Origin: Chitinophaga sp. XS-30
GTDB taxonomy: Bacteria > Bacteroidota > Bacteroidia > Chitinophagales > Chitinophagaceae
NCBI RefSeq assembly: GCF_008086345.1
Contig: NZ_CP043006.1
Location: 1,300,032-1,364,031, forward strand
Direction of reading: 5' to 3'
DNA: 64,000 nucleotides
Below the pieces are notes generated by a model that worked only from the letters and a program-made list of their open reading frames with translations, did not search any database and had not been told where the DNA came from. Positions 1 to 64,000 of this stretch are shown here, in pieces. Every line of letters begins with the position of its first letter. Position 1 is the stretch's first letter. The translations under genes were made by a program, and so were the position numbers.

Positions 1-1567
1 TTTTGGTATCGGTGACCGGTATTTTCTCCGTCCCGAAGGTCAGCGTGCCGGTATCACCAACCTGTCCGCCGCTTTCTGCATAAAACGGGGTTTTGTCCAG
101 CACCAGCTGGTATTGTTCTTTGCCTTTTGCTTTGATCTTGCGGTATTTCAGCACTTTGGCAGGCATTTCCAGTTCGGTGTACCCTGCAAAGATGCCCGAG
201 GGCTGGTCCATCAGCACGGTCCAGTCGCCCATATCCAGTTCTGTAGCGGCCCGGGAACGGTCTTTCTGTTTTTTCATTTCCGTCTCGAAACCTGCTTCAT
301 CCACCGTCAGTCCCTTTTCGGAAGCGATCAGCATGGTAAGGTCCAGCGGGAAGCCGTAGGTATCGTATAATTCAAATGCTACGGCCCCTTCGATGTTTTT
401 GGCCCCGGATGCGGTGATATTATCCAGCCTGCCCAAACCGCTGTCCAGCGTCCGCAGGAAACTGTTCTCTTCTTCGAACACCACTTTCTTCACGAAATCT
501 TCCTGTTGCTGCAGCTCGGGGAATACCTTGCTGAACTGTGCCGCCAGCACGGGTACCAGGTCGTGCAACAGCGGTTTTTTGACCTCGAGGAAAGAAAAGG
601 CGTAGCGCACTGCCCGGCGAAGGATGCGGCGGATCACATAACCAGCGCCGTTGTTGGCAGGCAATTGCCCGTCCGCGATCGTGAAGCAGATAGCCCGGAT
701 GTGATCGGCGATCACCCGGAAGGCGATATCGGTCTTTTCTGTCTGACCATATTGTTTACCGCAAAGTTTTTCGGTGGCGTGGATGATGGGCATGAACACA
801 TCCGTATCGTAATTGCTTTGCTTGCCCTGCAGTACCCGTACCAGGCGCTCGAAGCCCATGCCGGTATCCACATGCCGGGCGGGAAGCGGCTCCAGGCTCT
901 TGTCTTTCAGACGGTTGAACTGCATGAACACGTTGTTCCATATTTCAATCACCTGCGGATGGTCGTTATTCACCAGTTCATGGCCCGGTTGCAATGCCCT
1001 TTCGGCATCGGTTCTGCAATCCACATGAATTTCCGTACAGGGGCCGCATGGTCCGGTATCCCCCATTTCCCAGAAATTGTCCTTTTTATTGCCCATCAGG
1101 ATGCGGTCTTCCGCGATATGTTTTTTCCATTCCGCGATCGCTTCACTGTCCGCCGGCAGTTTTTCTGCCGTATCTCCTTCAAAAACAGTCACATACAGCC
1201 GGTCTTTTGGCAGTTTGTACACTTCGGTCAGCAGTTCCCAGCTCCAGGCAATGGCTTCCGGTTTGAAATAGTCGCCAAAGCTCCAGTTGCCCAGCATCTC
1301 GAACATGGTATGGTGATAAGTGTCGATGCCCACCTCTTCCAGGTCGTTATGCTTCCCGCTGACCCTCAGGCACTTCTGCGTATCCGCAGCTCTTTTGTAA
1401 GGCGCCGGTTTGTTTCCGAGGAACAGGTCTTTGAATTGGTTCATCCCTGCATTGGTGAAGAGCAGTGTAGGGTCGTTTTTCACCACAATTGGGGCTGAAG
1501 GCACGATTTGATGGCCTTTGGAAGCAAAAAAATCCAGGAACTGTTGTCTGATCTCGGCTGCGGTCAT
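1..1567 (-). CDS. alaS: alanyl-tRNA synthetase (C-terminus beyond window)
   Basis: Class II synthetase that charges tRNA-Ala in the cytosol. The 522 visible codons hold the whole N-terminal aminoacylation domain, with [17 protein letters not shown] at about residues 86-102 and [12 protein letters not shown] in the active-site core, and then enter the editing domain, whose opening motif [11 protein letters not shown] is read near residue 500. Family members are about 870-880 residues, so roughly 350 C-terminal residues, including the editing zinc ligands, lie left of the window. The ATG at 1567 is chosen because [14 protein letters not shown] is the family's usual beginning. It is divergent from the M23 peptidase gene; a TATTTTTG box on this strand at 1762-1769 is a candidate promoter, which would give a leader of about 190 nt. 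Confidence 0.97.
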
Positions 1568-1855
1568 AAAATATTACTACGTATTAATATCTAATTTTAA
1601 TTTTATAATTGCGTCAATCCCAAATTTGGCTTTTATTTGTGATCTGAAAAAGGTCACTCATAAAATTGAGATTCAAAAGGTTGCCGTTTTAGCCTAATTC
1701 TATTAGGTTTGTGAGCTCCTGAATAAACCGTATCCGTTTTCCGCGAGGGTTGAACGCGGTGCAAAAATATCGAAATAATTAAAACAAGGTATAATCGCCA
1801 TTTGCTTCGTTAACAGGGACGAATGGGCGGCACCCTCATCAAGCCAACAAGGTTC
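1568..1855. other. divergent intergenic region alaS / M23 peptidase
   Basis: 288 bases without a convincing gene, AT-rich near alaS. It must hold the promoters of both divergent genes. A small inverted repeat (CCTAAT, 3-base loop, ATTAGG) lies at 1693-1707. No riboswitch or tRNA shape was recognised. Confidence 0.5.
1762..1769 (-). promoter_or_regulatory. candidate TAnnTTTG promoter element for alaS
   Basis: TATTTTTG on the minus strand matches the Bacteroidota -7 consensus. It faces alaS across about 190 bases, so the transcript would carry a long leader. A -33 element was not clear. Confidence 0.4.
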
Positions 1856-2827
1856 ATGAAGAAGATCAAATATTTTTATAATACGCAGACGCTGAAGTAT
1901 GAAAAGCTGGTGGTGTCTGCGCGGGTGAAGATCTTGAGGGTTCTGGGTTTTATTTCCGCGGCGATCGTTACCGGCATCCTTTTCCTCTCTGTAGCTTACC
2001 GTTTTCTGGACTCTCCCAAGGAAAAGATGCTCCGCCGGGATATTGACAATATGAAAGAGGAATATGACGCTTTGCAGGGCCGGCTGGTGGAATTGAAGGG
2101 GCAACTGGACGAGTTGCAGCACCGGGATAATGAGATATACCGGGTCATATTCGAGGCCGCACCGATCCCGGACAGTGTACGGGTTGGAAATGTGGAGAAA
2201 GATGCAGAGATCGCCCGGCTCCAGTCCAAACCGAATGAAGCGATCATCAGCGCTACCGCCGGGATGCTGGAGCGGTTGGTGAACAGGGTAGCCGTACAGG
2301 AGAAATCATATATCCAGATAGAAGACCTCATCCGGAACAAGCAAAAGATGCTGGCTTCCATTCCGGCCATCCAGCCGGTGTCCAATAAGGACCTGGACCG
2401 TATCGCCTCCGGATTCGGATATCGCATCGACCCTATTTACAAGACCATGAAGTTCCACAGCGGCCTTGATTTTACCGCGCCTTCCGGTACGCCTATCTAT
2501 GCAACGGGAGACGGAAGAGTGGAAGAAGCCAGCCTCAGCGATGTGGGATATGGCAACCATGTGGTCATCAATCACGGGTATGGTTACAAATCCCTGTACG
2601 GACATATGGTCCGCATCAAAGCGAAACGGGGACAGACCGTGAAACGGGGAGATGTGATAGGATGGGTAGGCAGCACCGGCAAATCTACCGGTCCGCACTG
2701 CCATTACGAGGTAAGCAAGGGCGGTATCAAGCTGGACCCGGTTTACTTTTTTTACAACGATCTTACACCTGAACAATTCGACCGCATGCTGAAAATTGCC
2801 CGCTCCGGCAACCAGTCCTTCGATTAG
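1856..2827 (+). CDS. M23-family peptidoglycan endopeptidase, membrane anchored
   Basis: Predicted LytM/M23 metallopeptidase of 323 residues acting on peptidoglycan in the periplasm. After a cytoplasmic start (MKKIKYFYNTQTL) there is one membrane segment at about 27-47, a charged helical stretch likely to form a coiled coil (about 55-95), and a C-terminal M23 domain. Zinc ligands are complete: HSGLD (H201, D205) and HCHYE (H281, H283), with a further catalytic-type His in LYGHM. A longer reading from ATG 1823 is possible, but MKKIKYFYNTQTL at 1856 is the conserved beginning in Bacteroidota homologues. It is followed by the MerR gene and may be co-transcribed with it. Regulation is not visible. 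Confidence 0.9.
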   Translation: MKKIKYFYNTQTLKYEKLVVSARVKILRVLGFISAAIVTGILFLSVAYRFLDSPKEKMLRRDIDNMKEEYDALQGRLVELKGQLDELQHRDNEIYRVIFEAAPIPDSVRVGNVEKDAEIARLQSKPNEAIISATAGMLERLVNRVAVQEKSYIQIEDLIRNKQKMLASIPAIQPVSNKDLDRIASGFGYRIDPIYKTMKFHSGLDFTAPSGTPIYATGDGRVEEASLSDVGYGNHVVINHGYGYKSLYGHMVRIKAKRGQTVKRGDVIGWVGSTGKSTGPHCHYEVSKGGIKLDPVYFFYNDLTPEQFDRMLKIARSGNQSFD

Positions 2828-2949
2828 TGGAATGATTATTGGAGGAAAAGCGCGATTGTGCATAAAAATGACAGGTGCGCCCGGCGGGGATGCGTGAGCT
2901 ATTCCGTAATATTGTATCCGTATTCTCTTATCTACAATTGATCTCGGTT

Positions 2950-3465
2950 ATGATGCAGCAACTGGACTTATTTGGAGGCGAGCCGCAGCAGGCACCTGCA
3001 AAGCCTGCGTCAGCGGCGCAACCCGGAAAGGACAAAGATGGCGCTGTGCCCGCAGAACCCTTGCCCGTCAAGGGTAAAAAGCGTGGCCGCAAAAGTCTGA
3101 AAGAGCTTGCCGGTGATCCGCATGTGATCCAGGAACTGGAAAAAATGACGCTGGACAAGCAGTACTATTCCATCAGTGAAGTAGCCGGCATGTTCAGGGT
3201 CAACACTTCCCTGGTCAGGTATTGGGAGAACGAATTCGATATCCTGCAGCCGAAAAAGAACCGGAAGGGTGACCGGCTTTTCCGCCAGGAAGACATACAG
3301 AACCTTAAACTCATCTATCATCTGTTGCGCGAGCGCAAATACACAATTGAAGGCGCCAAGCAGAAGCTGCGGGAAGACAAAAGGGTAGCCTCCCGGAATT
3401 TTGAAATGATAAAGTCCCTCCAGAAAGTGCGGCAATTTTTAACGGAATTAAAAGATCAATTATAA
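2950..3465 (+). CDS. MerR-family transcriptional regulator
   Basis: Short MerR-type DNA-binding protein, about 171 residues. The first 65 residues are low-complexity and basic; the winged helix-turn-helix lies at about 72-140 (YYSISEVAGMFRVNTSLVRYW followed by the RLFRQEDI wing). There is no long dimerisation helix plus effector domain, so the signal sensed cannot be read. The open frame extends upstream to 2875, but the methionines at 2950/2953 begin the motif MQQLDLFGG, common at the start of these proteins in the phylum, so 2950 is preferred. It ends 10 bases before the thioredoxin-like gene. Confidence 0.85.
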   Translation: MMQQLDLFGGEPQQAPAKPASAAQPGKDKDGAVPAEPLPVKGKKRGRKSLKELAGDPHVIQELEKMTLDKQYYSISEVAGMFRVNTSLVRYWENEFDILQPKKNRKGDRLFRQEDIQNLKLIYHLLRERKYTIEGAKQKLREDKRVASRNFEMIKSLQKVRQFLTELKDQL

Positions 3466-3475
3466 AACACAAATT

Positions 3476-3985
3476 ATGCGTTTACACACAGTATTATTAG
3501 GATGCGGGTTGTTGCTGTCTGCTGTAACAATGGCCCAGAACGGGAGCAGCGACAAACAATTGAAAGGCAGGATCCAGATGAAACAACTGATCAGCGATTC
3601 CGCTTATGCCTGGTTTCATACGGGCGTGAATAAATACCAGGTGAATGACAATATGGTCAATTACATCAAGACCAACAAAGATAAAGTGCAGCTGGTAGCC
3701 CTTGTGAATACCTCAGATGCAGGCAGCCGGGCATTATTGCCGAAATTCTATAAAGTAATGATACTCGCCAGCGTTCCGGAAGAAAGCATCCACCTTTACG
3801 GATTCGATAACAGCGGAAACTCCGGCGATGCTGTGGCAGATGGTTATAAGGCAAAGAAGCTGCCGGTGATCCTGGTGATGCGCGATGGAAAAGAGGAGGG
3901 CCGCATCAGCGGTACGCCTAAAGAGACGGTGGAGCAGGACCTTGCACAGATCATCATGAATATGAATAAGAAAGAAGCGAAATAG
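3476..3985 (+). CDS. secreted thioredoxin-like protein without CxxC
   Basis: Protein of 169 residues with an N-terminal signal peptide (MRLHTVLLGCGLLLSAVTMAQ; a Cys inside the hydrophobic core could also be a lipobox). The remainder resembles a thioredoxin fold: strand VQLVALVNTSD, then the KLPVILVMRDGKEEGRISG segment with the cis-proline-like LP before the strand, as in thioredoxins. The redox CxxC is absent (NTSDAGSR at that place), so an oxidoreductase role is unlikely; a binding or scaffold role is an inference. It sits 10 bases after the MerR gene and is closed by the terminator at 4004-4042. Confidence 0.75.
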   Translation: MRLHTVLLGCGLLLSAVTMAQNGSSDKQLKGRIQMKQLISDSAYAWFHTGVNKYQVNDNMVNYIKTNKDKVQLVALVNTSDAGSRALLPKFYKVMILASVPEESIHLYGFDNSGNSGDAVADGYKAKKLPVILVMRDGKEEGRISGTPKETVEQDLAQIIMNMNKKEAK

Positions 3986-4003
3986 GTCATACAACCTGTA
4001 TAT

Positions 4004-4042
4004 AACAAAGGGACCATGTCGATAAGATATGGTCCCTTTGTT
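4004..4042. terminator. bidirectional terminator
   Basis: Perfect 14-bp stem (AACAAAGGGACCAT pairing with ATGGTCCCTTTGTT) with an 11-base loop between two convergent genes, the thioredoxin-like gene and mscS. Short A/T tracts flank the stem on both sides. Confidence 0.8.
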
Positions 4043-4048
4043 TGTGGG

Positions 4049-5149
4049 TTACGCGGCAGGAGCATCCGCTTTGACCGCCAGCCGCACCCCATGGCTTTCC
4101 AGTATCCGGATCGCTTCCAGGTTCACCTCTTCCCGCATTTTTATATATTGGGCGTTTTCCAGGATGTTCGTCATATAGATGACCTGCAGCATGAATGAAT
4201 CCTTTCCGAAATCAAAAAGGCTTACGGAGAAATCTTTCTCTACGTCCCGATGGCTTTGCAGGTAATCCTTCAGGCTTTTGATAACCAGCATCAGCTTGTC
4301 CGAAGGCGTGTCAGGGGCCAGTTCCAGTTTCAGCACAACCCGCAGCTGGGTGCGGAGGGAAAGGTTATCCAGCACACTGTCTACCATCTTTTTATTGGGC
4401 ACCGTTACGAATGTTTTATCCAGTGTGCGGATGCGGGTGCTTCGCAGCCCGATCTTTTCCACTACGCCCTGAAAGGTATCCACTTTAACGCTATCGCCTA
4501 CACGAAACGGTTTATCGAAGAAAATAATGAAGGAACCAATGAGATTTTCTATGCTTTCCCGTGCAGCCAGGGCGAGGGCGGCCGCACCAATGCCCAGGCC
4601 GGCAACCAGCTTTTCCACCAGCTCCCGCCCGAACAGGATGTTTATCAGCGCTATGGCGCCGATGATGAAGATGATGGCTTTGAAGAAATCGCGAAAGAAT
4701 ACGATGAACTGACTATCGCTTCTGTCTGCCGCCAGGCTGGCTTTCTTTTCGATGATCAGCGCAATGAAATCTATCAGCCTGATCACGATCCAGATAACGG
4801 TACAGGTGAAGGTGATCTTCACGACAACCTGGGATAACATTTGCAGGGTGTAGGGCTGCCCCGTCCGGTTGTAGAGTATAAGGTCAAGTTCCTGCGGGAA
4901 TACCAGGTGGTTGCTGCCCATGATAAAGGCCGTCAGCAGCAGGAAGTATTCCAGCGGTTTCAGCAGCAGTTCCACAAATTGGTGTTCTGCTATCTGCGGC
5001 GACCAGTGGCGAATGAGCCGGAAAAGCCGGGAGGCGATATTCCTGGAGAGGAATCGGCGGATGAAGAAAACGATCAGCACGATGCCGGTCACAATGCCGT
5101 AGTTGCGGAGGCTGTTGCCCAGAATGTCCGTATTCAGTAGTTCATTCAT
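4049..5149 (-). CDS. small-conductance mechanosensitive channel, MscS family
   Basis: Inner-membrane channel of 366 residues that releases solutes on hypo-osmotic shock. Hydrophobic helices occur in the first half, followed by the pore-lining Gly/Ala-rich helix (GLGIGAAALALAARESIENLIGS) and the beta domain signature FRVGDSVKVDTFQGVVEKIGLRSTRIRT, which is the classical MscS motif. The start is placed at ATG 5149 (MNELLNTDILG) because it overlaps the stop of the upstream amidohydrolase gene in the arrangement ATGAATGA, typical of translational coupling. Longer in-frame readings to 5359 lie inside the amidohydrolase gene and lack family similarity. It ends at a shared terminator. Confidence 0.93.
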   Translation of the reverse strand: MNELLNTDILGNSLRNYGIVTGIVLIVFFIRRFLSRNIASRLFRLIRHWSPQIAEHQFVELLLKPLEYFLLLTAFIMGSNHLVFPQELDLILYNRTGQPYTLQMLSQVVVKITFTCTVIWIVIRLIDFIALIIEKKASLAADRSDSQFIVFFRDFFKAIIFIIGAIALINILFGRELVEKLVAGLGIGAAALALAARESIENLIGSFIIFFDKPFRVGDSVKVDTFQGVVEKIGLRSTRIRTLDKTFVTVPNKKMVDSVLDNLSLRTQLRVVLKLELAPDTPSDKLMLVIKSLKDYLQSHRDVEKDFSVSLFDFGKDSFMLQVIYMTNILENAQYIKMREEVNLEAIRILESHGVRLAVKADAPAA

Positions 5150-6290
5150 AGATGGTATATGCTTTTGCTTTGTTGCCATGGACCTGTACAATGCCCGGGC
5201 GTTTACCTTTTTCAAAGCTGCCGAGCGTATCTGCAAAACCCAGTGCTTCGGCGCCATTGATGGTGGCCCATTGCATGATGTCAGACAGGGGAATGGCAGG
5301 ATAATGGCGGCGCAGGGCCTGTATCTCTTCCCAGATAGACAATTGATGATTGGAAGCAAGGCTGTCGGTGCCCAGTGTCAGTGTTGCACCATTCTCCAGC
5401 AACGCGGGAATATCCGGAAGACGATTTTCAATATAGCTGTTGGCGTTGGGGCAGAGGCACCAGTACACGCCGGGCCGGGCTGCAAAACGGATATCCTCCG
5501 CTGAAGTATAGGTATTATGCACGAGCAGCAGGTTGCCGCTGTCTTTAAAATACGGGAAAAAGCTTTGCAGGCTGCTTTTGCCCGTGGCCTCAAAGCCATC
5601 GGGATGAATGCCGAAATGCCGGTAAAACTCCAGGAAAGGCCCTGCTTTCCGGCGGTACAGTTCATCTTCCGCCGCGCACTCCTGATTGTGGATGGTCAGC
5701 GGGGTATTGTTTTCCTTGGCCGCGATCATGCGGAACAGGGTAGGCGAAACGGAATAAGGCGCATGTGGTACGAGGGAAGCCGGGAGGTTTTGCGAACGGA
5801 ACTGGGCGTACACGGTGGCGGAGTGCTCCAGGCGCTGGGGGGCAGTGGCATCCACGAAACCCATGCATTCAATAAAATTGTGCCAGCGGATGGGGGAGCC
5901 GAGCTTGTAGGGCAGGGTGGCGGCGGTATTGCAAATATCCCCTACGGCCACGATGCCCTCCGCCTGCATGGCGTTCCCGGCATCGGTAATGGCCTGCTGC
6001 AAAACGTCCGGTCCCGGCGGCAGCCGCTGTTCCATGACGGTGGTCAGAAACACCGGGAGGCCGGTATGCTCCGGAATAACCCCTTTCATATGCGACAGCT
6101 CCAGGTGGCAATGGGTATTGATAAAACCCGGGCAAAGCCACCCTTCCAGCTGCCGGATATCATCCCCCGCCCAGGAACGCGGCACCACGGCGGATACCGT
6201 TCCCAAACCATCCAGTATCAACACCCGGTCCGGCCCAAGGAAACGCCTCCCGTCAAAAATATCGTCGGCTGCCAGCTTGATCATCTCCAT
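5142..6290 (-). CDS. amidohydrolase, MTA/SAH or aminofutalosine deaminase-like
   Basis: Metal-dependent amidohydrolase of 382 residues, a cytosolic TIM-barrel enzyme. Visible ligands: HCHLELSH (HxH of strand 1), a His in VPHAPYS, the His of IHNQECAAEDE, the His of LLVHNTYT and the Asp of LGTDSLASN. This pattern belongs to the SsnA / 5-methylthioadenosine-S-adenosylhomocysteine deaminase / aminofutalosine deaminase group; which substrate is used cannot be told without a tree. ATG 6290 (MEMIKLAADDIFDG) is chosen, since the upstream extension lacks the N-terminal beta-sandwich pattern. It overlaps mscS by 8 bases and is divergent from prfA. Confidence 0.85.
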   Translation of the reverse strand: MEMIKLAADDIFDGRRFLGPDRVLILDGLGTVSAVVPRSWAGDDIRQLEGWLCPGFINTHCHLELSHMKGVIPEHTGLPVFLTTVMEQRLPPGPDVLQQAITDAGNAMQAEGIVAVGDICNTAATLPYKLGSPIRWHNFIECMGFVDATAPQRLEHSATVYAQFRSQNLPASLVPHAPYSVSPTLFRMIAAKENNTPLTIHNQECAAEDELYRRKAGPFLEFYRHFGIHPDGFEATGKSSLQSFFPYFKDSGNLLLVHNTYTSAEDIRFAARPGVYWCLCPNANSYIENRLPDIPALLENGATLTLGTDSLASNHQLSIWEEIQALRRHYPAIPLSDIMQWATINGAEALGFADTLGSFEKGKRPGIVQVHGNKAKAYTIYE

Positions 6291-6329
6291 ACTTATTGTC
6301 CGCTTCGTTCTTTTTAATAGGCAAAAATG

Positions 6330-6337
6330 TAATTTTG
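6330..6337 (+). promoter_or_regulatory. candidate TAnnTTTG promoter element for prfA
   Basis: TAATTTTG lies 75 bases before the prfA start, in the divergent gap with the amidohydrolase gene. Confidence 0.5.
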
Positions 6338-6411
6338 CAACCCGAAGCAATTACGAAATACGGGTTTTTCCGGGAAATGTTAATCTCGTAATTGATAATT
6401 CGCTGGTAATT

Positions 6412-7488
6412 ATGATAGATAAATTAGATGCCATCAGGGGAAGGTACGAACAGGTAGAGCTGGCGCTTACCAATCCCGAGATAGTAAAAGATAACAAACA
6501 GTTCAGCAAGCTGAGCAAAGAGTTCAGGCAGCTGGAAAAGATCGTGAAGGTATATGATGCCTATCGTAAGCTGCTGGATACCATTGCCTTTAACAAGGAA
6601 GTGCTGGAAAGCGGGGATGAGGAAATGCGGGAGTTGGCCAAGGAGGAAACCGAGTCCCTGGCGGAACAGAAAGAAAAGATGGAAACGGATATCCGCAACC
6701 TGCTGATCCCGAAAGACCCGCAGGACGAGAAGAACGCGATCCTGGAGATCCGCGGCGGCACCGGTGGTGATGAGGCGAGCCTTTTTGCAGGCGACCTCCT
6801 CCGCATGTACCTGCGCTTTTGCGAGAACAAAGGCTGGAAAACAGCCATCATGAACGAAAACCCCGGAGCCGTAGGCGGCTACAAGGAAGTAGTGGTGGAA
6901 GTGACCGGGGATGATGTGTATGGGACACTTAAATTCGAATCCGGCGTTCACCGCGTGCAGCGTGTTCCGGCCACGGAAGCATCCGGCCGGGTGCATACTT
7001 CGGCGGCTACAGTGGCCGTATTGCCCGAGGCGGAAGACGTGGACGTAGAGATCCGGGACGCCGATATCAAAATGGATACCTTCCGCTCCTCCGGTGCGGG
7101 CGGCCAGCACGTTAACAAAACGGAGTCGGCCGTACGGCTGACCCATATCCCTACCGGCGTTGTCGTGGAATGCCAGGAAGGCCGGAGCCAGCACTCCAAC
7201 CGGGACATCGCCATGCGTATGCTGCGTACCCGCATCTACGAAGCGGCCGTGCGCAAACACGAAGACGCTATCGCTTCCAAGCGCAAAAGCCTCGTTTCCA
7301 CAGGTGACCGCTCCGCCAAGATCCGTACCTATAACTACCCCCAGGGCCGTATTACCGATCACCGCATCGGCATGACGGTATATAATATGGATACCTTCAT
7401 GAACGGGGAGATCGGGGAAATGATAGAAACCCTCCAGTTTGCCGAAAATGCTGAAAAGATGAAATCCGGCGATCAGATGGTAATGTAA
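6412..7488 (+). CDS. prfA: peptide chain release factor 1
   Basis: Class I release factor of 358 residues, recognising UAA/UAG and triggering peptidyl-tRNA hydrolysis on the ribosome. The catalytic GGQ is at residues 230-232 within SSGAGGQHVNKTESAVRL, followed by the conserved THIPTGVVVECQEGRSQHSNRD. The PxT-type codon-recognition loop is represented by RVPATEASGRVHTS. The ATG at 6412 (MIDKLDAIRGRYEQVE) is the usual start; reading further upstream runs into the divergent gene. The gene is alone between the amidohydrolase and the DUF937 gene; hemK/prmC is not next to it. Confidence 0.97.
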   Translation: MIDKLDAIRGRYEQVELALTNPEIVKDNKQFSKLSKEFRQLEKIVKVYDAYRKLLDTIAFNKEVLESGDEEMRELAKEETESLAEQKEKMETDIRNLLIPKDPQDEKNAILEIRGGTGGDEASLFAGDLLRMYLRFCENKGWKTAIMNENPGAVGGYKEVVVEVTGDDVYGTLKFESGVHRVQRVPATEASGRVHTSAATVAVLPEAEDVDVEIRDADIKMDTFRSSGAGGQHVNKTESAVRLTHIPTGVVVECQEGRSQHSNRDIAMRMLRTRIYEAAVRKHEDAIASKRKSLVSTGDRSAKIRTYNYPQGRITDHRIGMTVYNMDTFMNGEIGEMIETLQFAENAEKMKSGDQMVM

Positions 7489-7615
7489 CCTTAATGTTGC
7501 AGGAAACAACAATTTGCCAGTACGGCTGTTATTATCCATACAACAGTTCGGGATCAGCTAATGACAGTCATTATACCTGTATCATATCTTTTCATTCCAT
7601 CTTAAACATTTCAAC

Positions 7616-8191
7616 ATGTTGGACCAATTATTACAACTGGTGCGCGACAACGCCCAGGAAACCGTAGTGGCGAACCCCGCCATTCCCAATGAGCAAAATG
7701 AAGCGGTGATCAGCGAAGCCAGCGGTACTATCGCAACCGGACTGCAGGACGCCCTTGCCAGCGGCAACCTCCGGGAGGTCATGAGCCTCTTTAACGCCGG
7801 CGGTGAGGTGGATAACAGCAATCCTGTGGTGAACAACATCTCCGGGAACCTGATCGGCAAACTTCAGGAGAAATTCAACCTCAACGGGGGGAACGCCTCC
7901 GCTATCGCCGGTTCGCTTATCCCTGCCGTGCTGGGCTCCCTCGTCCGGAAAACCAATGACCCCGGTGATAACAGTTTCTCGCTCGATGGTATTTTCAGTT
8001 CCCTCACCGGCGGCTCCACACAAGGTCTCAATCTCAATGGCATCCTGGGTAAATTTGCCGGCGGTCTGGATAAAGACGGTGACGGGGATGTGGATATGGA
8101 AGACTTCAAAAACTTGATCAGCAACGGCGCCAGGCAGCAGCAGGGCGGTGGCGGACTTGGCGGACTGCTGGGCGGCCTCTTCGGAAAATGA
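7616..8191 (+). CDS. DUF937-like protein with EF-hand-type loop
   Basis: Protein of 191 residues without signal peptide. The first 140 residues resemble the DUF937 (YidB-like) helical family: MLDQLLQLVRDNAQE, then alternating Gly/Ala/Asn-rich helices. Near the end, residues 152-163 (DKDGDGDVDMED) form a nearly perfect 12-residue calcium-binding loop with Asp at positions 1, 3, 5 and 9 and Asp at 12. The tail is Gly/Gln rich (QQQGGGGLGGLLGGLFGK). Function is unknown; calcium binding is an inference from the loop alone. It stands alone, 127 bases after prfA and 158 before the OmpA gene. Confidence 0.8.
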   Translation: MLDQLLQLVRDNAQETVVANPAIPNEQNEAVISEASGTIATGLQDALASGNLREVMSLFNAGGEVDNSNPVVNNISGNLIGKLQEKFNLNGGNASAIAGSLIPAVLGSLVRKTNDPGDNSFSLDGIFSSLTGGSTQGLNLNGILGKFAGGLDKDGDGDVDMEDFKNLISNGARQQQGGGGLGGLLGGLFGK

Positions 8192-8349
8192 ACCTCGGTT
8201 GGTTGTTTTTGTTAATTTGTTTATTGCTTGTTTTACAGTTGTTTATGCGGGGAAAATTGATCTTGGCAGACTATTTGCTTAGGTTACTAGGTAGTGAAAA
8301 CAGGCAAGCAAATTTTCTGATAAATCTCTATTAATGTTAAAACTTAACT

Positions 8350-9039
8350 ATGATGAAAAGACGAATGAATGCAATGGTGGCGATAGCGTTGGCCGGAACC
8401 CTGATGTTCGGCAGTTGCAGCACCTGGCAGGGAATGGATAATACGAAGAAAGGTGCTGTGATCGGTACCGGCGGTGGCGCAGCTGCCGGCGCGGCCATTG
8501 GTAAAGCTGCCGGTAACACGGCTCTTGGGGCCATCATCGGTGCGGCAGTGGGCGGTACCGCAGGGGTGCTGATCGGCAAAAAGATGGATAAGCAGGCGGA
8601 AGAGATCAAGAACGAAGTACCCAACGCTACGGTTGAACGTGTAGGAGAGGGTATCAACGTGACCTTTAATTCCGGCGTACTGTTCGGGTTCGACAAATCC
8701 GACCTCACCGCTACCGCGCAAAGCAACATCCGTGAGTTGGCAGCTGTGCTGAACAAATACCCGGATACGCATGTTCGTGTAGAAGGCCATACGGACGATA
8801 CCGGCGCCGATGCTTACAATTACAGCCTGTCCGAACGCCGCGCCAAGTCGGTAGCGAACTACCTGACTGCCCAGGGCGTTGCCTCCGGCCGCGTGCAAAC
8901 ATTCTGGTATGGCGAAACACAACCGAAAGTAGCGAATGACAGTGAAGCCAACCGTGCCCAGAACCGCCGTGTGGAGTTCTCCATCTATGCCAACGAAAAA
9001 ATGAAGGCAGAGGCGAAGAATGAAGCGGGCAACCAATAG
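8350..9039 (+). CDS. OmpA-family outer-membrane lipoprotein
   Basis: Lipoprotein of 229 residues. The signal peptide ends in the lipobox FGSC (Cys23). Residues 34-75 form a Gly/Ala-rich hydrophobic 'glycine zipper' (GAVIGTGGGAAAGAAIGKAAG), and the C-terminal half is an OmpA-like peptidoglycan-binding domain: VRVEGHTDDTGADAYNYSLSERRAKSVANYL plus NRRVEFSI, including the Asp and Arg that hold diaminopimelate. It resembles the YiaD/Pal-like group. ATG 8350 and 8353 are both possible. Transcription ends at the hairpin at 9081-9110. Confidence 0.92.
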   Translation: MMKRRMNAMVAIALAGTLMFGSCSTWQGMDNTKKGAVIGTGGGAAAGAAIGKAAGNTALGAIIGAAVGGTAGVLIGKKMDKQAEEIKNEVPNATVERVGEGINVTFNSGVLFGFDKSDLTATAQSNIRELAAVLNKYPDTHVRVEGHTDDTGADAYNYSLSERRAKSVANYLTAQGVASGRVQTFWYGETQPKVANDSEANRAQNRRVEFSIYANEKMKAEAKNEAGNQ

Positions 9040-9080
9040 AAGAAGCGTTAGATTTTAATTCTCATAAGCAAATGAAGTCG

Positions 9081-9110
9081 ATCCTCCCGGTTATGCCGGG
9101 AGGATTTTTT
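9081..9110 (+). terminator. rho-independent terminator of the OmpA gene
   Basis: 10-bp perfect stem ATCCTCCCGG / CCGGGAGGAT with loop TTATG and a T6 run. Its 3' edge touches the stop codon of the convergent aminotransferase gene. Confidence 0.9.
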
Positions 9111-10294
9111 ATACCAGCCTGTCCAGCCCCGCCAGTATTATCCGGCAGGCTGCCCTGATCTCTTCTTCACTGATGATCAGCGGCGGAACGATGCGCAGGC
9201 ATTGCGGGGCAAACAGGAACCAGTCCGTGATCAGCCCGTTCGCTATACAATAATCGATGACCTTTTTATTCGAGGGAAAGTCTTCCAAGTTCCACCGCAA
9301 GCATCAACCCTTTGGAGCGCACTGCCTTGATCTTCGGATGCTGCAGCAGTTGCAGGAAAAGCTGCTCTTTGGCCGCAACCCCGGGGATCAGATCTTCGCT
9401 GAGAAGCGCTTTCATACCTGCCAGTCCGGCTGCGCAGGCTACGGGATGTCCGCCGAAAGTGGTGATATGTCCCAAAACCGGTTGATGGGTCAGGCTCCAC
9501 ATCACATCCCGGTTGGCAATGAAAGCGCCCATCGGCATGCCGCCGCCGAGTGCCTTGCCCAGGAGAAGGATGTCCGGCACCATATCATATTGTTCAAACG
9601 CCCAGAGGCTGCCGTTTCTGCCCAGGCCGCACTGTATCTCGTCCAGGATAAGGAGGGTGCCGGTTTCCGAGCATTTCTGCCGCAGGGCGCCGAGCCATTC
9701 CCGCTGAGGCGCCAATACACCGGCTTCTGCCTGTATGGTTTCTGCGATCACGCAGGCGGTACGCCCGGTTATCGCGGTTATCGCCTCCATGGAGTTGTGG
9801 GTGAGGTGCTGTACATCCGGCAGCAGGGGACGGTAGGCATTGCGCCAGTGCTCGTCTCCCATAATGCTGAGCGAGCCTTGTGTAGAACCGTGGTAGCTGT
9901 TGCGGAAAGCAATGATCTCCGTGCGGCCCGTGTGGCGTTTGGCCAGCTTCATAGCGCCTTCCACCGCTTCACTGCCGGAATTGGTGAAATACACGCTGTT
10001 GAGGCCCGCAGGCAAATGATCCGTCAGGTATTTCGCATAAGCCACCTGCGGTGATTGCACAAACTCGCCATACACCAGCAGATGCATGTAAGTGCCTGCC
10101 TGCTCCCGGATCGCTTCCACCACGGCCGGATGGCAATGCCCCACATTACAAACGCTGATGCCCGCTATCAGATCCAGATATCGTTTACCCGCCGCGTCCC
10201 ACATATACATTCCTTCCGCTTTCACGATCTCCAATGCGAGCGGGGCATCGGACGTCTGCGCCACATGCTGTAAAAAAAGCTGCCTGTTATTCAT
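9109..10294 (-). pseudogene. class III PLP aminotransferase, frameshifted
   Basis: Aspartate-aminotransferase-superfamily, class III (ornithine/acetylornithine-like) PLP enzyme. The first frame covers 10294 to 9266 and holds the full PLP core: NSGSEAVEGAMKLAKR, LDEIQCGLGRNG (PLP Asp), and LLLGKALGGGMPMGAF (Schiff-base Lys). The last about 60 residues (DFPSNKKVIDYCIANG... ending LAGLDRLV) are in another frame ending at 9109. The join is exact if one of the two C at 9285-9286 is removed: AVEL then EDFPSNKK. The repaired protein is 394 residues, normal for the family. Either a recent inactivation or a single-base assembly error; the intact codon content favours a very recent event or an error. 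Confidence 0.88.
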
Positions 10295-10391
10295 TGCGTA
10301 GTAAGAAAATGGAACTTAAAAGTATAAAGTTAATCCCGATAACAGGCCGCATATTCCTTATTAATTTTTTACTTTTAGCATTCAACTTTTG

Positions 10392-10916
10392 ATGATGCCA
10401 GTAATTTTACCAGTAAAAGGAGTAGCTCCGCAGATGGGCGAACATTGTTTTATTGCGCCCAATGCCACGATCGTAGGCGATGTGATCATGGGAAAAGATT
10501 GCAGCATATGGTTCAATGCCGTTGTACGCGGGGATGTGAACAGCATCCGGATGGGCGACAAAGTGAATGTGCAGGATGGCGCCGTGATACATGCTACTTA
10601 TCAGAAAACCAAAACGGTCATCGGCAATAATGTTTCCATCGGGCACAACGCGATCGTGCATGGCTGCATCGTGGAAGATAATGTGCTGATCGGTATGGGG
10701 GCTATCGTTATGGACAATGCCCACATCGGCAGTAATACCATCATTGCCGCCGGAGCTGTGGTGCTGGAAGGCACAATTGTGGAAGCCGGCACCATTTACG
10801 CCGGCGTACCTGCCAAAAAGGTGAAGAACGTCAGCCAGGAACTGATCCACGGTGAGATCGATCGTATCGCCAATAACTACATCATGTATGCGGACTGGTT
10901 CAGGGATCAGGTGTGA
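10392..10916 (+). CDS. gamma-carbonic anhydrase family protein
   Basis: Left-handed beta-helix protein of 174 residues, cytosolic trimer by family. Hexapeptide repeats run from FIAPNATIVGD to AGTIYAGVPAKKV. The three zinc/iron-binding histidines are in place (H67 in VIHATY, H85 and H90 in IGHNAIVHG), so it may be a gamma-carbonic anhydrase, although many such proteins (YrdA/PaaY type) have weak or unknown activity. Two ATG codons, 10392 and 10395, can start it. It is followed by the two small lipoproteins. Confidence 0.9.
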   Translation: MMPVILPVKGVAPQMGEHCFIAPNATIVGDVIMGKDCSIWFNAVVRGDVNSIRMGDKVNVQDGAVIHATYQKTKTVIGNNVSIGHNAIVHGCIVEDNVLIGMGAIVMDNAHIGSNTIIAAGAVVLEGTIVEAGTIYAGVPAKKVKNVSQELIHGEIDRIANNYIMYADWFRDQV

Positions 10917-11030
10917 GCCATAAAGCGTCCGCGTATGCCCCCCGCTTTCCTGCAAACAGCTGCTCCGGCTATTTAATGGAGGTCATGTTACAAAAAAATG
11001 TTATATTGCATAGATAAATTCGCTATCCCT

Positions 11031-11180
11031 ATGAAACGAAAATGGCTCTTGCTCCTCTGGCTGGGTTTTTTACTGGCCGGCTGCGGATCGCAGAAGTATG
11101 GTTGCCCCGGCAGCACGTATTATAACAAGAACAACGCAAAGCAGAACGCCAAGGCGTCGAAGCAAATGAAACTATTCTAA
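11031..11180 (+). CDS. very small lipoprotein, copy 1
   Basis: 49-residue predicted lipoprotein: basic start MKRK, hydrophobic core, lipobox LAGC, then a short polar mature part of about 30 residues rich in Asn, Lys and Gln. After the lipid-bearing Cys comes GSQKYGC, shared with the next gene (RTQKTGC), so the two are likely paralogues. The ATG at 11031 is taken because the signal peptide begins there; 33 upstream bases in frame add nothing recognisable. Function unknown; similar mini-lipoproteins are known to me from Bacteroidota genomes only as hypothetical proteins. Confidence 0.75.
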   Translation: MKRKWLLLLWLGFLLAGCGSQKYGCPGSTYYNKNNAKQNAKASKQMKLF

Positions 11181-11191
11181 ATCACGTAGTT

Positions 11192-11353
11192 ATGCGTAAG
11201 CTGTGTTGTTTATTGCTGGTCTGCGGATTTTTTGCGAGCGGTTGCCGTACGCAAAAAACCGGCTGCAAGGTACCCAAACGCAATATGGGTGCAGAAAGAA
11301 TGATGGATGAAATGAGCCAGCCTCAGAAAAAGGGGCTTTTCAGGAGGGGTTAA
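11192..11353 (+). CDS. very small lipoprotein, copy 2
   Basis: 53-residue predicted lipoprotein starting 11 bases after copy 1. Signal peptide MRKLCCLLLVCGFFASGC ends in the lipobox ASGC; the mature part is RTQKTGCKVPKRNMGAERM and a basic tail ending FRRG. The QKxGC motif directly after the lipidated Cys matches copy 1. The stop codon TAA overlaps the stop codon of the convergent rsgA gene (11350-11352), so no intergenic space or terminator separates them. Function unknown. Confidence 0.72.
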   Translation: MRKLCCLLLVCGFFASGCRTQKTGCKVPKRNMGAERMMDEMSQPQKKGLFRRG

Positions 11354-12279
11354 TAATTATTCTCTTCGATACTGTGCCAGATGGCCACATAACTCAGGTA
11401 GCGCTCCATATCCAGCTCACCGGCTTCCACCGCTTCTTTTACCGCACATCCCGGCTCATCCAGATGCTGACAGTTATTAAACTGGCAGTCGTTGATATAG
11501 GGCTGCATGTCCAGGAAGTAATGTGACAGCTCGGTACGGGAAATATCCACGATCCCCAGTTCGCGGATGCCCGGAGTATCGATCAGTCTGCCCCCGCCCG
11601 GCAGGTCGAACATTTCCGCGAAAGTGGTGGTATGCAAACCCTTCCCGCTCCATCCGCTGACATTTTTGGTACGGAGGTCAAGCCCCGGCAATATTTGGTT
11701 GATGAGGGTGGACTTCCCCACGCCGGAATGCCCGGAGATGAGGGTGGTCTTGTCTTTCAGCAGCGCTTTTATCTCATCGATGCCGTCGCCGGTATGGGCA
11801 GCAGTGAGCACTACCGTGTAGCCGATGCTCTCGTACACCGCTTTCCAATGCTCGAACTTTTCCATTTCCTTTGCTTTGTACACGTCTTTTTTGTTGAAGA
11901 TCAGTACAACAGGGATGTGATAGGCGGCTGCCGTTACCAGGAAACGGTCGATGAAGCCCTGCGACGTGCGGGGCTCTTTTATGGTGCAGACCAGTGCTGC
12001 CTGGTCCAGATTGGCGGCAACGATATGTTTTTTGTGTTTGCCCTGCGGGGAGCTGCGGACGATGTAGTTTTTTCGTTCAGCGATGTCCGTTATCATGGCA
12101 ATGCCCTGTTCCGCTTCTTCAATGGCAATGGTCACCTCGTCACCCACGGCAATGGGATTCGTGGACGTGATATCTTCATTTTTCTTGAAAATACCTTTCA
12201 TTCGCGCCTGGAAAACTTCGCCGGTGGCGGTTATAGCAGTGTACCAACTGCCGGTGGATCTATATATCCTTGCTTGCAC
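11350..12279 (-). CDS. rsgA: ribosome small subunit GTPase RsgA
   Basis: Circularly permuted GTPase of about 309 residues that checks late 30S maturation. N-terminal OB fold (VGDEVTIAIEEAE), then GTPase motifs in the permuted order: G4 FNKKD, G1 GHSGVGKST, G3 DTPGIRE. The C-terminal zinc knuckle CQFNNCQHLDEPGC (C, C, H, C) is complete. The frame is open to an ATG at 12324, but a TATCTTTG promoter element lies at 12284-12291, inside that extension; GTG 12279 (VQARIYRSTGSWYT) therefore fits both promoter and normal family length. It lies 49 bases after batA on the same strand, with its own promoter. Confidence 0.92.
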   Translation of the reverse strand: MQARIYRSTGSWYTAITATGEVFQARMKGIFKKNEDITSTNPIAVGDEVTIAIEEAEQGIAMITDIAERKNYIVRSSPQGKHKKHIVAANLDQAALVCTIKEPRTSQGFIDRFLVTAAAYHIPVVLIFNKKDVYKAKEMEKFEHWKAVYESIGYTVVLTAAHTGDGIDEIKALLKDKTTLISGHSGVGKSTLINQILPGLDLRTKNVSGWSGKGLHTTTFAEMFDLPGGGRLIDTPGIRELGIVDISRTELSHYFLDMQPYINDCQFNNCQHLDEPGCAVKEAVEAGELDMERYLSYVAIWHSIEENNY

Positions 12280-12283
12280 GGGG

Positions 12284-12291
12284 CAAAGATA
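12284..12291 (-). promoter_or_regulatory. TAnnTTTG promoter element for rsgA
   Basis: TATCTTTG on the minus strand, only 4 bases before the GTG at 12279. It decides the start of rsgA and suggests a transcript with almost no leader. Confidence 0.6.
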
Positions 12292-12328
12292 CACGAATTG
12301 CGGCGTTTCATGAGAAAACGCCATGCGG

Positions 12329-13339
12329 TCAGGGGAGCCTTTTGAACAGGGTGTACCGCAGGAGGACTTCCAGCAGCAGACAGGCCAGCGCGATCATCGC
12401 CAGCGGGAAGAAATGCTCCTGGAACCGTTTGTACGAGGTGATCTCCACCTTTGTACGTTCCAGTTTGTCGATCTCCTGGTAGATATTTTGCAGGGATGCA
12501 TTATCTGTGGCGCGGAAGTAACGGCCGCCGGTTTCTGTAGCGATCTTCCTCATCAGCGGTTCATCGATCTGTACATCGGTCATCTGCATTTGAACGCTGC
12601 CATCAGGCATTGTGGCGGGGGAGGGGGCTTTGCCCGTGGTGCCAACGCCAATGGTATATACCTTGATCTTGTAGGCCTTTGCTATTTCCAGTGCCGTGAG
12701 TGGGTCTACGAGCCCGGTGTTGTTCACGCCGTCTGTCAGCAGGATGATGACCTTGCTTTTTACCTTGCTGCTGTGCAGGCGGTCCACTGCCGTAGCCAGT
12801 CCCATTCCGATGGCGGTGCCGTCCTGCAGCATGCCGCTGCGGATCTGGATGATCTGTTGTTTCAGCACCGCATGGTCCATCGTGATCGGGCATTGGGTAA
12901 AGCTTTCGCCGGAGAAAACAACCAGGCCGATACGGTCGCTGATGCGGCTGTCCACAAATGTCATGGCCGTTTTCTTGGCGGCCTCCATGCGGTTGGGGCG
13001 GAGGTCTTCCGCCAGCATACTGCCGGATATGTCAATGCTCAGTACGATATCGATCCCTTCACTGTCGATGCTTTCTGAAGTATTGGATGTTTGCGGGCGG
13101 GCCAGCGCGGTCACCAGCGCGGCAAAAGCGATAATGCGCAGCGCCGGCAGCAAGGGGCGGAAGCGCACTTTCCAGGATACCGGTAATCCTTTCAGGCCCT
13201 GCAGGGACGATACCTGGAAGGAGCCCTGCCATTTGCGGCCGGCTCTGACCGTCCACCAGATCATCACAGGGATGAGCAGCAGCAGCCAGAAAAAGGCCGG
13301 GTGAGCAAATTCAATATTTTTCCAAAGTTCCGCGTTCAT
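12329..13339 (-). CDS. batA: BatA-like von Willebrand factor A membrane protein
   Basis: Protein of 336 residues of the Bacteroides aerotolerance type. Two hydrophobic segments at the N-terminus (about 12-30 and 64-80) and one near the C-terminus (FFPLAMIALACLLLEVLLRY) flank a VWA domain. The metal-ion-dependent adhesion site DISGS is at 103-107, with the later Thr and Asp elements (QDGTAIGMG, LLTDGVNNTG) present. ATG 13339 is used, 7 bases after the BatD-like gene; upstream methionine readings overlap that gene. It is the fourth gene of the MoxR-DUF58-BatD-like-BatA run. BatB, the TPR protein BatC and BatE are not here. Confidence 0.9.
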   Translation of the reverse strand: MNAELWKNIEFAHPAFFWLLLLIPVMIWWTVRAGRKWQGSFQVSSLQGLKGLPVSWKVRFRPLLPALRIIAFAALVTALARPQTSNTSESIDSEGIDIVLSIDISGSMLAEDLRPNRMEAAKKTAMTFVDSRISDRIGLVVFSGESFTQCPITMDHAVLKQQIIQIRSGMLQDGTAIGMGLATAVDRLHSSKVKSKVIILLTDGVNNTGLVDPLTALEIAKAYKIKVYTIGVGTTGKAPSPATMPDGSVQMQMTDVQIDEPLMRKIATETGGRYFRATDNASLQNIYQEIDKLERTKVEITSYKRFQEHFFPLAMIALACLLLEVLLRYTLFKRLP

Positions 13340-13346
13340 CTTTGAA

Positions 13347-14348
13347 TTACTGGTTTGTGCTGTTGTCTGACTGATTGTTTGCTGCCGCAATGGCGGAGGG
13401 CTTCGTCCATTCCACGATGGCAATGGCCTTCTGCAGGCAATCTTCATGTTCCTGCGGCGATGGCTGCAGCTTGGCGAATTTTGCCAGGTCCGCCAGCACC
13501 AGAATGTTCTGCAGCTTGTCCCGCTGCTGGTTCAATACGGTAACAGGCTTGATGTTCTGCAGCAGTTCCGCGCTCGTTTGTTCCAGTGCGGCAATATGGA
13601 ACTGCTGTTCAAAATACAACCGCAATATATCGGTGAGCTGCGTGTAATACAATTTCACCTCCGTATTCCAGGTCTTTTCCCGGCCAAGTTGCTCCAGCTG
13701 CTCCATGGCCAGCTGGTACGGCAGCTTCGAAGGTTTCGGCGGTTCGGGCGCTGCCGCGGGTTTCCGCTTGCGCCAGAATACGAAATAAAGCACGATCAAT
13801 GCAATGAGCAGAATGCCCCCAAGCAGGAACGGCCAGTAGTCCAGCAGATTCCAGGATACGCTCCGCAAAGGTTTGATGGGTTTGAAGGCCTTGGTGGTAT
13901 CTACGGCTACGGTATTTACGTCAATGAAGATCGGATCTGTAAAAACGGAATCATATGAACCATCTGTTACCGAAAACACCTCGAACTTCATCGGCGGCAG
14001 TTCCCAACGGCCGGAATCAAAGCTGGTGAGCCTGATCGTTTGCTTCCAGAGTTTCTGGTTTTCATTGGAGCCGGTGGTATCGAGGGAACTGCGTTCCACG
14101 ATCTCCAGGTGATTCAGGGAATCCGGGAGGTTGGGGAACACCACTTTGATATTTGCGCCTTTAAGCGCATAAAGCATCACTTTGGCGGTAACCGAGATAT
14201 TCACCGCTTCGCCTATACGAATTTGCGTGGTATCGGGTACTGCCGTTACCTTGAAGTAGTCCTGGTATTGTTCCTGGGCCCTTGAAGAGCTTGCGGCAAG
14301 CAGGAGTACCGGCAGTGCAAAAATGAATATTTGTTTCTTTAATCTCAT
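13347..14348 (-). CDS. BatD-like single-pass membrane protein
   Basis: 333 residues. Signal peptide (MRLKKQIFIFALPVLLLAASSSRAQ), then an extracytoplasmic beta-rich region of about 150 residues (ITAKV-type strands, 'VTAVPDTTQIRIGEAV'), one membrane helix (WPFLLGGILLIALIVLYFVF, about 172-192), a basic/proline linker and a helical cytoplasmic part of about 130 residues. The architecture is that of BatD / DUF4381-type proteins found between DUF58 and BatA genes. It is separated by 27 bases from DUF58 and 7 from batA, so one operon is likely. Its molecular role is not known. Confidence 0.8.
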   Translation of the reverse strand: MRLKKQIFIFALPVLLLAASSSRAQEQYQDYFKVTAVPDTTQIRIGEAVNISVTAKVMLYALKGANIKVVFPNLPDSLNHLEIVERSSLDTTGSNENQKLWKQTIRLTSFDSGRWELPPMKFEVFSVTDGSYDSVFTDPIFIDVNTVAVDTTKAFKPIKPLRSVSWNLLDYWPFLLGGILLIALIVLYFVFWRKRKPAAAPEPPKPSKLPYQLAMEQLEQLGREKTWNTEVKLYYTQLTDILRLYFEQQFHIAALEQTSAELLQNIKPVTVLNQQRDKLQNILVLADLAKFAKLQPSPQEHEDCLQKAIAIVEWTKPSAIAAANNQSDNSTNQ

Positions 14349-14375
14349 CCGGTGTAACAGTGCGCTGTTTTAAAC

Positions 14376-15242
14376 TTATACCCTGTTAAGGAAAAATGTC
14401 TGTAATACTTTCACGTAATCTTCATCCGTGCGAACGCTGATCAGCTCTGCACCGCTTTTCAGGAAAGCGCTCCGGCAATACTGTGCGTGTTGCTGGAACT
14501 GCTGTGTATAGTACTCGCGAACTTTCTTGTCGCTGGTATCCACCCATTGCGAAGCGCCTGTTTCGCCATCGGTCATTTTTATCATGCCTACCGGCGGCAA
14601 TTCCTTATCCCGCGGATCATACACCTGTACGCCTACCACATCATGCCGCTTGGAAGCAATGTTCAGCGCATCCTGGTAATTGCCGGAAAAGAAATCACTG
14701 AGCAGGAACACGATGCTGCGTTTTTTGGTGGCATTATTGAAGAAGCGTAATGTTTCGGAGATATTGGTGCCTTTTCGTTTAGGCGTAAAAGATAACAGTT
14801 CGCGGATAATGAAAAGGATGTGCGATTTGCCCTTTTTTGGCGGGATGTATTTTTCCATCCCGTCGCTGAAGAAGATCACGCCCACTTTATCGTTGTTCTT
14901 GATGGCGGAGAATGCCAGCACGGCGCAAAGCTCTGTGACCAGGCTACGTTTGGAATGCCTGGCGGTGCCGAAGGATTCGCTCTCGCTCACATCCACCAGC
15001 AGCATTACGGTCAGCTCCCGTTCTTCCTCGAATACTTTCACAAAGGGATGATTGAAGCGCGCTGTCACATTCCAGTCGATCGAACGTACATCATCCCCGA
15101 AGTGATAATCGCGCACTTCGCTGAAGGACATACCCCGGCCTTTGAAGGCACTGTGGTACTCTCCGGCAAAAATGTGATTGGTCAGCCCTTTGGTCTTGAT
15201 TTCCAGCTGGCGGACCTTTTTGAGTATTTCTGACGTCTCCAT
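14376..15242 (-). CDS. DUF58-domain protein
   Basis: 288-residue soluble protein. It carries the DUF58 signature YHFGDDVRSIDWNVTAR (about 46-62) and a VWA-like fold beginning LLVDVSES, where DxSxS is kept, so it could bind a divalent metal. Such proteins occur directly after MoxR ATPases and are thought to be their partners. Start ATG 15242 is 13 bases after the moxR stop. There is no membrane segment, unlike longer DUF58 proteins. Confidence 0.9.
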   Translation of the reverse strand: METSEILKKVRQLEIKTKGLTNHIFAGEYHSAFKGRGMSFSEVRDYHFGDDVRSIDWNVTARFNHPFVKVFEEERELTVMLLVDVSESESFGTARHSKRSLVTELCAVLAFSAIKNNDKVGVIFFSDGMEKYIPPKKGKSHILFIIRELLSFTPKRKGTNISETLRFFNNATKKRSIVFLLSDFFSGNYQDALNIASKRHDVVGVQVYDPRDKELPPVGMIKMTDGETGASQWVDTSDKKVREYYTQQFQQHAQYCRSAFLKSGAELISVRTDEDYVKVLQTFFLNRV

Positions 15243-15255
15243 GTTTGTTGCAGAT

Positions 15256-16257
15256 TTATGGCACTTCTACCACGTTGAGGATCTCGCTGAGGATGTTCTC
15301 GCTGGTCACATTCTCTGCTTCCGCTTCATAGGTCAGCCCTACGCGGTGGCGCATAACATCGAAGCACACACTGCGCACATCTTCGGGAATAACATATCCC
15401 CGGCGGCGCATGAAAGCATATGCCTTGGATGCGAGGGCCAGGTTGATGCTGGCACGGGGCGAGCCGCCATAAGCGATCAGCGGTTTCAGCTTCGCCAGTT
15501 TGTATTCTTCCGGATTACGGGTGGCAAATACCACGTCGATGATATATTTTTCGATCTTTTCATCCATATATACCTCGCGTACAAGCTTGCGGGCTTCCAG
15601 GATTTCCTGCGGTTGCACAACGGGCTGTATTTTGATATGCCCGTCCGGTTGCAGGTTCTGGCGGATGATATGACGTTCTTCTTCCTTGGTCGGGTAACCG
15701 ATGACCACTTTCAGCATGAAACGGTCTACCTGCGCTTCAGGCAGCGTATAGGTGCCTTCCTGTTCGATCGGGTTCTGGGTGGCCAGCACGAGGAAAGGTT
15801 CTTCCAGCTTGAAGGTGGTATCGCCGATGGTCACCTGCTTTTCCTGCATGGCTTCCAGCAGGGCGCTCTGCACTTTTGCCGGGGCACGGTTGATCTCGTC
15901 CGCCAGAATGAAATTGGCGAAGATGGGCCCTTTACGCACCATGAATTCATTGCGCTGCTGGTTGTAGATCATGGTACCTACAACGTCGGCCGGCAAAAGG
16001 TCCGGCGTGAACTGGATACGGGAAAACCGGGCATTGACAGCTGATGACAGCGTTTTGATAGACAGCGTTTTGGCCAGTCCCGGCACACCTTCGAGCAATA
16101 CGTGGCCCTGTGCCAGTAAACCGATCATTAGTCTTTCTACCATGTACTTCTGGCCCACGATGGCTTTGTTGATCTCCAGGTTCAGAAGATCAACGAAAGC
16201 ACTGGCCTGATGGATCTTTTCATTGAGTTGACGGATATCGTACGATGTATTTTCCAT
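15256..16257 (-). CDS. MoxR-family AAA+ ATPase
   Basis: 333-residue MoxR chaperone-like ATPase. Walker A GVPGLAKT (57-64), Walker B ILADEIN (117-123) followed by RAPAKVQSALLEAM, and sensor 1 ATQNP are all intact; the C-terminal lid ends with the VPxDVRxV-like pattern (IPEDVRSVCFDVMRHR). It is first in the minus-strand run MoxR, DUF58, BatD-like, BatA, which in Bacteroidota is linked to envelope stress and oxygen tolerance. The 247-base divergent gap upstream holds its promoter, not resolved here. Confidence 0.93.
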   Translation of the reverse strand: MENTSYDIRQLNEKIHQASAFVDLLNLEINKAIVGQKYMVERLMIGLLAQGHVLLEGVPGLAKTLSIKTLSSAVNARFSRIQFTPDLLPADVVGTMIYNQQRNEFMVRKGPIFANFILADEINRAPAKVQSALLEAMQEKQVTIGDTTFKLEEPFLVLATQNPIEQEGTYTLPEAQVDRFMLKVVIGYPTKEEERHIIRQNLQPDGHIKIQPVVQPQEILEARKLVREVYMDEKIEKYIIDVVFATRNPEEYKLAKLKPLIAYGGSPRASINLALASKAYAFMRRRGYVIPEDVRSVCFDVMRHRVGLTYEAEAENVTSENILSEILNVVEVP

Positions 16258-16445
16258 GTATGTGCATTTCGAGTTTGCTAAAATACGTTTTCTGCTCCTA
16301 AACTTCTGCCGGTAAGGGTCGGGCGCCGTTAAAATGCTGTTAAATCATCCCCCGGAACGGCTTTCCCGGTAAGCAGATATGAGTTAAAAAAAATTCCAAT
16401 TTAATAAAGCACTTTGATATTTACGTCAATTTTTTAGGTAAACCG

Positions 16446-16453
16446 TACATTTG
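16446..16453 (+). promoter_or_regulatory. candidate TAnnTTTG promoter for the 16505 gene
   Basis: TACATTTG, 51 bases before the ATG at 16505 in the gap divergent from moxR. Confidence 0.45.
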
Positions 16454-16504
16454 TCGCCGTTAACCGGCTGCAATCGGTATGCCATAGATCAATAAAACCA
16501 ACGA

Positions 16505-16837
16505 ATGAACAACGACGACTTTGATATAAGATGGAAAAAGGTGGAGACAATGCTGGCGGAACGCTTCGGCAAAACCCCGAATATGGAGGCTATCCTGATG
16601 CTGGTAGGGATACAGGAACTGAACAGCGTCAAAAAGAAATTCACGAAGGAGCAGAAGCAGGACCTCATGCACATTGCTGTTTGCACCCTGCTGAGCCAGA
16701 GCGGGTACTTTGAACCGGAAGGCCGGGATAAGGACGGGTGGCCCCATTTCAAAGAGGTCAGTCCCGTTCCGAAAATGGAGCTGGAAGAGCAGGAAAGGTT
16801 CCTCAAAGAACATGTGATCGCTTATTTCGAAGAATAG
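16505..16837 (+). CDS. small conserved protein of unknown function
   Basis: 110-residue soluble acidic protein (MNNDDFDIRWKKVETMLAERF), mostly helical, no signal peptide. The combination KKFTKEQKQDLMHIAVCTLLS and DGWPHFKEVSPVP is read as a conserved Bacteroidota hypothetical family, but I cannot name a domain. It lies 6 bases before the cyclophilin gene, so the two are probably one transcript, driven by the TACATTTG element at 16446. Confidence 0.75.
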   Translation: MNNDDFDIRWKKVETMLAERFGKTPNMEAILMLVGIQELNSVKKKFTKEQKQDLMHIAVCTLLSQSGYFEPEGRDKDGWPHFKEVSPVPKMELEEQERFLKEHVIAYFEE

Positions 16838-16843
16838 AAACAT

Positions 16844-17506
16844 ATGCCGAGAGCTTTACTCCTTTCATTTTTGCTTTTCGCCGCTTTCGCGGCCAGTGCC
16901 CAGCGCAACCGGAAGGTGATCGTATCAACGGACCACGGCACCATGGTGATCCGGTTGTATGACCAGACGCCTTTACACCGGGATAACTTTATCAGGCTGG
17001 TGAAGAAGCGCTTTTATGACAGCCTTCTTTTCCACCGGGTGATCGGGAATTTTATGATCCAGGGCGGGGACCCGGATTCGAGACGGGCGAAAGCCGGCGC
17101 ACAACTTGGGAACGGCGGTGTGGGATATACGGTTCCTGCGGAGTTTCAGCTGGACCTGTTCCATAAAAAAGGGGTACTGGCAGCGGCGCGGGACAATAAC
17201 CCGGCAAAGGCGTCCGATGGCTGCCAGTTCTATATCGTACAAGGCAAGAAGTTCACGGACGGGCAGCTGGACACCCTGGAGCAAACCCGCCTGGGTGGCC
17301 GCAAGATCCCGGTAGACCAGCGGGAGGTGTATAAACAGATTGGAGGAACGCCGCATCTGGACCAGCAATACACGGTGTTTGGCGAAGTAGTGAAAGGGCT
17401 TTCGGTGATAGACAGCATCGCCGCGGTGAAGACGGATGCGAACAACCGGCCCCTGCAGGACGTGCGGATGCGGCTGCGTCTGAAGAAGAAGTTTTTATTT
17501 TTCTGA
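16844..17506 (+). CDS. periplasmic cyclophilin-type peptidyl-prolyl isomerase
   Basis: 220 residues with an N-terminal signal peptide ([20 protein letters not shown]) and one cyclophilin domain. Active-site residues are seen in [15 protein letters not shown] (Arg and Phe/Gln of the catalytic face), and the DGCQFYIV strand matches the SQFFI element of the family. An insertion of about 35 residues ([22 protein letters not shown] and [20 protein letters not shown]) is typical of Bacteroidota members. Predicted to speed proline isomerisation in exported proteins. Confidence 0.92.
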
Positions 17507-17549
17507 ACATAATCTTTCTTTATTTTTACCGCTCAAAATCAAAATCAAC

Positions 17550-17930
17550 ATGAATTTTCCGTCACAGTTACGTTATACCAAAGACCATGAATGGGTTTTG
17601 CTGGAAGGGAATACTGCGAAGATCGGTATCACGGATTTTGCTCAGCGTGAGCTGGGCGATATCGTATTCGTAGATATCAATACTATCGGCAAATCCCTGC
17701 AGGCAGAAGAGATCTTTGGTACGGTGGAAGCGGTAAAAACCGTTTCAGACCTGTTCCTGCCGGTATCCGGCACAGTTTTGGAGATCAATCCACAGCTGGA
17801 AAGCAATCCTGAACTGGTGAACAGCGATCCGTACGGCGAAGGCTGGATGGTAACCGTTCAGGTAAGCAATCCCGCGGATGTTGAAGCGCTGCTGACCGCA
17901 GATGCTTACAAAGCATTGGTGGGTGAATAA
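17550..17930 (+). CDS. gcvH: glycine cleavage system H protein
   Basis: 126-residue lipoyl carrier of the glycine cleavage complex. The lipoylated lysine is K63 in [12 protein letters not shown]. The start [16 protein letters not shown] is the family standard. No other gcv gene is in the window, which is common in the phylum where T, P and H are scattered. The vanZ-like gene follows after 3 bases and both end at the terminator at 18392-18414. Confidence 0.97.
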
Positions 17931-17933
17931 AAG

Positions 17934-18356
17934 ATGAATGAGACTAATACGAATAGTAAACCATCGCAAAATATGAGGATGATCCGTTATTATCTGCCAG
18001 CAATGGGATGGATCATCCTCATCCTTTTTTTATGCACGATGCCGGGCTCTTCCCTGCCTTCTTCATCGTTGTTTGACCAGTTGCATGTGGACAAGATCGT
18101 GCATTTCTTTTTGTTCGGCGGAACGGTGATCCTGCTGGCATACGGGTATTACCGGCAGCGGCAGGGGATCAGCGGATGGGCATTGCTGGCCATTGCGCTG
18201 GTGGCGGGTTTATATGGACTGATCATTGAGTTCATACAGAAGTATTTTACCGTGAACAGGAGTTTTGAGATCATGGATGTGGCTGCTGATACTGCGGGGG
18301 CACTTATGGGGGCCCTGATCTTTCAGGTTATCGGCAAAAGGGTGCTGAAAAAATGA
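17934..18356 (+). CDS. VanZ-family membrane protein
   Basis: 140 residues with four hydrophobic segments (YLPAMGWIILILFLCTM, KIVHFFLFGGTVILLAYG, WALLAIALVAGLYGLIIEFIQ, DTAGALMGALIFQVIG). The pattern KIVHF...G..IE..Q....R..E..D...N/DT.G is that of VanZ-like proteins. It directly follows gcvH, a pairing repeated in many Bacteroidota; the functional reason is unknown. It was named after a teicoplanin-resistance gene, but resistance should not be inferred. Confidence 0.88.
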   Translation: MNETNTNSKPSQNMRMIRYYLPAMGWIILILFLCTMPGSSLPSSSLFDQLHVDKIVHFFLFGGTVILLAYGYYRQRQGISGWALLAIALVAGLYGLIIEFIQKYFTVNRSFEIMDVAADTAGALMGALIFQVIGKRVLKK

Positions 18357-18391
18357 TCTTCATATAATATGCAGGAACAGGATAGGATGAT

Positions 18392-18414
18392 GCGCTCAAA
18401 TGAGCGCTTTTTTT
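18392..18414 (+). terminator. terminator of gcvH-vanZ
   Basis: Short GC stem (GCGCTC with GAGCGC, loop AAAT) followed by T7. Confidence 0.8.
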
Positions 18415-18568
18415 ATGCCAGCCATGCAGAATGTCCGAATTTCGGAGAGTACATTAACCGGGAGTGATAATTTCTCGGAATTGATGTTTTAAATTTGGCA
18501 ACAGCAGTGAATTCCCCTAATTTTATCCGGATAGTTTTTGTTAACTTCTTAAGAATCATAGCATTCCT

Positions 18569-19003
18569 ATGGACATAGGTCCCACCATCAGAAAGCTTCG
18601 TGAAGCCAGAAATATCACCCAGGAGTATATGGCATCACGGCTGAATATTGGCGTTACGGCATATGGCAATATCGAACGAAGTGATGTAAAACGACTGCCG
18701 GTAGAGCGGGTTTTTGAGATCGCGGCGATATTGCAGGTACATTATTCCGAGATATTTGGCGGCCCGGAGAAGGAGATGCCGGAGGAAAAACGGTTCAAGA
18801 TGGATGCCTGTGTTCTCGCGATGATGGAATACTTCAGGAAAGACAAGCAGTTACTTTGCGATATGCTGAACGCGTACAAGGAGATTCACATGGGTGTTGA
18901 TGCCATGCTGCAGGAGCATATCAATGCTTTGAACCGGATCATGAAGATGCAGGTAGAGATACATCAGAGCCTCATCGCATCGGCGAAACAGTCGCGGAAC
19001 TGA
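18569..19003 (+). CDS. XRE-family helix-turn-helix regulator
   Basis: 144 residues. Residues 1-65 are a Cro/CI-type HTH (IRKLREARNITQEYMASRLNIGVTAYGNIERS), and the rest is a long helical tail (about 75-144) with heptad-like spacing, probably for oligomerisation. No effector domain is seen. Upstream, two perfect palindromes (TCCGAA-T-TTCGGA at 18434-18446 and ATCCGGAT at 18527-18534) could be operators; this is only a suggestion. A tandem repeat array starts 31 bases after its stop. Confidence 0.85.
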   Translation: MDIGPTIRKLREARNITQEYMASRLNIGVTAYGNIERSDVKRLPVERVFEIAAILQVHYSEIFGGPEKEMPEEKRFKMDACVLAMMEYFRKDKQLLCDMLNAYKEIHMGVDAMLQEHINALNRIMKMQVEIHQSLIASAKQSRN

Positions 19004-19034
19004 ACGTTGGCGGTAGTGCTTTCCGGCTGTTGAT

Positions 19035-19234
19035 GTGTTCGGGGAATCTCCGGATGGGGGTGTTGCGGGTGAAAGTGTTAGGGGGAATACCCGGATTGGG
19101 TATTGTGCGTAAATGTGTTCGGGAAAATCCCCGGATTGGGTGTTGTGGGTGGAGGTGTTCGGGGGAATCTCCGGATCGCATATTGTGCGTAAATGTGTTC
19201 GGGGAAGTCCCCGGATATCGCATGCTGTGTTATC
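19035..19234 (+). repeat. tandem repeat, 5 imperfect copies of a 40-bp unit
   Basis: Copies begin with GTGTT at 19035, 19075, 19115, 19155 and 19195, an exact 40-base period. The unit reads approximately GTGTTCGGGGGAATCTCCGGA, then TTGGGTATTGTGCGTAAAT. Each copy contains a small inverted repeat around the G-run (clearest in copy 5: CGGGGA-AG-TCCCCG). It fills the gap between the convergent XRE and DUF5686 genes (19004-19308). Open frames across it on both strands are by-products of the period and are not called as genes. Confidence 0.9.
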
Positions 19235-19308
19235 TGCTGGCAAGGGGGACAAGGGAAAGCTGTGCGCTGGAGAAGGGCCGGGAAGAACGCCCGCCCGCGG
19301 CCTCTACC

Positions 19309-21816
19309 CTAGAATTGCAGCTTGAAACTGCCGAAGATGCCGAACCTTTTCTCATAAGGCTCCTCGGGCAACGGTTTGGGGGCCAGGCGCCAAACAAAAT
19401 CAACCCGTATGAACTTGAGTATGTTCTCGATACCGGTACCTACTTCAAGGTATGGATTGCTTTGCAGCGTCTTGAAAGGATAGCCGTGATTGAGGTTCAG
19501 CGCCTGGTTGTCGGTTGACAGCTTGCCGATGATACCTTTGGCGGTCCAGAATTGCCGCAGCTTCAGCTTGCGCACCAATGGGATATAATTAAAGATGCCA
19601 TTGCCCAACGAATGCTCCACATTGAAACCCGCATATTCGTCACTCAGGAATTCGAAGCGGTTCATCATGTTGAAAGCATATTTGTTGTAGTAGTAGATTT
19701 CGTTGCCGGGGTGTATTTCCAGCAAAGGATAAGGCATGGCGGATCCAAAGATCTTGCCGCCGAACACATTGTAGTAGAAACTGCCGAAGGGCGGCAACTT
19801 CACATAATCCGATACGGTAAAGGCTGCTTTATGATAGTGATAACTACTTTTCGCAATACCCTTAACACCCATCGCATACTTCAATTCCACGATCGGATAT
19901 TTGCTGCCCAGGCTGAAACGGTAATAATTGCCCTCCAGGAATTCTTCGCGGAATGCATACCGAAGTTTTACCGCCACCTCCATGTTCGTCATGGGATCCA
20001 GCCCATTTCCGTTGTGAGGATACAAGCCGGCTGCCGGCAAAGGGTCGAACGGCATGAACTGTTTATGTACCAATGAAAAGTGATGGGAGAATCCGGAATA
20101 GTATTCTTTATAGAACTCCGCACGCTTTTCATCTATCAGCATAAATTTCTGCGGAACATTGGGTTTACGGATAGCCAGTGAAAAAATGTTGTCTGTCCCC
20201 ACTTCATCATAATAGGTGGCGCCATTATCCAGGTCCCGCACAAAGGAACCATATACGTACATGCGCGGATGGCGTTTGAGCAGCCACAGGCCCGAAAGCT
20301 TTCCTTTAAAGCGGTCATCACCGAAACCATAGGCAAGGTATCCGTTCAGGTACAGGTCCTTATGAAACTGCGGTGTAGTGCCCAGATCCAGGCGCAGCCT
20401 GAAACCTTCCAACCGGTTCTGGGAAAACAGGTAAAAATATGGCCCCCATTCCAGCGGCCCGAAGGGTTTGTAACCGGTTGCCAGAAAGCGGATGGTGTTG
20501 GAATATTTCTGAAATAACGGGATCTTCTGCAGGGTATCCACCATTTTATAGATCGCCTGCTCATTCTTTGACAGGCTTTCGTGCCGGTTGCTGTTCCAGA
20601 AAACATCGGTACGGTTCCGCGCGCTGTCCACCACCACAATATTCTGCGGATACCGTTTCTCAGTGAAAATGTTCGTGGCTGCGGTATCATTGACGACCAT
20701 ATCCTGGTAGGTGGTGGTTTTTCGCCCGATGAACTCGATGCTTTTCGTTGGCTTGGGACTTGGCGTCCAGAAGTCCACAATGAACTTGTCTTTAGCCAGA
20801 TACCAGCCGCTGCTGTCGGGGAAAGGTTTGAACTCCTGCACCAGGCTTACCTTCCGAACAAAATTGATATTGGCATCCCCCGGCACCGCCATGGTCATTT
20901 TCTGGATGGCGTAGGTAGAGTCCTGTACCCAAAGTTCCCCGGCAAAAACGTTCTCACCCCTGCGCCTGGGCTCAAAGTTCATTTTGATGAACCGCTGGTT
21001 ATGAACATATTGTGTATCCGTGATACGATAGTTATAAAAAGTGGCGCCGCTGTTGCTGATCGGGCTCACGAAACTTTTATCGAATACCGGGATATAATTG
21101 TCATATATGTTGATGTTCTGGTACATGCCGCCGAGGAACTTCGTCACACTCTCATTGTCAAGACCCGAGGTACGGCTGGCCTTGATCACTTCCTTCGTTT
21201 TCTTCGGATTGCGCTGAAAATAATAGTCCGAGATGCTTTCCGTGAGGAACACCGGCAGGAAGGGCTGGTTTTCGGTGGTGCTGTCAATATTCTGAAGGAT
21301 AAAGGAAAAGGGCTTGGTGAAACGATTGCGGGATAACTTGGTGGTATTGAGGTTCTTGATGTCCAGTTCGAGTTTATTGTAGATCTCATATTTATAGCTG
21401 GCCAGCCGGTCGTAGTTATTATCCGGCTTCCGCCGGATAATATGCCGGAGCAGGATCAGCGCGAAATTCACATTCGCTTTTACCTCGTATTGCTTGAGCG
21501 AAACATCACCGCGGCTGATCTCGAAATGAATGGTTTGCTCCCGGAGGGTGCGGTCTACATACATCACCGTGCGCTGATAACCCATAACCCTCACCAGCAG
21601 AGAGTCCGCCGGTATGGCCGTCAGGTCGAAGATATAAGCGCCTTCTGCATCGGTGACCATGCCGGTATTGGTGCCAACAAACTGTAATGTGGCAAAAGGG
21701 ATCACTTCCTGGGTATGCGCATCTTTAACAATGCCACTGATCTTATATTGGGCGCTAAGGGGGAAGAAGCTGATGATGCAAATAACAAAAGCTATGGTTC
21801 GTTTCCAGCCAGTCAT
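19309..21816 (-). CDS. DUF5686 outer-membrane protein with carboxypeptidase-like domain
   Basis: 835 residues. Signal peptide (MTGWKRTIAFVICIISFFPLSAQ), a carboxypeptidase-regulatory-like beta-sandwich (about 24-105: ISGIVKDAHTQEVIPFATLQFVGTNTG), then the long DUF5686 region ending in a probable beta-barrel with the terminal signature FGIFGSFKLQF, where a C-terminal Phe suits Bam-dependent insertion. The N-terminal sandwich is like those on SusC-type receptors, but no TonB box or plug is visible. Function unknown; surface or transport role inferred. It stands alone on the minus strand. Confidence 0.9.
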   Translation of the reverse strand: MTGWKRTIAFVICIISFFPLSAQYKISGIVKDAHTQEVIPFATLQFVGTNTGMVTDAEGAYIFDLTAIPADSLLVRVMGYQRTVMYVDRTLREQTIHFEISRGDVSLKQYEVKANVNFALILLRHIIRRKPDNNYDRLASYKYEIYNKLELDIKNLNTTKLSRNRFTKPFSFILQNIDSTTENQPFLPVFLTESISDYYFQRNPKKTKEVIKASRTSGLDNESVTKFLGGMYQNINIYDNYIPVFDKSFVSPISNSGATFYNYRITDTQYVHNQRFIKMNFEPRRRGENVFAGELWVQDSTYAIQKMTMAVPGDANINFVRKVSLVQEFKPFPDSSGWYLAKDKFIVDFWTPSPKPTKSIEFIGRKTTTYQDMVVNDTAATNIFTEKRYPQNIVVVDSARNRTDVFWNSNRHESLSKNEQAIYKMVDTLQKIPLFQKYSNTIRFLATGYKPFGPLEWGPYFYLFSQNRLEGFRLRLDLGTTPQFHKDLYLNGYLAYGFGDDRFKGKLSGLWLLKRHPRMYVYGSFVRDLDNGATYYDEVGTDNIFSLAIRKPNVPQKFMLIDEKRAEFYKEYYSGFSHHFSLVHKQFMPFDPLPAAGLYPHNGNGLDPMTNMEVAVKLRYAFREEFLEGNYYRFSLGSKYPIVELKYAMGVKGIAKSSYHYHKAAFTVSDYVKLPPFGSFYYNVFGGKIFGSAMPYPLLEIHPGNEIYYYNKYAFNMMNRFEFLSDEYAGFNVEHSLGNGIFNYIPLVRKLKLRQFWTAKGIIGKLSTDNQALNLNHGYPFKTLQSNPYLEVGTGIENILKFIRVDFVWRLAPKPLPEEPYEKRFGIFGSFKLQF

Positions 21817-22056
21817 ACACGAGGCAAATTAGATATTTTCATATTAACAACATTAGATCAGGTCCAAAAGCGACAGTTTTATAACAAAATTCAGGTTATG
21901 GTGCCTCCTGCCTGGTTGAAGACGGACGAGCCGCCGTTTTATTGTATGATGGCAGGTTACCTTAAAGTAACCCTCAAAGCGGCTGCTTTGCAAACATGAC
22001 GGATCAGCGCAGCAGCAACCCCTATCTTACTGTCATAATAGTGTGCCAATTTTTGC

Positions 22057-22064
22057 TAACTTTG
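22057..22064 (+). promoter_or_regulatory. TAnnTTTG promoter element for the 22085 gene
   Basis: TAACTTTG, 20 bases before the ATG at 22085; likely drives the three-gene cluster 22085-23443. Confidence 0.6.
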
Positions 22065-22084
22065 ATGCACAAAGTGCTTTTCTT

Positions 22085-22741
22085 ATGAACGAGCAACAAC
22101 ATCTCGACACCCTCAGTGACATCAAACGTATCATGGAGCGCTCTACCCGCTTCATGTCCCTCAGCGGCCTCGGCGGTATCGGAGCCGGTATCAGCGCACT
22201 TGCGGGTGCATGGGTCGCCAGGAACATCCTGGCGGCTTACAGTGCCTCTTCCGGTAAAAGCGGTTACGAGGCGCTGACCCGCAGCGGCAATGGACCCGAA
22301 AGCGACCTGCTGCTCCGGCTTTTCTTGCTGGCATTGGCAGTGCTGGCCGTGGCCCTGGCTTCGGGTTTTTATTTTACCTGGCGCAAGGCCCGCCAGCAGG
22401 GGCTTCCCGTCTGGGATACCTCGGCCCGGAAAGTCTTTATAAACCTGGCTATCCCCCTGGTAGCCGGCGGCTTGTTCATCCTGGGTCTGCTGTACAACCA
22501 TCTGCCCGGACTGGTAGCGCCTGCCTGTCTCGTGTTTTACGGCCTGGGGCTCGTGAACGCCAGTAAATACACGGTGACGGACATACGTTACCTTGGGCTG
22601 GCGGAGATACTCCTCGGCATCATCGGCCTGTTCTGGCTCTATAACGGACTGGTTTTCTGGGCCCTGGGTTTCGGCGCCCTGCATATTATATACGGAGCAC
22701 TGATGTGGTGGAAGTACGAGCGTATCCCCGCCGAAAAATAA
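22085..22741 (+). CDS. multi-pass membrane protein, unknown function
   Basis: 218 residues, starting with a cytoplasmic helix (MNEQQHLDTLSDIKRIMERSTRFMSLSG) and then five to six hydrophobic segments (GIGAGISALAGAWVA; LFLLALAVLAVALASGFYF; LAIPLVAGGLFILGLLYNHL; LGLAEILLGIIGLFWLYNGL and others). It precedes a small winged-helix regulator by about 20 bases, a pairing I recall from Bacteroidota, where the regulator is thought to control or respond to the membrane partner. No enzyme motif is seen. Start ATG 22085 follows a good promoter box. Confidence 0.8.
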   Translation: MNEQQHLDTLSDIKRIMERSTRFMSLSGLGGIGAGISALAGAWVARNILAAYSASSGKSGYEALTRSGNGPESDLLLRLFLLALAVLAVALASGFYFTWRKARQQGLPVWDTSARKVFINLAIPLVAGGLFILGLLYNHLPGLVAPACLVFYGLGLVNASKYTVTDIRYLGLAEILLGIIGLFWLYNGLVFWALGFGALHIIYGALMWWKYERIPAEK

Positions 22742-22763
22742 TCGCTGCTTGTCCAATAAAAGT

Positions 22764-23066
22764 ATGGTCATGAATCCGATCGGTAACCTGAACAAAATAT
22801 TCGAAAGCCGCATACGCCTGGGGGTGATGAGTGTGCTGATAGTGAATGAATCCGTCAGCTTCAACGATCTCAAGGAAATGCTGGAAGTGACGGACGGTAA
22901 CCTTGCCTCACATCTCTCCACACTGGAAGAGAACGGCTATATCAAGGTGCACAAAGGCTTTATCGGCAGAAAGACCAATACCACCTATTCCATCACCAAA
23001 TCCGGCGATAAGGCATTCAGGGGCCATCTGGCCGCACTGGAAGCCATGATCAGATTCAGCCAGTAA
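22764..23066 (+). CDS. small winged-helix transcriptional regulator
   Basis: About 100 residues, a single winged HTH of the 'transcriptional regulator, ArsR/MarR-like, DUF-type' kind: LNKIFESRIRLGVMSVLIVNESVSF, recognition helix VTDGNLASHLSTLEENGYI and wing HKGFIGRKTNTTYSITKSG. Without further domains the signal must come from a partner; the preceding membrane protein is the obvious candidate. ATG 22764 or 22770 are both possible; 22770 gives the more typical beginning MNPIGNLNKIFESR. Confidence 0.88.
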   Translation: MVMNPIGNLNKIFESRIRLGVMSVLIVNESVSFNDLKEMLEVTDGNLASHLSTLEENGYIKVHKGFIGRKTNTTYSITKSGDKAFRGHLAALEAMIRFSQ

Positions 23067-23077
23067 AAATTTCCCAT

Positions 23078-23443
23078 ATGTCTTCTTTCACCCGAACCAT
23101 CACCCGGCGCCTGCAAAGTTTTGCCTTCGCATTCAGCGGACTGGGGGCTTTTCTGCGCAGCGAACCCAACGGCCGCATCCACCTCGCCGCCACCCTTGTT
23201 GTGCTGATCCTCGGGGCAATACTGCATTGCAGCACAGGTGAATGGGCTTTGCTCCTTATCGTGATGGCCATGGTGTGGGTGACCGAACTGCTTAATACCG
23301 CTATTGAAAAGATAATGGACCACCTCAGTCCCGAACAGCATCCCCGCGTAAAATGGATCAAAGACGTGGCTGCCGGTGCGGTACTGATAGCGGCTATCGC
23401 CGCCCTCGCTGTTGGCGGGCTGATCTTTATCCCCAAATTATGA
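23078..23443 (+). CDS. dgkA: diacylglycerol/undecaprenol kinase
   Basis: 121-residue integral membrane kinase of the DgkA family; Gram-positive-like and Bacteroidota members mostly phosphorylate undecaprenol, feeding the lipid carrier pool. Family signature TELLNTAIEKIMDHL (catalytic Glu and Asn) is present, with three membrane helices (LAATLVVLILGAILHCS; WALLLIVMAMVWVTELL; AAGAVLIAAIAALAVGGLIFI). It lies 11 bases after the regulator gene and ends at the terminator at 23472-23510. Which lipid is used cannot be read from sequence. Confidence 0.9.
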   Translation: MSSFTRTITRRLQSFAFAFSGLGAFLRSEPNGRIHLAATLVVLILGAILHCSTGEWALLLIVMAMVWVTELLNTAIEKIMDHLSPEQHPRVKWIKDVAAGAVLIAAIAALAVGGLIFIPKL

Positions 23444-23471
23444 TCTCCGGATCAGGCGCCTGCCTAAAAAA

Positions 23472-23510
23472 AGATCGGGTGTATCCAGACAGATACACCC
23501 GATCTTTTTT
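23472..23510. terminator. bidirectional terminator
   Basis: 14-bp perfect stem AGATCGGGTGTATC / GATACACCCGATCT, loop CAGACA, A7 on the left and T6 on the right; serves dgkA and the convergent 23527-26895 gene. Confidence 0.92.
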
Positions 23511-23526
23511 ATAATCAATGCAGTTA

Positions 23527-26500
23527 TTAAAAATCAACACCCAACGCAAAGTAAAGCATGGGTTTACCGCGGAAGAAACCGGTCATCGGCCAGCCTGCAT
23601 CGAAGCGGGCAAAATAGCCCAGCAGCGTAGTTCTTGCGCCAAACCCGTAACCACCTACGAAAGGACCGAGGAAACCTTCCTTGATCCGTACTGTAATACC
23701 ATCCTGACTGGTGTAAGTGGTATAGTTGGCATCCTTGAAGCTCAGCTTCTGATTCCATGCCGTACCGATATCCACAAAAGAGGTCAGCTGGAAATTCCGG
23801 AGGAACGCCGAGTTAATGGGTTTGTCTATGAAAGTGGTGAACACCGGCAGGCGTAATTCCGTGTTCATCAGCATAACATTGTTGCCGTTTTTGATATTCT
23901 GCTTGTACCCGCGAAGATTCACCGCCAGCGTCTGGTACGCATATGTATCGTTATTCATCGGGGTATTGGTGTGGATGGATGGCGTGAACATCCAGTTATC
24001 TACACCGCCCAGGAAGTAAATGAGCTTGCGGGTGCCCCAGGAAAGATCCGCCGCAAAGCGCGTAGCCCAGATGAAGTTACGCTTGATCTCCACATAGTGA
24101 CGGAAATCAACGCCCATGTTGTAAGTAAACTTGCCCTTCGGCACATTCTCGTTGAATAACGCCGTACGGTTGCCGGATATCTGGGACATCAGGTCCGCAT
24201 ATATCTTGTAACGTGTTCCCTTGAAGATATTGATCGCCGGGTTGAGCGTATTGTCATGCACATATTCCAGGCGGCCCATCGCGTAGGTTTCCTTGTAGTT
24301 CGGCTCCTTGAGGGACAGCTCGTCGTTCGCCAGAATATCCAGATCATCAGTACGCATGCCTACGGTCAGGCGAAGGCTGCGTACCACATCAAACGGGTAG
24401 CGCACTTCCAGCTGGTAGATATTCGTCTTGTTCTTCACCGGGTAACCAACGTAGGAGTTATCCACCTGTACGCCGAGTTCACCTTTATCCACTTTGCGGT
24501 AATAGGTCAGCTTATAATCGAATCGTTTTTTCAGATAGCCGAAGGAGAACATGTACTCGCTGCCATCCAGTCCTGACGGAACGCGGAAGGCCCCGCTGAA
24601 TTTGTAATCTTCCATGAGATCGCTCACACCGATGCGGATCAGGCCGTTGACGGGGTCAGTAAGCCGGATGGGTGATTGCGGCCGGCCGCCGAACGGCTGG
24701 TACCGGTTCATCAGCACCGAATTATCCAGTTGCGCTACCAGGTAATCCGATGAGAACCTCAATTTATAAGCGCTCAGCCTGGCTGATCTGAGTATCGGGG
24801 GCTCTTTAGGTTCCGGTTCGGAGGCTTCCGCCAGAATGGAAGAATCCACCGGTTCATTGGCAAATTCGCTCTGGAAGAAATCGGCTTGTTTTTTTGCCGT
24901 ATCCTGCTGATAATAGCTCGGCAGTCCCATTTTAATGCTGTCTTCCCGCATTTTGCCGGCCATGAAACGCGTTGGCCTGGCCGTTACGTTCCTTCTGCGG
25001 AGGGTGTTCGTATCTACTTTCAGTTTGTACAACCGTTTGTAGTCGCCTACCTGTATGACCTCGGACACCAGTCCCTGGTCCCCGGCAATGCGGGATTCCC
25101 GGATACCGTACTGGTAATTGGTGATGGGGAATACATAGGTTGAATCATTCGTGATAGTGATCACCTGCATGGAATCCGGTGCCGTAGCGCCATATTCTGC
25201 CAATGCAGAGTCCAGCTCAAGCTGATCAGGGTTGTGGAGAATGTCCGCCCCGACATAAAACAGCGAATCCACTCCTGCCCTTTCCGCCTTGAAGAAGCCG
25301 GCATAACGGTTGTTGATACCATTGGCATCGCTTACAAAAGTGAAGTGGGTGGTATTGTATTGAACAGGCATACGGGCATTGCCGTAAGCCAGGTTTGTCA
25401 GTTGGGAGATCTGTTTTTCGGAAGACTTGTTCCAGTTATCGATCAGGAAGATGTTGTAATTGTTATGCGGCAGCACCGTGTCTGCGCTCCTGGCCCTGGG
25501 CGAAGGGCGGTTGGAGGAATAGATGATCCCGCTCTTGCCGGGGAAAGCCACGAAAGAAGGGTCGAGGTCATCATACACATCATTGGTGATCTGCTCCGTT
25601 TTACCGTTGCTGATGCTGTAGGTAAAGATGTCCGTATGCCCGTTCTTTACTGCGGACAGCAGCAGGGAGTTATCGAATTCGAAGAAATATTTCATATCTA
25701 TCACCCGGTCGAATTGCGGGAGGTCCTGCCGGATCTTGATCTTTGTGATGAGGTCGTACACCAGCAGCTTGTTCTTGCCTTCGTGTTCATAAATGACGGC
25801 AAGGCGGTTGCCTTTCTGGTTCCAGGCGAGGAGGGGATAGTTGGGATCGAGTTTCGATGTCAGCTGTCTTACACCGCTTTTCAGCAATACCTTATTGGTT
25901 CTCCAGCCCTGGTTGATCTCCACCTGGTAGAGGCCTTTGGTATATTTGATCACCGCGTAGGTATTGTTCTTCGGGTTAGCCTGATAGCGGTAGTAATCTG
26001 TTTTTTTGGTCACTTCGTTGGAGATCACACCGGTGCCGCGGGTAACCTGGCGTCTGCGGCGGTTATCTTCCTGGTAGCGCTTGAGGGTATGCATCATGAA
26101 ATCCTGCTGCGCCTTTTTTGGTGTCATACGCAGTACCTGCTCAAAGCCTTTTTTCAATCCGCGGTTGATGCGGGTGATATACATGAGGTAGGGAACAGCG
26201 TCCCTGCCGTATTTTTCCTGTACATAATACCAGAAAGCCTGGCCTGCCAGCAGCGGTTTGTCGTATGAAAGCTGGTTGAACGTACGGTATTTGCCGGATA
26301 CCATGATGGCTTTCAGCTCTTCGTCCAGTTTGGGATTCCAGTTCTCGGCGGCGTATGCAATAAAGCCATCTGTAAACCAGTTGGGAAAATCCATCAACAC
26401 CGCATTGCCCGCAAATTCTCCGATATCTTCCCCGAACAGCAGGGTTTCCAGCATTACCCGGGCAATGCCCTGGCGGATCTGGCGGCGGAGATTCTCATGA

Positions 26501-26895
26501 TCGCCATCGAAATATACCAGTAATTTATTGCCGACGAGTTTGGTCACCCCGCCGGTATTCTGCCAGTCGATACCAATCCCCACATTGGATTGCTTGAACT
26601 CGCCGAAGCTGTTGTAGACCACAATATTCACCTTCGAGCGAAAGGTAAATTCCATGAACTCTTCCATGGAGGGCAATTCTTTCTCCGCGGTCTGTGCCAC
26701 GTATTTACCAAGTTCAAGGCCGTTCTGGGAAAAATAGGTATTAAAATGACGGGTGGTATAGAAACGCCATTTGAAATTCTTGTGTTGAACCCTGTTTTGC
26801 CCGAACTCCACTGTATTAGTTTGCGCCTGAACGTGAAACGTGCCAATCAATAGGATACCAAAGAAAAAGAATGACCTGGTAATAAATCGGTTCAT
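23527..26895 (-). CDS. large outer-membrane protein: degenerate peptidase, TolB-like propeller and barrel
   Basis: 1122 residues. Signal peptide 1-24. Residues about 30-280 resemble peptidase-MA/gluzincin domains (IVVYNSFGEFKQSN; FPNWFTDGFIAYAAENW at 170-186) but the zinc motif HExxH is replaced by RQGIAR at 141-146 and the third-ligand EG by DG, so it is probably inactive. Residues about 300-600 read as TolB/WD-like beta-propeller repeats (YPLLAWNQKGNRLAVIYEHEG; LDPSFVAFPGKSGIIYSSNRP). A linker leads into a C-terminal region of about 370 residues that looks like a BamA/surface-antigen type barrel (FLGPFVGGYGFGARTTLLGYFARFDAGWP, terminal FALGVDF). Likely an outer-membrane biogenesis or surface protein; exact role unknown. 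Confidence 0.85.
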   Translation of the reverse strand: MNRFITRSFFFFGILLIGTFHVQAQTNTVEFGQNRVQHKNFKWRFYTTRHFNTYFSQNGLELGKYVAQTAEKELPSMEEFMEFTFRSKVNIVVYNSFGEFKQSNVGIGIDWQNTGGVTKLVGNKLLVYFDGDHENLRRQIRQGIARVMLETLLFGEDIGEFAGNAVLMDFPNWFTDGFIAYAAENWNPKLDEELKAIMVSGKYRTFNQLSYDKPLLAGQAFWYYVQEKYGRDAVPYLMYITRINRGLKKGFEQVLRMTPKKAQQDFMMHTLKRYQEDNRRRRQVTRGTGVISNEVTKKTDYYRYQANPKNNTYAVIKYTKGLYQVEINQGWRTNKVLLKSGVRQLTSKLDPNYPLLAWNQKGNRLAVIYEHEGKNKLLVYDLITKIKIRQDLPQFDRVIDMKYFFEFDNSLLLSAVKNGHTDIFTYSISNGKTEQITNDVYDDLDPSFVAFPGKSGIIYSSNRPSPRARSADTVLPHNNYNIFLIDNWNKSSEKQISQLTNLAYGNARMPVQYNTTHFTFVSDANGINNRYAGFFKAERAGVDSLFYVGADILHNPDQLELDSALAEYGATAPDSMQVITITNDSTYVFPITNYQYGIRESRIAGDQGLVSEVIQVGDYKRLYKLKVDTNTLRRRNVTARPTRFMAGKMREDSIKMGLPSYYQQDTAKKQADFFQSEFANEPVDSSILAEASEPEPKEPPILRSARLSAYKLRFSSDYLVAQLDNSVLMNRYQPFGGRPQSPIRLTDPVNGLIRIGVSDLMEDYKFSGAFRVPSGLDGSEYMFSFGYLKKRFDYKLTYYRKVDKGELGVQVDNSYVGYPVKNKTNIYQLEVRYPFDVVRSLRLTVGMRTDDLDILANDELSLKEPNYKETYAMGRLEYVHDNTLNPAINIFKGTRYKIYADLMSQISGNRTALFNENVPKGKFTYNMGVDFRHYVEIKRNFIWATRFAADLSWGTRKLIYFLGGVDNWMFTPSIHTNTPMNNDTYAYQTLAVNLRGYKQNIKNGNNVMLMNTELRLPVFTTFIDKPINSAFLRNFQLTSFVDIGTAWNQKLSFKDANYTTYTSQDGITVRIKEGFLGPFVGGYGFGARTTLLGYFARFDAGWPMTGFFRGKPMLYFALGVDF

Positions 26896-26952
26896 ACGGA
26901 AAGTATTGATAATATTGTGTTCTGAATTAAAATTAGCAAAAATCGGTCAACA

Positions 26953-27615
26953 ATGTTTGAAATCAAATATTTCACGGTTAATCCCCTCCAGGAAAACACG
27001 TACGTCCTTATAAACGACAAAAAGGACTGTATCATTATAGATCCGGGCTTTTATTATCAAAATGAACGGGAAGAATTCCTTCAATTCATACGGGAAAACG
27101 GCCTGAAGGTTGTCCGCCTGCTCAATACGCACTGTCATCTCGACCATATTTTCGCCAATAGCCTTGTGGCAAAGACCTTCAGTGTGGGGCTGGAGATCCA
27201 CCGGAAAGACCAGGTGGTGCTGGACCGGTCGCCCCAGTCTGGCATCATGTACAACCTGCCTTTTGAGCCTTCTCCGATGCCCAAAAGTTACCTGGAAGAG
27301 GGAGATAAAGTGGTGCTGGGAGATGATGTGCTGGAAGTATTGCTGACGCCCGGGCATTCACCGGGCAGTATTTCCTTTTACTGCGCCGCACAGCAGTTTG
27401 TGATCGCCGGGGATGTGCTGTTCAGGCAGAGCGTTGGCCGGTCCGACTTCCCGGGCGGGAATTTCGATACCCTGGCCCGCAGCATCCGGGAAAAGCTGTA
27501 CAATCTGCCCGATGAAGTGGTGGTCTATCCCGGCCATGGCCCCTCTACCACCATTGGATTTGAGAAGGAACACAACCCCTTTGTTCCGGAGGACCCGAAC
27601 ACGAGATTTGCATAA
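26953..27615 (+). CDS. MBL-fold metallo-hydrolase, glyoxalase II-like
   Basis: 220-residue metallo-beta-lactamase-fold hydrolase. Metal ligands THCHLDH (H60, H62, D64, H65), LTPGHSPGS, AGDVLF and YPGHGPST are all present. The arrangement is that of the YcbL / glyoxalase II-like group with a short C-terminus, so a thioester such as S-lactoylglutathione or another small thioester is a possible substrate; Bacteroidota often lack glutathione, so this is uncertain. Start ATG 26953 lies 57 bases from the divergent 26895 gene. Confidence 0.9.
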   Translation: MFEIKYFTVNPLQENTYVLINDKKDCIIIDPGFYYQNEREEFLQFIRENGLKVVRLLNTHCHLDHIFANSLVAKTFSVGLEIHRKDQVVLDRSPQSGIMYNLPFEPSPMPKSYLEEGDKVVLGDDVLEVLLTPGHSPGSISFYCAAQQFVIAGDVLFRQSVGRSDFPGGNFDTLARSIREKLYNLPDEVVVYPGHGPSTTIGFEKEHNPFVPEDPNTRFA

Positions 27616-27646
27616 CCGGCTGTTTGTCAATCTTTCGCATGAGATA

Positions 27647-29128
27647 TCAGGGCTTGCGCAACAACAGCCGCCTGAAATCGCCCCTTTCCATCCAGCCGGT
27701 AACGGCCATGTATATACCCAGCCCCACGAGGCCGCAGGCATGTACCGTCCAGATACCCGGCTGCAGCGACCGGATATAATGGTGGACGATGTAAATGCCC
27801 GAAGCCAGCAGCAGGAAGAACAAGACCCGTTTCGCATCATAAGGCACCGGGTAGTATTTCTGCCCCAGCAGGTAGGAAACCATCATCATAAAGGCATAAC
27901 AGATAAAAGTGGCCCAGGCGGAACCGGTGTAGCCGAAGTAGGGTATCCACCAGATATTCAGCAGAATGGTAATAGCGGCACCGGCCAGCGTGATGTAAGC
28001 GCCGGTCATATTCCGGTTGGTAAGTTTATACCAGATGGACAGGTTGTAATAAATGCCCAGGAACACCGTGCCCATGGTAAGGATCGGCACAATGTTCAGC
28101 CCCTCCGCATATACCGGGTCTTTCCGGGTGATCAGTACTTTCCACACATCCAGGAACAGGGCCACCACGAGAAAGACCGCCCCGGAGGCTATGGTGAAGA
28201 ATTTCATCACACGGGCATAGGTAAAGCGGGAATCCTCATTTTTGCTCTGGTTAAAGAAGAACGGTTCCGCACCCATCCGGAACGCCTGTATGAAAATGGT
28301 GATCAGCATCGCCAGTTTATAATTGGCGCCAAAGATCCCAAGTTCTGTGAGCTTCTCTTCTGCCGGCAGGGTAGACACCTTGGTGTACACCAGCCTGCTC
28401 AGCATTTCATTGATCATCCCTCCGAATCCCACGATCACCAGCGGCATGCTGTAACGCATCACATCATTCCATAACTGTTTGTCGAACAACCAGCGGAAAG
28501 CCGTCACCTCGCGGTAAAGGAACACCAGTGCAAAAAAGCTGCCCAGCATATTGGCGATCAGGATGTAACCCACCCCGAAAGAAGCGTTGTACCAGCTAAA
28601 CAGCGGATTACCGGCAAATTTCGGGCAGATGATGAGGAAGAAGATCGTGAACAGTATCTGCGTGATGATCGTCAGTACCTTTACCAGCGCATATTTACGC
28701 GGCCGGCCTTCCTGGCGCAGCCTGGCGAAGGGAAGGGTGGCGAGCGTGTCGAAGAAGATGATCCAGGCCATGTAGACGACATAATCCTCCCGCCCGGAGA
28801 TCTCCAGAAAATCTGCCAGCGGCCTGGCTCCTGCAATGATCAGCACGGTGAGCACCGTGGTGGACACGAACAGCGAGATGCAAAGCGTATTGTAAAGCTT
28901 CGTTTTGTCGGTTAGCTGTACAAAGCGGAAATAGCTGGTTTCCAGCCCGTAGGTAAATAAAATGTTCAGGAAAGGGATGGCGGCATACACCTGGGTAATG
29001 ACCCCGAACTCGTCCGGCGAAAATATGCTGGTGAAAAATAGCTGGAGGATAAAGCCGAGAAACCTGGCCGTTATTGTTGGCAGGCCATACCAGATGGTCT
29101 GGCCCGCAAGTTTTTTGATACTTCCCAA
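27647..29128 (-). CDS. polysaccharide flippase (Wzx / MATE-like), TTG start
   Basis: 493 residues with about 12-14 membrane helices, of the oligosaccharide flippase / polysaccharide biosynthesis protein superfamily, which moves lipid-linked sugars over the inner membrane. The beginning GSIKKLAGQTIWYGLPTITARFLGFILQ matches the family N-terminus, but the only start available is TTG at 29128: an in-frame TAG stands six codons upstream and the next methionine is far inside. No glycosyltransferases are beside it. It is followed at some distance by the convergent MBL gene. Confidence 0.9.
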   Translation of the reverse strand: MGSIKKLAGQTIWYGLPTITARFLGFILQLFFTSIFSPDEFGVITQVYAAIPFLNILFTYGLETSYFRFVQLTDKTKLYNTLCISLFVSTTVLTVLIIAGARPLADFLEISGREDYVVYMAWIIFFDTLATLPFARLRQEGRPRKYALVKVLTIITQILFTIFFLIICPKFAGNPLFSWYNASFGVGYILIANMLGSFFALVFLYREVTAFRWLFDKQLWNDVMRYSMPLVIVGFGGMINEMLSRLVYTKVSTLPAEEKLTELGIFGANYKLAMLITIFIQAFRMGAEPFFFNQSKNEDSRFTYARVMKFFTIASGAVFLVVALFLDVWKVLITRKDPVYAEGLNIVPILTMGTVFLGIYYNLSIWYKLTNRNMTGAYITLAGAAITILLNIWWIPYFGYTGSAWATFICYAFMMMVSYLLGQKYYPVPYDAKRVLFFLLLASGIYIVHHYIRSLQPGIWTVHACGLVGLGIYMAVTGWMERGDFRRLLLRKP

Positions 29129-29149
29129 AACGCTGATTTTGTGCTAAAA

Positions 29150-29551
29150 TTAATCGTTTCCAAATTGATTGCGGCGGTTGCTTTTCTTTTCGCTTATGCG
29201 TTTCTTGAATTGCAGCCTTTTCTCGATCATCGCTTTCGTCGGTTTTACCTTGATCCGTTTTTTCGGGACGATCAGTGCCTGCTGCAACAACCGGCTCATC
29301 TTTTTAATGACCTCCACCTTGTTGCCCAACTGGCTGCGTTCCGTCTGGGACCGCACCTGCAGCAAACCTTCGGCATTCAGCCGGTCGCCCAGTTTCTCCA
29401 TCAGCCGCGCTTTCTGCTCTTCCGTGAACACCGCTGAAGCAGCGATATCAAAATAGCCTTCCACCATGGTTTCCACCTTGTTCACGTTCTGGCCTCCCTT
29501 GCCGCCGCTGCGCGCCGTTTTGAATTTTATTTCCGATGATATGTCAGGCAT
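29150..29551 (-). CDS. arfB: ArfB-like peptidyl-tRNA hydrolase (ribosome rescue)
   Basis: 133 residues. Catalytic GGQ at 19-21 within TARSGGKGGQNVNKVE, and a C-terminal tail rich in Lys/Arg (KRLQFKKRISEKKSNRRNQFGND) that in ArfB/YaeJ enters the empty mRNA channel. There is no codon-recognition domain, which separates it from RF1/RF2. It would release peptides from stalled ribosomes without a stop codon. ATG 29551 is chosen from the family start MPDISSEIKFKTARS and from the promoter element at 29575. It ends 22 bases before the flippase start and may be co-transcribed. Confidence 0.92.
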   Translation of the reverse strand: MPDISSEIKFKTARSGGKGGQNVNKVETMVEGYFDIAASAVFTEEQKARLMEKLGDRLNAEGLLQVRSQTERSQLGNKVEVIKKMSRLLQQALIVPKKRIKVKPTKAMIEKRLQFKKRISEKKSNRRNQFGND

Positions 29552-29574
29552 AAAGCATTGCTTATCTTTAAACA

Positions 29575-29582
29575 CAAATTTA
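29575..29582 (-). promoter_or_regulatory. TAnnTTTG promoter element for arfB-like gene
   Basis: TAAATTTG on the minus strand, 23 bases before the ATG at 29551. Confidence 0.5.
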
Positions 29583-29702
29583 AAGGGAATACACGGAATA
29601 AATATTAACTGATGAAAGCGGGCATGGCGCAAGCGACGCACACTGGAATGATTATTCACCATGCGAGATGCCATGTGACCGCTAAAAAGCAATTATAAAC
29701 AC

Positions 29703-30155
29703 ATGAAAGCGGTGATACAAAGAGTGGCAAATGCGGCGGTAACCATCAACGGTGTGGTGAAATCGGCCATACAGCAGGGCTTGCTGGTGCTCGTGGGGAT
29801 AGAGGATGCAGACGGTGCGGAAGATATCACCTGGCTCAGCAGCAAGATCGTGAACCTGCGCATCTTTAATGACGATAATGGCGTTATGAACCGGAGTGTG
29901 CTGGAAACCGGCGGAGACATCATCCTCGTCAGCCAGTTCACCCTTCATGCTTCCACGAAAAAAGGCAACCGCCCTTCCTATCTCAAAGCCAGCAGACCGG
30001 AAGTGGCCATTCCGCGCTACGAAAAAATGAAAGCGCAGCTGGAAGCGGACCTGGGCAAGCCCGTTGGCTCCGGGGAATTCGGCGCAGATATGAAAGTTTC
30101 CCTGCTGAATGACGGCCCCGTTACCATCATCATCGATACAAAACACCGCGAGTAA
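29703..30155 (+). CDS. dtd: D-aminoacyl-tRNA deacylase
   Basis: 150-residue Dtd that removes D-amino acids and glycine mis-charged on tRNA. Start MKAVIQRVANAAV is standard, and both active-site motifs are visible: SQFTLHA and the NDGPVT element (cross-subunit Gly-cisPro). It is followed after 25 bases by a MazG-like gene, a pairing common in the phylum. It is divergent from the arfB-like gene. Confidence 0.97.
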   Translation: MKAVIQRVANAAVTINGVVKSAIQQGLLVLVGIEDADGAEDITWLSSKIVNLRIFNDDNGVMNRSVLETGGDIILVSQFTLHASTKKGNRPSYLKASRPEVAIPRYEKMKAQLEADLGKPVGSGEFGADMKVSLLNDGPVTIIIDTKHRE

Positions 30156-30180
30156 CCTTCATCAAAAAAAAGAAACGATT

Positions 30181-30507
30181 ATGACCATCAAAGAAGCCCA
30201 GGAGCAGGTGGACCAATGGATCAACACCACCGGCGTACGGTACTTTTCCGAACTAACGAATATGGCGATATTAACGGAAGAAGTGGGAGAAGTGGCCAGG
30301 ATCATCGCCCGGCAGTATGGGGACCAGTCATTCAAAGAATCGGATAAGCATAAGGAGCTGGCTGATGAGCTGGCAGACGTGTTCTGGGTAGTGCTTTGCC
30401 TGGCCAACCAGACGGGTATTGACCTGACCGCCGCGCTGGAGAAAAATTTCGATAAAAAGAACATCCGGGATGCTACCCGGCATAAGGACAATGAAAAACT
30501 CAGATAG
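30181..30507 (+). CDS. MazG-like nucleotide pyrophosphohydrolase
   Basis: 108-residue all-alpha NTP pyrophosphohydrolase. The metal-binding pattern EEVGEVAR ... ELADELADVFW (ExxE and ExxD) is complete. Such short MazG/dUTPase-like enzymes clear non-canonical or damaged nucleotides. ATG 30181 is used; an upstream in-frame reading from 30109 overlaps dtd and has no family similarity. Confidence 0.93.
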   Translation: MTIKEAQEQVDQWINTTGVRYFSELTNMAILTEEVGEVARIIARQYGDQSFKESDKHKELADELADVFWVVLCLANQTGIDLTAALEKNFDKKNIRDATRHKDNEKLR

Positions 30508-30561
30508 CAAGCATTATACAAGTAGTTAATTAATATAATACGTCTTTTCAAAATTCAAATT

Positions 30562-30569
30562 TATCTTTG
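30562..30569 (+). promoter_or_regulatory. TAnnTTTG promoter element for glyS
   Basis: TATCTTTG ends 7 bases before the glyS ATG, so the mRNA leader would be very short or absent. Confidence 0.7.
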
Positions 30570-30576
30570 CGCGACT

Positions 30577-32007
30577 ATGGCAACAGATCAGAATAAATTC
30601 CAGGCGATCATTTCGCATTGTAAAGAATACGGTTTCATCTTTCAGTCCAGCGAGATTTACGATGGATTGAGCGCAGTATATGATTATGGCCAGTATGGTG
30701 CTGAGCTGAAGAAGAACGTTCGTGATTACTGGTGGAAGAGCATGACGCAGATGCATGAGAATATTGTGGGGATCGATTCTGCGATCTTCATGCACCCCAC
30801 GATCTGGAAAGCTTCCGGGCATGTGGATAATTTCAGTGATCCGATGATCGATAATAAAGACAGCAAGAAGCGTTATCGTATAGACCATCTGATCGAAGCC
30901 CATGCGGAAACCCTGCCTGAACCGGCCGGCGCTGCATTGATACAGAAGATGGAAGACCTGCTGAAAGAAAATGATTATGCCGGCCTGAAAACACTGATAG
31001 AAGAAGAGAAGATAAAGTGCGCCGTAAGCGGCACCAGCAACTGGACGGAAGTACGCCAGTTCAACCTGATGTTTTCCACCCAGTTGGGCAGCGTAGCCGA
31101 AGACGCCAGCGAAATATACCTGCGCCCGGAAACCGCGCAGGGCATTTTCGTGAATTTCCTGAATGTGCAGAAGACCGGCCGTATGAAGATACCTTTCGGT
31201 ATCGCGCAGGTGGGCAAGGCTTTCCGCAATGAGATCGTAGCCCGTCAGTTCGTATTCCGGATGCGGGAATTCGAACAGATGGAAATGCAGTTCTTCATCC
31301 GCCCCGGCACCCAGCAGGAGTGGTATGCCTACTGGAAGGAAGAGCGCATGAACTGGCACAAAAGCCTCGGCCTTAAACCGGAGCACCTGCAATACCACGA
31401 TCACGTAAAGCTGGCGCATTATGCTGATGCAGCTGTGGATATCGAATACAATTTCCCGATAGGGTTCAAGGAAGTGGAAGGGATCCACTCCCGCACGGAT
31501 TTTGACCTGAAGCAGCATCAGCAATACTCCGGCAAGAAGATGCAGTATTTTGATACTGAGATCAATCAGAATTATATTCCTTACGTCATTGAAACTTCTA
31601 TCGGTCTGGACCGTTGCTGCCTGATGGTGTTAAGCGAGGCTTATGAAGAGCAGGACCTGAGCACTGCGGAAAAAGCGGATAGTCGTGTTGTATTGAAATT
31701 CCCCGCGAAACTGGCGCCCATTAAACTGGCTGTTTTCCCCCTCACTAAAAAAGATGGCCTGCCGGAACTGGCAAAAGAACTGATGGCAGACTGCAAAAAG
31801 AATTTTTATTGCTATTATGAGGAGAAGGATAGCATCGGTAAACGCTACCGCCGCCAGGATGCCATCGGCACACCTTTCTGCGTAACGGTAGACCACCAGA
31901 CCAAAGAAGACGGCACCGTAACCATCCGCCACCGGGACAGTATGGAGCAGGAGCGTATTCCCATGAGCAGCGTGAAGGAACTGGTGATGAAAGCGGTGAT
32001 GGATTAA
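30577..32007 (+). CDS. glyS: glycyl-tRNA synthetase, alpha2 type
   Basis: 476-residue class II synthetase of the homodimeric (archaeal/eukaryote-like) type, not the bacterial alpha2beta2 type. Motif 2 region FRNEIVARQFVFRMREFEQME, RPETAQGIFVNF and motif 3 SIGLDRCCLMVL are present, followed by the anticodon-binding domain (LAPIKLAVFPLTKKDGL ... GKRYRRQDAIGTPFCVTVD). Its promoter box sits 7 bases before the ATG. Downstream, 32008-32157 separates it from the convergent reductase gene without a clear terminator. Confidence 0.97.
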   Translation: MATDQNKFQAIISHCKEYGFIFQSSEIYDGLSAVYDYGQYGAELKKNVRDYWWKSMTQMHENIVGIDSAIFMHPTIWKASGHVDNFSDPMIDNKDSKKRYRIDHLIEAHAETLPEPAGAALIQKMEDLLKENDYAGLKTLIEEEKIKCAVSGTSNWTEVRQFNLMFSTQLGSVAEDASEIYLRPETAQGIFVNFLNVQKTGRMKIPFGIAQVGKAFRNEIVARQFVFRMREFEQMEMQFFIRPGTQQEWYAYWKEERMNWHKSLGLKPEHLQYHDHVKLAHYADAAVDIEYNFPIGFKEVEGIHSRTDFDLKQHQQYSGKKMQYFDTEINQNYIPYVIETSIGLDRCCLMVLSEAYEEQDLSTAEKADSRVVLKFPAKLAPIKLAVFPLTKKDGLPELAKELMADCKKNFYCYYEEKDSIGKRYRRQDAIGTPFCVTVDHQTKEDGTVTIRHRDSMEQERIPMSSVKELVMKAVMD

Positions 32008-32157
32008 GGGCGTATTCACCGTGCAGACCAGCCTCAAGCGGTACAGATTTACCCACGAAAGGACGTTTTGAGCCTTAAGAAGAACCTGCAAGCCGTGCCT
32101 GTAACTGCATTGTGGTCGCAGTAAGAGAGCGGATTGACCTTTCTGTTCATTCCCGCA

Positions 32158-32877
32158 TCACCCATACAGTTCCAGGTGAACATCATGCCGGTCATACCCC
32201 ATGGCCTGTATCTTCTGCCGTGCTTCATCGATCATGGCTTTCCAGCCGCAGAGGTAGAAATGCGCCGGCCTTTTGTCCGCCAGCAACTCCTCGTACACAG
32301 CATGCACATATCCTTTCCGGCCGCTCCAGGACGGGTCGCGGGATAAAGTGGGAATGTACTGGAATCCCGGCATCTCCTGTTGCAATTGCATCATCTCCGC
32401 CTTGTACAGCAGGTCGCTTTCCTTCCGGGAGCCGGAGATCAGGTAAATATCAGGGTGTTCGATGCCGTGCAGCCTGAGGTGATGCAACATGGAGCGGAAA
32501 GGCGCAATGCCGGTACCGGTGCAGATGAGGAAAATGTCACGGTCCATCGTCTCCGGCAGCACGAAATGGCCAAGCGGCCCCCGCAAGGTCAGCTCACTGC
32601 CTTCTTTTACTTCCGTAAAGAGGTAAGTGGAGCCGGCCCCTCCTTCCAGTAATACGATCACCAGTTCGATCTCGTTACTGCCGTTGGGATGGGAGGCGAT
32701 GGAGTAGCTCCGCCATCGTTTATTTTTCTGTTCGTGGATCGGCAGGTCCAGGGTCACAAACTGTCCGGGTTTAAAATCAAACTTGTCTTTTTCGGTAACG
32801 CGGATCCAGAACCTTTTCGTGTTATGCGTTTCGTCCACGATCTTCGTGACCACGCCTGTTTGCCATTGTTCCAGCAT
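32158..32877 (-). CDS. ferredoxin-NADP reductase family flavoprotein
   Basis: 239-residue FAD/NAD(P) oxidoreductase. The FAD-binding motif RSYSIAS (about 56-62), the NAD(P) motif GTGIAPFRSM (about 120-129) and the C-terminal FYLCGWKAMIDEARQ are present. There is no iron-sulphur domain, so it needs a separate electron partner such as ferredoxin or flavodoxin; compare Fpr/FNR and phenol-hydroxylase reductase cores. It is divergent from mfd. Confidence 0.92.
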   Translation of the reverse strand: MLEQWQTGVVTKIVDETHNTKRFWIRVTEKDKFDFKPGQFVTLDLPIHEQKNKRWRSYSIASHPNGSNEIELVIVLLEGGAGSTYLFTEVKEGSELTLRGPLGHFVLPETMDRDIFLICTGTGIAPFRSMLHHLRLHGIEHPDIYLISGSRKESDLLYKAEMMQLQQEMPGFQYIPTLSRDPSWSGRKGYVHAVYEELLADKRPAHFYLCGWKAMIDEARQKIQAMGYDRHDVHLELYG

Positions 32878-32993
32878 GCAGCAAGGATTTATGCATTATC
32901 TACTCCCTTATCAGATCAGTATCCTATCAATTTACACAAAAATCCAGAATTTATAAAATCGCGGCAGCTGCGCCTGTCCAATATAAAATGCAT

Positions 32994-33001
32994 TATCTTT
33001 G
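32994..33001 (+). promoter_or_regulatory. TAnnTTTG promoter element for mfd
   Basis: TATCTTTG ends 8 bases before the mfd ATG. Confidence 0.7.
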
Positions 33002-33009
33002 CATCCTTC

Positions 33010-36000
33010 ATGAATTTGCAGGGAGTTTTACAGTTGTTTGATCGCGATAACCGTCTGAAATCACTGGCGGCCGGGATCGCCTTGCCCGAACCCCGCTATT
33101 TTCACCTGACAGGCCTCTCCGGCAGCGCCGCAAATTTCGTGGCGGCCCATGCCTGGGGCTCAACGGACGCCAATCATCTCATCATCCTGAACGACAAGGA
33201 AGAGGCCGCCTACTTTCACAACGACCTGGAGCAGCTCACCGAAGCCCTCGATATCCTTTATTTCCCGGATTCCTTCAAGAAAACCGGCCAGTTCCATGAA
33301 CTGAACAGCAGCCACAGCATGCTGCGCACGGAAGCGTTGATGAAGTTCACCGGCCGGAACGTCCATAAAAAGATACTCGTTACCTATCCGGAAGCCCTTT
33401 GGGAGAAAGTAGCCGGAAATGCCGCGTACAATGCCAATATGGTGCATGTGAAAGTGGGCGAAACATTGAAGGTGGATGAATTGCTGGAAAAGCTGGTGAG
33501 CTGGGGCTTCGAACATTCCGATTTTGTTTACGGCCCCGGTCAGTACGCGGTCCGTGGCGGGATACTGGATATTTATTCCTTCGGCAATGAAAAACCCTAC
33601 CGCCTGGAGCTTTTCGGAGAGGAGGTAGACTCTATCCGCCTGTTTGACCCGGAAACCCAGCTCAGCGAACGCAAACTCATGCAGGTGACGCTCATTGCCA
33701 ACATGGATACCCGCGCCAGCACTCACCTTAAGATGAGCCTGCCGGATTTCCTTCCGGAAAACACGGTGGTCTGGATCAAAGACCCGGTATATGTACAGGG
33801 CGTAATACAGCAAATGGAACAACGGCTGGACGACTGGTTGCAGACCGGTCAGAAAGTAAAGGCCGGGGAAGAGGAGGAGATGGAAATTGCTGAAGCGGAT
33901 TTCGTAAAGGGCAGGGAATTGATGGAACTGCTGTTGCAGCGTTCCTGCGTGGTGTTCGGCCCGCATTTTTCTTTTGAGAAAGTCCCGGCCGCCGTAGAGA
34001 CCTTCCCCTTCAGCACAGCGGAACAACCCGTATTCAACCGGCAGTTCGATCTGTTAATCAAAGACCTCGCACAACATAATACCAATAAATACACGCTCTT
34101 CATCTTCGCCGAAAACCCTCGCCAGCTGGAACGCCTGCGCAGCATTTTCGAGGACCTGAAGGCCGATTTTGTCTTTTACCCCATTCCCGTGGCCATCAGC
34201 AGCGGATTCATCGATCATGACCTCCGCATCGTCTGTTATACCGATCATCAGATCTTCCAGCGTTTCCATAAATCCAGGGTAAAGCAGGCCTATAACAAGA
34301 ACAAGGCTATCACGCTGAAAACCCTGCGGGAGCTGCAGGCCGGTGATTTCGTCACGCATATCGATCATGGTGTAGGCGTGTACAGCGGATTGCAGAAGAT
34401 CGAGGTTGCCGGTAAAATGCAGGAAGCCATCCGCATCATCTACAAAAACAATGATCTGTTGTATGTGAACATCAACTCACTGCACAAGATCAGCAAATAT
34501 ACCGGCAAAGAAGGCGTTGAACCCCGTGTCAACAAACTCGGCAGCGATGCATGGGACAAGCTGAAGGAAAAGGCCAAGACCCAGGTCAAAGACATCGCAA
34601 AAGACCTCATCAAACTGTATGCCGCGCGTAAGGCGCAGCAAGGGTTTGCTCACGCGCCGGACACCTATCTTCAAACTGAACTGGAGGCATCTTTCCTGTA
34701 TGAGGACACGCCCGATCAAAGCAAGGCCGTATCCGATGTGAAGCGCGATATGGAATCCCCCGCCCCCATGGACCGGCTTGTATGCGGCGATGTAGGGTTC
34801 GGGAAAACGGAAGTGGCCGTCCGCGCCGCCTTCAAAACCGTTGTGGACGGCAAACAGGCCGCCGTACTTGTGCCCACCACCATCCTCGCTTTTCAGCATT
34901 ACAAAACGTTTTCGGACCGCCTGAAAGACTTCCCCTGTACGGTCGACTACATCAACCGGTTCAAATCCGCAAAAGAAAAAAAAGAAACCCTGCAGCGGCT
35001 GGCGGACGGAAAGATAGATATCATCATCGGTACGCATGCCTTGCTCGGCAAGGATGTGAAGTTCAAAGACCTTGGCGCGATGATCGTGGACGAAGAACAG
35101 AAGTTCGGCGTTACCGCGAAGGAAAAGCTCAAAACACTCAAAGTAAACGTAGACACGCTGACACTAACGGCAACGCCTATTCCGAGAACACTGCAGTTCT
35201 CGCTTATGGGCGCGCGCGACCTGTCCGTTATCAATACCCCGCCGCCCAACCGTCAGCCCATAGAAACGGAAGTGCAGGTGTTCGACAAGGATGCCATCCG
35301 CGACGCGATCTACTATGAAACGGAACGCGGCGGCCAGGTCTACTTCATCCACAACCGCGTGAACGGCCTCCGCGAAATGGCCGGCCTGCTCCAGGAGCTT
35401 TGTCCCGATCTGAGCATCGCCACGGCGCACGGTCAGCTGGAAGGGCACAAGCTGGAAGAAGTGATCCTCGATTTTATCGACCGGAAATATGATGTGCTGG
35501 TTTGCACCAATATCGTGGAAAGCGGGGTGGATATCTCCAACGCCAATACCATCATCATCAATAACGCCCATCACTTCGGGCTGAGCGACCTGCACCAGTT
35601 GCGCGGCCGCGTGGGCCGGAGCAACAAGAAGGCATTCTGTTATCTGCTGGCGCCGCCGATGAGCACACTTCCGGCGGACAGCCGCAAACGCCTGCAAACC
35701 CTCGAACAGCACAGTGAGCTGGGCAGCGGCTTCCAGATCGCGATGCGGGACCTGGATATCCGCGGCGCGGGGAACCTCCTGGGCGGCGAACAAAGCGGCT
35801 TCATCTCCGAGATCGGCTTCGACATGTACACCAAGATACTTGATGAAGCCATCCGCGAACTGAAACAAACGGAATTCAAAGACCTGTTCAAAGAACAGCT
35901 CGAAGAGAAACGGGACTTCATCAGCGATTGCACCATCGATACCGACCTCGAAATACTGATCCCCGATTCCTACGTGGAAAGCATCCAGGAACGCCTGAAC

Positions 36001-36381
36001 CTCTATCAGGAACTGGATAATATCACACAGGAAAACAAATTGCAGGAGTTCGCGGCCGGACTGGAAGATCGTTTCGGACCGACGCCTGATCCGGTGAAAG
36101 ACCTTTTTACCACCATCCGCTGCAGATGGATGGCCATCGAACTGGGATTCGAAAAGATGATCCTCAAAGAAGAAACGTTGCGCTGTTACTTTATCAACAA
36201 CCCGGACAGCCCTTATTTCGAATCACCCACATTCCAGCATCTGCTGCATTATATCCAGGCACGCACCAATAACGCCCGGCTGAAGCAGACCGGGAAGAAT
36301 TTTATGCTGATCGTATCCCGCATCAAAACGATGGATGATCTGTACACCTTCCTGAAAGGCATTATCGATGCGCGCAGCTAA
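33010..36381 (+). CDS. mfd: transcription-repair coupling factor
   Basis: 1123-residue ATP-dependent translocase that removes RNA polymerase stalled at DNA damage and brings in UvrA. Domains in order: UvrB-like region (about 1-330), RNA-polymerase-interacting CarD-like domain (GDFVTHIDHGVGVYSGLQKIE, about 445-465), RecG-like helicase with Walker A GDVGFGKTEVAV and DEEQ box (VDEEQKFGV), the TATPIPRTLQ motif III, VESGVDISNANT and QLRGRVGR motifs, and the C-terminal TRCF domain. The long open frame upstream of 33010 runs through the promoter and into the reductase gene and is not part of the protein. Confidence 0.97.
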   Translation: MNLQGVLQLFDRDNRLKSLAAGIALPEPRYFHLTGLSGSAANFVAAHAWGSTDANHLIILNDKEEAAYFHNDLEQLTEALDILYFPDSFKKTGQFHELNSSHSMLRTEALMKFTGRNVHKKILVTYPEALWEKVAGNAAYNANMVHVKVGETLKVDELLEKLVSWGFEHSDFVYGPGQYAVRGGILDIYSFGNEKPYRLELFGEEVDSIRLFDPETQLSERKLMQVTLIANMDTRASTHLKMSLPDFLPENTVVWIKDPVYVQGVIQQMEQRLDDWLQTGQKVKAGEEEEMEIAEADFVKGRELMELLLQRSCVVFGPHFSFEKVPAAVETFPFSTAEQPVFNRQFDLLIKDLAQHNTNKYTLFIFAENPRQLERLRSIFEDLKADFVFYPIPVAISSGFIDHDLRIVCYTDHQIFQRFHKSRVKQAYNKNKAITLKTLRELQAGDFVTHIDHGVGVYSGLQKIEVAGKMQEAIRIIYKNNDLLYVNINSLHKISKYTGKEGVEPRVNKLGSDAWDKLKEKAKTQVKDIAKDLIKLYAARKAQQGFAHAPDTYLQTELEASFLYEDTPDQSKAVSDVKRDMESPAPMDRLVCGDVGFGKTEVAVRAAFKTVVDGKQAAVLVPTTILAFQHYKTFSDRLKDFPCTVDYINRFKSAKEKKETLQRLADGKIDIIIGTHALLGKDVKFKDLGAMIVDEEQKFGVTAKEKLKTLKVNVDTLTLTATPIPRTLQFSLMGARDLSVINTPPPNRQPIETEVQVFDKDAIRDAIYYETERGGQVYFIHNRVNGLREMAGLLQELCPDLSIATAHGQLEGHKLEEVILDFIDRKYDVLVCTNIVESGVDISNANTIIINNAHHFGLSDLHQLRGRVGRSNKKAFCYLLAPPMSTLPADSRKRLQTLEQHSELGSGFQIAMRDLDIRGAGNLLGGEQSGFISEIGFDMYTKILDEAIRELKQTEFKDLFKEQLEEKRDFISDCTIDTDLEILIPDSYVESIQERLNLYQELDNITQENKLQEFAAGLEDRFGPTPDPVKDLFTTIRCRWMAIELGFEKMILKEETLRCYFINNPDSPYFESPTFQHLLHYIQARTNNARLKQTGKNFMLIVSRIKTMDDLYTFLKGIIDARS

Positions 36382-36520
36382 AGAAATGTAACTTATTTTT
36401 GCCCGGAACGTTACATGCTGAACAACTCCTTTAAAACTTAAAAAAAAGTTAAAGCCTGCAAGGGCATATGGAAACAAACCTTAACCCTGCATCCTGAGAT
36501 TGAATTTAAAAAGCAAAACC

Positions 36521-37240
36521 ATGAAAAAATTGACCGTATTATTAATGGGACTCTTTATGACAGCAACATCTTTCGCCCAGACCACCGACAACAAGCCCCC
36601 GGTGAAGAAGATCGAAGTGAACGGCTCCGCCGAAATGGAGATCACTCCGGACGAGATCTTTGTGAACATTACCCTGCGGGAGTATATGAACAGGAACACC
36701 AAAGTGGCGATCACCACGCTGGAAGCGAAACTGCAAAAGGCCGTGCAGGATGCCGGTATCCGGAAAAGCGATTTCACCATCGAAAATGTATTCGGCTACA
36801 ATTACGACCAGTGGTGGCGTAAAAAGAAGAACGATGAAGACTTCCTGGCGCGTAAGCAATACCGGCTGAAGCTCAACCGGCTGGACAAGATCAATGGTAT
36901 CCTTGCGGCAGTGGATGAAGAAGGTATCGAAGCCGTGAATGTAGCTTCTTATACCCACAGCAAAATGGAGGATTTCCGCAAACAGGTGAAAATGGATGCG
37001 CTGAAAGCAGCCAAAGCAAAAGCGGAATACCTGCTCGGTGCCATCGATGAAAAGATCGGTGGTGTAATAGAGATCCAGGAGTTCAATACAGACCATTACA
37101 GCGATGTGCGCCCGGAAATGGCCAATGTAAGGATGTTCGCCTCCAAGGCTGCCGATGCGGGAGGAGCGCCGGATTCCAACATTGATTTTAAAACGATCAA
37201 GATCCGCGCAGAAGTAAAAGCGGTGTTCGGCATAAAATAG
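36521..37240 (+). CDS. SIMPL (DUF541) periplasmic protein
   Basis: 239 residues with signal peptide (MKKLTVLLMGLFMTATSFAQ) and one SIMPL domain: IEVNGSAEMEITPDEIFVNITL at the start and the DALKAAKAKAEYLLGAI segment, which is diagnostic. SIMPL proteins (such as YggE) are periplasmic or outer-membrane-facing, with unclear biochemical role and links to oxidative stress. Start ATG 36521; an earlier in-frame TTG at 36500 would add seven residues before the signal peptide. Closed by a terminator at 37259-37292. Confidence 0.92.
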   Translation: MKKLTVLLMGLFMTATSFAQTTDNKPPVKKIEVNGSAEMEITPDEIFVNITLREYMNRNTKVAITTLEAKLQKAVQDAGIRKSDFTIENVFGYNYDQWWRKKKNDEDFLARKQYRLKLNRLDKINGILAAVDEEGIEAVNVASYTHSKMEDFRKQVKMDALKAAKAKAEYLLGAIDEKIGGVIEIQEFNTDHYSDVRPEMANVRMFASKAADAGGAPDSNIDFKTIKIRAEVKAVFGIK

Positions 37241-37258
37241 TGCGGAAGAAAGGAATAG

Positions 37259-37292
37259 AAAGAGGGTGTATCCGATGCGGTACACCCTCTTT
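37259..37292 (+). terminator. terminator of the SIMPL gene
   Basis: 12-bp perfect stem AAAGAGGGTGTA / TACACCCTCTTT with a 10-base loop; the T-tract is short. Confidence 0.75.
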
Positions 37293-37447
37293 GCGTTTGC
37301 AGTGGTGGCCATGGGCAGAAGCCGCGTGGCCGTTGAATGCCGTTAATGCTGTCTTAAGTTGTCTGTTTTTTCCGGTTGGCTCGCCGTAGCTCGCTGACCG
37401 GAATTTTCGTCATAGGTAAAGGGATAAATAGGACAACAGTTGTAAGG

Positions 37448-37948
37448 TTATTTCAATGTCAATACGGATACTTCAAATTTGCCCTCCGAGACCGTTTTGC
37501 TCAGCGAAGGATCATCATCGCTGATGATCACACCGGAAAAAGTGCCTTTCGCCCGGGTCTCCGAGATCGTTTCGAGCTGAATGCTCGCGGCGGCGCCCTC
37601 ACTGATATTATCGGCAGAATAGATGCCTGCGTACAGGTTGCGCGACCAGGCAATGGAATTCAAAGCCTCGTCACTCAGGGAATAGGTGCCGGTTTTCAGT
37701 TGTTTGTCAGGAAAGATCACGTTAACGGTGACCATGTTGTTCTGCGCCGTCAGGCCGGAAATGACCAGGAAAGCGCCGGTTTCTGCGGTATCATGGAGGG
37801 TGGCCGTCAGTTGCCGGGTGACCGTATAAAGCGTATCATTCACCTTCAGGGAGAAGGAACCGGCAGCGGTGTTCTTCTCTTTCTCGCAGCTAAAGAACAA
37901 ACCGGTAACCAGGAGGCCAAGGGCCAGGGTAAGGTGATTACATTTCAT
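37448..37948 (-). CDS. lipoprotein of unknown function
   Basis: 166 residues. Signal peptide MKCNHLTLALGLLVTGLFFSC ends in lipobox FFSC; the mature part begins EKEKNTAAGSFSLKVNDTLYTVT and looks like a beta-sandwich (alternating hydrophobic strands, no Cys). It resembles the small 'DUF6252/lipocalin-like' surface lipoproteins of the phylum only in general character, so no function is given. It lies alone between the SIMPL gene and gyrB, with 282 AT-rich bases upstream. Confidence 0.75.
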   Translation of the reverse strand: MKCNHLTLALGLLVTGLFFSCEKEKNTAAGSFSLKVNDTLYTVTRQLTATLHDTAETGAFLVISGLTAQNNMVTVNVIFPDKQLKTGTYSLSDEALNSIAWSRNLYAGIYSADNISEGAAASIQLETISETRAKGTFSGVIISDDDPSLSKTVSEGKFEVSVLTLK

Positions 37949-38173
37949 AGGATAAATAAAAAATTGAGCGATTATATATAGCAATATATAGTTGTCATCA
38001 GAAAAGCCCCCTTTTTAGCGGCCTCCTGGTGCGGTTTTCATACAAGTTTTGATGTTTTTATTGCGGTAACACTGCGGGGTGTTACGTTTGATTGTTTTCG
38101 TGTGCAATATAATCTTTATATATAGATTACAGAAATTTTTTATAGATAAAATTTGATATTTGTATGATCCTGA

Positions 38174-38207
38174 TAAAAAAAGAGCCGTTTCGGTTAGAAA
38201 ACGGCTC
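38174..38207 (-). terminator. terminator of gyrB
   Basis: 10-bp stem AGAGCCGTTT / AAACGGCTCT with a 7-base loop; on the minus strand the stem is followed by a T7-8 run (A-run at 38174-38181). Confidence 0.88.
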
Positions 38208-38230
38208 TTATACTATGACTTTTTGAAATG

Positions 38231-40231
<2,001 letters not shown>

Positions 40232-40256
40232 TTAAACAAATCAGTAGACAATCGTG

Positions 40257-40264
40257 CAAAAATA
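40257..40264 (-). promoter_or_regulatory. TAnnTTTG promoter element for gyrB
   Basis: TATTTTTG on the minus strand in the 144-base gap between the AsmA-like gene and gyrB. Confidence 0.55.
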
Positions 40265-40354
40265 AGCAAAATCAGGCTAATTTCCATGAAAAACAATGCA
40301 TATTTGAGAGGGGTGGATACTATGTGAATAGCGCATAAACAATGGGGTAACACA

Positions 40355-42040
40355 TTACTTTTTTCGTTTACCCATTGACTCCAGCAAAGGGGTGCCCACG
40401 GTCTCTTTTACCCCGGTGAAAATCGTTTTCCAGACCAGGTTGAAGAATGACTTCCGGATATCCCGGCGGAAAACTGGTTTGACCACCCGTACAGCCTCGC
40501 CGGGGGAGGGGTTTTCGTTCTTGATAGCCAGCAGGTTCGCGAAAAGGGATGCCAGCCCCTTCCGGCGTTTGTTCCCCTGTTTATCCTCTTCGTCTTTCAA
40601 CATGCCGATCTTCAGGTTGGAATACAGGAATTTCAATGTGCCGGAAGCGCTTCTTTCATTGCCTTTCATGCTGAATTCCAATTCCCTGATATGCGCTGAA
40701 CGGATCTGGATATTTCCCATTGCTGTGGTCATACCATTTAATTCCTTTCCGTCCATATTATTCAGCTGCCCGGAAACCGCAAAGGCCCCGTTGGTGTCGC
40801 CCAGCGTAAAATCAAAGTGGGCCCGGAGCTTGCCGGTCTGCATCAGGATGGCATGCAGGTCTGCCTTGCAGTGGTTATCTTTCGCCACCGCTGAATCCAC
40901 ATTGGAAATGTTCCGGAAAATGCCGCCGGCATTATGGAACATCACCTTGCCGGTTTCCCCGGTTTCGGCACTGACCTCCGTGTAGGAAATATCCACCCCT
41001 TTGACGTTTATCGAATCTATATGGAGCGGCATCTCCATTTTGTGCAGCAACTGGTTGGGGAATTGCCCCAGTTTGTTGCCCGGAGGCATCGGCAGTTTGC
41101 GGTTACGGTAGGCGTGCAGTTCACCGCCATTGATGTCGATGGCCTTGACGAAGAATTCCTGCCGCTGGAGGAGACTGATGAAGGGAATGCCCTGGAAGCG
41201 CAGTTCCCGGAATGCCAGCTGGAAGCGGTCTTGCTGCGTTTTTATCTGTTTGTCGAAATCAGCCTTGCTATAACGGGGCTCCAGTTTTATCTCTCCTATG
41301 TTCATCTCCCGTGCCACGGCATTGTAGCTGATCTTGTTCACATGCAGCCAGTACAGGCTGTCCGGTGTCCGGTAATCCCACTTATCCAGGGTCAACTCAA
41401 ATTCCCGGGCGTAGAGGAAACGCGCCGGGTCATGCTCACTGATGGAATCTATCTCCACACCCCGGATATTCATGCCCACTCCTTCCAGTTGCGTGATCGC
41501 CCTGCTGCTGTCTTTCCGGATCTGCGTAAAGGTCAGTTTTGTGTCAGCCAGGTCGATCCGCCCCACGCTGAAACTGTTGATATTTTCATGAATGGAGGCA
41601 TACAGGCTTTGCCTTGGCGTGGTATCAACGCTCCGCAGGTCATCTATGATGGTGATCTCCGGATCTTTAACCACAATAGCCTTCACATCCACCTTTTTAC
41701 CCAGAAAATACCGGAGAACGTTCATTCCGCTGATCTGCAAATGGCTCATTGTGGCATTATACACCGTGGATGGGGCGCGTTGTTCAGCTACCATACGGGC
41801 GTACACGGCACTGTCCGGCAAAAGCACCACATTTTCAATGCCCATGCTGCCGGTCAGCAGGTTAAGACTGATCTCCCGGTAGGCAAGGGTATAAAGGCTG
41901 TCGGAGCTTTCTTTTACAGAACGGCTCAGCTGTTTGTCCAATATCCCTTTCCAGTGAACGCTCAGATACCATGCAGTACCAAGTATAAGGACTATTAATA
42001 TAGCCAGTGACATGAGTATGATCTTCCAGATACGTTTCAT
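40355..42040 (-). CDS. AsmA-like (DUF748-type) envelope protein
   Basis: 561 residues. One N-terminal membrane helix (IWKIILMSLAILIVLILGTAWYL, about 4-26) followed by a long beta-rich periplasmic region in which short motifs recur (VKAIVVKDPEITIIDDL; IHENINSFSVGRIDLADTKL; DSINVKGVDISYTEVS), as in AsmA/DUF748/TamB-like proteins that form hydrophobic grooves for lipid transport. It ends in a basic KRKK tail. The family assignment rests on architecture and pattern, not on a clear motif. It lies before gyrB on the same strand, but gyrB has its own promoter. Confidence 0.7.
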   Translation of the reverse strand: MKRIWKIILMSLAILIVLILGTAWYLSVHWKGILDKQLSRSVKESSDSLYTLAYREISLNLLTGSMGIENVVLLPDSAVYARMVAEQRAPSTVYNATMSHLQISGMNVLRYFLGKKVDVKAIVVKDPEITIIDDLRSVDTTPRQSLYASIHENINSFSVGRIDLADTKLTFTQIRKDSSRAITQLEGVGMNIRGVEIDSISEHDPARFLYAREFELTLDKWDYRTPDSLYWLHVNKISYNAVAREMNIGEIKLEPRYSKADFDKQIKTQQDRFQLAFRELRFQGIPFISLLQRQEFFVKAIDINGGELHAYRNRKLPMPPGNKLGQFPNQLLHKMEMPLHIDSINVKGVDISYTEVSAETGETGKVMFHNAGGIFRNISNVDSAVAKDNHCKADLHAILMQTGKLRAHFDFTLGDTNGAFAVSGQLNNMDGKELNGMTTAMGNIQIRSAHIRELEFSMKGNERSASGTLKFLYSNLKIGMLKDEEDKQGNKRRKGLASLFANLLAIKNENPSPGEAVRVVKPVFRRDIRKSFFNLVWKTIFTGVKETVGTPLLESMGKRKK

Positions 42041-42136
42041 TATGGACGGTTGTTGCTAAATCTGTACCAAATCAGCTGTTTGGGGGCTGAATTGTAAGGT
42101 GTTTGTAAAACTGGTAATATTATAACAACGATTCAT

Positions 42137-42144
42137 TAGTTTTG
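42137..42144 (+). promoter_or_regulatory. TAnnTTTG promoter element for AraC gene
   Basis: TAGTTTTG, 11 bases before the ATG at 42156. It overlaps a GTG that could otherwise be read as a start, favouring the ATG. Confidence 0.6.
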
Positions 42145-42155
42145 TGTGGCTTTAC

Positions 42156-43082
42156 ATGAAAGAAGTACAGGAAATATTATCAATTGCGATCCCGCAACCA
42201 GCGTTGAGCGACCAGCTGCAACTTGCCGAAACGGCCAGTGTGTCAGTGCCCGACTGTCTGGATTACAGCCTGCAGCGCTACGTCTTCGAGCGTCCCCTGC
42301 CGGTGGAGGATGTGGCAATGGTGGTATACCAGCCCGCAAAACGTGGACAAACGGCAGCGATAGAGCTGCGTTACTGCGTGGCGGGGAACAAGTATTGCAA
42401 GAATCCCAACTGCACGGACGAGGTATGCGCGGGAGGCCATAAAAAGAATGATTGTAATAATAAGCTGCCATCTGTGGATATGATCACGGTGCGTTTTCAG
42501 CCGGCTTTTATTCAATCGCTCCAGAAAGGGAACTCCTCCTCCACAATTTTCGAAATGCAGTCCAGAAAGCCTTTTGTGAAAACCATTCAGCTCTGTACCA
42601 AATCGAAAGCGGTGCTGGAGCAGATGGTGCATAACAACTATGAAGGTGTGCTGCGGAATATCTTTCTGCAAAGCAAGTCCCTTGAACTGCTCCTGTTCAG
42701 CTCCGATCAATTCATCCAGAATGATCCTGATGAACGTTATGGTTGCCGTTTCCTCACCCAGATGGAAGATCGCGGGAAGATCGAGAAAGCCAGAAGCATC
42801 CTTTTGGAGCAGCTGGATGCACCGATCACCATCCGGGAGCTGGCCCGCCGGGTAGCGATGAACGAATGTTACCTGAAAAAAGGTTTCAAAGCGATGTTCG
42901 GTACTACCATCTATGATTATTTCCAGAAAGAAAGAATGGAAAAAGCGAAAGGCCTGTTATACGAAAAAGGGCTCTCCGTTTCTGAAGTGGCCATCATGAT
43001 GGGGTATTCCTGTATTTCCCACTTTTCCACGGCTTTCAAAAAACATACAGGCCTTAAGCCATGTGAATTATTGCTCCGCTAA
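42156..43082 (+). CDS. AraC-family regulator with N-terminal cysteine cluster
   Basis: 308 residues. The C-terminal about 100 residues are the AraC double HTH (APITIRELARRVAMNECYLKKGFKAMFGTTIYDYF, then VSEVAIMMGYSCISHFSTAFKKHTG). The N-terminal part has no cupin motif that I can see but holds a cluster of five cysteines, C74, C81, C86, C91 and C100 (in YCVAGNKYCKNPNCTDEVC and following HKKNDC), with a His between. This could bind a metal or Fe-S cluster and resembles PchR-like regulators only in the DNA-binding part. The ATG at 42156 follows a good promoter; GTG 42144 overlaps it. Confidence 0.88.
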   Translation: MKEVQEILSIAIPQPALSDQLQLAETASVSVPDCLDYSLQRYVFERPLPVEDVAMVVYQPAKRGQTAAIELRYCVAGNKYCKNPNCTDEVCAGGHKKNDCNNKLPSVDMITVRFQPAFIQSLQKGNSSSTIFEMQSRKPFVKTIQLCTKSKAVLEQMVHNNYEGVLRNIFLQSKSLELLLFSSDQFIQNDPDERYGCRFLTQMEDRGKIEKARSILLEQLDAPITIRELARRVAMNECYLKKGFKAMFGTTIYDYFQKERMEKAKGLLYEKGLSVSEVAIMMGYSCISHFSTAFKKHTGLKPCELLLR

Positions 43083-43374
43083 ACGAGCCGTGACGTTGCG
43101 TTTCCCCGTTTCTTCCCAAGTTGCACGATACATTTTCCCTTTACGATCATTTGTTTTCCCGATTTCGAAAGCCATTTCATGGTGTTTGCCTTTTCTTTGT
43201 GCTACGATCATTGGATGTTTATCCGCGGGTCCTTATAAGCTTCCTTATCAGATTTGACCTAAGGAAAAGCTTGCAGACGATAGTAAAGCCATTATAAAGC
43301 AGTACCTATCAAACACCACTTGACCTTAAGAGCGGGGACTGCGAGTCAGTAAGTTTTTCCACCGTAATTTGCAT

Positions 43375-43405
43375 AAAGCCGTTACTTTTCAAGTAGCGGC
43401 TTTTT
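43375..43405 (+). terminator. strong rho-independent terminator
   Basis: 13-bp stem AAAGCCGTTACTT / AAGTAGCGGCTTT (one G-T pair), loop TTC, then T5. It lies far from any called gene end. Confidence 0.85.
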
Positions 43406-43490
43406 CGGTTTTTGAACACAGCAAGCGCGTGTTCGGAACCCATGTTAAAATAACATCACTTTTGGCTAATTTTGTTCATTTCAAACAAAA

Positions 43491-43517
43491 GAAAAACCCC
43501 GCCCAAAAGAGCAGGGT
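43491..43517 (-). terminator. terminator of the PepSY-like gene
   Basis: On the minus strand a 7-bp stem ACCCTGC / GCGGGGT (one T-G pair) is followed by T5; 55 bases after the stop codon. Confidence 0.7.
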
Positions 43518-43571
43518 CTGTCCTATTTATCCCTATACCTATGAAATACTTAATTAAATTTCTTTTATTTT

Positions 43572-44036
43572 CTACTCAACAATAGTGCCAATATCATTCA
43601 AAAGTACAGTTTTGGCAGCTCCGTTGTCGTCAATGTTTACCTTATAATAAGCCGCTACATCAGCCCTTTCTATCTTCCATCCATCTTTAACAACGGCGGA
43701 AGGATATTTGTTCTGTAAAGTACCCAAAACTGATTCGGGCAGATTATTGCTTGCATATTCGCTGCGGGTAGCGACCCAGGTACCTTCGGTACTATATTCT
43801 ACTGCAGTTTTTACTCCTTCCTGCTCAAAAGCTGCGATCCAGTTGCCTGATGCAGTCTTTTTCCAGGACGCGTCAGCTTTCCCTGTGAATTGCGCGTTCT
43901 GTTGGAAAGCTTCTTTCACAGCGGCCGGAGCCTCTACTTTTTTTGCAGCGGATTTGGTCTTAGATGATTTTTTTTGCGAAAATGCTACGCCGGAAGAAAA
44001 TATAGCAGCGCATATGATTAACGTTACTTTTTTCAT
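43572..44036 (-). CDS. secreted PepSY-like (BLIP-fold) protein
   Basis: 154 residues with signal peptide (MKKVTLIICAAIFSSGVAFSQ), a basic linker (KKSSKTKSAAKKVEAP) and about 115 residues in the pattern of PepSY-like/DUF2874 proteins: VKEAFQQNAQFTGKADASWKKTASGNWIAAFEQEG, then YSTEGTWVATRSEY and LQNKYPSAVVKDGWKIERADVAAYYKVNI. The conserved Trp and the K-YP element support the assignment. These proteins are thought to bind peptides or inhibit enzymes; target unknown. Confidence 0.82.
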   Translation of the reverse strand: MKKVTLIICAAIFSSGVAFSQKKSSKTKSAAKKVEAPAAVKEAFQQNAQFTGKADASWKKTASGNWIAAFEQEGVKTAVEYSTEGTWVATRSEYASNNLPESVLGTLQNKYPSAVVKDGWKIERADVAAYYKVNIDDNGAAKTVLLNDIGTIVE

Positions 44037-44210
44037 AAAAGATATGGTTTACTGCGTTGTGATCTTTTTCCAATCTAACCAAGAACAATGCCAAAAACGC
44101 AAAGAAAGTATAGTTTATTGTAAATTAATTAATTTTTGGTTGAATTTATTCAACAAACCTGTTATTTTTTATGAGCGGTAAGGCCACTCATAATCCTCCC
44201 TGTATTTTCG

Positions 44211-44218
44211 TAACTTTG
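44211..44218 (+). promoter_or_regulatory. TAnnTTTG promoter element for ileS
   Basis: TAACTTTG, 46 bases before the ileS ATG. Confidence 0.6.
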
Positions 44219-44246
44219 CACGATTTTAAATACCGTCAATAACAAT

Positions 44247-44256
44247 AAAGGAGAGG
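44247..44256 (+). promoter_or_regulatory. strong Shine-Dalgarno sequence of ileS
   Basis: AAAGGAGAGG ends 8 bases before ATG 44265, an unusually good ribosome site for this genome; it decides for ATG 44265 over the TTG at 44259. Confidence 0.75.
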
Positions 44257-44264
44257 AATTGTTT

Positions 44265-47200
44265 ATGTCCAGCAAATATCAGGAATATAATCAGTTGAAC
44301 TTGCCACAGATAGAACAGGATATACTGCAAGCGTGGGAAGAGCACCAGATTTTTGAAAAAAGTGTATCGATCCGCGAGGGCGCTGCGCCTTTTGTATTCT
44401 ATGAAGGGCCTCCCAGTGCCAATGGGTTGCCGGGCATTCACCACGTAATTTCCCGCGCCTTGAAGGATCTCGTCTGCCGTTACAAAACGATGCAGGGGTT
44501 TCAGGTAAAACGTAAAAGCGGCTGGGATACCCACGGCCTGCCGGTGGAACTTGGTGTGGAAAAAGCGCTGGGCATTACAAAGGAAGATATCGGTAAAAAG
44601 ATCTCCATTGCTGAATATAATGATACATGCCGCAGAGAGGTATTGAAATATAAGGACCGCTGGGAGGAACTGACCCGTAAAATGGGGTACTGGGTAGACC
44701 TGGAACGGCCTTATATCACCTTTGATAATAATTATATTGAAAGCCTCTGGTGGTGTCTGCAACAGCTGTATAAAAAAGGCCTGCTGTACAAAAGCGTCAG
44801 CATTCAGCCGTATTCACCCGCAGCGGGTACCGGCCTCAGTTCTCATGAACTGAATCAGCCCGGTACATATAAAGACGTTAAAGACACTACGGTGGTAGCC
44901 ATGTTCAAAGCCATTGACGCTGAGAACTCCAGGTTCCTGTTTGATGCCGCCGGCTCTGATCAGGTGTTTTTCCTGGCATGGACCACCACGCCCTGGACCC
45001 TCCCGTCCAACCTGGGGCTGACCGTTGGCGCCAATATCGAATACCAGTTGATTAAAACATTCAATCCCTATACCAGCCTGCCCATCAACGTTATTGTGGC
45101 AAAAGACCTGGCGGGCAAATATTTCAAAGCGGAAGGGGAAAATGCTGATTTTGAAGCCTGGAAACCGGAGGATAAAGTCCTGCCCTGGAAAATCCTGACC
45201 GCTTTTAAAGGAAGCCAGCTGGAGAATATCCGTTATGAACAGCTGCTGCCCTATGCCCAACCCGAGGAAGGAGACCCGTTCCGGGTATTGCTGGGAGATT
45301 TCGTGACCACCGAGGATGGTACCGGCATCGTGCATACAGCACCTGCCTTCGGCGCGGACGATAACCGTGTCGGTAAAAAATATGGCATCGGCATACTGAC
45401 GCTGGTGGACCGGCAGGGCAAGTTCCTGGATAATGTGGGCGAGTTCGCCGGCCGTTATGTGAAGGATTACAAGAATGATCCGGCGTATAAGGACGTGGAT
45501 GTGGACATTGCCGTCAAACTGAAAAAAGAGAACCGCGCCTTCAAAGTCGAAAAATACGAACACACCTACCCGCATTGCTGGCGTACGGACAAACCGGTAT
45601 TATACTATCCCCTCGATGCCTGGTTCATCAAAACAACGGCAGTAAAAGACCGGATGGTGGAATTGAACAAGACCATCAACTGGAAACCGGCGGCTACCGG
45701 TACCGGTCGTTTCGGGAACTGGCTGGAGAATATGGTGGATTGGAACCTGAGCCGGAGCCGTTATTGGGGAACCCCATTGCCGATCTGGCGTACAGAAGAC
45801 GGCAGCGAAGAGATCTGCATCGGCAGTATTGCCGAACTGAATGCCGGCATACGTCTCGCTAATGAAGTGCTGGGCGGGGATGTGAATAAGCATTACCTGC
45901 ATGAAGGCATACTGGACCTGCATAAACCGTATGTGGATGATATCATACTCGTTAGCTCCACCGGCAAGCCCATGCGCCGTGAGCCTGACCTGATCGACGT
46001 ATGGTTCGACAGCGGAGCGATGCCGGTAGCGCAATGGCACTACCCGTTCGAGAACAAGGAAATGATCGACAACGGATCTGCCTTCCCCGCTGATTTCATT
46101 GCGGAGGGGGTGGACCAGACCCGGGGGTGGTTCTATACGCTGCATGCCCTGGCCGTGATGCTGTTTGACAGCGTAGCTTACAAAACCGTTGTTTCCAACG
46201 GCCTGGTGCTGGACAAGAACGGCAACAAGATGAGCAAACGCCTTGGCAATGTGGTGGACCCGTTTGCCACCATCAACCAGTTCGGCGCCGACGCCACCCG
46301 CTGGTACCTCATAACCAATGCATCTCCATGGGATAGTATGAAGTTCGATCTGGACGGGATCAGGGAGGTGCAGCGCAAATTATTCGGTACATTATATAAT
46401 ACGTATAACTTCTTTGCGATGTACGCCAACCTGGACGATTTCCGGTTCAGGGAAACATACATTCCGCTGGATCAGCGCCCGGAGATCGACCGCTGGATCA
46501 TTTCACTGCTGAATACCCTCGTGAAACAAGTGGGCAGCAGTCTGGATGATTATGAACCCACCCAGGCCGGCCGTGCTGTGCAGGAATTTGTGGACGAGCA
46601 CCTGAGCAACTGGTATGTAAGGCTTTGCCGCCGCCGGTTTTGGAAAGGGGAATATGAGCTTGACAAGATCAGTGCTTATCAGACCTTATATGAGTGCCTT
46701 GAGAAGATCGCGCAGTTGATGGCCCCCGTTTCTCCATTCTTTACAGACTGGTTGTACCGGAACCTGAATACAGTGAGCGGTCGCCGCGAGGCAGCCTCTG
46801 TTCACCTGACGGATTTTCCGGTGGCTGACGAAAAAGCAATTGACAGGGGCCTGGAAGAACGGATGCAGCTGGCGCAGGATGTTTCCTCACTGGTGCTGTC
46901 TCTCCGGAAGAAAACCAATAACAAGGTGCGGCAGCCTCTTCAGAAGGTATTGATACCGGTGCTGGACCCGCATATGCAGACTCAACTCTCGTTAGTGGAG
47001 CATTTGGTAAAAAGCGAAGTGAATGTAAAAAGTATTGAGTATCTTACGGAAACGGAAGGTTTCATCAAGAAAAAGATTAAGCCAAATTACAAAACGCTGG
47101 GCAGCAGGATGGGAGCGAAGATGAAAGCGGTTGCCAGTGCGATCAGCGGTTTTTCCCAGCATGACATTGCTACGCTTGAAAAGGACGGGGAATTTGGCTT

Positions 47201-47591
47201 AATAATTGATAATGAGCGTATTCCGATTTCATTATCCGATGTCGAGATCATTTCTGAAGATATTCCCGGGTGGACGGTAGCCAACAAAGGTGCGCTGACG
47301 GTGGCCCTGGATATTACAATCACTCCTGCGTTACTGGATGAGGGCAATGCCCGTGAGCTGGTTAACCGGATCCAGAAGATACGGAAAGACAGTGGTTTTG
47401 AGCTAACTGACCGGATTGCTGTAAAAGTGCAGGAGGTTGATGGCCTGAAGTCGGCGATAATTAACTTTAATGACTATATTTGCACGGAAATTTTGGCAGA
47501 TAGCCTGGATGTGGTGACGCAATTACAGGAAGGCATTGAAGTAGAAGTTAACGATCTTAAGTTCAACGTATTAGTTAACAAAAAAAGCTAA
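44265..47591 (+). CDS. ileS: isoleucyl-tRNA synthetase
   Basis: 1108-residue class I synthetase. The HIGH-type motif is PPSANGLPGIHH (49-60), the CP1 editing domain contains WTTTPWTLPSNLGLTV, and the KMSKR motif is in NGNKMSKRLGN. The NRKSGWDTHGLPVE-like stretch and the C-terminal helical anticodon-binding domain are normal. The GIHH form and length above 1000 residues place it in the large eukaryote-like (IleRS2) group, often less sensitive to mupirocin; that property is an inference from the group. Start ATG 44265 follows a strong Shine-Dalgarno. The traR gene follows 4 bases later. Confidence 0.96.
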   Translation: MSSKYQEYNQLNLPQIEQDILQAWEEHQIFEKSVSIREGAAPFVFYEGPPSANGLPGIHHVISRALKDLVCRYKTMQGFQVKRKSGWDTHGLPVELGVEKALGITKEDIGKKISIAEYNDTCRREVLKYKDRWEELTRKMGYWVDLERPYITFDNNYIESLWWCLQQLYKKGLLYKSVSIQPYSPAAGTGLSSHELNQPGTYKDVKDTTVVAMFKAIDAENSRFLFDAAGSDQVFFLAWTTTPWTLPSNLGLTVGANIEYQLIKTFNPYTSLPINVIVAKDLAGKYFKAEGENADFEAWKPEDKVLPWKILTAFKGSQLENIRYEQLLPYAQPEEGDPFRVLLGDFVTTEDGTGIVHTAPAFGADDNRVGKKYGIGILTLVDRQGKFLDNVGEFAGRYVKDYKNDPAYKDVDVDIAVKLKKENRAFKVEKYEHTYPHCWRTDKPVLYYPLDAWFIKTTAVKDRMVELNKTINWKPAATGTGRFGNWLENMVDWNLSRSRYWGTPLPIWRTEDGSEEICIGSIAELNAGIRLANEVLGGDVNKHYLHEGILDLHKPYVDDIILVSSTGKPMRREPDLIDVWFDSGAMPVAQWHYPFENKEMIDNGSAFPADFIAEGVDQTRGWFYTLHALAVMLFDSVAYKTVVSNGLVLDKNGNKMSKRLGNVVDPFATINQFGADATRWYLITNASPWDSMKFDLDGIREVQRKLFGTLYNTYNFFAMYANLDDFRFRETYIPLDQRPEIDRWIISLLNTLVKQVGSSLDDYEPTQAGRAVQEFVDEHLSNWYVRLCRRRFWKGEYELDKISAYQTLYECLEKIAQLMAPVSPFFTDWLYRNLNTVSGRREAASVHLTDFPVADEKAIDRGLEERMQLAQDVSSLVLSLRKKTNNKVRQPLQKVLIPVLDPHMQTQLSLVEHLVKSEVNVKSIEYLTETEGFIKKKIKPNYKTLGSRMGAKMKAVASAISGFSQHDIATLEKDGEFGLIIDNERIPISLSDVEIISEDIPGWTVANKGALTVALDITITPALLDEGNARELVNRIQKIRKDSGFELTDRIAVKVQEVDGLKSAIINFNDYICTEILADSLDVVTQLQEGIEVEVNDLKFNVLVNKKS

Positions 47592-47595
47592 TCCC

Positions 47596-48693
47596 ATGGC
47601 AACAAAGAAGAAGGTTGCTAGTAAAACTACCAAGAAGGCGGTACCTGCCAAGAAAACTGTAGCTAAGAAAGCGGCTCCTGCGGCAAAGAAACCCGCGGCT
47701 AAACCCGTGCCTGCCAAAAAAGCGGCTGCTCCCAAAAAAGGGGCATCCGGCAAGGCAAAGCCGATAGCAGCGAAGCCCGCATCCGGTAAAGCGGCAGTAA
47801 AGAAAACACCAGTGAAAGCCGCTCCCAAAAAAGCGGCCGCCGCCAGGAAACCCGCAGTTGCCCCAAAGAAAGCAGCCGTTGCCAAAGGACCCGCGAAGAA
47901 AGCACCAGCAAAAAAAGCACTACCGGCTCCAAAAACGCCGGTAACGAAGTCAACTCCGGCGAAAGCAAAAGCGCCCGCAGCGAAGAAGGCTCCCGTGACG
48001 AAAGCACCGGCAGCAAAACCAGCGCCGGCAGCAAGCAAGCCCGCAGCGCCGAAAACGATTGCCAAGCCGGTTATTTCTAAACCCGTAGAAAAAGTCGATA
48101 TAATGCCAGCAAAGAATAAACAGGAAAAACCAGCGAAAGAGACAGTCAAGAAAGCGAGCAAAACAGAAGAACCTGTAAGAAGGACAACTGAAAGGCCAAC
48201 TTCAAGAACTGTTGCCAGTAAATCTTCTACTCCAGGCAGGCCAACGATGAAGACGGTCACCACTTATGCTCCGGAGTTCACTAAATCCGTGCTGGATCAG
48301 CCGGACGCGCCTACCGGACCGATCTACCGTTACAGCGATCCCGAACTGCAGGAGTTCAAAGAGATCATCCTGAAGAAACTGGAAGCTGCCAAAAAAGAAC
48401 TCGTCTATCTCCAGGGGCTTATCACCCGCAAGGATGAAGCCGGTACTGATGATACCGAGAATAAGTACATGAGCATGGAGGATGGCAGCGGTTCACAGGA
48501 AAGGGAACAGTTGAACCAGATGGCCAGCCGCCAGATCCAGTTTATTGATCACCTTGAGAAAGCCCTCATGAGGATCGAAAATAAAACATATGGTATCTGC
48601 CGCGTGACCGGTAAGCTGATAGACAAAGCCCGCCTGAAGGCAGTACCTCATGCCACCCTGAGCATCGAAGCCAAACTGGCCAAAAGCAAGTAA
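47596..48693 (+). CDS. TraR/DksA-family protein with Lys/Ala/Pro-rich tail
   Basis: 365 residues. Residues 1-170 are low-complexity repeats of the AAKKPxAK / PAKKA type, resembling histone H1-like or AlgP-like DNA-compacting tails. The rest (about 245-365) is a TraR/DksA module: a coiled coil (DPELQEFKEIILKKLEAAKKELVYLQGLI), a loop, and the C-terminal GICRVTGKLIDKARLKAVPHATLS where the normal C4 zinc finger keeps a single Cys. It lies 4 bases after ileS and ends at the terminator at 48723-48749. A role in nucleoid structure and transcription is inferred, not shown. Confidence 0.9.
   Translation: MATKKKVASKTTKKAVPAKKTVAKKAAPAAKKPAAKPVPAKKAAAPKKGASGKAKPIAAKPASGKAAVKKTPVKAAPKKAAAARKPAVAPKKAAVAKGPAKKAPAKKALPAPKTPVTKSTPAKAKAPAAKKAPVTKAPAAKPAPAASKPAAPKTIAKPVISKPVEKVDIMPAKNKQEKPAKETVKKASKTEEPVRRTTERPTSRTVASKSSTPGRPTMKTVTTYAPEFTKSVLDQPDAPTGPIYRYSDPELQEFKEIILKKLEAAKKELVYLQGLITRKDEAGTDDTENKYMSMEDGSGSQEREQLNQMASRQIQFIDHLEKALMRIENKTYGICRVTGKLIDKARLKAVPHATLSIEAKLAKSK
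47599..48105 (+). repeat. degenerate coding repeats (Lys/Ala/Pro tail)
   Basis: The first half of the traR-like gene is built of short degenerate repeats such as GCCAAGAAA/GCGGCTCCC coding for AKK and AAP, which give long open frames on the opposite strand too. Such stretches are prone to expansion and contraction. Confidence 0.75.
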
Positions 48694-48722
48694 ATAATAT
48701 TCGTCTAGCAAAATAACTGAGA

Positions 48723-48749
48723 GGGCTGTTCGAAAGAACGGCCCTTTTT
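48723..48749 (+). terminator. terminator of ileS-traR
   Basis: 9-bp stem GGGCTGTTC / GAACGGCCC with GAAA tetraloop and T5. Confidence 0.9.
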
Positions 48750-48962
48750 CATACATCGCTTTTATCAGCGGGTATGCCATAAACCCTGCTTACAATAAGG
48801 CCGGGAAATCCCGGCCCCTGAACGCGGTCAGGAAAAAGCAAATCCGAAGCACTGCGCGGTCAGACTGGCATCTCCCATATTTCAAATCTACAATGCGTGC
48901 AAATAGATGGCTGTCGATGATCACCAATCTGCCTCAACCCCGAACACCAAATACCAAACACA

Positions 48963-49241
48963 TCAAGCCGCACAATCAGCACCACTCCGTGTTCCCCTGA
49001 TCTTTTGCATGGTTTCAAGTGCCACCCTCACCCGCTCTATCATTGCCTCTAGCAAATCGTCAGAAGGATGCATTTCCGCAGATGCCTCCGCATCGCTGAT
49101 CAATTCCCGGATCTCTTCAAGCGTCAAATGCGCACTCCTGCTGATTTCCAGCGTAACCATATTGAACTGCTGAATGATCTTTTCATCTGTGGCAAGATCA
49201 ATTGCTTCATGCAACCGCTCCCGCATTACCGAAACTTTCAT
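48963..49241 (-). CDS. small helical protein of unknown function
   Basis: 92 residues, acidic and almost entirely helical (MKVSVMRERLHEAIDLATDEKI; LTLEEIRELISDAEAS; DDLLEAMIERVRVALETMQKI). It has no signal peptide. The start and codon use look like a real gene, and the composition recalls small antitoxin-like or addiction-module proteins, but no toxin gene accompanies it and I know no matching family. It lies alone between traR and the glycosyltransferase fusion. Moderate confidence that it is expressed. Confidence 0.55.
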   Translation of the reverse strand: MKVSVMRERLHEAIDLATDEKIIQQFNMVTLEISRSAHLTLEEIRELISDAEASAEMHPSDDLLEAMIERVRVALETMQKIRGTRSGADCAA

Positions 49242-49363
49242 AACGTTTTAGTTTTTTACGAATGTAGCAGCAAGCATGAAAACAGCCCGCAAAAAACAGC
49301 GATACTTCCTTCGCGAAACCGCAAACTTTCTCCGTTTTTTAAACATTCTGAGCACCACAGCAC

Positions 49364-49396
49364 AAAAAAATGCCTCCCGGTTGACCGGAAGGCATT
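49364..49396 (-). terminator. terminator of the glycosyltransferase/HAD gene
   Basis: Minus-strand stem AATGCCTTCCGG / CCGGGAGGCATT (one mismatch) with loop TCAA, followed by T7 (A-run 49364-49370). Confidence 0.85.
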
Positions 49397-49420
49397 ATCT
49401 GTTAATTGATAATCAAATTG

Positions 49421-50944
49421 TTATTCTTCTTCTGCCACAGCAGGAGCCATCGCTTTTCTAACCTGCCTTGCCGCCAGGTACAACAGGCCGGCTGTAGCCA
49501 CTACCGCCAGGCTGCCCAGCCCGATATTGCGCATCTGCCGTTTGGATGGCCAGCGTCTTCCGTTCTTTACGGGGCTCGCCTGCGCGATATCCAGCAACGG
49601 GGCCATGCAGGGATCTTCAATCACCTTGTCTGCCATGAAACCAACCTCCACAAGTTGGGGATGATAGGCAACACCGATACCCGCTTTTTCCAGCATGGCG
49701 TGGTCGCTTTCCCCATTCCCCACATAGATGATGTTCTGCGGCGGGATGTGGTATTTGTCCGCAATATATTTCAGGATATGACTCTTGTCGTAATGCTGCG
49801 TATTTTCCCCCGGCTCCAGGAAGTAATCGGGAATGCTGAGCTCGCCGGTGGCCACACTATGGATCAGGTGAAGACGGTTCGCAAAGGCGAAATCTGCCCC
49901 CAGTTTGTTCTTCATATGTTGTGCAACGCATTCGAAACCATCTGTAATGAATCCGCAGACATACCCGCGTTTCTTCAGCTCCCGGATCACATGGCGGATA
50001 TCCGGTGTGTATGGAATATTGTCCGCCACTTCCAGCAGCTCAGCCAGGTTCCTGCCCTGGAAAAGCGCCGCAGAGCGCTGGAGGATCGATACCGGGTCTG
50101 AATAGTGCTGCAATATCTGGATCAGCGCTTCCTCCTGGTCAAAAGCGGCCGCAGCGAGGTAAGTATAGTTCTGTGTGAAAACGGCTTCATCCAGGTTAAA
50201 GATCACCATCTTCTGCAGCTTGTCGATCGATTCGAGAATGGAATATTCCATCTGTTCCCGGATGATATTGATATTCCCCAGCGTCTCCAGGTTCTGCAGG
50301 GGAATGCTTTCCGCCTTGCGGAGGATAGTGCGGGATACTTCGCGGGACATTTTGCTGAGCTGCTCCCAGGTCTGCATCGCATTTTCCAGCCTTCCGATAT
50401 TTACTTCCTTTATGCGTGCGTTTTGCAGGTACATATCTATCAGCAGGCCAATATCAACGCCATAGTCATTCTCAAAATGCACTTTCTGCAACAGCGATTT
50501 ACGCGCAGCGATCATTCCGCTCAGCGGTTGCTGAAAGTTTGCCAGTCCGGGGAAAAGTATGCTCAGCAAAGGTTTTGCTACCAGCTGGGTAACGCGGCCC
50601 GCCTGCCGTTCAAAATATGATTTTACAAAATCAGCTTCATCATTTACAATATCGTCCGTCAGCAGTTCTACCAGATTGTCAGGGTAAGTAAGAATATCTC
50701 CGTCGACATACATGATCACATCATGTTTTGCCGCCATCATACCTTCGCGCATGGAAATACCTTTGCCACGCTGACTGCTGGTGATCACACGCACTTTTTC
50801 TTTCATCGCTTCCTCTACGGTACGGTCTGTTGAATTATCGTCCACCACAATGATCTCTATAGGCCGGGAAGTTTTCCCGATCGTCTTTATCACCTGGCGT
50901 ATGGTGGCGCCTTCGTTAAGCACTGGTATAATTACGGAAATCAC
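49421..50944 (-). CDS. glycosyltransferase 2 fused to degenerate HAD domain and membrane tail
   Basis: 507 residues with GTG start at 50944 (VISVIIPVLNEGAT). Residues 1-210: family 2 glycosyltransferase with VVDDNSTD (34-40) and the metal DxD in YVDGDI (81-83), most like glucosyl-phosphoglycerate/dolichol-phosphate-type transferases. Residues about 240-445: HAD-superfamily phosphatase fold (SerB-like) with motif II Thr334 (FITDG) and Lys387, but motif I reads FNLDEA (Asn250 for the nucleophile Asp) and motif IV GNGESD (Asn410 for Asp). Residues about 474-492 form a membrane segment. The HAD part is likely catalytically dead or altered. It is downstream of the exporter gene on the same strand. 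Confidence 0.88.
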   Translation of the reverse strand: MISVIIPVLNEGATIRQVIKTIGKTSRPIEIIVVDDNSTDRTVEEAMKEKVRVITSSQRGKGISMREGMMAAKHDVIMYVDGDILTYPDNLVELLTDDIVNDEADFVKSYFERQAGRVTQLVAKPLLSILFPGLANFQQPLSGMIAARKSLLQKVHFENDYGVDIGLLIDMYLQNARIKEVNIGRLENAMQTWEQLSKMSREVSRTILRKAESIPLQNLETLGNINIIREQMEYSILESIDKLQKMVIFNLDEAVFTQNYTYLAAAAFDQEEALIQILQHYSDPVSILQRSAALFQGRNLAELLEVADNIPYTPDIRHVIRELKKRGYVCGFITDGFECVAQHMKNKLGADFAFANRLHLIHSVATGELSIPDYFLEPGENTQHYDKSHILKYIADKYHIPPQNIIYVGNGESDHAMLEKAGIGVAYHPQLVEVGFMADKVIEDPCMAPLLDIAQASPVKNGRRWPSKRQMRNIGLGSLAVVATAGLLYLAARQVRKAMAPAVAEEE

Positions 50945-51026
50945 AGGTGCAATTAGTTTTAGTGAACAAATAAGGTTCCTTCAGGCAGGCTCAAAGTACC
51001 AAAAATAATACCATTTGCCAATCAAA

Positions 51027-51060
51027 GTTAAAGCACCTTCGCAGCGGTGAAGATGCTTTA
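51027..51060 (-). terminator. terminator-like hairpin after the exporter gene
   Basis: 13-bp stem with one mismatch (TTAAAGCACCTTC / GAAGATGCTTTAA), 21 bases beyond the stop; only a weak T-tract follows. Confidence 0.6.
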
Positions 51061-51080
51061 AATATGTGAATATTTTTCTA

Positions 51081-52907
51081 CTATTTAAATTCCTGCATCT
51101 CTACCAGCTTCTTGTAAATGCCGTTAGCAGCAAGCAACGCATCGTGTTTGCCTCTTTCCACGATCTCCCCTTTATCCATAACAATAATGTCATGCGCATG
51201 TTGAATGGTGGAAAGCCGGTGTGCTATCACGATAGTAGTGCGGTTTTGCATCAGTTTGTCCAGCGCCTCCTGTACGAGTTTTTCGGATTCTGTATCGAGT
51301 GCGGAGGTAGCTTCATCAAGAATGAGAATGGGCGGGTTCTTGTAAATGGCGCGCGCGATCGTCAGACGCTGCCGCTGGCCGCCACTGAGTTTGCTGCCAC
51401 GGTCACCAATATAGGTCTCGTACCCGTTCTCCAGCTGATCGATGAATTCATGGGCATTGGCGATCTTTGCCGCTTCCATGACTTTTGCTTTATCCACATC
51501 AGGCTGACCAAAGGCAATGTTGTTGAACACCGTATCATTAAAAAGAATAGCTTCCTGAGACACAATACCCATCAATTGCCGGAGATCTTTCAGCTGCAGA
51601 TCGCGCACATCCCGGCCGTCTATTCGCAGGCTGCCCCCGGCGGCATCATAGAAACGCGGAAGCAGGTCTGCCATGGTTGATTTGCCTGCGCCGCTTTTGC
51701 CCACCAACGCTACCATCGTCCCTTTTTCTATCCTGAGGTTGATATCCTTAAGCACGTACTGCTGCTCGTATTTGAAGGAAAGATGATCGTAAGCGATATG
51801 ACTGTCAAATGATGTGATCTTTTGCGCATCAGGTTTGTCCTCGATCACATTCGGCTCGTCCAGCAGTCCGAATATCCTTTCGCCTGCAACAATACCGCGC
51901 TGCATGGATGTAAAGGCATTGGATATGTTCTTGGCGGGTTGCAGGATCGTAAAGTAGAGGCCGAGATAGGTAATGAACTGTTCCGCCGTCAATTCCTGAT
52001 CCCCTTCGAAGATCATATATCCCCCTACCATTACCAATACCACCACCAGGATCACGCCCAGCGCTTCGGATACCGGGGAAGCCATTTCACGCTGATTATA
52101 GATAGCCTTGCTGAGTTTTGTAAATGCCCGGGTAACCTCACCGAACTTTCGCTGCATGTAACTTTCCGCCGTAAAGGCCTTGATAATGCGTATGCCGCCA
52201 AGGGATTCCTCGGAAATGTTGAGCAGTCTGCCAAGCATCTCCTGGCTGTAATATCCTTTCTTGCGCAGTTGTTTGGAGATATAAGCCACCAGGAAACCGG
52301 ATATCGGGAAGAAGACAAGCGTGAACAGCGTCAGCTTTACCGAGATGTAGAACAGCGCGAAGAAAGTGAAAATGATGATGAAAGGATCACGCAGCAACAC
52401 CTGTATCGAGTTGGCAATGGTGTACTCCACTTCAGATACGTCATTGGTCATGACAGACAGCAGATCACCCTTGCGGCGCTGATTGAAAAAGGACATGGAT
52501 TGCGAGGTGATGCGTTCGTATAGCCGGTTCCGTATCCTTTCCAGGATATTCATCCGCAGGCGTACCATCACCCGTACGCTCATGTAACGGCCAACATTGG
52601 CGATCAGTGTGGAAGAGGCGATAACGATGCAGACAAACGCCAGCGCATAGCTCTTCCCGTTTTCCGTAGCGAACTTCTGAAAATAGAAGGTGAACAGATC
52701 GATGAAATATCTGATCGTAAAGGAAAATTCAGGTATTGCCGCCACGGTGGCCTGCTCCGGAGGATCGAACAATACCTGCAGCAGCGGGATCAGCATGGTG
52801 AAGTTGATCAGGCCGAATATGATCCCGATCAGGGCGTAGATCACATATTCAGGTATATAGTGATGCAAAGGCCGTACAAACCTGAGCATTCGCAAAAAAG
52901 TATTCAT
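51081..52907 (-). CDS. MsbA-like ABC exporter (fused membrane and ATPase domains)
   Basis: 608-residue half-transporter. Six membrane helices in residues 1-330, then an ATPase domain with Walker A GKSGAGKST, Q-loop VSQEAILF, signature LSGGQRQRL, Walker B ILILDEATSALD and the H-loop IAHRL. MsbA-type proteins flip lipid A or other lipids across the inner membrane; lipid or drug substrate cannot be told from sequence. A TACTTTTG box lies 20 bases before ATG 52907. Downstream on the same strand is the glycosyltransferase/HAD gene. Confidence 0.93.
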   Translation of the reverse strand: MNTFLRMLRFVRPLHHYIPEYVIYALIGIIFGLINFTMLIPLLQVLFDPPEQATVAAIPEFSFTIRYFIDLFTFYFQKFATENGKSYALAFVCIVIASSTLIANVGRYMSVRVMVRLRMNILERIRNRLYERITSQSMSFFNQRRKGDLLSVMTNDVSEVEYTIANSIQVLLRDPFIIIFTFFALFYISVKLTLFTLVFFPISGFLVAYISKQLRKKGYYSQEMLGRLLNISEESLGGIRIIKAFTAESYMQRKFGEVTRAFTKLSKAIYNQREMASPVSEALGVILVVVLVMVGGYMIFEGDQELTAEQFITYLGLYFTILQPAKNISNAFTSMQRGIVAGERIFGLLDEPNVIEDKPDAQKITSFDSHIAYDHLSFKYEQQYVLKDINLRIEKGTMVALVGKSGAGKSTMADLLPRFYDAAGGSLRIDGRDVRDLQLKDLRQLMGIVSQEAILFNDTVFNNIAFGQPDVDKAKVMEAAKIANAHEFIDQLENGYETYIGDRGSKLSGGQRQRLTIARAIYKNPPILILDEATSALDTESEKLVQEALDKLMQNRTTIVIAHRLSTIQHAHDIIVMDKGEIVERGKHDALLAANGIYKKLVEMQEFK

Positions 52908-52927
52908 TCCGGTAAATTGATGATCCG

Positions 52928-52935
52928 CAAAAGTA
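52928..52935 (-). promoter_or_regulatory. TAnnTTTG promoter element for the ABC exporter
   Basis: TACTTTTG on the minus strand, 20 bases before ATG 52907. Confidence 0.6.
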
Positions 52936-52994
52936 CGCTAAAAGGGCGAATGTTGGGAAGGCCGCGGGTTTTGCGGATAACCGGTTAAAATGGT

Positions 52995-53002
52995 TATTTT
53001 TG
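52995..53002 (+). promoter_or_regulatory. TAnnTTTG promoter element for rbfA
   Basis: TATTTTTG, 44 bases before the rbfA ATG. Confidence 0.5.
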
Positions 53003-53046
53003 GCCGGATTCCTGTGATATATCATGCAGGTTTAAACTGAGAAAAG

Positions 53047-53415
53047 ATGCAAGAAACAAAAAGGCAAAAGCAGGTAGGGCAGCTGGTGCAGCAGGAGTTG
53101 AGCGATATATTCCTGCGCATGGGCTTCAATGTTACGGAGGGCGGCATGATCTCCATCTCGTCCGTGAAGATGACGCCGGACCTGCTGGAAGCGCGTGTGT
53201 ACCTCAGCATGTTCCAGATCAGATCACCCGAGGAAATGCTGGGACGTATGAAAGAAAAGATGGGCGAGATCAGGCGGGAACTGGGCAACCGTGTGGCCAA
53301 ACAGCTGCGCAGGGTGCCTGAACTGGTTTTCTTCCTGGATGATACGCTGGACCAGGTGTTCAAAATGGAAGAGTTGTTCAAGAAGATCAACGAAGAGAAA
53401 AACCGGGAATCATAA
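53047..53415 (+). CDS. rbfA: ribosome-binding factor A
   Basis: 122-residue KH-domain assembly factor for the 30S subunit. The beginning RQKQVGQLVQQELSDIF and the MTPDLLEARVYLS strand match the family, as does the end LRRVPELVFFLDDTLDQVFKMEELFKKI. A lolE-like gene follows with a single base between stop and start, a pairing typical of the phylum. Confidence 0.95.
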   Translation: MQETKRQKQVGQLVQQELSDIFLRMGFNVTEGGMISISSVKMTPDLLEARVYLSMFQIRSPEEMLGRMKEKMGEIRRELGNRVAKQLRRVPELVFFLDDTLDQVFKMEELFKKINEEKNRES

Positions 53416-53416
53416 C

Positions 53417-54649
53417 ATGATCTGGCAATTCGCTTTACGTTATTTCCGTGCCCGCAAGTCCACCAGCGCCATCAATATCATTGCATGGGTGAGCGTTGCG
53501 GCCATTGCCGTCGGCACGGCTGCGCTGATCACCGTGCTGAGTGTCTTCAACGGATTCACCGGCCTGGTGAAATCCCTGTATTCTTCTTTTTACCCTGCGC
53601 TGAAAGTGATGCCTTCCAGCGGCAAGACCATCCTGCTGACCGATGCGCAACTGAAAGAGATCGCTGCCGTACCGGGTGTAGCGCATTTCTCCCAATCCAT
53701 AGAAGAGAAAGCTGTGCTGCGTTATGGAGAAGATCAGACGATAGCTGTGCTGAAAGGGGTGGACCGGCAATTCGTTCAGGTTGCGGGAGTGCAGGACAAG
53801 ATCGTGCGTGGAGAGTTTGACCTGGGGCAGGAGAACGGGTTCAGTGCAGTACTGGGTATAGGTATTGAAACGGCGCTTGGGGTGGATGTAGAGCATAGCT
53901 TTGTGCCGGTGAACGTGTACATGCCCAAAAGGGACGCCGGCATCTCTTTCAATGCGGCCATGCCGGAGCAGTCGCTGAACAGTGGTGTGATCTATCCTGT
54001 AGGCACATTTGCCATCCAGCAGGAGTTTGACAGCAAATACGTGTTGACGGATATCGGCTTTCTCCGTAACCTGATGAACCTCCGCCCCGGGGAAATGTCT
54101 TCCCTGGAGATCTCGCTGCAGCCGGGTGCTTCGGAGAAACGGGCGAAAAGGAGCATACAGGCGTTGCTTGGAGATGAGGCTAAAGTGCTGACCCGGGTAG
54201 AGCAGAATGCCACCATTTACAATGTGATGCAAACGGAGAAATGGGTAGTGTATGTATTCCTCAGCTTCATCCTGGTGATCGCGGCGTTTAACATGATCGG
54301 TTCCCTGTCCATGCTCGTCATAGAAAAGCAGAAAGATATTACCATTCTCAAGGCGATGGGCGGACGCAACAGTCTTATTCAGCGGATATTCCTTGGGGAA
54401 GGCCTGATCATTGCCGGTGCCGGCAGTGTACTGGGTTTCACCATAGCCATTACGATCTGCCTGTTGCAGCAGCGCTTCGGGCTGGTCAAACTGGGGGGCG
54501 GCTCATTCCTGATAGATGCTTTCCCGGTGGAAATGCATTGGGAGGATTTTGTGCTGGTGATCGTAACGATCCTGGTCATTGGTGTGCTGGCAAGCTGGTA
54601 TCCGGCCAGCCGTGCGGCAAAACAGGAAATCACGCTCAAGGCGATGTGA
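53417..54649 (+). CDS. LolCE/FtsX-type ABC transporter permease
   Basis: 410 residues, four membrane helices: one near the N-terminus (AINIIAWVSVAAIAVGTAALITVLSVF), a large periplasmic MacB/PCD domain, then three helices in residues about 275-400 (VVYVFLSFILVIAAFNMIGSLSML; GEGLIIAGAGSVLGFTIAITICLL; FVLVIVTILVIGVLASWYP). The ending YPASRAAK is typical of LolC/LolE. It likely helps release lipoproteins from the inner membrane together with a LolD ATPase encoded elsewhere. ATG 53417 is directly after the rbfA stop; longer readings overlap rbfA. Confidence 0.9.
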   Translation: MIWQFALRYFRARKSTSAINIIAWVSVAAIAVGTAALITVLSVFNGFTGLVKSLYSSFYPALKVMPSSGKTILLTDAQLKEIAAVPGVAHFSQSIEEKAVLRYGEDQTIAVLKGVDRQFVQVAGVQDKIVRGEFDLGQENGFSAVLGIGIETALGVDVEHSFVPVNVYMPKRDAGISFNAAMPEQSLNSGVIYPVGTFAIQQEFDSKYVLTDIGFLRNLMNLRPGEMSSLEISLQPGASEKRAKRSIQALLGDEAKVLTRVEQNATIYNVMQTEKWVVYVFLSFILVIAAFNMIGSLSMLVIEKQKDITILKAMGGRNSLIQRIFLGEGLIIAGAGSVLGFTIAITICLLQQRFGLVKLGGGSFLIDAFPVEMHWEDFVLVIVTILVIGVLASWYPASRAAKQEITLKAM

Positions 54650-54683
54650 TACCGCATCAGGGAAAACCGACTTGTGCAGGCAT

Positions 54684-54723
54684 AAAAAAACCGTTCCGGA
54701 ATACGTTTCAGAACGGTTTTTTT
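54684..54723. terminator. bidirectional terminator
   Basis: Stem AAAAAACCGTTC / GAACGGTTTTTT with an inner partly paired loop; A7 and T7 on the two sides, between convergent lolE-like and transketolase genes. Confidence 0.9.
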
Positions 54724-54744
54724 ATGATATCAGTCTGACAGTGA

Positions 54745-55581
54745 TCAGTAATCTCCTAAAGTCTCGGGCAGTTGTGCCAGGGCTTTGGCCAGTTGCTCGT
54801 TATTCGGAGCGATGCCGTGCCATTCGTGTGAGCCCTCCATGAAATCCACGCCTTTGCCCATTTCCGTTTTCATGAGGATAACGATGGGCTGGCCTTTGCC
54901 GGTGAGCCCCTGGGCTTTTTCCAGTGTGGCGATCACTTCGTCCATATCATTTCCATTCATGGTCAATACTTTCCAGCCGAAGGCCGTGAATTTGGCATTG
55001 AGGTCGCCCAGGTCCATCACCTTGCTGGTAGGCCCGTCGATCTGCTGGCCGTTGTAATCCACGGTGGCAATGAGGTTGTCTACTTTATGATGTGCCGCGA
55101 ACATGATCGCTTCCCAGTTCTGCCCTTCGTCCAGCTCACCGTCCCCATGCAGGGAGTAAACCAGCCGGGTATCCTTGTTCAGCTTCTTGGCCAGCGCCGC
55201 ACCGAGCGCAACGCTGAGGCCTTGTCCCAGGGAACCGCTGGCAACGCGAACGCCGGGCAGGTGTTCATGCGTGGTGGGGTGGCCCTGAAGGCGGGAGTCG
55301 ATCTTGCGGAAGGTGGCCAGCTCCTCAATGGGGAAATAGCCGGAACGAGCCAGCGCACTGTAGAAGACAGGGGAAATGTGCCCATTGGACAGGAAAAAAA
55401 CGTCCTGGTCTTTCCCGTCCATATCAAAAGGCTGCGGATGATGCTGCATCACCTTGAAGAACAGGGCCGTAAAATAATCGGTGCAACCGAGGGAACCTCC
55501 GGGATGCCCGCTTTGTACTGCATGTACCATCCGTACTATGTCCCGCCGTATCTGGGAGGCAATATCTTTCAGTTCTGGCAT
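54745..55581 (-). CDS. transketolase, N-terminal (TPP-binding) subunit
   Basis: 278-residue protein covering only the pyrophosphate half of transketolase. SGHPGGSLG at about 24-32, the thiamine-diphosphate/metal motif HGDGELDEGQNWE and the following helix are intact; the pyrimidine-binding half (C-terminal subunit) is absent and not next door, since a terminator and a convergent gene follow. Two-subunit transketolases are known in many bacteria and the halves are usually adjacent. Start ATG 55581 (MPELKDIASQIRRDIV) is supported by a TACTTTTG promoter 22 bases upstream. Confidence 0.93.
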   Translation of the reverse strand: MPELKDIASQIRRDIVRMVHAVQSGHPGGSLGCTDYFTALFFKVMQHHPQPFDMDGKDQDVFFLSNGHISPVFYSALARSGYFPIEELATFRKIDSRLQGHPTTHEHLPGVRVASGSLGQGLSVALGAALAKKLNKDTRLVYSLHGDGELDEGQNWEAIMFAAHHKVDNLIATVDYNGQQIDGPTSKVMDLGDLNAKFTAFGWKVLTMNGNDMDEVIATLEKAQGLTGKGQPIVILMKTEMGKGVDFMEGSHEWHGIAPNNEQLAKALAQLPETLGDY

Positions 55582-55603
55582 GATAATTGGCGTTTTAGAA
55601 GCG

Positions 55604-55611
55604 CAAAAGTA
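55604..55611 (-). promoter_or_regulatory. TAnnTTTG promoter element for the transketolase gene
   Basis: TACTTTTG on the minus strand, 22 bases before ATG 55581. Confidence 0.6.
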
Positions 55612-55715
55612 ATAAGAAATTGCCCGGAAATACAGTACAGCGGTCAAAATTTTGCCAGAGATGGTTAAAAACCATGGTTTTTAAAATTTGTTGATACGCA
55701 TTTCACTGAAATTAA

Positions 55716-55723
55716 TATCTTTG
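55716..55723 (+). promoter_or_regulatory. TAnnTTTG promoter element for the WecA-like gene
   Basis: TATCTTTG, 17 bases before ATG 55741, with a possible TTTG/TTG -33 element at 55687-55693, about 22 bases upstream. Confidence 0.65.
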
Positions 55724-55740
55724 CAATCACAACCCCCCGT

Positions 55741-56883
55741 ATGGAGAATGTAATTATCGCGACTGTCCTGAGTTTCGTTATAACCTACTTTGCCATCCCC
55801 GTTCTGATCCGGGTGGCTGAGTTAAAGCATCTTTATGACGAACCAGACGAGCGCAAATCACATAAGTCCCGTATCCCAACGCTAGGCGGTCTGGGCTTTT
55901 TTGCAGGTTTCCTGCTGGCAACCGCTGTTTGTGCCCCTGCGCAGCAAGCCTTTCCGTTGCAATACCTCCTCGCCGCATTTTTCATCATTTTCATAGTGGG
56001 AATGAAGGATGATATCGTTGGATTATCACCTGTAAAGAAACTGATCGGCCAGCTGGTAGCCGCTTTTGCTATTATATATCTCGGTAATCTCCAGATCCAG
56101 AGCATGTATGGCTTCTTCGGTATCGGCCAGTTGCCCTATCACTTCAGTCTGTTGCTGACCTACTTCACGTTCATCGTGGTGATCAATGCCTTCAACCTGA
56201 TAGATGGTGTGGACGGGCTTGCGGGTAGCATCGGCATGCTGGTGTCCGCTGTGCTGGGTGCTTACTTCCTGTACGCGAACGAGTTGTTGTATGCCGTGAT
56301 GGGCTTTTCCATGGCTGCGGGCCTGGCGGCATTCCTGATCTTTAATATCACCCCTGCGAAGATATTTATGGGCGATACCGGTTCCCTGCTGGTGGGACTG
56401 GTGAATGCCACACTGATCGTGAAATTCATCGAAGTCGCCGGCAATCCGGCCGGAAAGATGCCGTTACAGGCCGTTCCCGGCATTGCTTTCGCCATCCTGA
56501 TCGTTCCGCTGTTCGATACCCTGCGGGTATTTGCGATCCGTATGTCCAGGGGCCGCTCTCCTTTCACGGCGGACCGCCATCATATTCATCATTATATGCT
56601 GGCACTGGGGCTTAGCCATCGCCAGACCACCCTGGTAGCGGTATTATTCAACATCGGCTTTATAGGGATGGCCTATTCCCTGCAATATATCGGCAGTACT
56701 TACCTGCTTCTCCTTGTGGGCAGCACTGCTTTTGTGCTGACCAGTGTTCTTTTCGTTCTGAAAAGGAAAAAGGAAACCGCCAGAACCACGATTATTGTGG
56801 CAGAACCGGTGGAAGTTCCGCAAACCATTACCAAGCCAAAGATACTGCGTATGAACCCCGAAGGGGTGTTGCAGGACAAATGA
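55741..56883 (+). CDS. WecA/MraY-family undecaprenyl-phosphate sugar-1-phosphate transferase
   Basis: 380 residues with about 10-11 membrane helices. Catalytic signature motifs are visible: DEPDERKSHKSRIPTLGG, the metal-binding MKDD, NAFNLIDGVDGLAG, FMGDTGS and the HHIHH of the last loop (DRHHIHHYML). WecA/TagO-type enzymes start surface polysaccharide by transferring a sugar phosphate to undecaprenyl-phosphate. MraY proper sits in the division cluster and lacks the IHH motif, so it is less likely. The C-terminal about 40 residues are a soluble tail. Which sugar is used is unknown. Confidence 0.9.
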   Translation: MENVIIATVLSFVITYFAIPVLIRVAELKHLYDEPDERKSHKSRIPTLGGLGFFAGFLLATAVCAPAQQAFPLQYLLAAFFIIFIVGMKDDIVGLSPVKKLIGQLVAAFAIIYLGNLQIQSMYGFFGIGQLPYHFSLLLTYFTFIVVINAFNLIDGVDGLAGSIGMLVSAVLGAYFLYANELLYAVMGFSMAAGLAAFLIFNITPAKIFMGDTGSLLVGLVNATLIVKFIEVAGNPAGKMPLQAVPGIAFAILIVPLFDTLRVFAIRMSRGRSPFTADRHHIHHYMLALGLSHRQTTLVAVLFNIGFIGMAYSLQYIGSTYLLLLVGSTAFVLTSVLFVLKRKKETARTTIIVAEPVEVPQTITKPKILRMNPEGVLQDK

Positions 56884-56945
56884 TCTGTCTTCAGTTTCTG
56901 CATTGTCCCGGGGCCTTCATCCTTTGATGATTAAAAGATTTCATG

Positions 56946-56953
56946 TAGGTTTG
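56946..56953 (+). promoter_or_regulatory. candidate TAnnTTTG promoter element for frr
   Basis: TAGGTTTG, 23 bases before the frr ATG. Confidence 0.55.
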
Positions 56954-56976
56954 CAAGCACTCAAGTAACAATTCTT

Positions 56977-57540
56977 ATGCAAGACGATCTAAATTTAATT
57001 CTGGAGGATGCGCAGGATTCCATGCAGAAAGCTATTTCCCACCTGGAAGCAGAGCTCACCAAAATTAGGGCCGGCAAGGCAAATCCTGTTATATTGGATG
57101 GTATCACAGTAGACTATTACGGAGCGCCTACAGCATTGAACCAGGTTGCCAACGTTAGCGTAGCAGATGCGCGTACGCTTACGATCCAGCCCTGGGAGAA
57201 GAACATGCTGCAACCCATTGAACGTGCGATCATCGCATCGAATATCGGGCTTAATCCACAGAATGACGGCCAGATCATCCGCCTTTTCCTGCCGCCGTTG
57301 ACAGAGGAACGCCGGAAAGAACTGGTGAAAAAGGTAAATGCAGAGGGGGAACAAGCCAAGGTAGCAGTACGGAATATCCGGCGCGATGCGATCGAAGCCA
57401 TCAAAAAACTGCAGAAAGACGGCCTGAGCGAAGATACTGCCAAGGATGCCGAGGCAGATGTACAGGAGCTAACCGATAAATATATTGTTGCGGTGGACAA
57501 ACATTGCGCCCAGAAGGATAAAGAGATCATGGCTATCTGA
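56977..57540 (+). CDS. frr: ribosome recycling factor
   Basis: 187-residue factor that splits post-termination ribosomes with EF-G. The tRNA-like three-helix bundle is recognisable: KIRAGKANPVILDGITVDYYGAPTALNQVANV, ARTLTIQPWEKNMLQPIERAI, and FLPPLTEERRKELVKKV with the conserved Arg residues. pyrH, its usual neighbour, is not here. Ends at the terminator at 57570-57593. Confidence 0.97.
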   Translation: MQDDLNLILEDAQDSMQKAISHLEAELTKIRAGKANPVILDGITVDYYGAPTALNQVANVSVADARTLTIQPWEKNMLQPIERAIIASNIGLNPQNDGQIIRLFLPPLTEERRKELVKKVNAEGEQAKVAVRNIRRDAIEAIKKLQKDGLSEDTAKDAEADVQELTDKYIVAVDKHCAQKDKEIMAI

Positions 57541-57569
57541 AGCGATAGCCGGAAAATACAGATACAGGG

Positions 57570-57593
57570 GACGGGCCGCAAGCCCGTCTTTTT
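57570..57593 (+). terminator. terminator of frr
   Basis: 7-bp GC-rich stem GACGGGC / GCCCGTC with a 5-base loop and T5; its tail touches the stop codon of the convergent EamA gene. Confidence 0.88.
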
Positions 57594-58458
57594 ATTTGCG
57601 GTTCACCAGGTACACTCCGCCCATGATCAGTACCAGGCAAAGCACCTGCAGCATGTTGACCAGTTCCCCGGCCAGCAGCCCCCAGCCGATGGCTACCACC
57701 GGAAGGCCATAAGTGACCATTGACGCGAATATAGCGCCTGCGGACTTGATCAGCTGGTAAAAGAGCATGGATGCGATCCCCGTACCCATGATACCCAGTA
57801 CCATACTGGCGCCGAGGCTCATCCAGGCTTTGTCCGACTGCCCGAAAACAGTGAAGAAATCACCGGAAAGCAATACCGGCAGCGCGAATACCGCCATAAA
57901 GAACAAAGAAACAGACACCAGTTGCAGGGAGGCAAAGCCTTTCAGATGATGATGCACAATGGCGATATTGAGCCCGTAGCACGCCGTGGCCAGTAACACG
58001 AAGAAGCCGTAGTACCAGTAGGCGTTCGTATGAATGCCTTTGGCCAGGAAAAGACAGATCACGCCGGCAAGACCAATGGCCAGACCGGTCAGTTGCCGCC
58101 GCGTCACCGGCGCACGGAAGATCATCAGCCCGAACAGCAGCGCAAATACCGGCGTAAAAGAATTGAGCATGCCCGCCAGTGAGCTGTCTATCCTCGTTTC
58201 CGCGATGCAAAAGAGATAAGCGGGTATCCCGTTCCCCAGGAGCCCCGAAAGAATAATGACAGGGAGCTTGTTTTTAGGGGTCTGCCGGATGAACCGGAAA
58301 AAGAAAGGAAGCATGGCCAGCCCGCCGGATATCAGCCGGATGCTGGCTACCTGGTAAGGGTTGAAGGCCTCCAGCCCAAGCTTCATCAATATAAACGAAC
58401 TGCCCCAGGTAAGGGAGAGCAACAGGAAGATTCCCCAGTTCAGCAAGCGATGGTCCAT
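57592..58458 (-). CDS. EamA/DMT-superfamily transporter
   Basis: 288 residues with ten hydrophobic helices arranged as two repeats of five, the EamA plan. The N-terminal LLSLTWGSSFILMKLGLEAF and the second repeat start are typical of the drug/metabolite exporter group. Substrate unknown. A TATATTTG box stands 7 bases before ATG 58458. Confidence 0.9.
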   Translation of the reverse strand: MDHRLLNWGIFLLLSLTWGSSFILMKLGLEAFNPYQVASIRLISGGLAMLPFFFRFIRQTPKNKLPVIILSGLLGNGIPAYLFCIAETRIDSSLAGMLNSFTPVFALLFGLMIFRAPVTRRQLTGLAIGLAGVICLFLAKGIHTNAYWYYGFFVLLATACYGLNIAIVHHHLKGFASLQLVSVSLFFMAVFALPVLLSGDFFTVFGQSDKAWMSLGASMVLGIMGTGIASMLFYQLIKSAGAIFASMVTYGLPVVAIGWGLLAGELVNMLQVLCLVLIMGGVYLVNRK

Positions 58459-58465
58459 ACAGGTG

Positions 58466-58473
58466 CAAATATA
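58466..58473 (-). promoter_or_regulatory. TAnnTTTG promoter element for EamA gene
   Basis: TATATTTG on the minus strand ends 7 bases before the ATG at 58458, another nearly leaderless arrangement. Confidence 0.65.
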
Positions 58474-58527
58474 CAGTTTCCCGCAGTCTGCATCATTTTG
58501 CTTAAATTTAGTACATAACTAACGCAT

Positions 58528-59283
58528 ATGCCTACTGTTAAACTCTCGGAGATCGCCACCGGCGCTCCCAAAAAAGTATCAAAGGAAGCCGCTGAAACGG
58601 CGATGAAAAAGATACTTGATGAACTGGACGAACTACAAAATCTCCTGTATGCTGAACATAAACACAGTTTATTGGTTGTATTACAGGGAATGGATGCCGC
58701 CGGAAAAGACGGGGCTATCAGGGATGTTTTTGGCCAGCTTAACCCGATGGGCGTAAAAGTTCAGCCTTTCAAGGCGCCCACGGAAAGGGAAACCGACCAT
58801 GATTTTCTCTGGCGTATTCACCTTCATGCACCCCCGAAAGGGGTGATCCAGGTATTCAACCGATCCCATTATGAGGATGTATTGGTACAAAGAGTGCATA
58901 AATGGGTGGATGAAAAGACGATCCGGAAGCGAATGGACGCCATCAATGATTTCGAAAAGCTGCTCACCGTCCATAACAACACGCATATCCTGAAATTCTA
59001 TTTGCACGTATCTCAAAAGGAGCAGGCGCAGCGGCTTGAGGAACGGACCAAAGACCCGCGGAAGATGTGGAAGTACAACGAGAAGGACCTTGCGGAAGCG
59101 AAGCTGTATAAAACATACTGGAAGGCGTATGAAGATGTGTTCAAACATTGCGGGAAAGTGCCCTGGCATATCATCCCGGCGGATGACAACTGGTTCAAGG
59201 AATTCCTGATCGCAAAAACGGTTAGGGATACACTGAAATCCCTGAAAATGAAGTACCCCCGTCTTCCGGAAGCCAAAAAATAA
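58528..59283 (+). CDS. ppk2: polyphosphate kinase 2 family protein
   Basis: 251-residue PPK2 that uses polyphosphate to phosphorylate nucleotides. Walker A GMDAAGKDG (54-62), the lid element RVHKWVDEKTIRKRM and Walker B-like VFNRSHYEDVL are complete. The short length and the WKYNEKDL segment suggest class III, which accepts AMP and ADP in characterised Bacteroidota members; class remains an inference. It is a single domain without the N-terminal extension of class II fusions. Start ATG 58528; the mscL gene follows after 76 bases. Confidence 0.92.
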   Translation: MPTVKLSEIATGAPKKVSKEAAETAMKKILDELDELQNLLYAEHKHSLLVVLQGMDAAGKDGAIRDVFGQLNPMGVKVQPFKAPTERETDHDFLWRIHLHAPPKGVIQVFNRSHYEDVLVQRVHKWVDEKTIRKRMDAINDFEKLLTVHNNTHILKFYLHVSQKEQAQRLEERTKDPRKMWKYNEKDLAEAKLYKTYWKAYEDVFKHCGKVPWHIIPADDNWFKEFLIAKTVRDTLKSLKMKYPRLPEAKK

Positions 59284-59359
59284 CTAAAATAAAATTCCAT
59301 ATTTTATTAATATCGCACTTGTCTGAGCACATTTATTAACGATTAAAAACCTGGAACGT

Positions 59360-59734
59360 ATGTCTTTTTTCAGCGAGTTTAAAACCTTTGCCATGAAAGG
59401 CAATGTAATTGATCTGGCCGTAGGCGTTGTTATCGGCGCAGCATTTGGCAATATCGTAAAATCCCTGGTGGACGCGATCATCATGCCGCTGGTAGGTATT
59501 CTGCTGAATGGTGTCGATTTTAAGGAAAAGATGATCAAGGTCGGTGCGGCTGAAGTCAAATACGGCCTGTTCATACAGGCGACGCTGGAATTTATCATTG
59601 TAGCCCTGGCCATCTTTTTTGTGGTAAGGACCATCAACAGGCTCAAGAAAAAAGAAGAACCGGCCCCTCCCGCAGGCCCTACTGTGGAACAGCAACTGCT
59701 GATGGACATCAGGGAAGAACTTAGAAAAAAATAA
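59360..59734 (+). CDS. mscL: large-conductance mechanosensitive channel
   Basis: 124-residue pentameric emergency valve of the inner membrane. The first helix with the pore constriction (GNVIDLAVGVVIGAAFGNIVKSLVDAIIMPLVG) is canonical, followed by a periplasmic loop, the second helix (ATLEFIIVALAIFFVVRTINRL) and the amphipathic C-terminal bundle (EEPAPPAGPTVEQQLLMDIREEL). Together with mscS at 4049 the window holds both main osmotic valves. Confidence 0.97.
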   Translation: MSFFSEFKTFAMKGNVIDLAVGVVIGAAFGNIVKSLVDAIIMPLVGILLNGVDFKEKMIKVGAAEVKYGLFIQATLEFIIVALAIFFVVRTINRLKKKEEPAPPAGPTVEQQLLMDIREELRKK

Positions 59735-59742
59735 TACTTTTG
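59735..59742 (+). promoter_or_regulatory. TAnnTTTG promoter element for DUF3078 gene
   Basis: TACTTTTG directly after the mscL stop, 69 bases before ATG 59812. Confidence 0.6.
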
Positions 59743-59752
59743 CGCATCGGTA

Positions 59753-59783
59753 AACGGTTGGCTGTACTATACAGCCAACCGTT
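59753..59783 (+). promoter_or_regulatory. 5' end hairpin of DUF3078 mRNA
   Basis: 14-bp perfect inverted repeat (AACGGTTGGCTGTA / TACAGCCAACCGTT) with a 3-base loop, starting about 10 bases after the promoter element. No T-run follows, so it could stabilise the DUF3078 mRNA or be a weak terminator of mscL. Confidence 0.6.
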
Positions 59784-59811
59784 CAGTTATTACACCATTT
59801 AATCTACAATA

Positions 59812-60753
59812 ATGAAGAAGATCTGTTTGTTCCTTTCTTTGTGCGCGCTTTCTTTTTATTCGGCACAGGCACAGGATGACAGCATGAAAAAACTGCGGGA
59901 GGAAGCTGCCAAGAAAATCCAGAACAAGGAAATCGACAGCGGCAAGCACTGGATAAGAGGAGCCACCTTTGGCCTTACATTCAATCAGGGCTCCCTGACC
60001 AACTGGGCCGCAGGTGGAGACAAGCTGTCCCTTTCATTGCTCGGTACCCTCAATCTCATGGCCAATTATAAAAAAGGAAGACATTCCTGGGACAATAACC
60101 TCGATCTCGCGTATGGCTATGTGAATACCACCAGTCTCGGCAGCCGGAAGAATGACGACCGTATCGACCTTACCTCCAAGTATGGGTACGAAATCGGCAA
60201 AAACTTCTATCTGAGCGGGCTTTTCAATCTGCGCACGCAATTCGACAAAGGATATCTCTATCCCGCGGATACCACACCGGAGCTGATCTCCCGGTTTTTC
60301 TCCCCGGCGTTCATCGTGCTTTCGCCGGGTATAGACTTTATGCCGAACAAGGAGTTTTCACTGTTCGTATCCCCGATTACCGCCCGCTGGGTGTTGATGA
60401 TGGACGATTCCCTTTCTGCCAAAGGCGCTTATGGCGTGGATACCGGCAAACATGTTAAAAGTGAATTCGGCGCTTACCTGTCCGCTACCTGGAATAAGAA
60501 CATCACCAAAAACATTAATTACCGCTCCAAACTGGAGCTCTTCTCCAATTACAAACACAATCCCGGCAATGTGGACGTGTTCTGGACCAATATGATCACC
60601 CTCAAGGTCAACAAGCTGATCTCCGCCAATGTGAGCGTAGATATGATCTATGATGACGATGTGAGGGTATTCGAGAACAGCAAGACCGGGGTGCTGGGGC
60701 CACGGCTGCAGGTCAAGCAGACCATCGGGGTAGGGCTAACCGCCAAATTCTGA
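59812..60753 (+). CDS. DUF3078 outer-membrane protein
   Basis: 313 residues with signal peptide (MKKICLFLSLCALSFYSAQAQ). The mature part has the DUF3078 pattern: WIRGATFGLTFNQGSLTNWAAGGDKLSLSLLGTLNLMANYKKGRHSWDNNLDLAYGYV, alternating strands throughout and a last strand ending VGLTAKF with terminal Phe. A beta-barrel in the outer membrane is likely; no function is known for the family to me. It is followed by scpA after a hairpin. Confidence 0.92.
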   Translation: MKKICLFLSLCALSFYSAQAQDDSMKKLREEAAKKIQNKEIDSGKHWIRGATFGLTFNQGSLTNWAAGGDKLSLSLLGTLNLMANYKKGRHSWDNNLDLAYGYVNTTSLGSRKNDDRIDLTSKYGYEIGKNFYLSGLFNLRTQFDKGYLYPADTTPELISRFFSPAFIVLSPGIDFMPNKEFSLFVSPITARWVLMMDDSLSAKGAYGVDTGKHVKSEFGAYLSATWNKNITKNINYRSKLELFSNYKHNPGNVDVFWTNMITLKVNKLISANVSVDMIYDDDVRVFENSKTGVLGPRLQVKQTIGVGLTAKF

Positions 60754-60770
60754 TTCAGCGGGAATTTCCT

Positions 60771-60778
60771 TATTTTTG
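60771..60778 (+). promoter_or_regulatory. candidate TAnnTTTG element before scpA
   Basis: TATTTTTG, 41 bases before the scpA ATG, but directly in front of the 60781-60808 hairpin; so it may be chance. Confidence 0.35.
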
Positions 60779-60780
60779 AT

Positions 60781-60808
60781 AAACCTGTCGGGCATTCCGG
60801 CAGGTTTT
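60781..60808 (+). terminator. terminator of the DUF3078 gene
   Basis: 11-bp stem AAACCTGTCGG / CCGGCAGGTTT (one T-G pair) with loop GCATT and T4. Confidence 0.7.
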
Positions 60809-60819
60809 ACTGTTTAATT

Positions 60820-61611
60820 ATGAGTTCCGAACAAGATATATACAAGATCAAGCTGCCCCAGTTCGAGGGGCCGTTCGACCTGTTGCTGTTCTTTATCGAG
60901 CGGGATGAGCTGGATATTTATAATATTCCCATCAATAACCTGACGAAAGACTTCCTGGACTACATACACCATCTGGAAACGCTGAACATTGAACTGGCCA
61001 GCGAATTCATCCTTTTCATTTCCACCCTCATGCGCATCAAAGCCAAAATGCTGCTGCCGCGAAAGGAAGTGGATGAAGCCGGGAACGAGATCGATCCCCG
61101 GCAGGAACTGGTGGACAAGATACTGGAATACAAGCGCTACAAACAGGCCGCGGCAGAGCTCGCCGAGCAGGAAGCCGAGCGCATGCTGCTGGCCAAACGC
61201 GGTAATATCGCCAAGGAACTGGCCATCATCGGGGAGGCCACCAGCGAAGGTTCCGAAGTGCAGACACTGACGCTTTTCAAGCTGACCAAAACCTTCGAAA
61301 AGGTGATGCAGCGCGTAAAGGAACGGACCAACAAGCCCCAGCACGTGGTGTACAAGTACGATTATACCATGGAAGGCTCCCGTGAATACATGATGGACCT
61401 GGCGAGGTCTGAACGCACAATGGCCTTTGAAAAGATATTCGATCATTGCAAGGACCGCGTGCATGCCATTTTCCTCTTCCTCGGCATGCTGGAGCTGGTA
61501 CAGGCCAAATACCTGAGCATTATGGTGGGGGATGGCCGCAACAATTTCATCATTGAATACGTAGATCCTTCGGAAAGACCGGAGGATGCTCCTGTTGTTT
61601 TTGAAGATTGA
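60820..61611 (+). CDS. scpA: segregation and condensation protein A
   Basis: 263-residue kleisin that bridges SMC heads in chromosome condensation. The start DIYKIKLPQFEGPFDLLLFFIERDELDIYNIPI is the ScpA signature, and the C-terminal winged domain (HAIFLFLGMLELVQAKYLSI) is present. scpB is not next to it. Start ATG 60820. The AraC gene follows after 10 bases. Confidence 0.96.
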   Translation: MSSEQDIYKIKLPQFEGPFDLLLFFIERDELDIYNIPINNLTKDFLDYIHHLETLNIELASEFILFISTLMRIKAKMLLPRKEVDEAGNEIDPRQELVDKILEYKRYKQAAAELAEQEAERMLLAKRGNIAKELAIIGEATSEGSEVQTLTLFKLTKTFEKVMQRVKERTNKPQHVVYKYDYTMEGSREYMMDLARSERTMAFEKIFDHCKDRVHAIFLFLGMLELVQAKYLSIMVGDGRNNFIIEYVDPSERPEDAPVVFED

Positions 61612-61621
61612 TTGTAAAACG

Positions 61622-62524
61622 ATGGCAGAAAAAAAAGAACAGATCGAGATAATTTCCCTGCCGGAATACGCGCATGGAACACATGAGGATACAGATTTCA
61701 GTGTATCTACCCTCTGCGGGCTGGGGGAAGGATTCTTTGAGCATCAGTCCGCCCCGCACCGCCATGATTTCTACACCATTTTCTGGATCAAAAAAGGTCA
61801 GCTGACCCATACCATCGATACCGTCACACATGTGGTGAAGCGCAATACCCTGTTTTTCCTCGCGCCCGGCCAGGTACACCAGATGAACTTTTCGGAAAAA
61901 GTGGATGGATACATGATCGCATTCCACGATTCCATGATGTGCCCGAACGAACAATCCCGGATGGTACATGTCAGAAAAGGGCTTTTCGTGAACGACCGGT
62001 TCAGTTCCGTTATCCAGATCAATGATGCCAATGACGAAAAGGAACTGGAATGGATGGTGCAACGCATGATCAGGGAAACAGCGGACAAGCTGCCCAACTA
62101 TGAAGTGGTGTTCCAGAACCTCCTGCAATATTTCCTCGTGATCGCTTCCCGCCATGCGGAAAAAGCGGTACAGGTCATCCCCGAATATCATGCAAAGCAT
62201 AACAGCGCGCTCTTTCTCAACTTCAAATCGCTGATAGAGGAGAAATTCACAGCGCTGAAGAACGTATCCGACTATGCAGCGCTGCTGCATGTAAAACCTG
62301 TGCTGCTGAACGAGATCAGCAAACAGCTGTCCGGCATCACCGCAGGGGAGCATATCCGCAACCGTGTGATCCTCGAAGCGCAGCGGTACCTCTACAACAC
62401 TGATCTTACCGCCAAGGAGATCGCTTACAAGCTCGGTTTTGAAGATCCCCATTACTTCAGCCGCTTCTTTAAAAAATATACGAACCAGTCCCCTTCCGGC
62501 TTCAAGGAGCTTGCAAAGGTGTAA
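61622..62524 (+). CDS. AraC-family regulator with cupin sensor
   Basis: 300 residues. The N-terminal cupin-like domain (about 30-130) has HRHDFYTIFWIKKG and the LFFLAPGQVHQM pattern; the C-terminal AraC HTH is at about 195-295 (YAALLHVKPVLLNEISKQLSG; LTAKEIAYKLGFEDPHYFSRFFKKYTNQSPSGF). ATG 61622 is taken (MAEKKEQIEIISL). It precedes the pirin and YceI genes, which it may control; both have roles in redox/quinone stress in other bacteria, but this link is only positional. Confidence 0.92.
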   Translation: MAEKKEQIEIISLPEYAHGTHEDTDFSVSTLCGLGEGFFEHQSAPHRHDFYTIFWIKKGQLTHTIDTVTHVVKRNTLFFLAPGQVHQMNFSEKVDGYMIAFHDSMMCPNEQSRMVHVRKGLFVNDRFSSVIQINDANDEKELEWMVQRMIRETADKLPNYEVVFQNLLQYFLVIASRHAEKAVQVIPEYHAKHNSALFLNFKSLIEEKFTALKNVSDYAALLHVKPVLLNEISKQLSGITAGEHIRNRVILEAQRYLYNTDLTAKEIAYKLGFEDPHYFSRFFKKYTNQSPSGFKELAKV

Positions 62525-62593
62525 GGGCTCCCGTCTTGAAAAAAGTCCACCTTTAACGGCAAACTATCCATTCTATTTAGATGTTGTAACATG

Positions 62594-62601
62594 TATTTTT
62601 G
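62594..62601 (+). promoter_or_regulatory. TAnnTTTG promoter element for the pirin gene
   Basis: TATTTTTG, 28 bases before ATG 62630, followed by the Shine-Dalgarno-like AGGAGG at 62618-62623. Confidence 0.6.
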
Positions 62602-62629
62602 TGTTGTCATTAAAAACAGGAGGAACAAG

Positions 62630-63505
62630 ATGGCAACGGTTAAAAAAGCAGCACATGTTTACAAAGGCGCCGCAGCCCATATGGTGGGCGACGGGTTTAA
62701 GGTGCAGAACCTTTTCCCCAACGGCAATCGCATCATCGGGAAGCAGCTCAGCCCTTTTTTCCTGCTGGATTATGCCGCTCCCAGCTATTTTCCGCCTTCT
62801 GACCAGCCTCGTGGCGTGGATGAACATCCGCACAGGGGATTTGAGACAGTGACCATCGCTTATCAGGGCACGCTGCAGCACCGGGATTCCGGCGGTAATG
62901 CCGGCCGTATTGGTCCTGGTGACGTACAGTGGATGACTGCAGCCTCCGGTGTGGTGCACGAAGAAAAACATGATGAGGAATTCACAAAAAACGGCGGTAC
63001 CCTTGAAATGGTACAATTATGGGTGAATCTGCCCAGGGCGCATAAAATGGACAAGCCCCGTTACCAATCCCTGCAAAAAGATGATATTCCCGTTATCCGC
63101 TATGATGACGGCAGTTATGTGCGGCTGATCGCAGGTGAATGGGAAGGGCAGCAGGGGGCGGCAAAAACCTTCACCCCGCTTAACGTTTTTGATATGCAGC
63201 TGAAAGCGGGCAAAACCATTCAGCTCAGTCTGCCGGACGGGCATAATGCCGGCCTCGTGGTGATGAAAGGTGAAGTAAGTATCAATGACAGCCATCAGGC
63301 CAAGGCAGTGGAGATCGCTGTATTTGAGCAGGCCGGTGAAAACATAACGGTCACCGCCCGGGAGGATAGTTCCCTGCTGTTGCTGAGCGGAGAGCCGATA
63401 CAGGAACCCGTCTTCGCTTACGGCCCCTTTGTTATGAATACGAAAGACGAGATCATCACGGCGATAGATGATTTCAACAACGGCAAGATGGGCCGCCTGA
63501 ATTAA
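62630..63505 (+). CDS. pirin family protein
   Basis: 291 residues, two cupin domains. The metal site HPHRGFETVTIAYQG and the later Glu/His of the N-terminal cupin (VVHEEKH) are complete, so quercetinase-type or redox-regulatory activity is possible. The C-terminal cupin has lost obvious ligands. ATG 62630 is supported by AGGAGG at 62618-62623, rare in this genome. It is 41 bases before the yceI gene, probably co-transcribed. Confidence 0.93.
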   Translation: MATVKKAAHVYKGAAAHMVGDGFKVQNLFPNGNRIIGKQLSPFFLLDYAAPSYFPPSDQPRGVDEHPHRGFETVTIAYQGTLQHRDSGGNAGRIGPGDVQWMTAASGVVHEEKHDEEFTKNGGTLEMVQLWVNLPRAHKMDKPRYQSLQKDDIPVIRYDDGSYVRLIAGEWEGQQGAAKTFTPLNVFDMQLKAGKTIQLSLPDGHNAGLVVMKGEVSINDSHQAKAVEIAVFEQAGENITVTAREDSSLLLLSGEPIQEPVFAYGPFVMNTKDEIITAIDDFNNGKMGRLN

Positions 63506-63546
63506 GACCACTCTAATCATTTCATAAACTACTAAAAACACAAAAA

Positions 63547-64000
63547 ATGGCAACCTGGAAAATTGATCCCGCGCACAGCGAGATCGAATTCAAAGTAAAA
63601 CACCTGATGATCACCAATGTGACCGGTCACTTCGGGGAATACAGCGCTACACTGGAAAGCGGAAAAGATGATTTCAGCGATGCAGTCATCAGCTTCGAAG
63701 CCGATGTGAACAGCATCAGCACCAAGAACCAGCAGCGTGACGAGCATCTGAAAAGTGCAGATTTTTTTGATAGCGCCAAATATCCGAAGATCACCTTTTC
63801 TTCAACGGAAGTGAAGAAGAAGGATGCAGAGAATTTTGTACTGACCGGAGACCTCACCATCCGCGATGTAACCCGTCCCGTGGAGCTGGAGGTGGAATAT
63901 ACCGGTACGCTGGTGGACCCTTATGGTCAGACCAAGGCTGGTTTTGAGCTGAAAGGAAAGATCAACAGGAAAGATTTCGGCCTTACCTGGTCCGCTACCA
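63547..64000 (+). CDS. YceI-family lipid-binding protein (C-terminus beyond window)
   Basis: First 151 residues of a YceI-like lipocalin-fold protein that binds isoprenoids such as polyprenyl chains. The start MATWKIDPAHSEIEFKVKHLMITNVTGHF and the segments RDEHLKSADFFDSAKYPKITF and INRKDFGLTWSAT are all family hallmarks. There is no signal peptide, so this is the cytoplasmic form. The family length is about 170-190, so few residues are missing. Follows pirin by 41 bases. Confidence 0.95.
   Translation, partial: MATWKIDPAHSEIEFKVKHLMITNVTGHFGEYSATLESGKDDFSDAVISFEADVNSISTKNQQRDEHLKSADFFDSAKYPKITFSSTEVKKKDAENFVLTGDLTIRDVTRPVELEVEYTGTLVDPYGQTKAGFELKGKINRKDFGLTWSAT

Follow-up and report, generated by a model that had tools for sequence, protein, structure and literature searches.

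A GpgS-like glycosyltransferase of Chitinophaga fused to a probably retired HAD phosphatase domain and a probable membrane tail

Introduction

GpgS, presumably a GT81 glycosyltransferase (GT), and enzymes of its type yield a phosphorylated product that is completed by a phosphatase. Of the fused systems compared here, MgsD probably has a phosphatase of another HAD class, and plant class I trehalose-6-phosphate synthase (TPS) belongs to another GT family. In the accessible part of its report, MgsD of Dehalococcoides mccartyi is a bifunctional mannosylglycerate synthase/phosphatase with both enzymes fused (PMC8490865). The C-terminal phosphatase domain of plant class I TPS is presumed inactive, according to the section of the source at hand (PMC9569751). 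Extracts of a third study place the prokaryotic synthase/phosphatase fusion TPSP of Thermoproteus tenax in the same operon as a mechanosensitive channel and make activation of its synthase dependent on the fusion (PMC3634074). For M. tuberculosis GpgS, the available text names the residues near UDP, the metal, the sugar and 3-phosphoglycerate, the carboxylate of the latter being held by V186 and T187 (PMC2581804).

Here, by computing domains, residues, family types, synteny and selection, we compared with these systems a protein of Chitinophaga sp. XS-30 that joins a GpgS-like GT, a SerB-like HAD domain and a C-terminal hydrophobic helix. It belongs to the tailed type B of a family whose tail-less members are called type A. 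GpgS shares with it the GT-A fold, the DxD motif, the GRVT acceptor loop and the PLSG motif, but has neither the HAD nor the tail fusion. In MgsD, as far as its partial text goes, a single chain carries both the synthase and the phosphatase; type A resembles such an enzyme, whereas the type B phosphatase is predicted to be dead. Plant class I TPS, in the excerpted account, is similarly built: its glycosyltransferase is active and precedes a phosphatase-like domain that lacks some of the catalytic residues, and separate active phosphatases exist alongside; its product is another, its host is a eukaryote, and no homology of the fusion is claimed. By this analogy the Chitinophaga protein may work like plant class I TPS while being unrelated to it as a fusion. 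TPSP differs, on the text available, in that its phosphatase is active and its product is trehalose. Among the literature matches listed on HAD pseudophosphatases, on Bacteroidetes and solutes and on Chitinophaga, a scope that most subscription papers fall outside, no report of a GT-HAD-tail protein was found.

Results

The protein is encoded on the reverse strand of the window, that is, the whole 64,000-nucleotide stretch of DNA analysed, and has the following features (window positions).

49421..50944, reverse strand: GT-HAD-tail protein, type B of the family, 507 aa, GTG start
50300..50938, reverse strand: GpgS-like GT-A glycosyltransferase domain, residues 3-215 (NF010496, PDB and Foldseek matches)
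50696..50704, reverse strand: DxD motif, D81-G82-D83
50588..50599, reverse strand: GRVT acceptor loop, residues 116-119
50222..50299, reverse strand: inter-domain stretch (linker), residues 216-241, in which 18/26 columns are conserved across 55 or more of the 56 Chitinophaga sequences
49625..50221, reverse strand: SerB-like HAD domain, residues 242-440, predicted catalytically dead (profiles, motif residues, fold)
50195..50197, reverse strand: N250 (AAC) at the HAD nucleophile Asp site (codon and alignment)
49715..49717, reverse strand: N410 (AAT) at the first motif IV Asp site, variable in the genus (codon and alignment)
49466..49525, reverse strand: hydrophobic helix at the C-terminus (about residues 474-493), probably a tail anchor (hydropathy and model)

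Profiles, hydropathy and the predicted model bore out the order given in the first-pass annotation, a GT, a SerB-like HAD domain and a C-terminal helix. PF00535 matched residues 3-107 (9.2e-23), in agreement with the family 2 glycosyltransferase named there, but this generic label gave way to a GpgS-like assignment. The HAD part matched PF00702 and PF12710 in the profile search. Hydropathy of the tail was 2.0 across 17 residues, and the structure prediction placed a helix at residues 477-498 and another at 219-238 of the linker, both with low pLDDT. Because its pTM was only 0.48, the model leaves the arrangement of the domains unfixed.

By profile, fold and pocket residues, the GT half resembles GpgS. 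The best NCBIfam profile was GpgS NF010496 (2.4e-48, 164.8 bits), the best PDB sequence matches were mycobacterial GpgS (4.5e-25), and GpgS headed the Foldseek matches of the predicted model (1.2e-17, about 35% identity over 229 columns). When the GpgS pocket residues were carried over via the PDB sequence alignment, they were found as P7, L9, E11, D81, D83, V118, T119, L141, Y161, D164 and M199, each of which, as well as R117, was present in 62/62 type B proteins; K61 and QPLSG were present in all 37 sequences of a separate alignment. The GpgS signature of DxD, Lys-Asp-acid network, GRVT and PLSG was found in the window GT, where the acid of the network is Asp, as it is in MgS. Two pocket positions were exceptions: S81 of GpgS is replaced by D36, and His258 of the metal site by N188. 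Asn188 was shared by 62/62 type B and 38/39 type A proteins. Inspection by eye found Asn there also in the fusions L147 and L148, whereas L151, a divergent fusion, and 6/6 stand-alone homologues inspected had His. The type A member L205 matched Pfam MGS_GT, mannosylglycerate synthase (2.5e-6, 27.5 bits against a cut-off of 27). A GpgS-like GT would explain the fusion, since a phosphatase is the expected next step. The protein thus has the look of an enzyme that made glucosyl- or mannosylglycerate in two steps and whose phosphatase half is dead.

The HAD half shares its fold with SerB, phosphoserine phosphatase of HAD class IB. Foldseek gave TM-scores of 0.81-0.86, by target length, against single-domain SerB chains, and model pLDDT was 83-94 per ten residues over 251-430. 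SerB TIGR00338 matched residues 242-451 (1.3e-24), but the score of 87 bits lies below the cut-off of 144.15, and the nucleophile is Asn instead of Asp. As the GT score also misses the GpgS equivalog cut-off of 262 bits, the protein is by curated cut-offs a member of neither GpgS nor SerB. The codons confirmed the residues read in the first pass, N250 at the nucleophile site and N410 at the motif IV site, with D252, T334, K387 and D414 retained; motif I is hit beyond the nucleophile, the Thr of DxDxT being Ala254. Both changes to Asn are known as engineered mutants. The best PDB sequence match (1l7o/1l7p) has Asn at the nucleophile, 1L7P being the phosphoserine-bound D11N mutant of SerB, an enzyme in which phosphate passes to Asp11, as stated in the portion of the source available (PMC6321591). 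Foldseek also lists the M. avium SerB2 mutant D343N (5it4), whose Asn aligns with N410.

A homologue search returned 49 loci, of which 47 were from Chitinophaga, one from a Flavihumibacter MAG and one a weak archaeal match. Residues were counted in 56 distinct Chitinophaga sequences, with identical sequences counted once and L078 (broken frame, 416 aa) excluded beforehand. Position 250 was Asn in 55 and Asp in one (L025), while Asp252 and Thr334 were invariant. Position 254 was Ala in 31, Thr in 22 and Val in 3; position 387 was Lys in 49 and Arg in 7; position 410 was Asp in 21, Asn in 17, Ser in 17 and Gly in 1; and position 414 was Asp in 43, Gly in 11, Asn in 1 and Ser in 1. This variation at 254, 387, 410 and 414 argues against one conserved Mg-phosphate pocket. 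A complete HAD catalytic set was found in 0/56, and no sequence among them paired Asp250 with Asp410, the combination in close relatives that would have spoken for a local mutation. The loss of the nucleophile is shared and old, whereas motif IV exists in several states, of which Asn is one. Support was lacking for the first-pass suggestion that two parallel Asp-to-Asn changes are meaningful together, because only N250 is near-fixed; a coupled double change was rejected, position 410 being D, N, S or G. L025 is nested within Chitinophaga in the trees, and its Asp was rejected as proof of an ancestral Asp in the genus, a reversal and repeated losses both being possible.

Type A proteins are about 458 aa long and lack the tail helix. 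The complete phosphatase site of an MgsD-like bifunctional enzyme was found in 33/39 of them and in 0/62 type B proteins (56 from Chitinophaga and 6 others). The six others have Glu at the nucleophile (four) or Asp together with a one-residue gap in motif I (two). A type A query matched 62 of 396 genomes of the order at E 1e-20; of the matches without a locus, regions were read for 20, leaving out, for example, G341, G158 and G178. Outside the order, full-length fusions were found in G627, G605 and G554 (395 genomes of the phylum, E 1e-15). The divergent fusion of G554 (L206; 38%) has kept its HAD motifs intact and carries the His of the GpgS metal site; it served as outgroup to the other fusions.

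When 101 distinct full-length fusions were placed in a midpoint-rooted tree, the 62 tailed type B proteins stood apart from the 39 tail-less type A proteins. With outgroup rooting of sampled rows, type B formed one clade in both trees, with support of 100/100 for the HAD (22 of 59 rows being type B) and 100/98 for the GT (22 of 54). Type A is paraphyletic, type B falling inside it when an outgroup is used, whereas the midpoint tree draws the two as sisters. Both types occur in three genomes of genus g34 (G154, G345 and G374), and the order search found type B only in G312. The two copies may have arisen by duplication, as we assume here, or by transfer between lineages. Loss of the nucleophile also occurs in two further fusions, L204 (Glu) and L140 (Gly), as well as in the stand-alone HAD L135 (Gly), and a quick motif-masked HAD tree of 59 rows required at least five changes of nucleophile state. 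In L135 (about 5806-6549), the HAD lies beside kinase, response regulator and Usp genes without a transferase, and may be a dead phosphatase that stands alone. The frames of the family GT and HAD abut or overlap in L133 and L134, where the HAD motifs are intact, either as separate genes or through a frame break in a fusion; both loci were kept out of the evidence.

Pairwise Nei-Gojobori dN/dS was computed from up to 40 of the 56 Chitinophaga sequences, using pairs with overall dS up to 1.2. Median values for type B were 0.026 for the GT, 0.065 for the HAD, 0.061 for the tail and 0 for the linker (51-61 pairs; HAD 61); those for two type A sets were 0.047 and 0.034 for the GT and 0.085 (14 pairs) and 0.064 (4 pairs) for the HAD, all being rough values because dS is near 1 and type A rests on 14-15 and 4 pairs. 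The predicted dead HAD is constrained about as much as the active HAD and is under purifying selection, and 52/199 HAD columns, including N250, D252 and T334, were conserved in at least 55 of 56 Chitinophaga sequences. A kept fold, a replaced nucleophile and purifying selection are the marks of a pseudo-phosphatase, and together with N250 in 55/56 they uphold the first-pass reading of a domain kept as such rather than a local accident. The median HAD/GT distance ratio, on the other hand, was 3.39 in Chitinophaga type B (1459 pairs) versus 1.69 in type A (740 pairs), and 3.2-4.0 versus 1.4-1.9 at matched GT divergence. The HAD of type B has changed about twice as fast relative to its GT, which fits relaxation.

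A search at E 1e-18 matched 72 of 79 Chitinophaga genomes, 11 of them twice and 61, including that of the window, once only. Two of the 11 genomes, G821 (L205, motifs intact) and G817 (L204, Glu nucleophile), had a full-length type A protein as second copy; in the other nine it was a stand-alone HAD whose open frame spans 223-268 codons. Each of these stand-alone HADs has intact motifs, and all nine nest in type A with L205 and the g35 fusions (HAD tree, support 99/97). Each of the seven whose surroundings were read adjoins an ArgRS and a TPR gene, with DnaK in the stretch for 6/7; the full-length fusions L205 and L143 occupy the same ArgRS/TPR/DnaK locus, and L138 has ArgRS and DnaK nearby. 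Read most simply, the ArgRS/TPR locus lost its transferase but retained the phosphatase, and type B did the opposite. This split of labour is incomplete, as 61 of the 72 genomes show one match only. In the window genome, a protein search at E 0.001 found no second family copy, and its TPR-ArgRS-DnaK locus (L209) holds an OmpA-family gene and no HAD remnant (best tblastn E 2.7). Five other PF12710 places, two of them above the cut-off, were found in that genome, so a phosphatase from elsewhere is possible.

The surroundings of the gene include the following features.

51081..52907, reverse strand: MsbA-like ABC exporter, upstream neighbour, whose cluster adjoins the gene in 44/51 Chitinophaga loci compared
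51028..51061, reverse strand: terminator-like hairpin between the MsbA-like gene and the GT-HAD gene
49369..49396, reverse strand: terminator-like hairpin directly 3' of the GT-HAD gene

Four terminator-like sites were found in the 64-kb window versus 1.9 expected by shuffles. The hairpin between the two genes makes co-transcription with the exporter doubtful. The exporter cluster is absent beside the gene in L041, L042, L044, L045, L046, L078 and L079, and the six type B genes outside Chitinophaga have other neighbours. An operon with the exporter was rejected because of the intervening hairpin and these other neighbours. Neighbour families were named from one representative per cluster. A universal stress protein (Usp) gene adjoins 14/41 type A fusion loci compared, many of which have short flanks, and sensor kinase genes adjoin some. 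Among 59 loci checked, many with a flank of about 1.5 kb, MscS lay beside a family member only at L204. In L204:1934-6571, a response regulator, a sensor kinase, an MscS channel and the GT-HAD fusion with Glu nucleophile stand in a row with Usp close by; this stretch of a Chitinophaga genome resembles a cassette for osmotic stress. The Usp, sensor kinase and MscS neighbours fit a stress solute.

Discussion

We consider it probable, with moderate confidence, that the window protein is a GpgS-like transferase, probably tail-anchored, with a retired but retained pseudo-phosphatase, derived from a two-headed enzyme. The transferase would carry a sugar from a sugar nucleotide to 3-phosphoglycerate or a close relative, giving a glycosyl-3-phosphoglycerate with retention. 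A two-step synthase/phosphatase gene may have given rise to two copies. In most lineages the type A copy would have remained two-headed, while in Chitinophaga it would have shrunk to a stand-alone phosphatase or been lost; the type B copy would have kept the transferase, gained the membrane tail and lost the nucleophile. Its HAD may be kept for a non-catalytic job, either structural or in holding or sensing a phosphorylated ligand, perhaps via the conserved linker. Against this explanation stand the HAD/GT ratio, the variable positions 254, 387, 410 and 414, Asp250 in L025, the single-match genomes, the other HAD genes, Asn188, the missed cut-off and the low pTM.

Sensing of a phosphorylated product by the HAD, raised in the first pass, is possible. 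In a more specific form, the HAD would have been switched off several times (by Asn, Glu or Gly) and would now be a product sensor controlling a membrane-tethered synthase through the linker, which we put forward tentatively. The Asn found in Chitinophaga is the change that crystallographers used to hold substrate in SerB. By analogy, such a sensor within an osmolyte-type fusion, with glycosyl-3-phosphoglycerate as the ligand, might parallel in bacteria the trehalose-phosphate synthase family, though this too has only a minor chance of being right.

The dead HAD might instead be a slowly decaying remnant that binds nothing and stays because its removal would unfold the transferase or cut off the membrane tail. 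The doubled HAD/GT distance ratio of type B, the variable pocket positions and the recurrent nucleophile loss elsewhere in the family point this way. Its dN/dS, however, resembles that of intact HADs, a quarter or so of its columns, N250, D252 and T334 among them, are held nearly fixed, and L135, also without a nucleophile, has no transferase attached. We regard the remnant as conceivable but rather unlikely.

A different acceptor for the transferase, such as a membrane lipid or a phosphopolyol, would make the fusion unrelated to glycosylglycerate, and the membrane tail, the MsbA-like neighbour, Asn188 in place of His258 and the missed equivalog cut-off are consistent with it. We doubt this reading in view of R117, V118, T119 and L141, invariant in type B, and the QPLSG motif; the MGS_GT match of L205, the Usp genes beside type A loci and the MscS channel beside L204 also argue for a glycosylglycerate, and the hairpin sets the exporter apart.

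That the HAD still catalyses, by slow hydrolysis or by phosphoryl transfer via another residue, is improbable. Asp252 and Thr334 in every Chitinophaga sequence, Lys or Arg at 387 in 56/56 and Asp250 in L025 would suit such an activity, but the partially available SerB account has phosphate going to Asp11 and phosphoserine staying bound in D11N (PMC6321591), and the best PDB match carries that Asn. Furthermore, Thr254 is gone in 34/56 and Asp410 in 35/56. The idea that one genome merely carries a local mutation or a sequencing error can be dismissed, since N250 recurs in 55/56 sequences with no complete set among them, and no point in its favour was found.

If the protein is, as we favour, a transferase with a retired phosphatase, the family lets one trace how the two jobs of a two-headed enzyme were divided between two copies that lost opposite halves. 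All the states survive in sequenced relatives: the complete type A, the type A reduced to a phosphatase, the two copies together and type B alone. It would also be a simple bacterial system for studying how a dead phosphatase domain serves the transferase fused to it, the question that plant trehalose-phosphate synthases pose as well. The annotation "bifunctional synthase/phosphatase" is probably wrong for the Chitinophaga type B proteins.

Elsewhere in the window, the forward-strand gene at 47596-48693 encodes a 365-aa protein with a long Lys/Ala/Pro-rich, histone-H1-like N-terminal half and a DksA/TraR zinc finger at 331-359, and most of the Chitinophaga loci compared have a member of its cluster (49 members) close to the type B gene.
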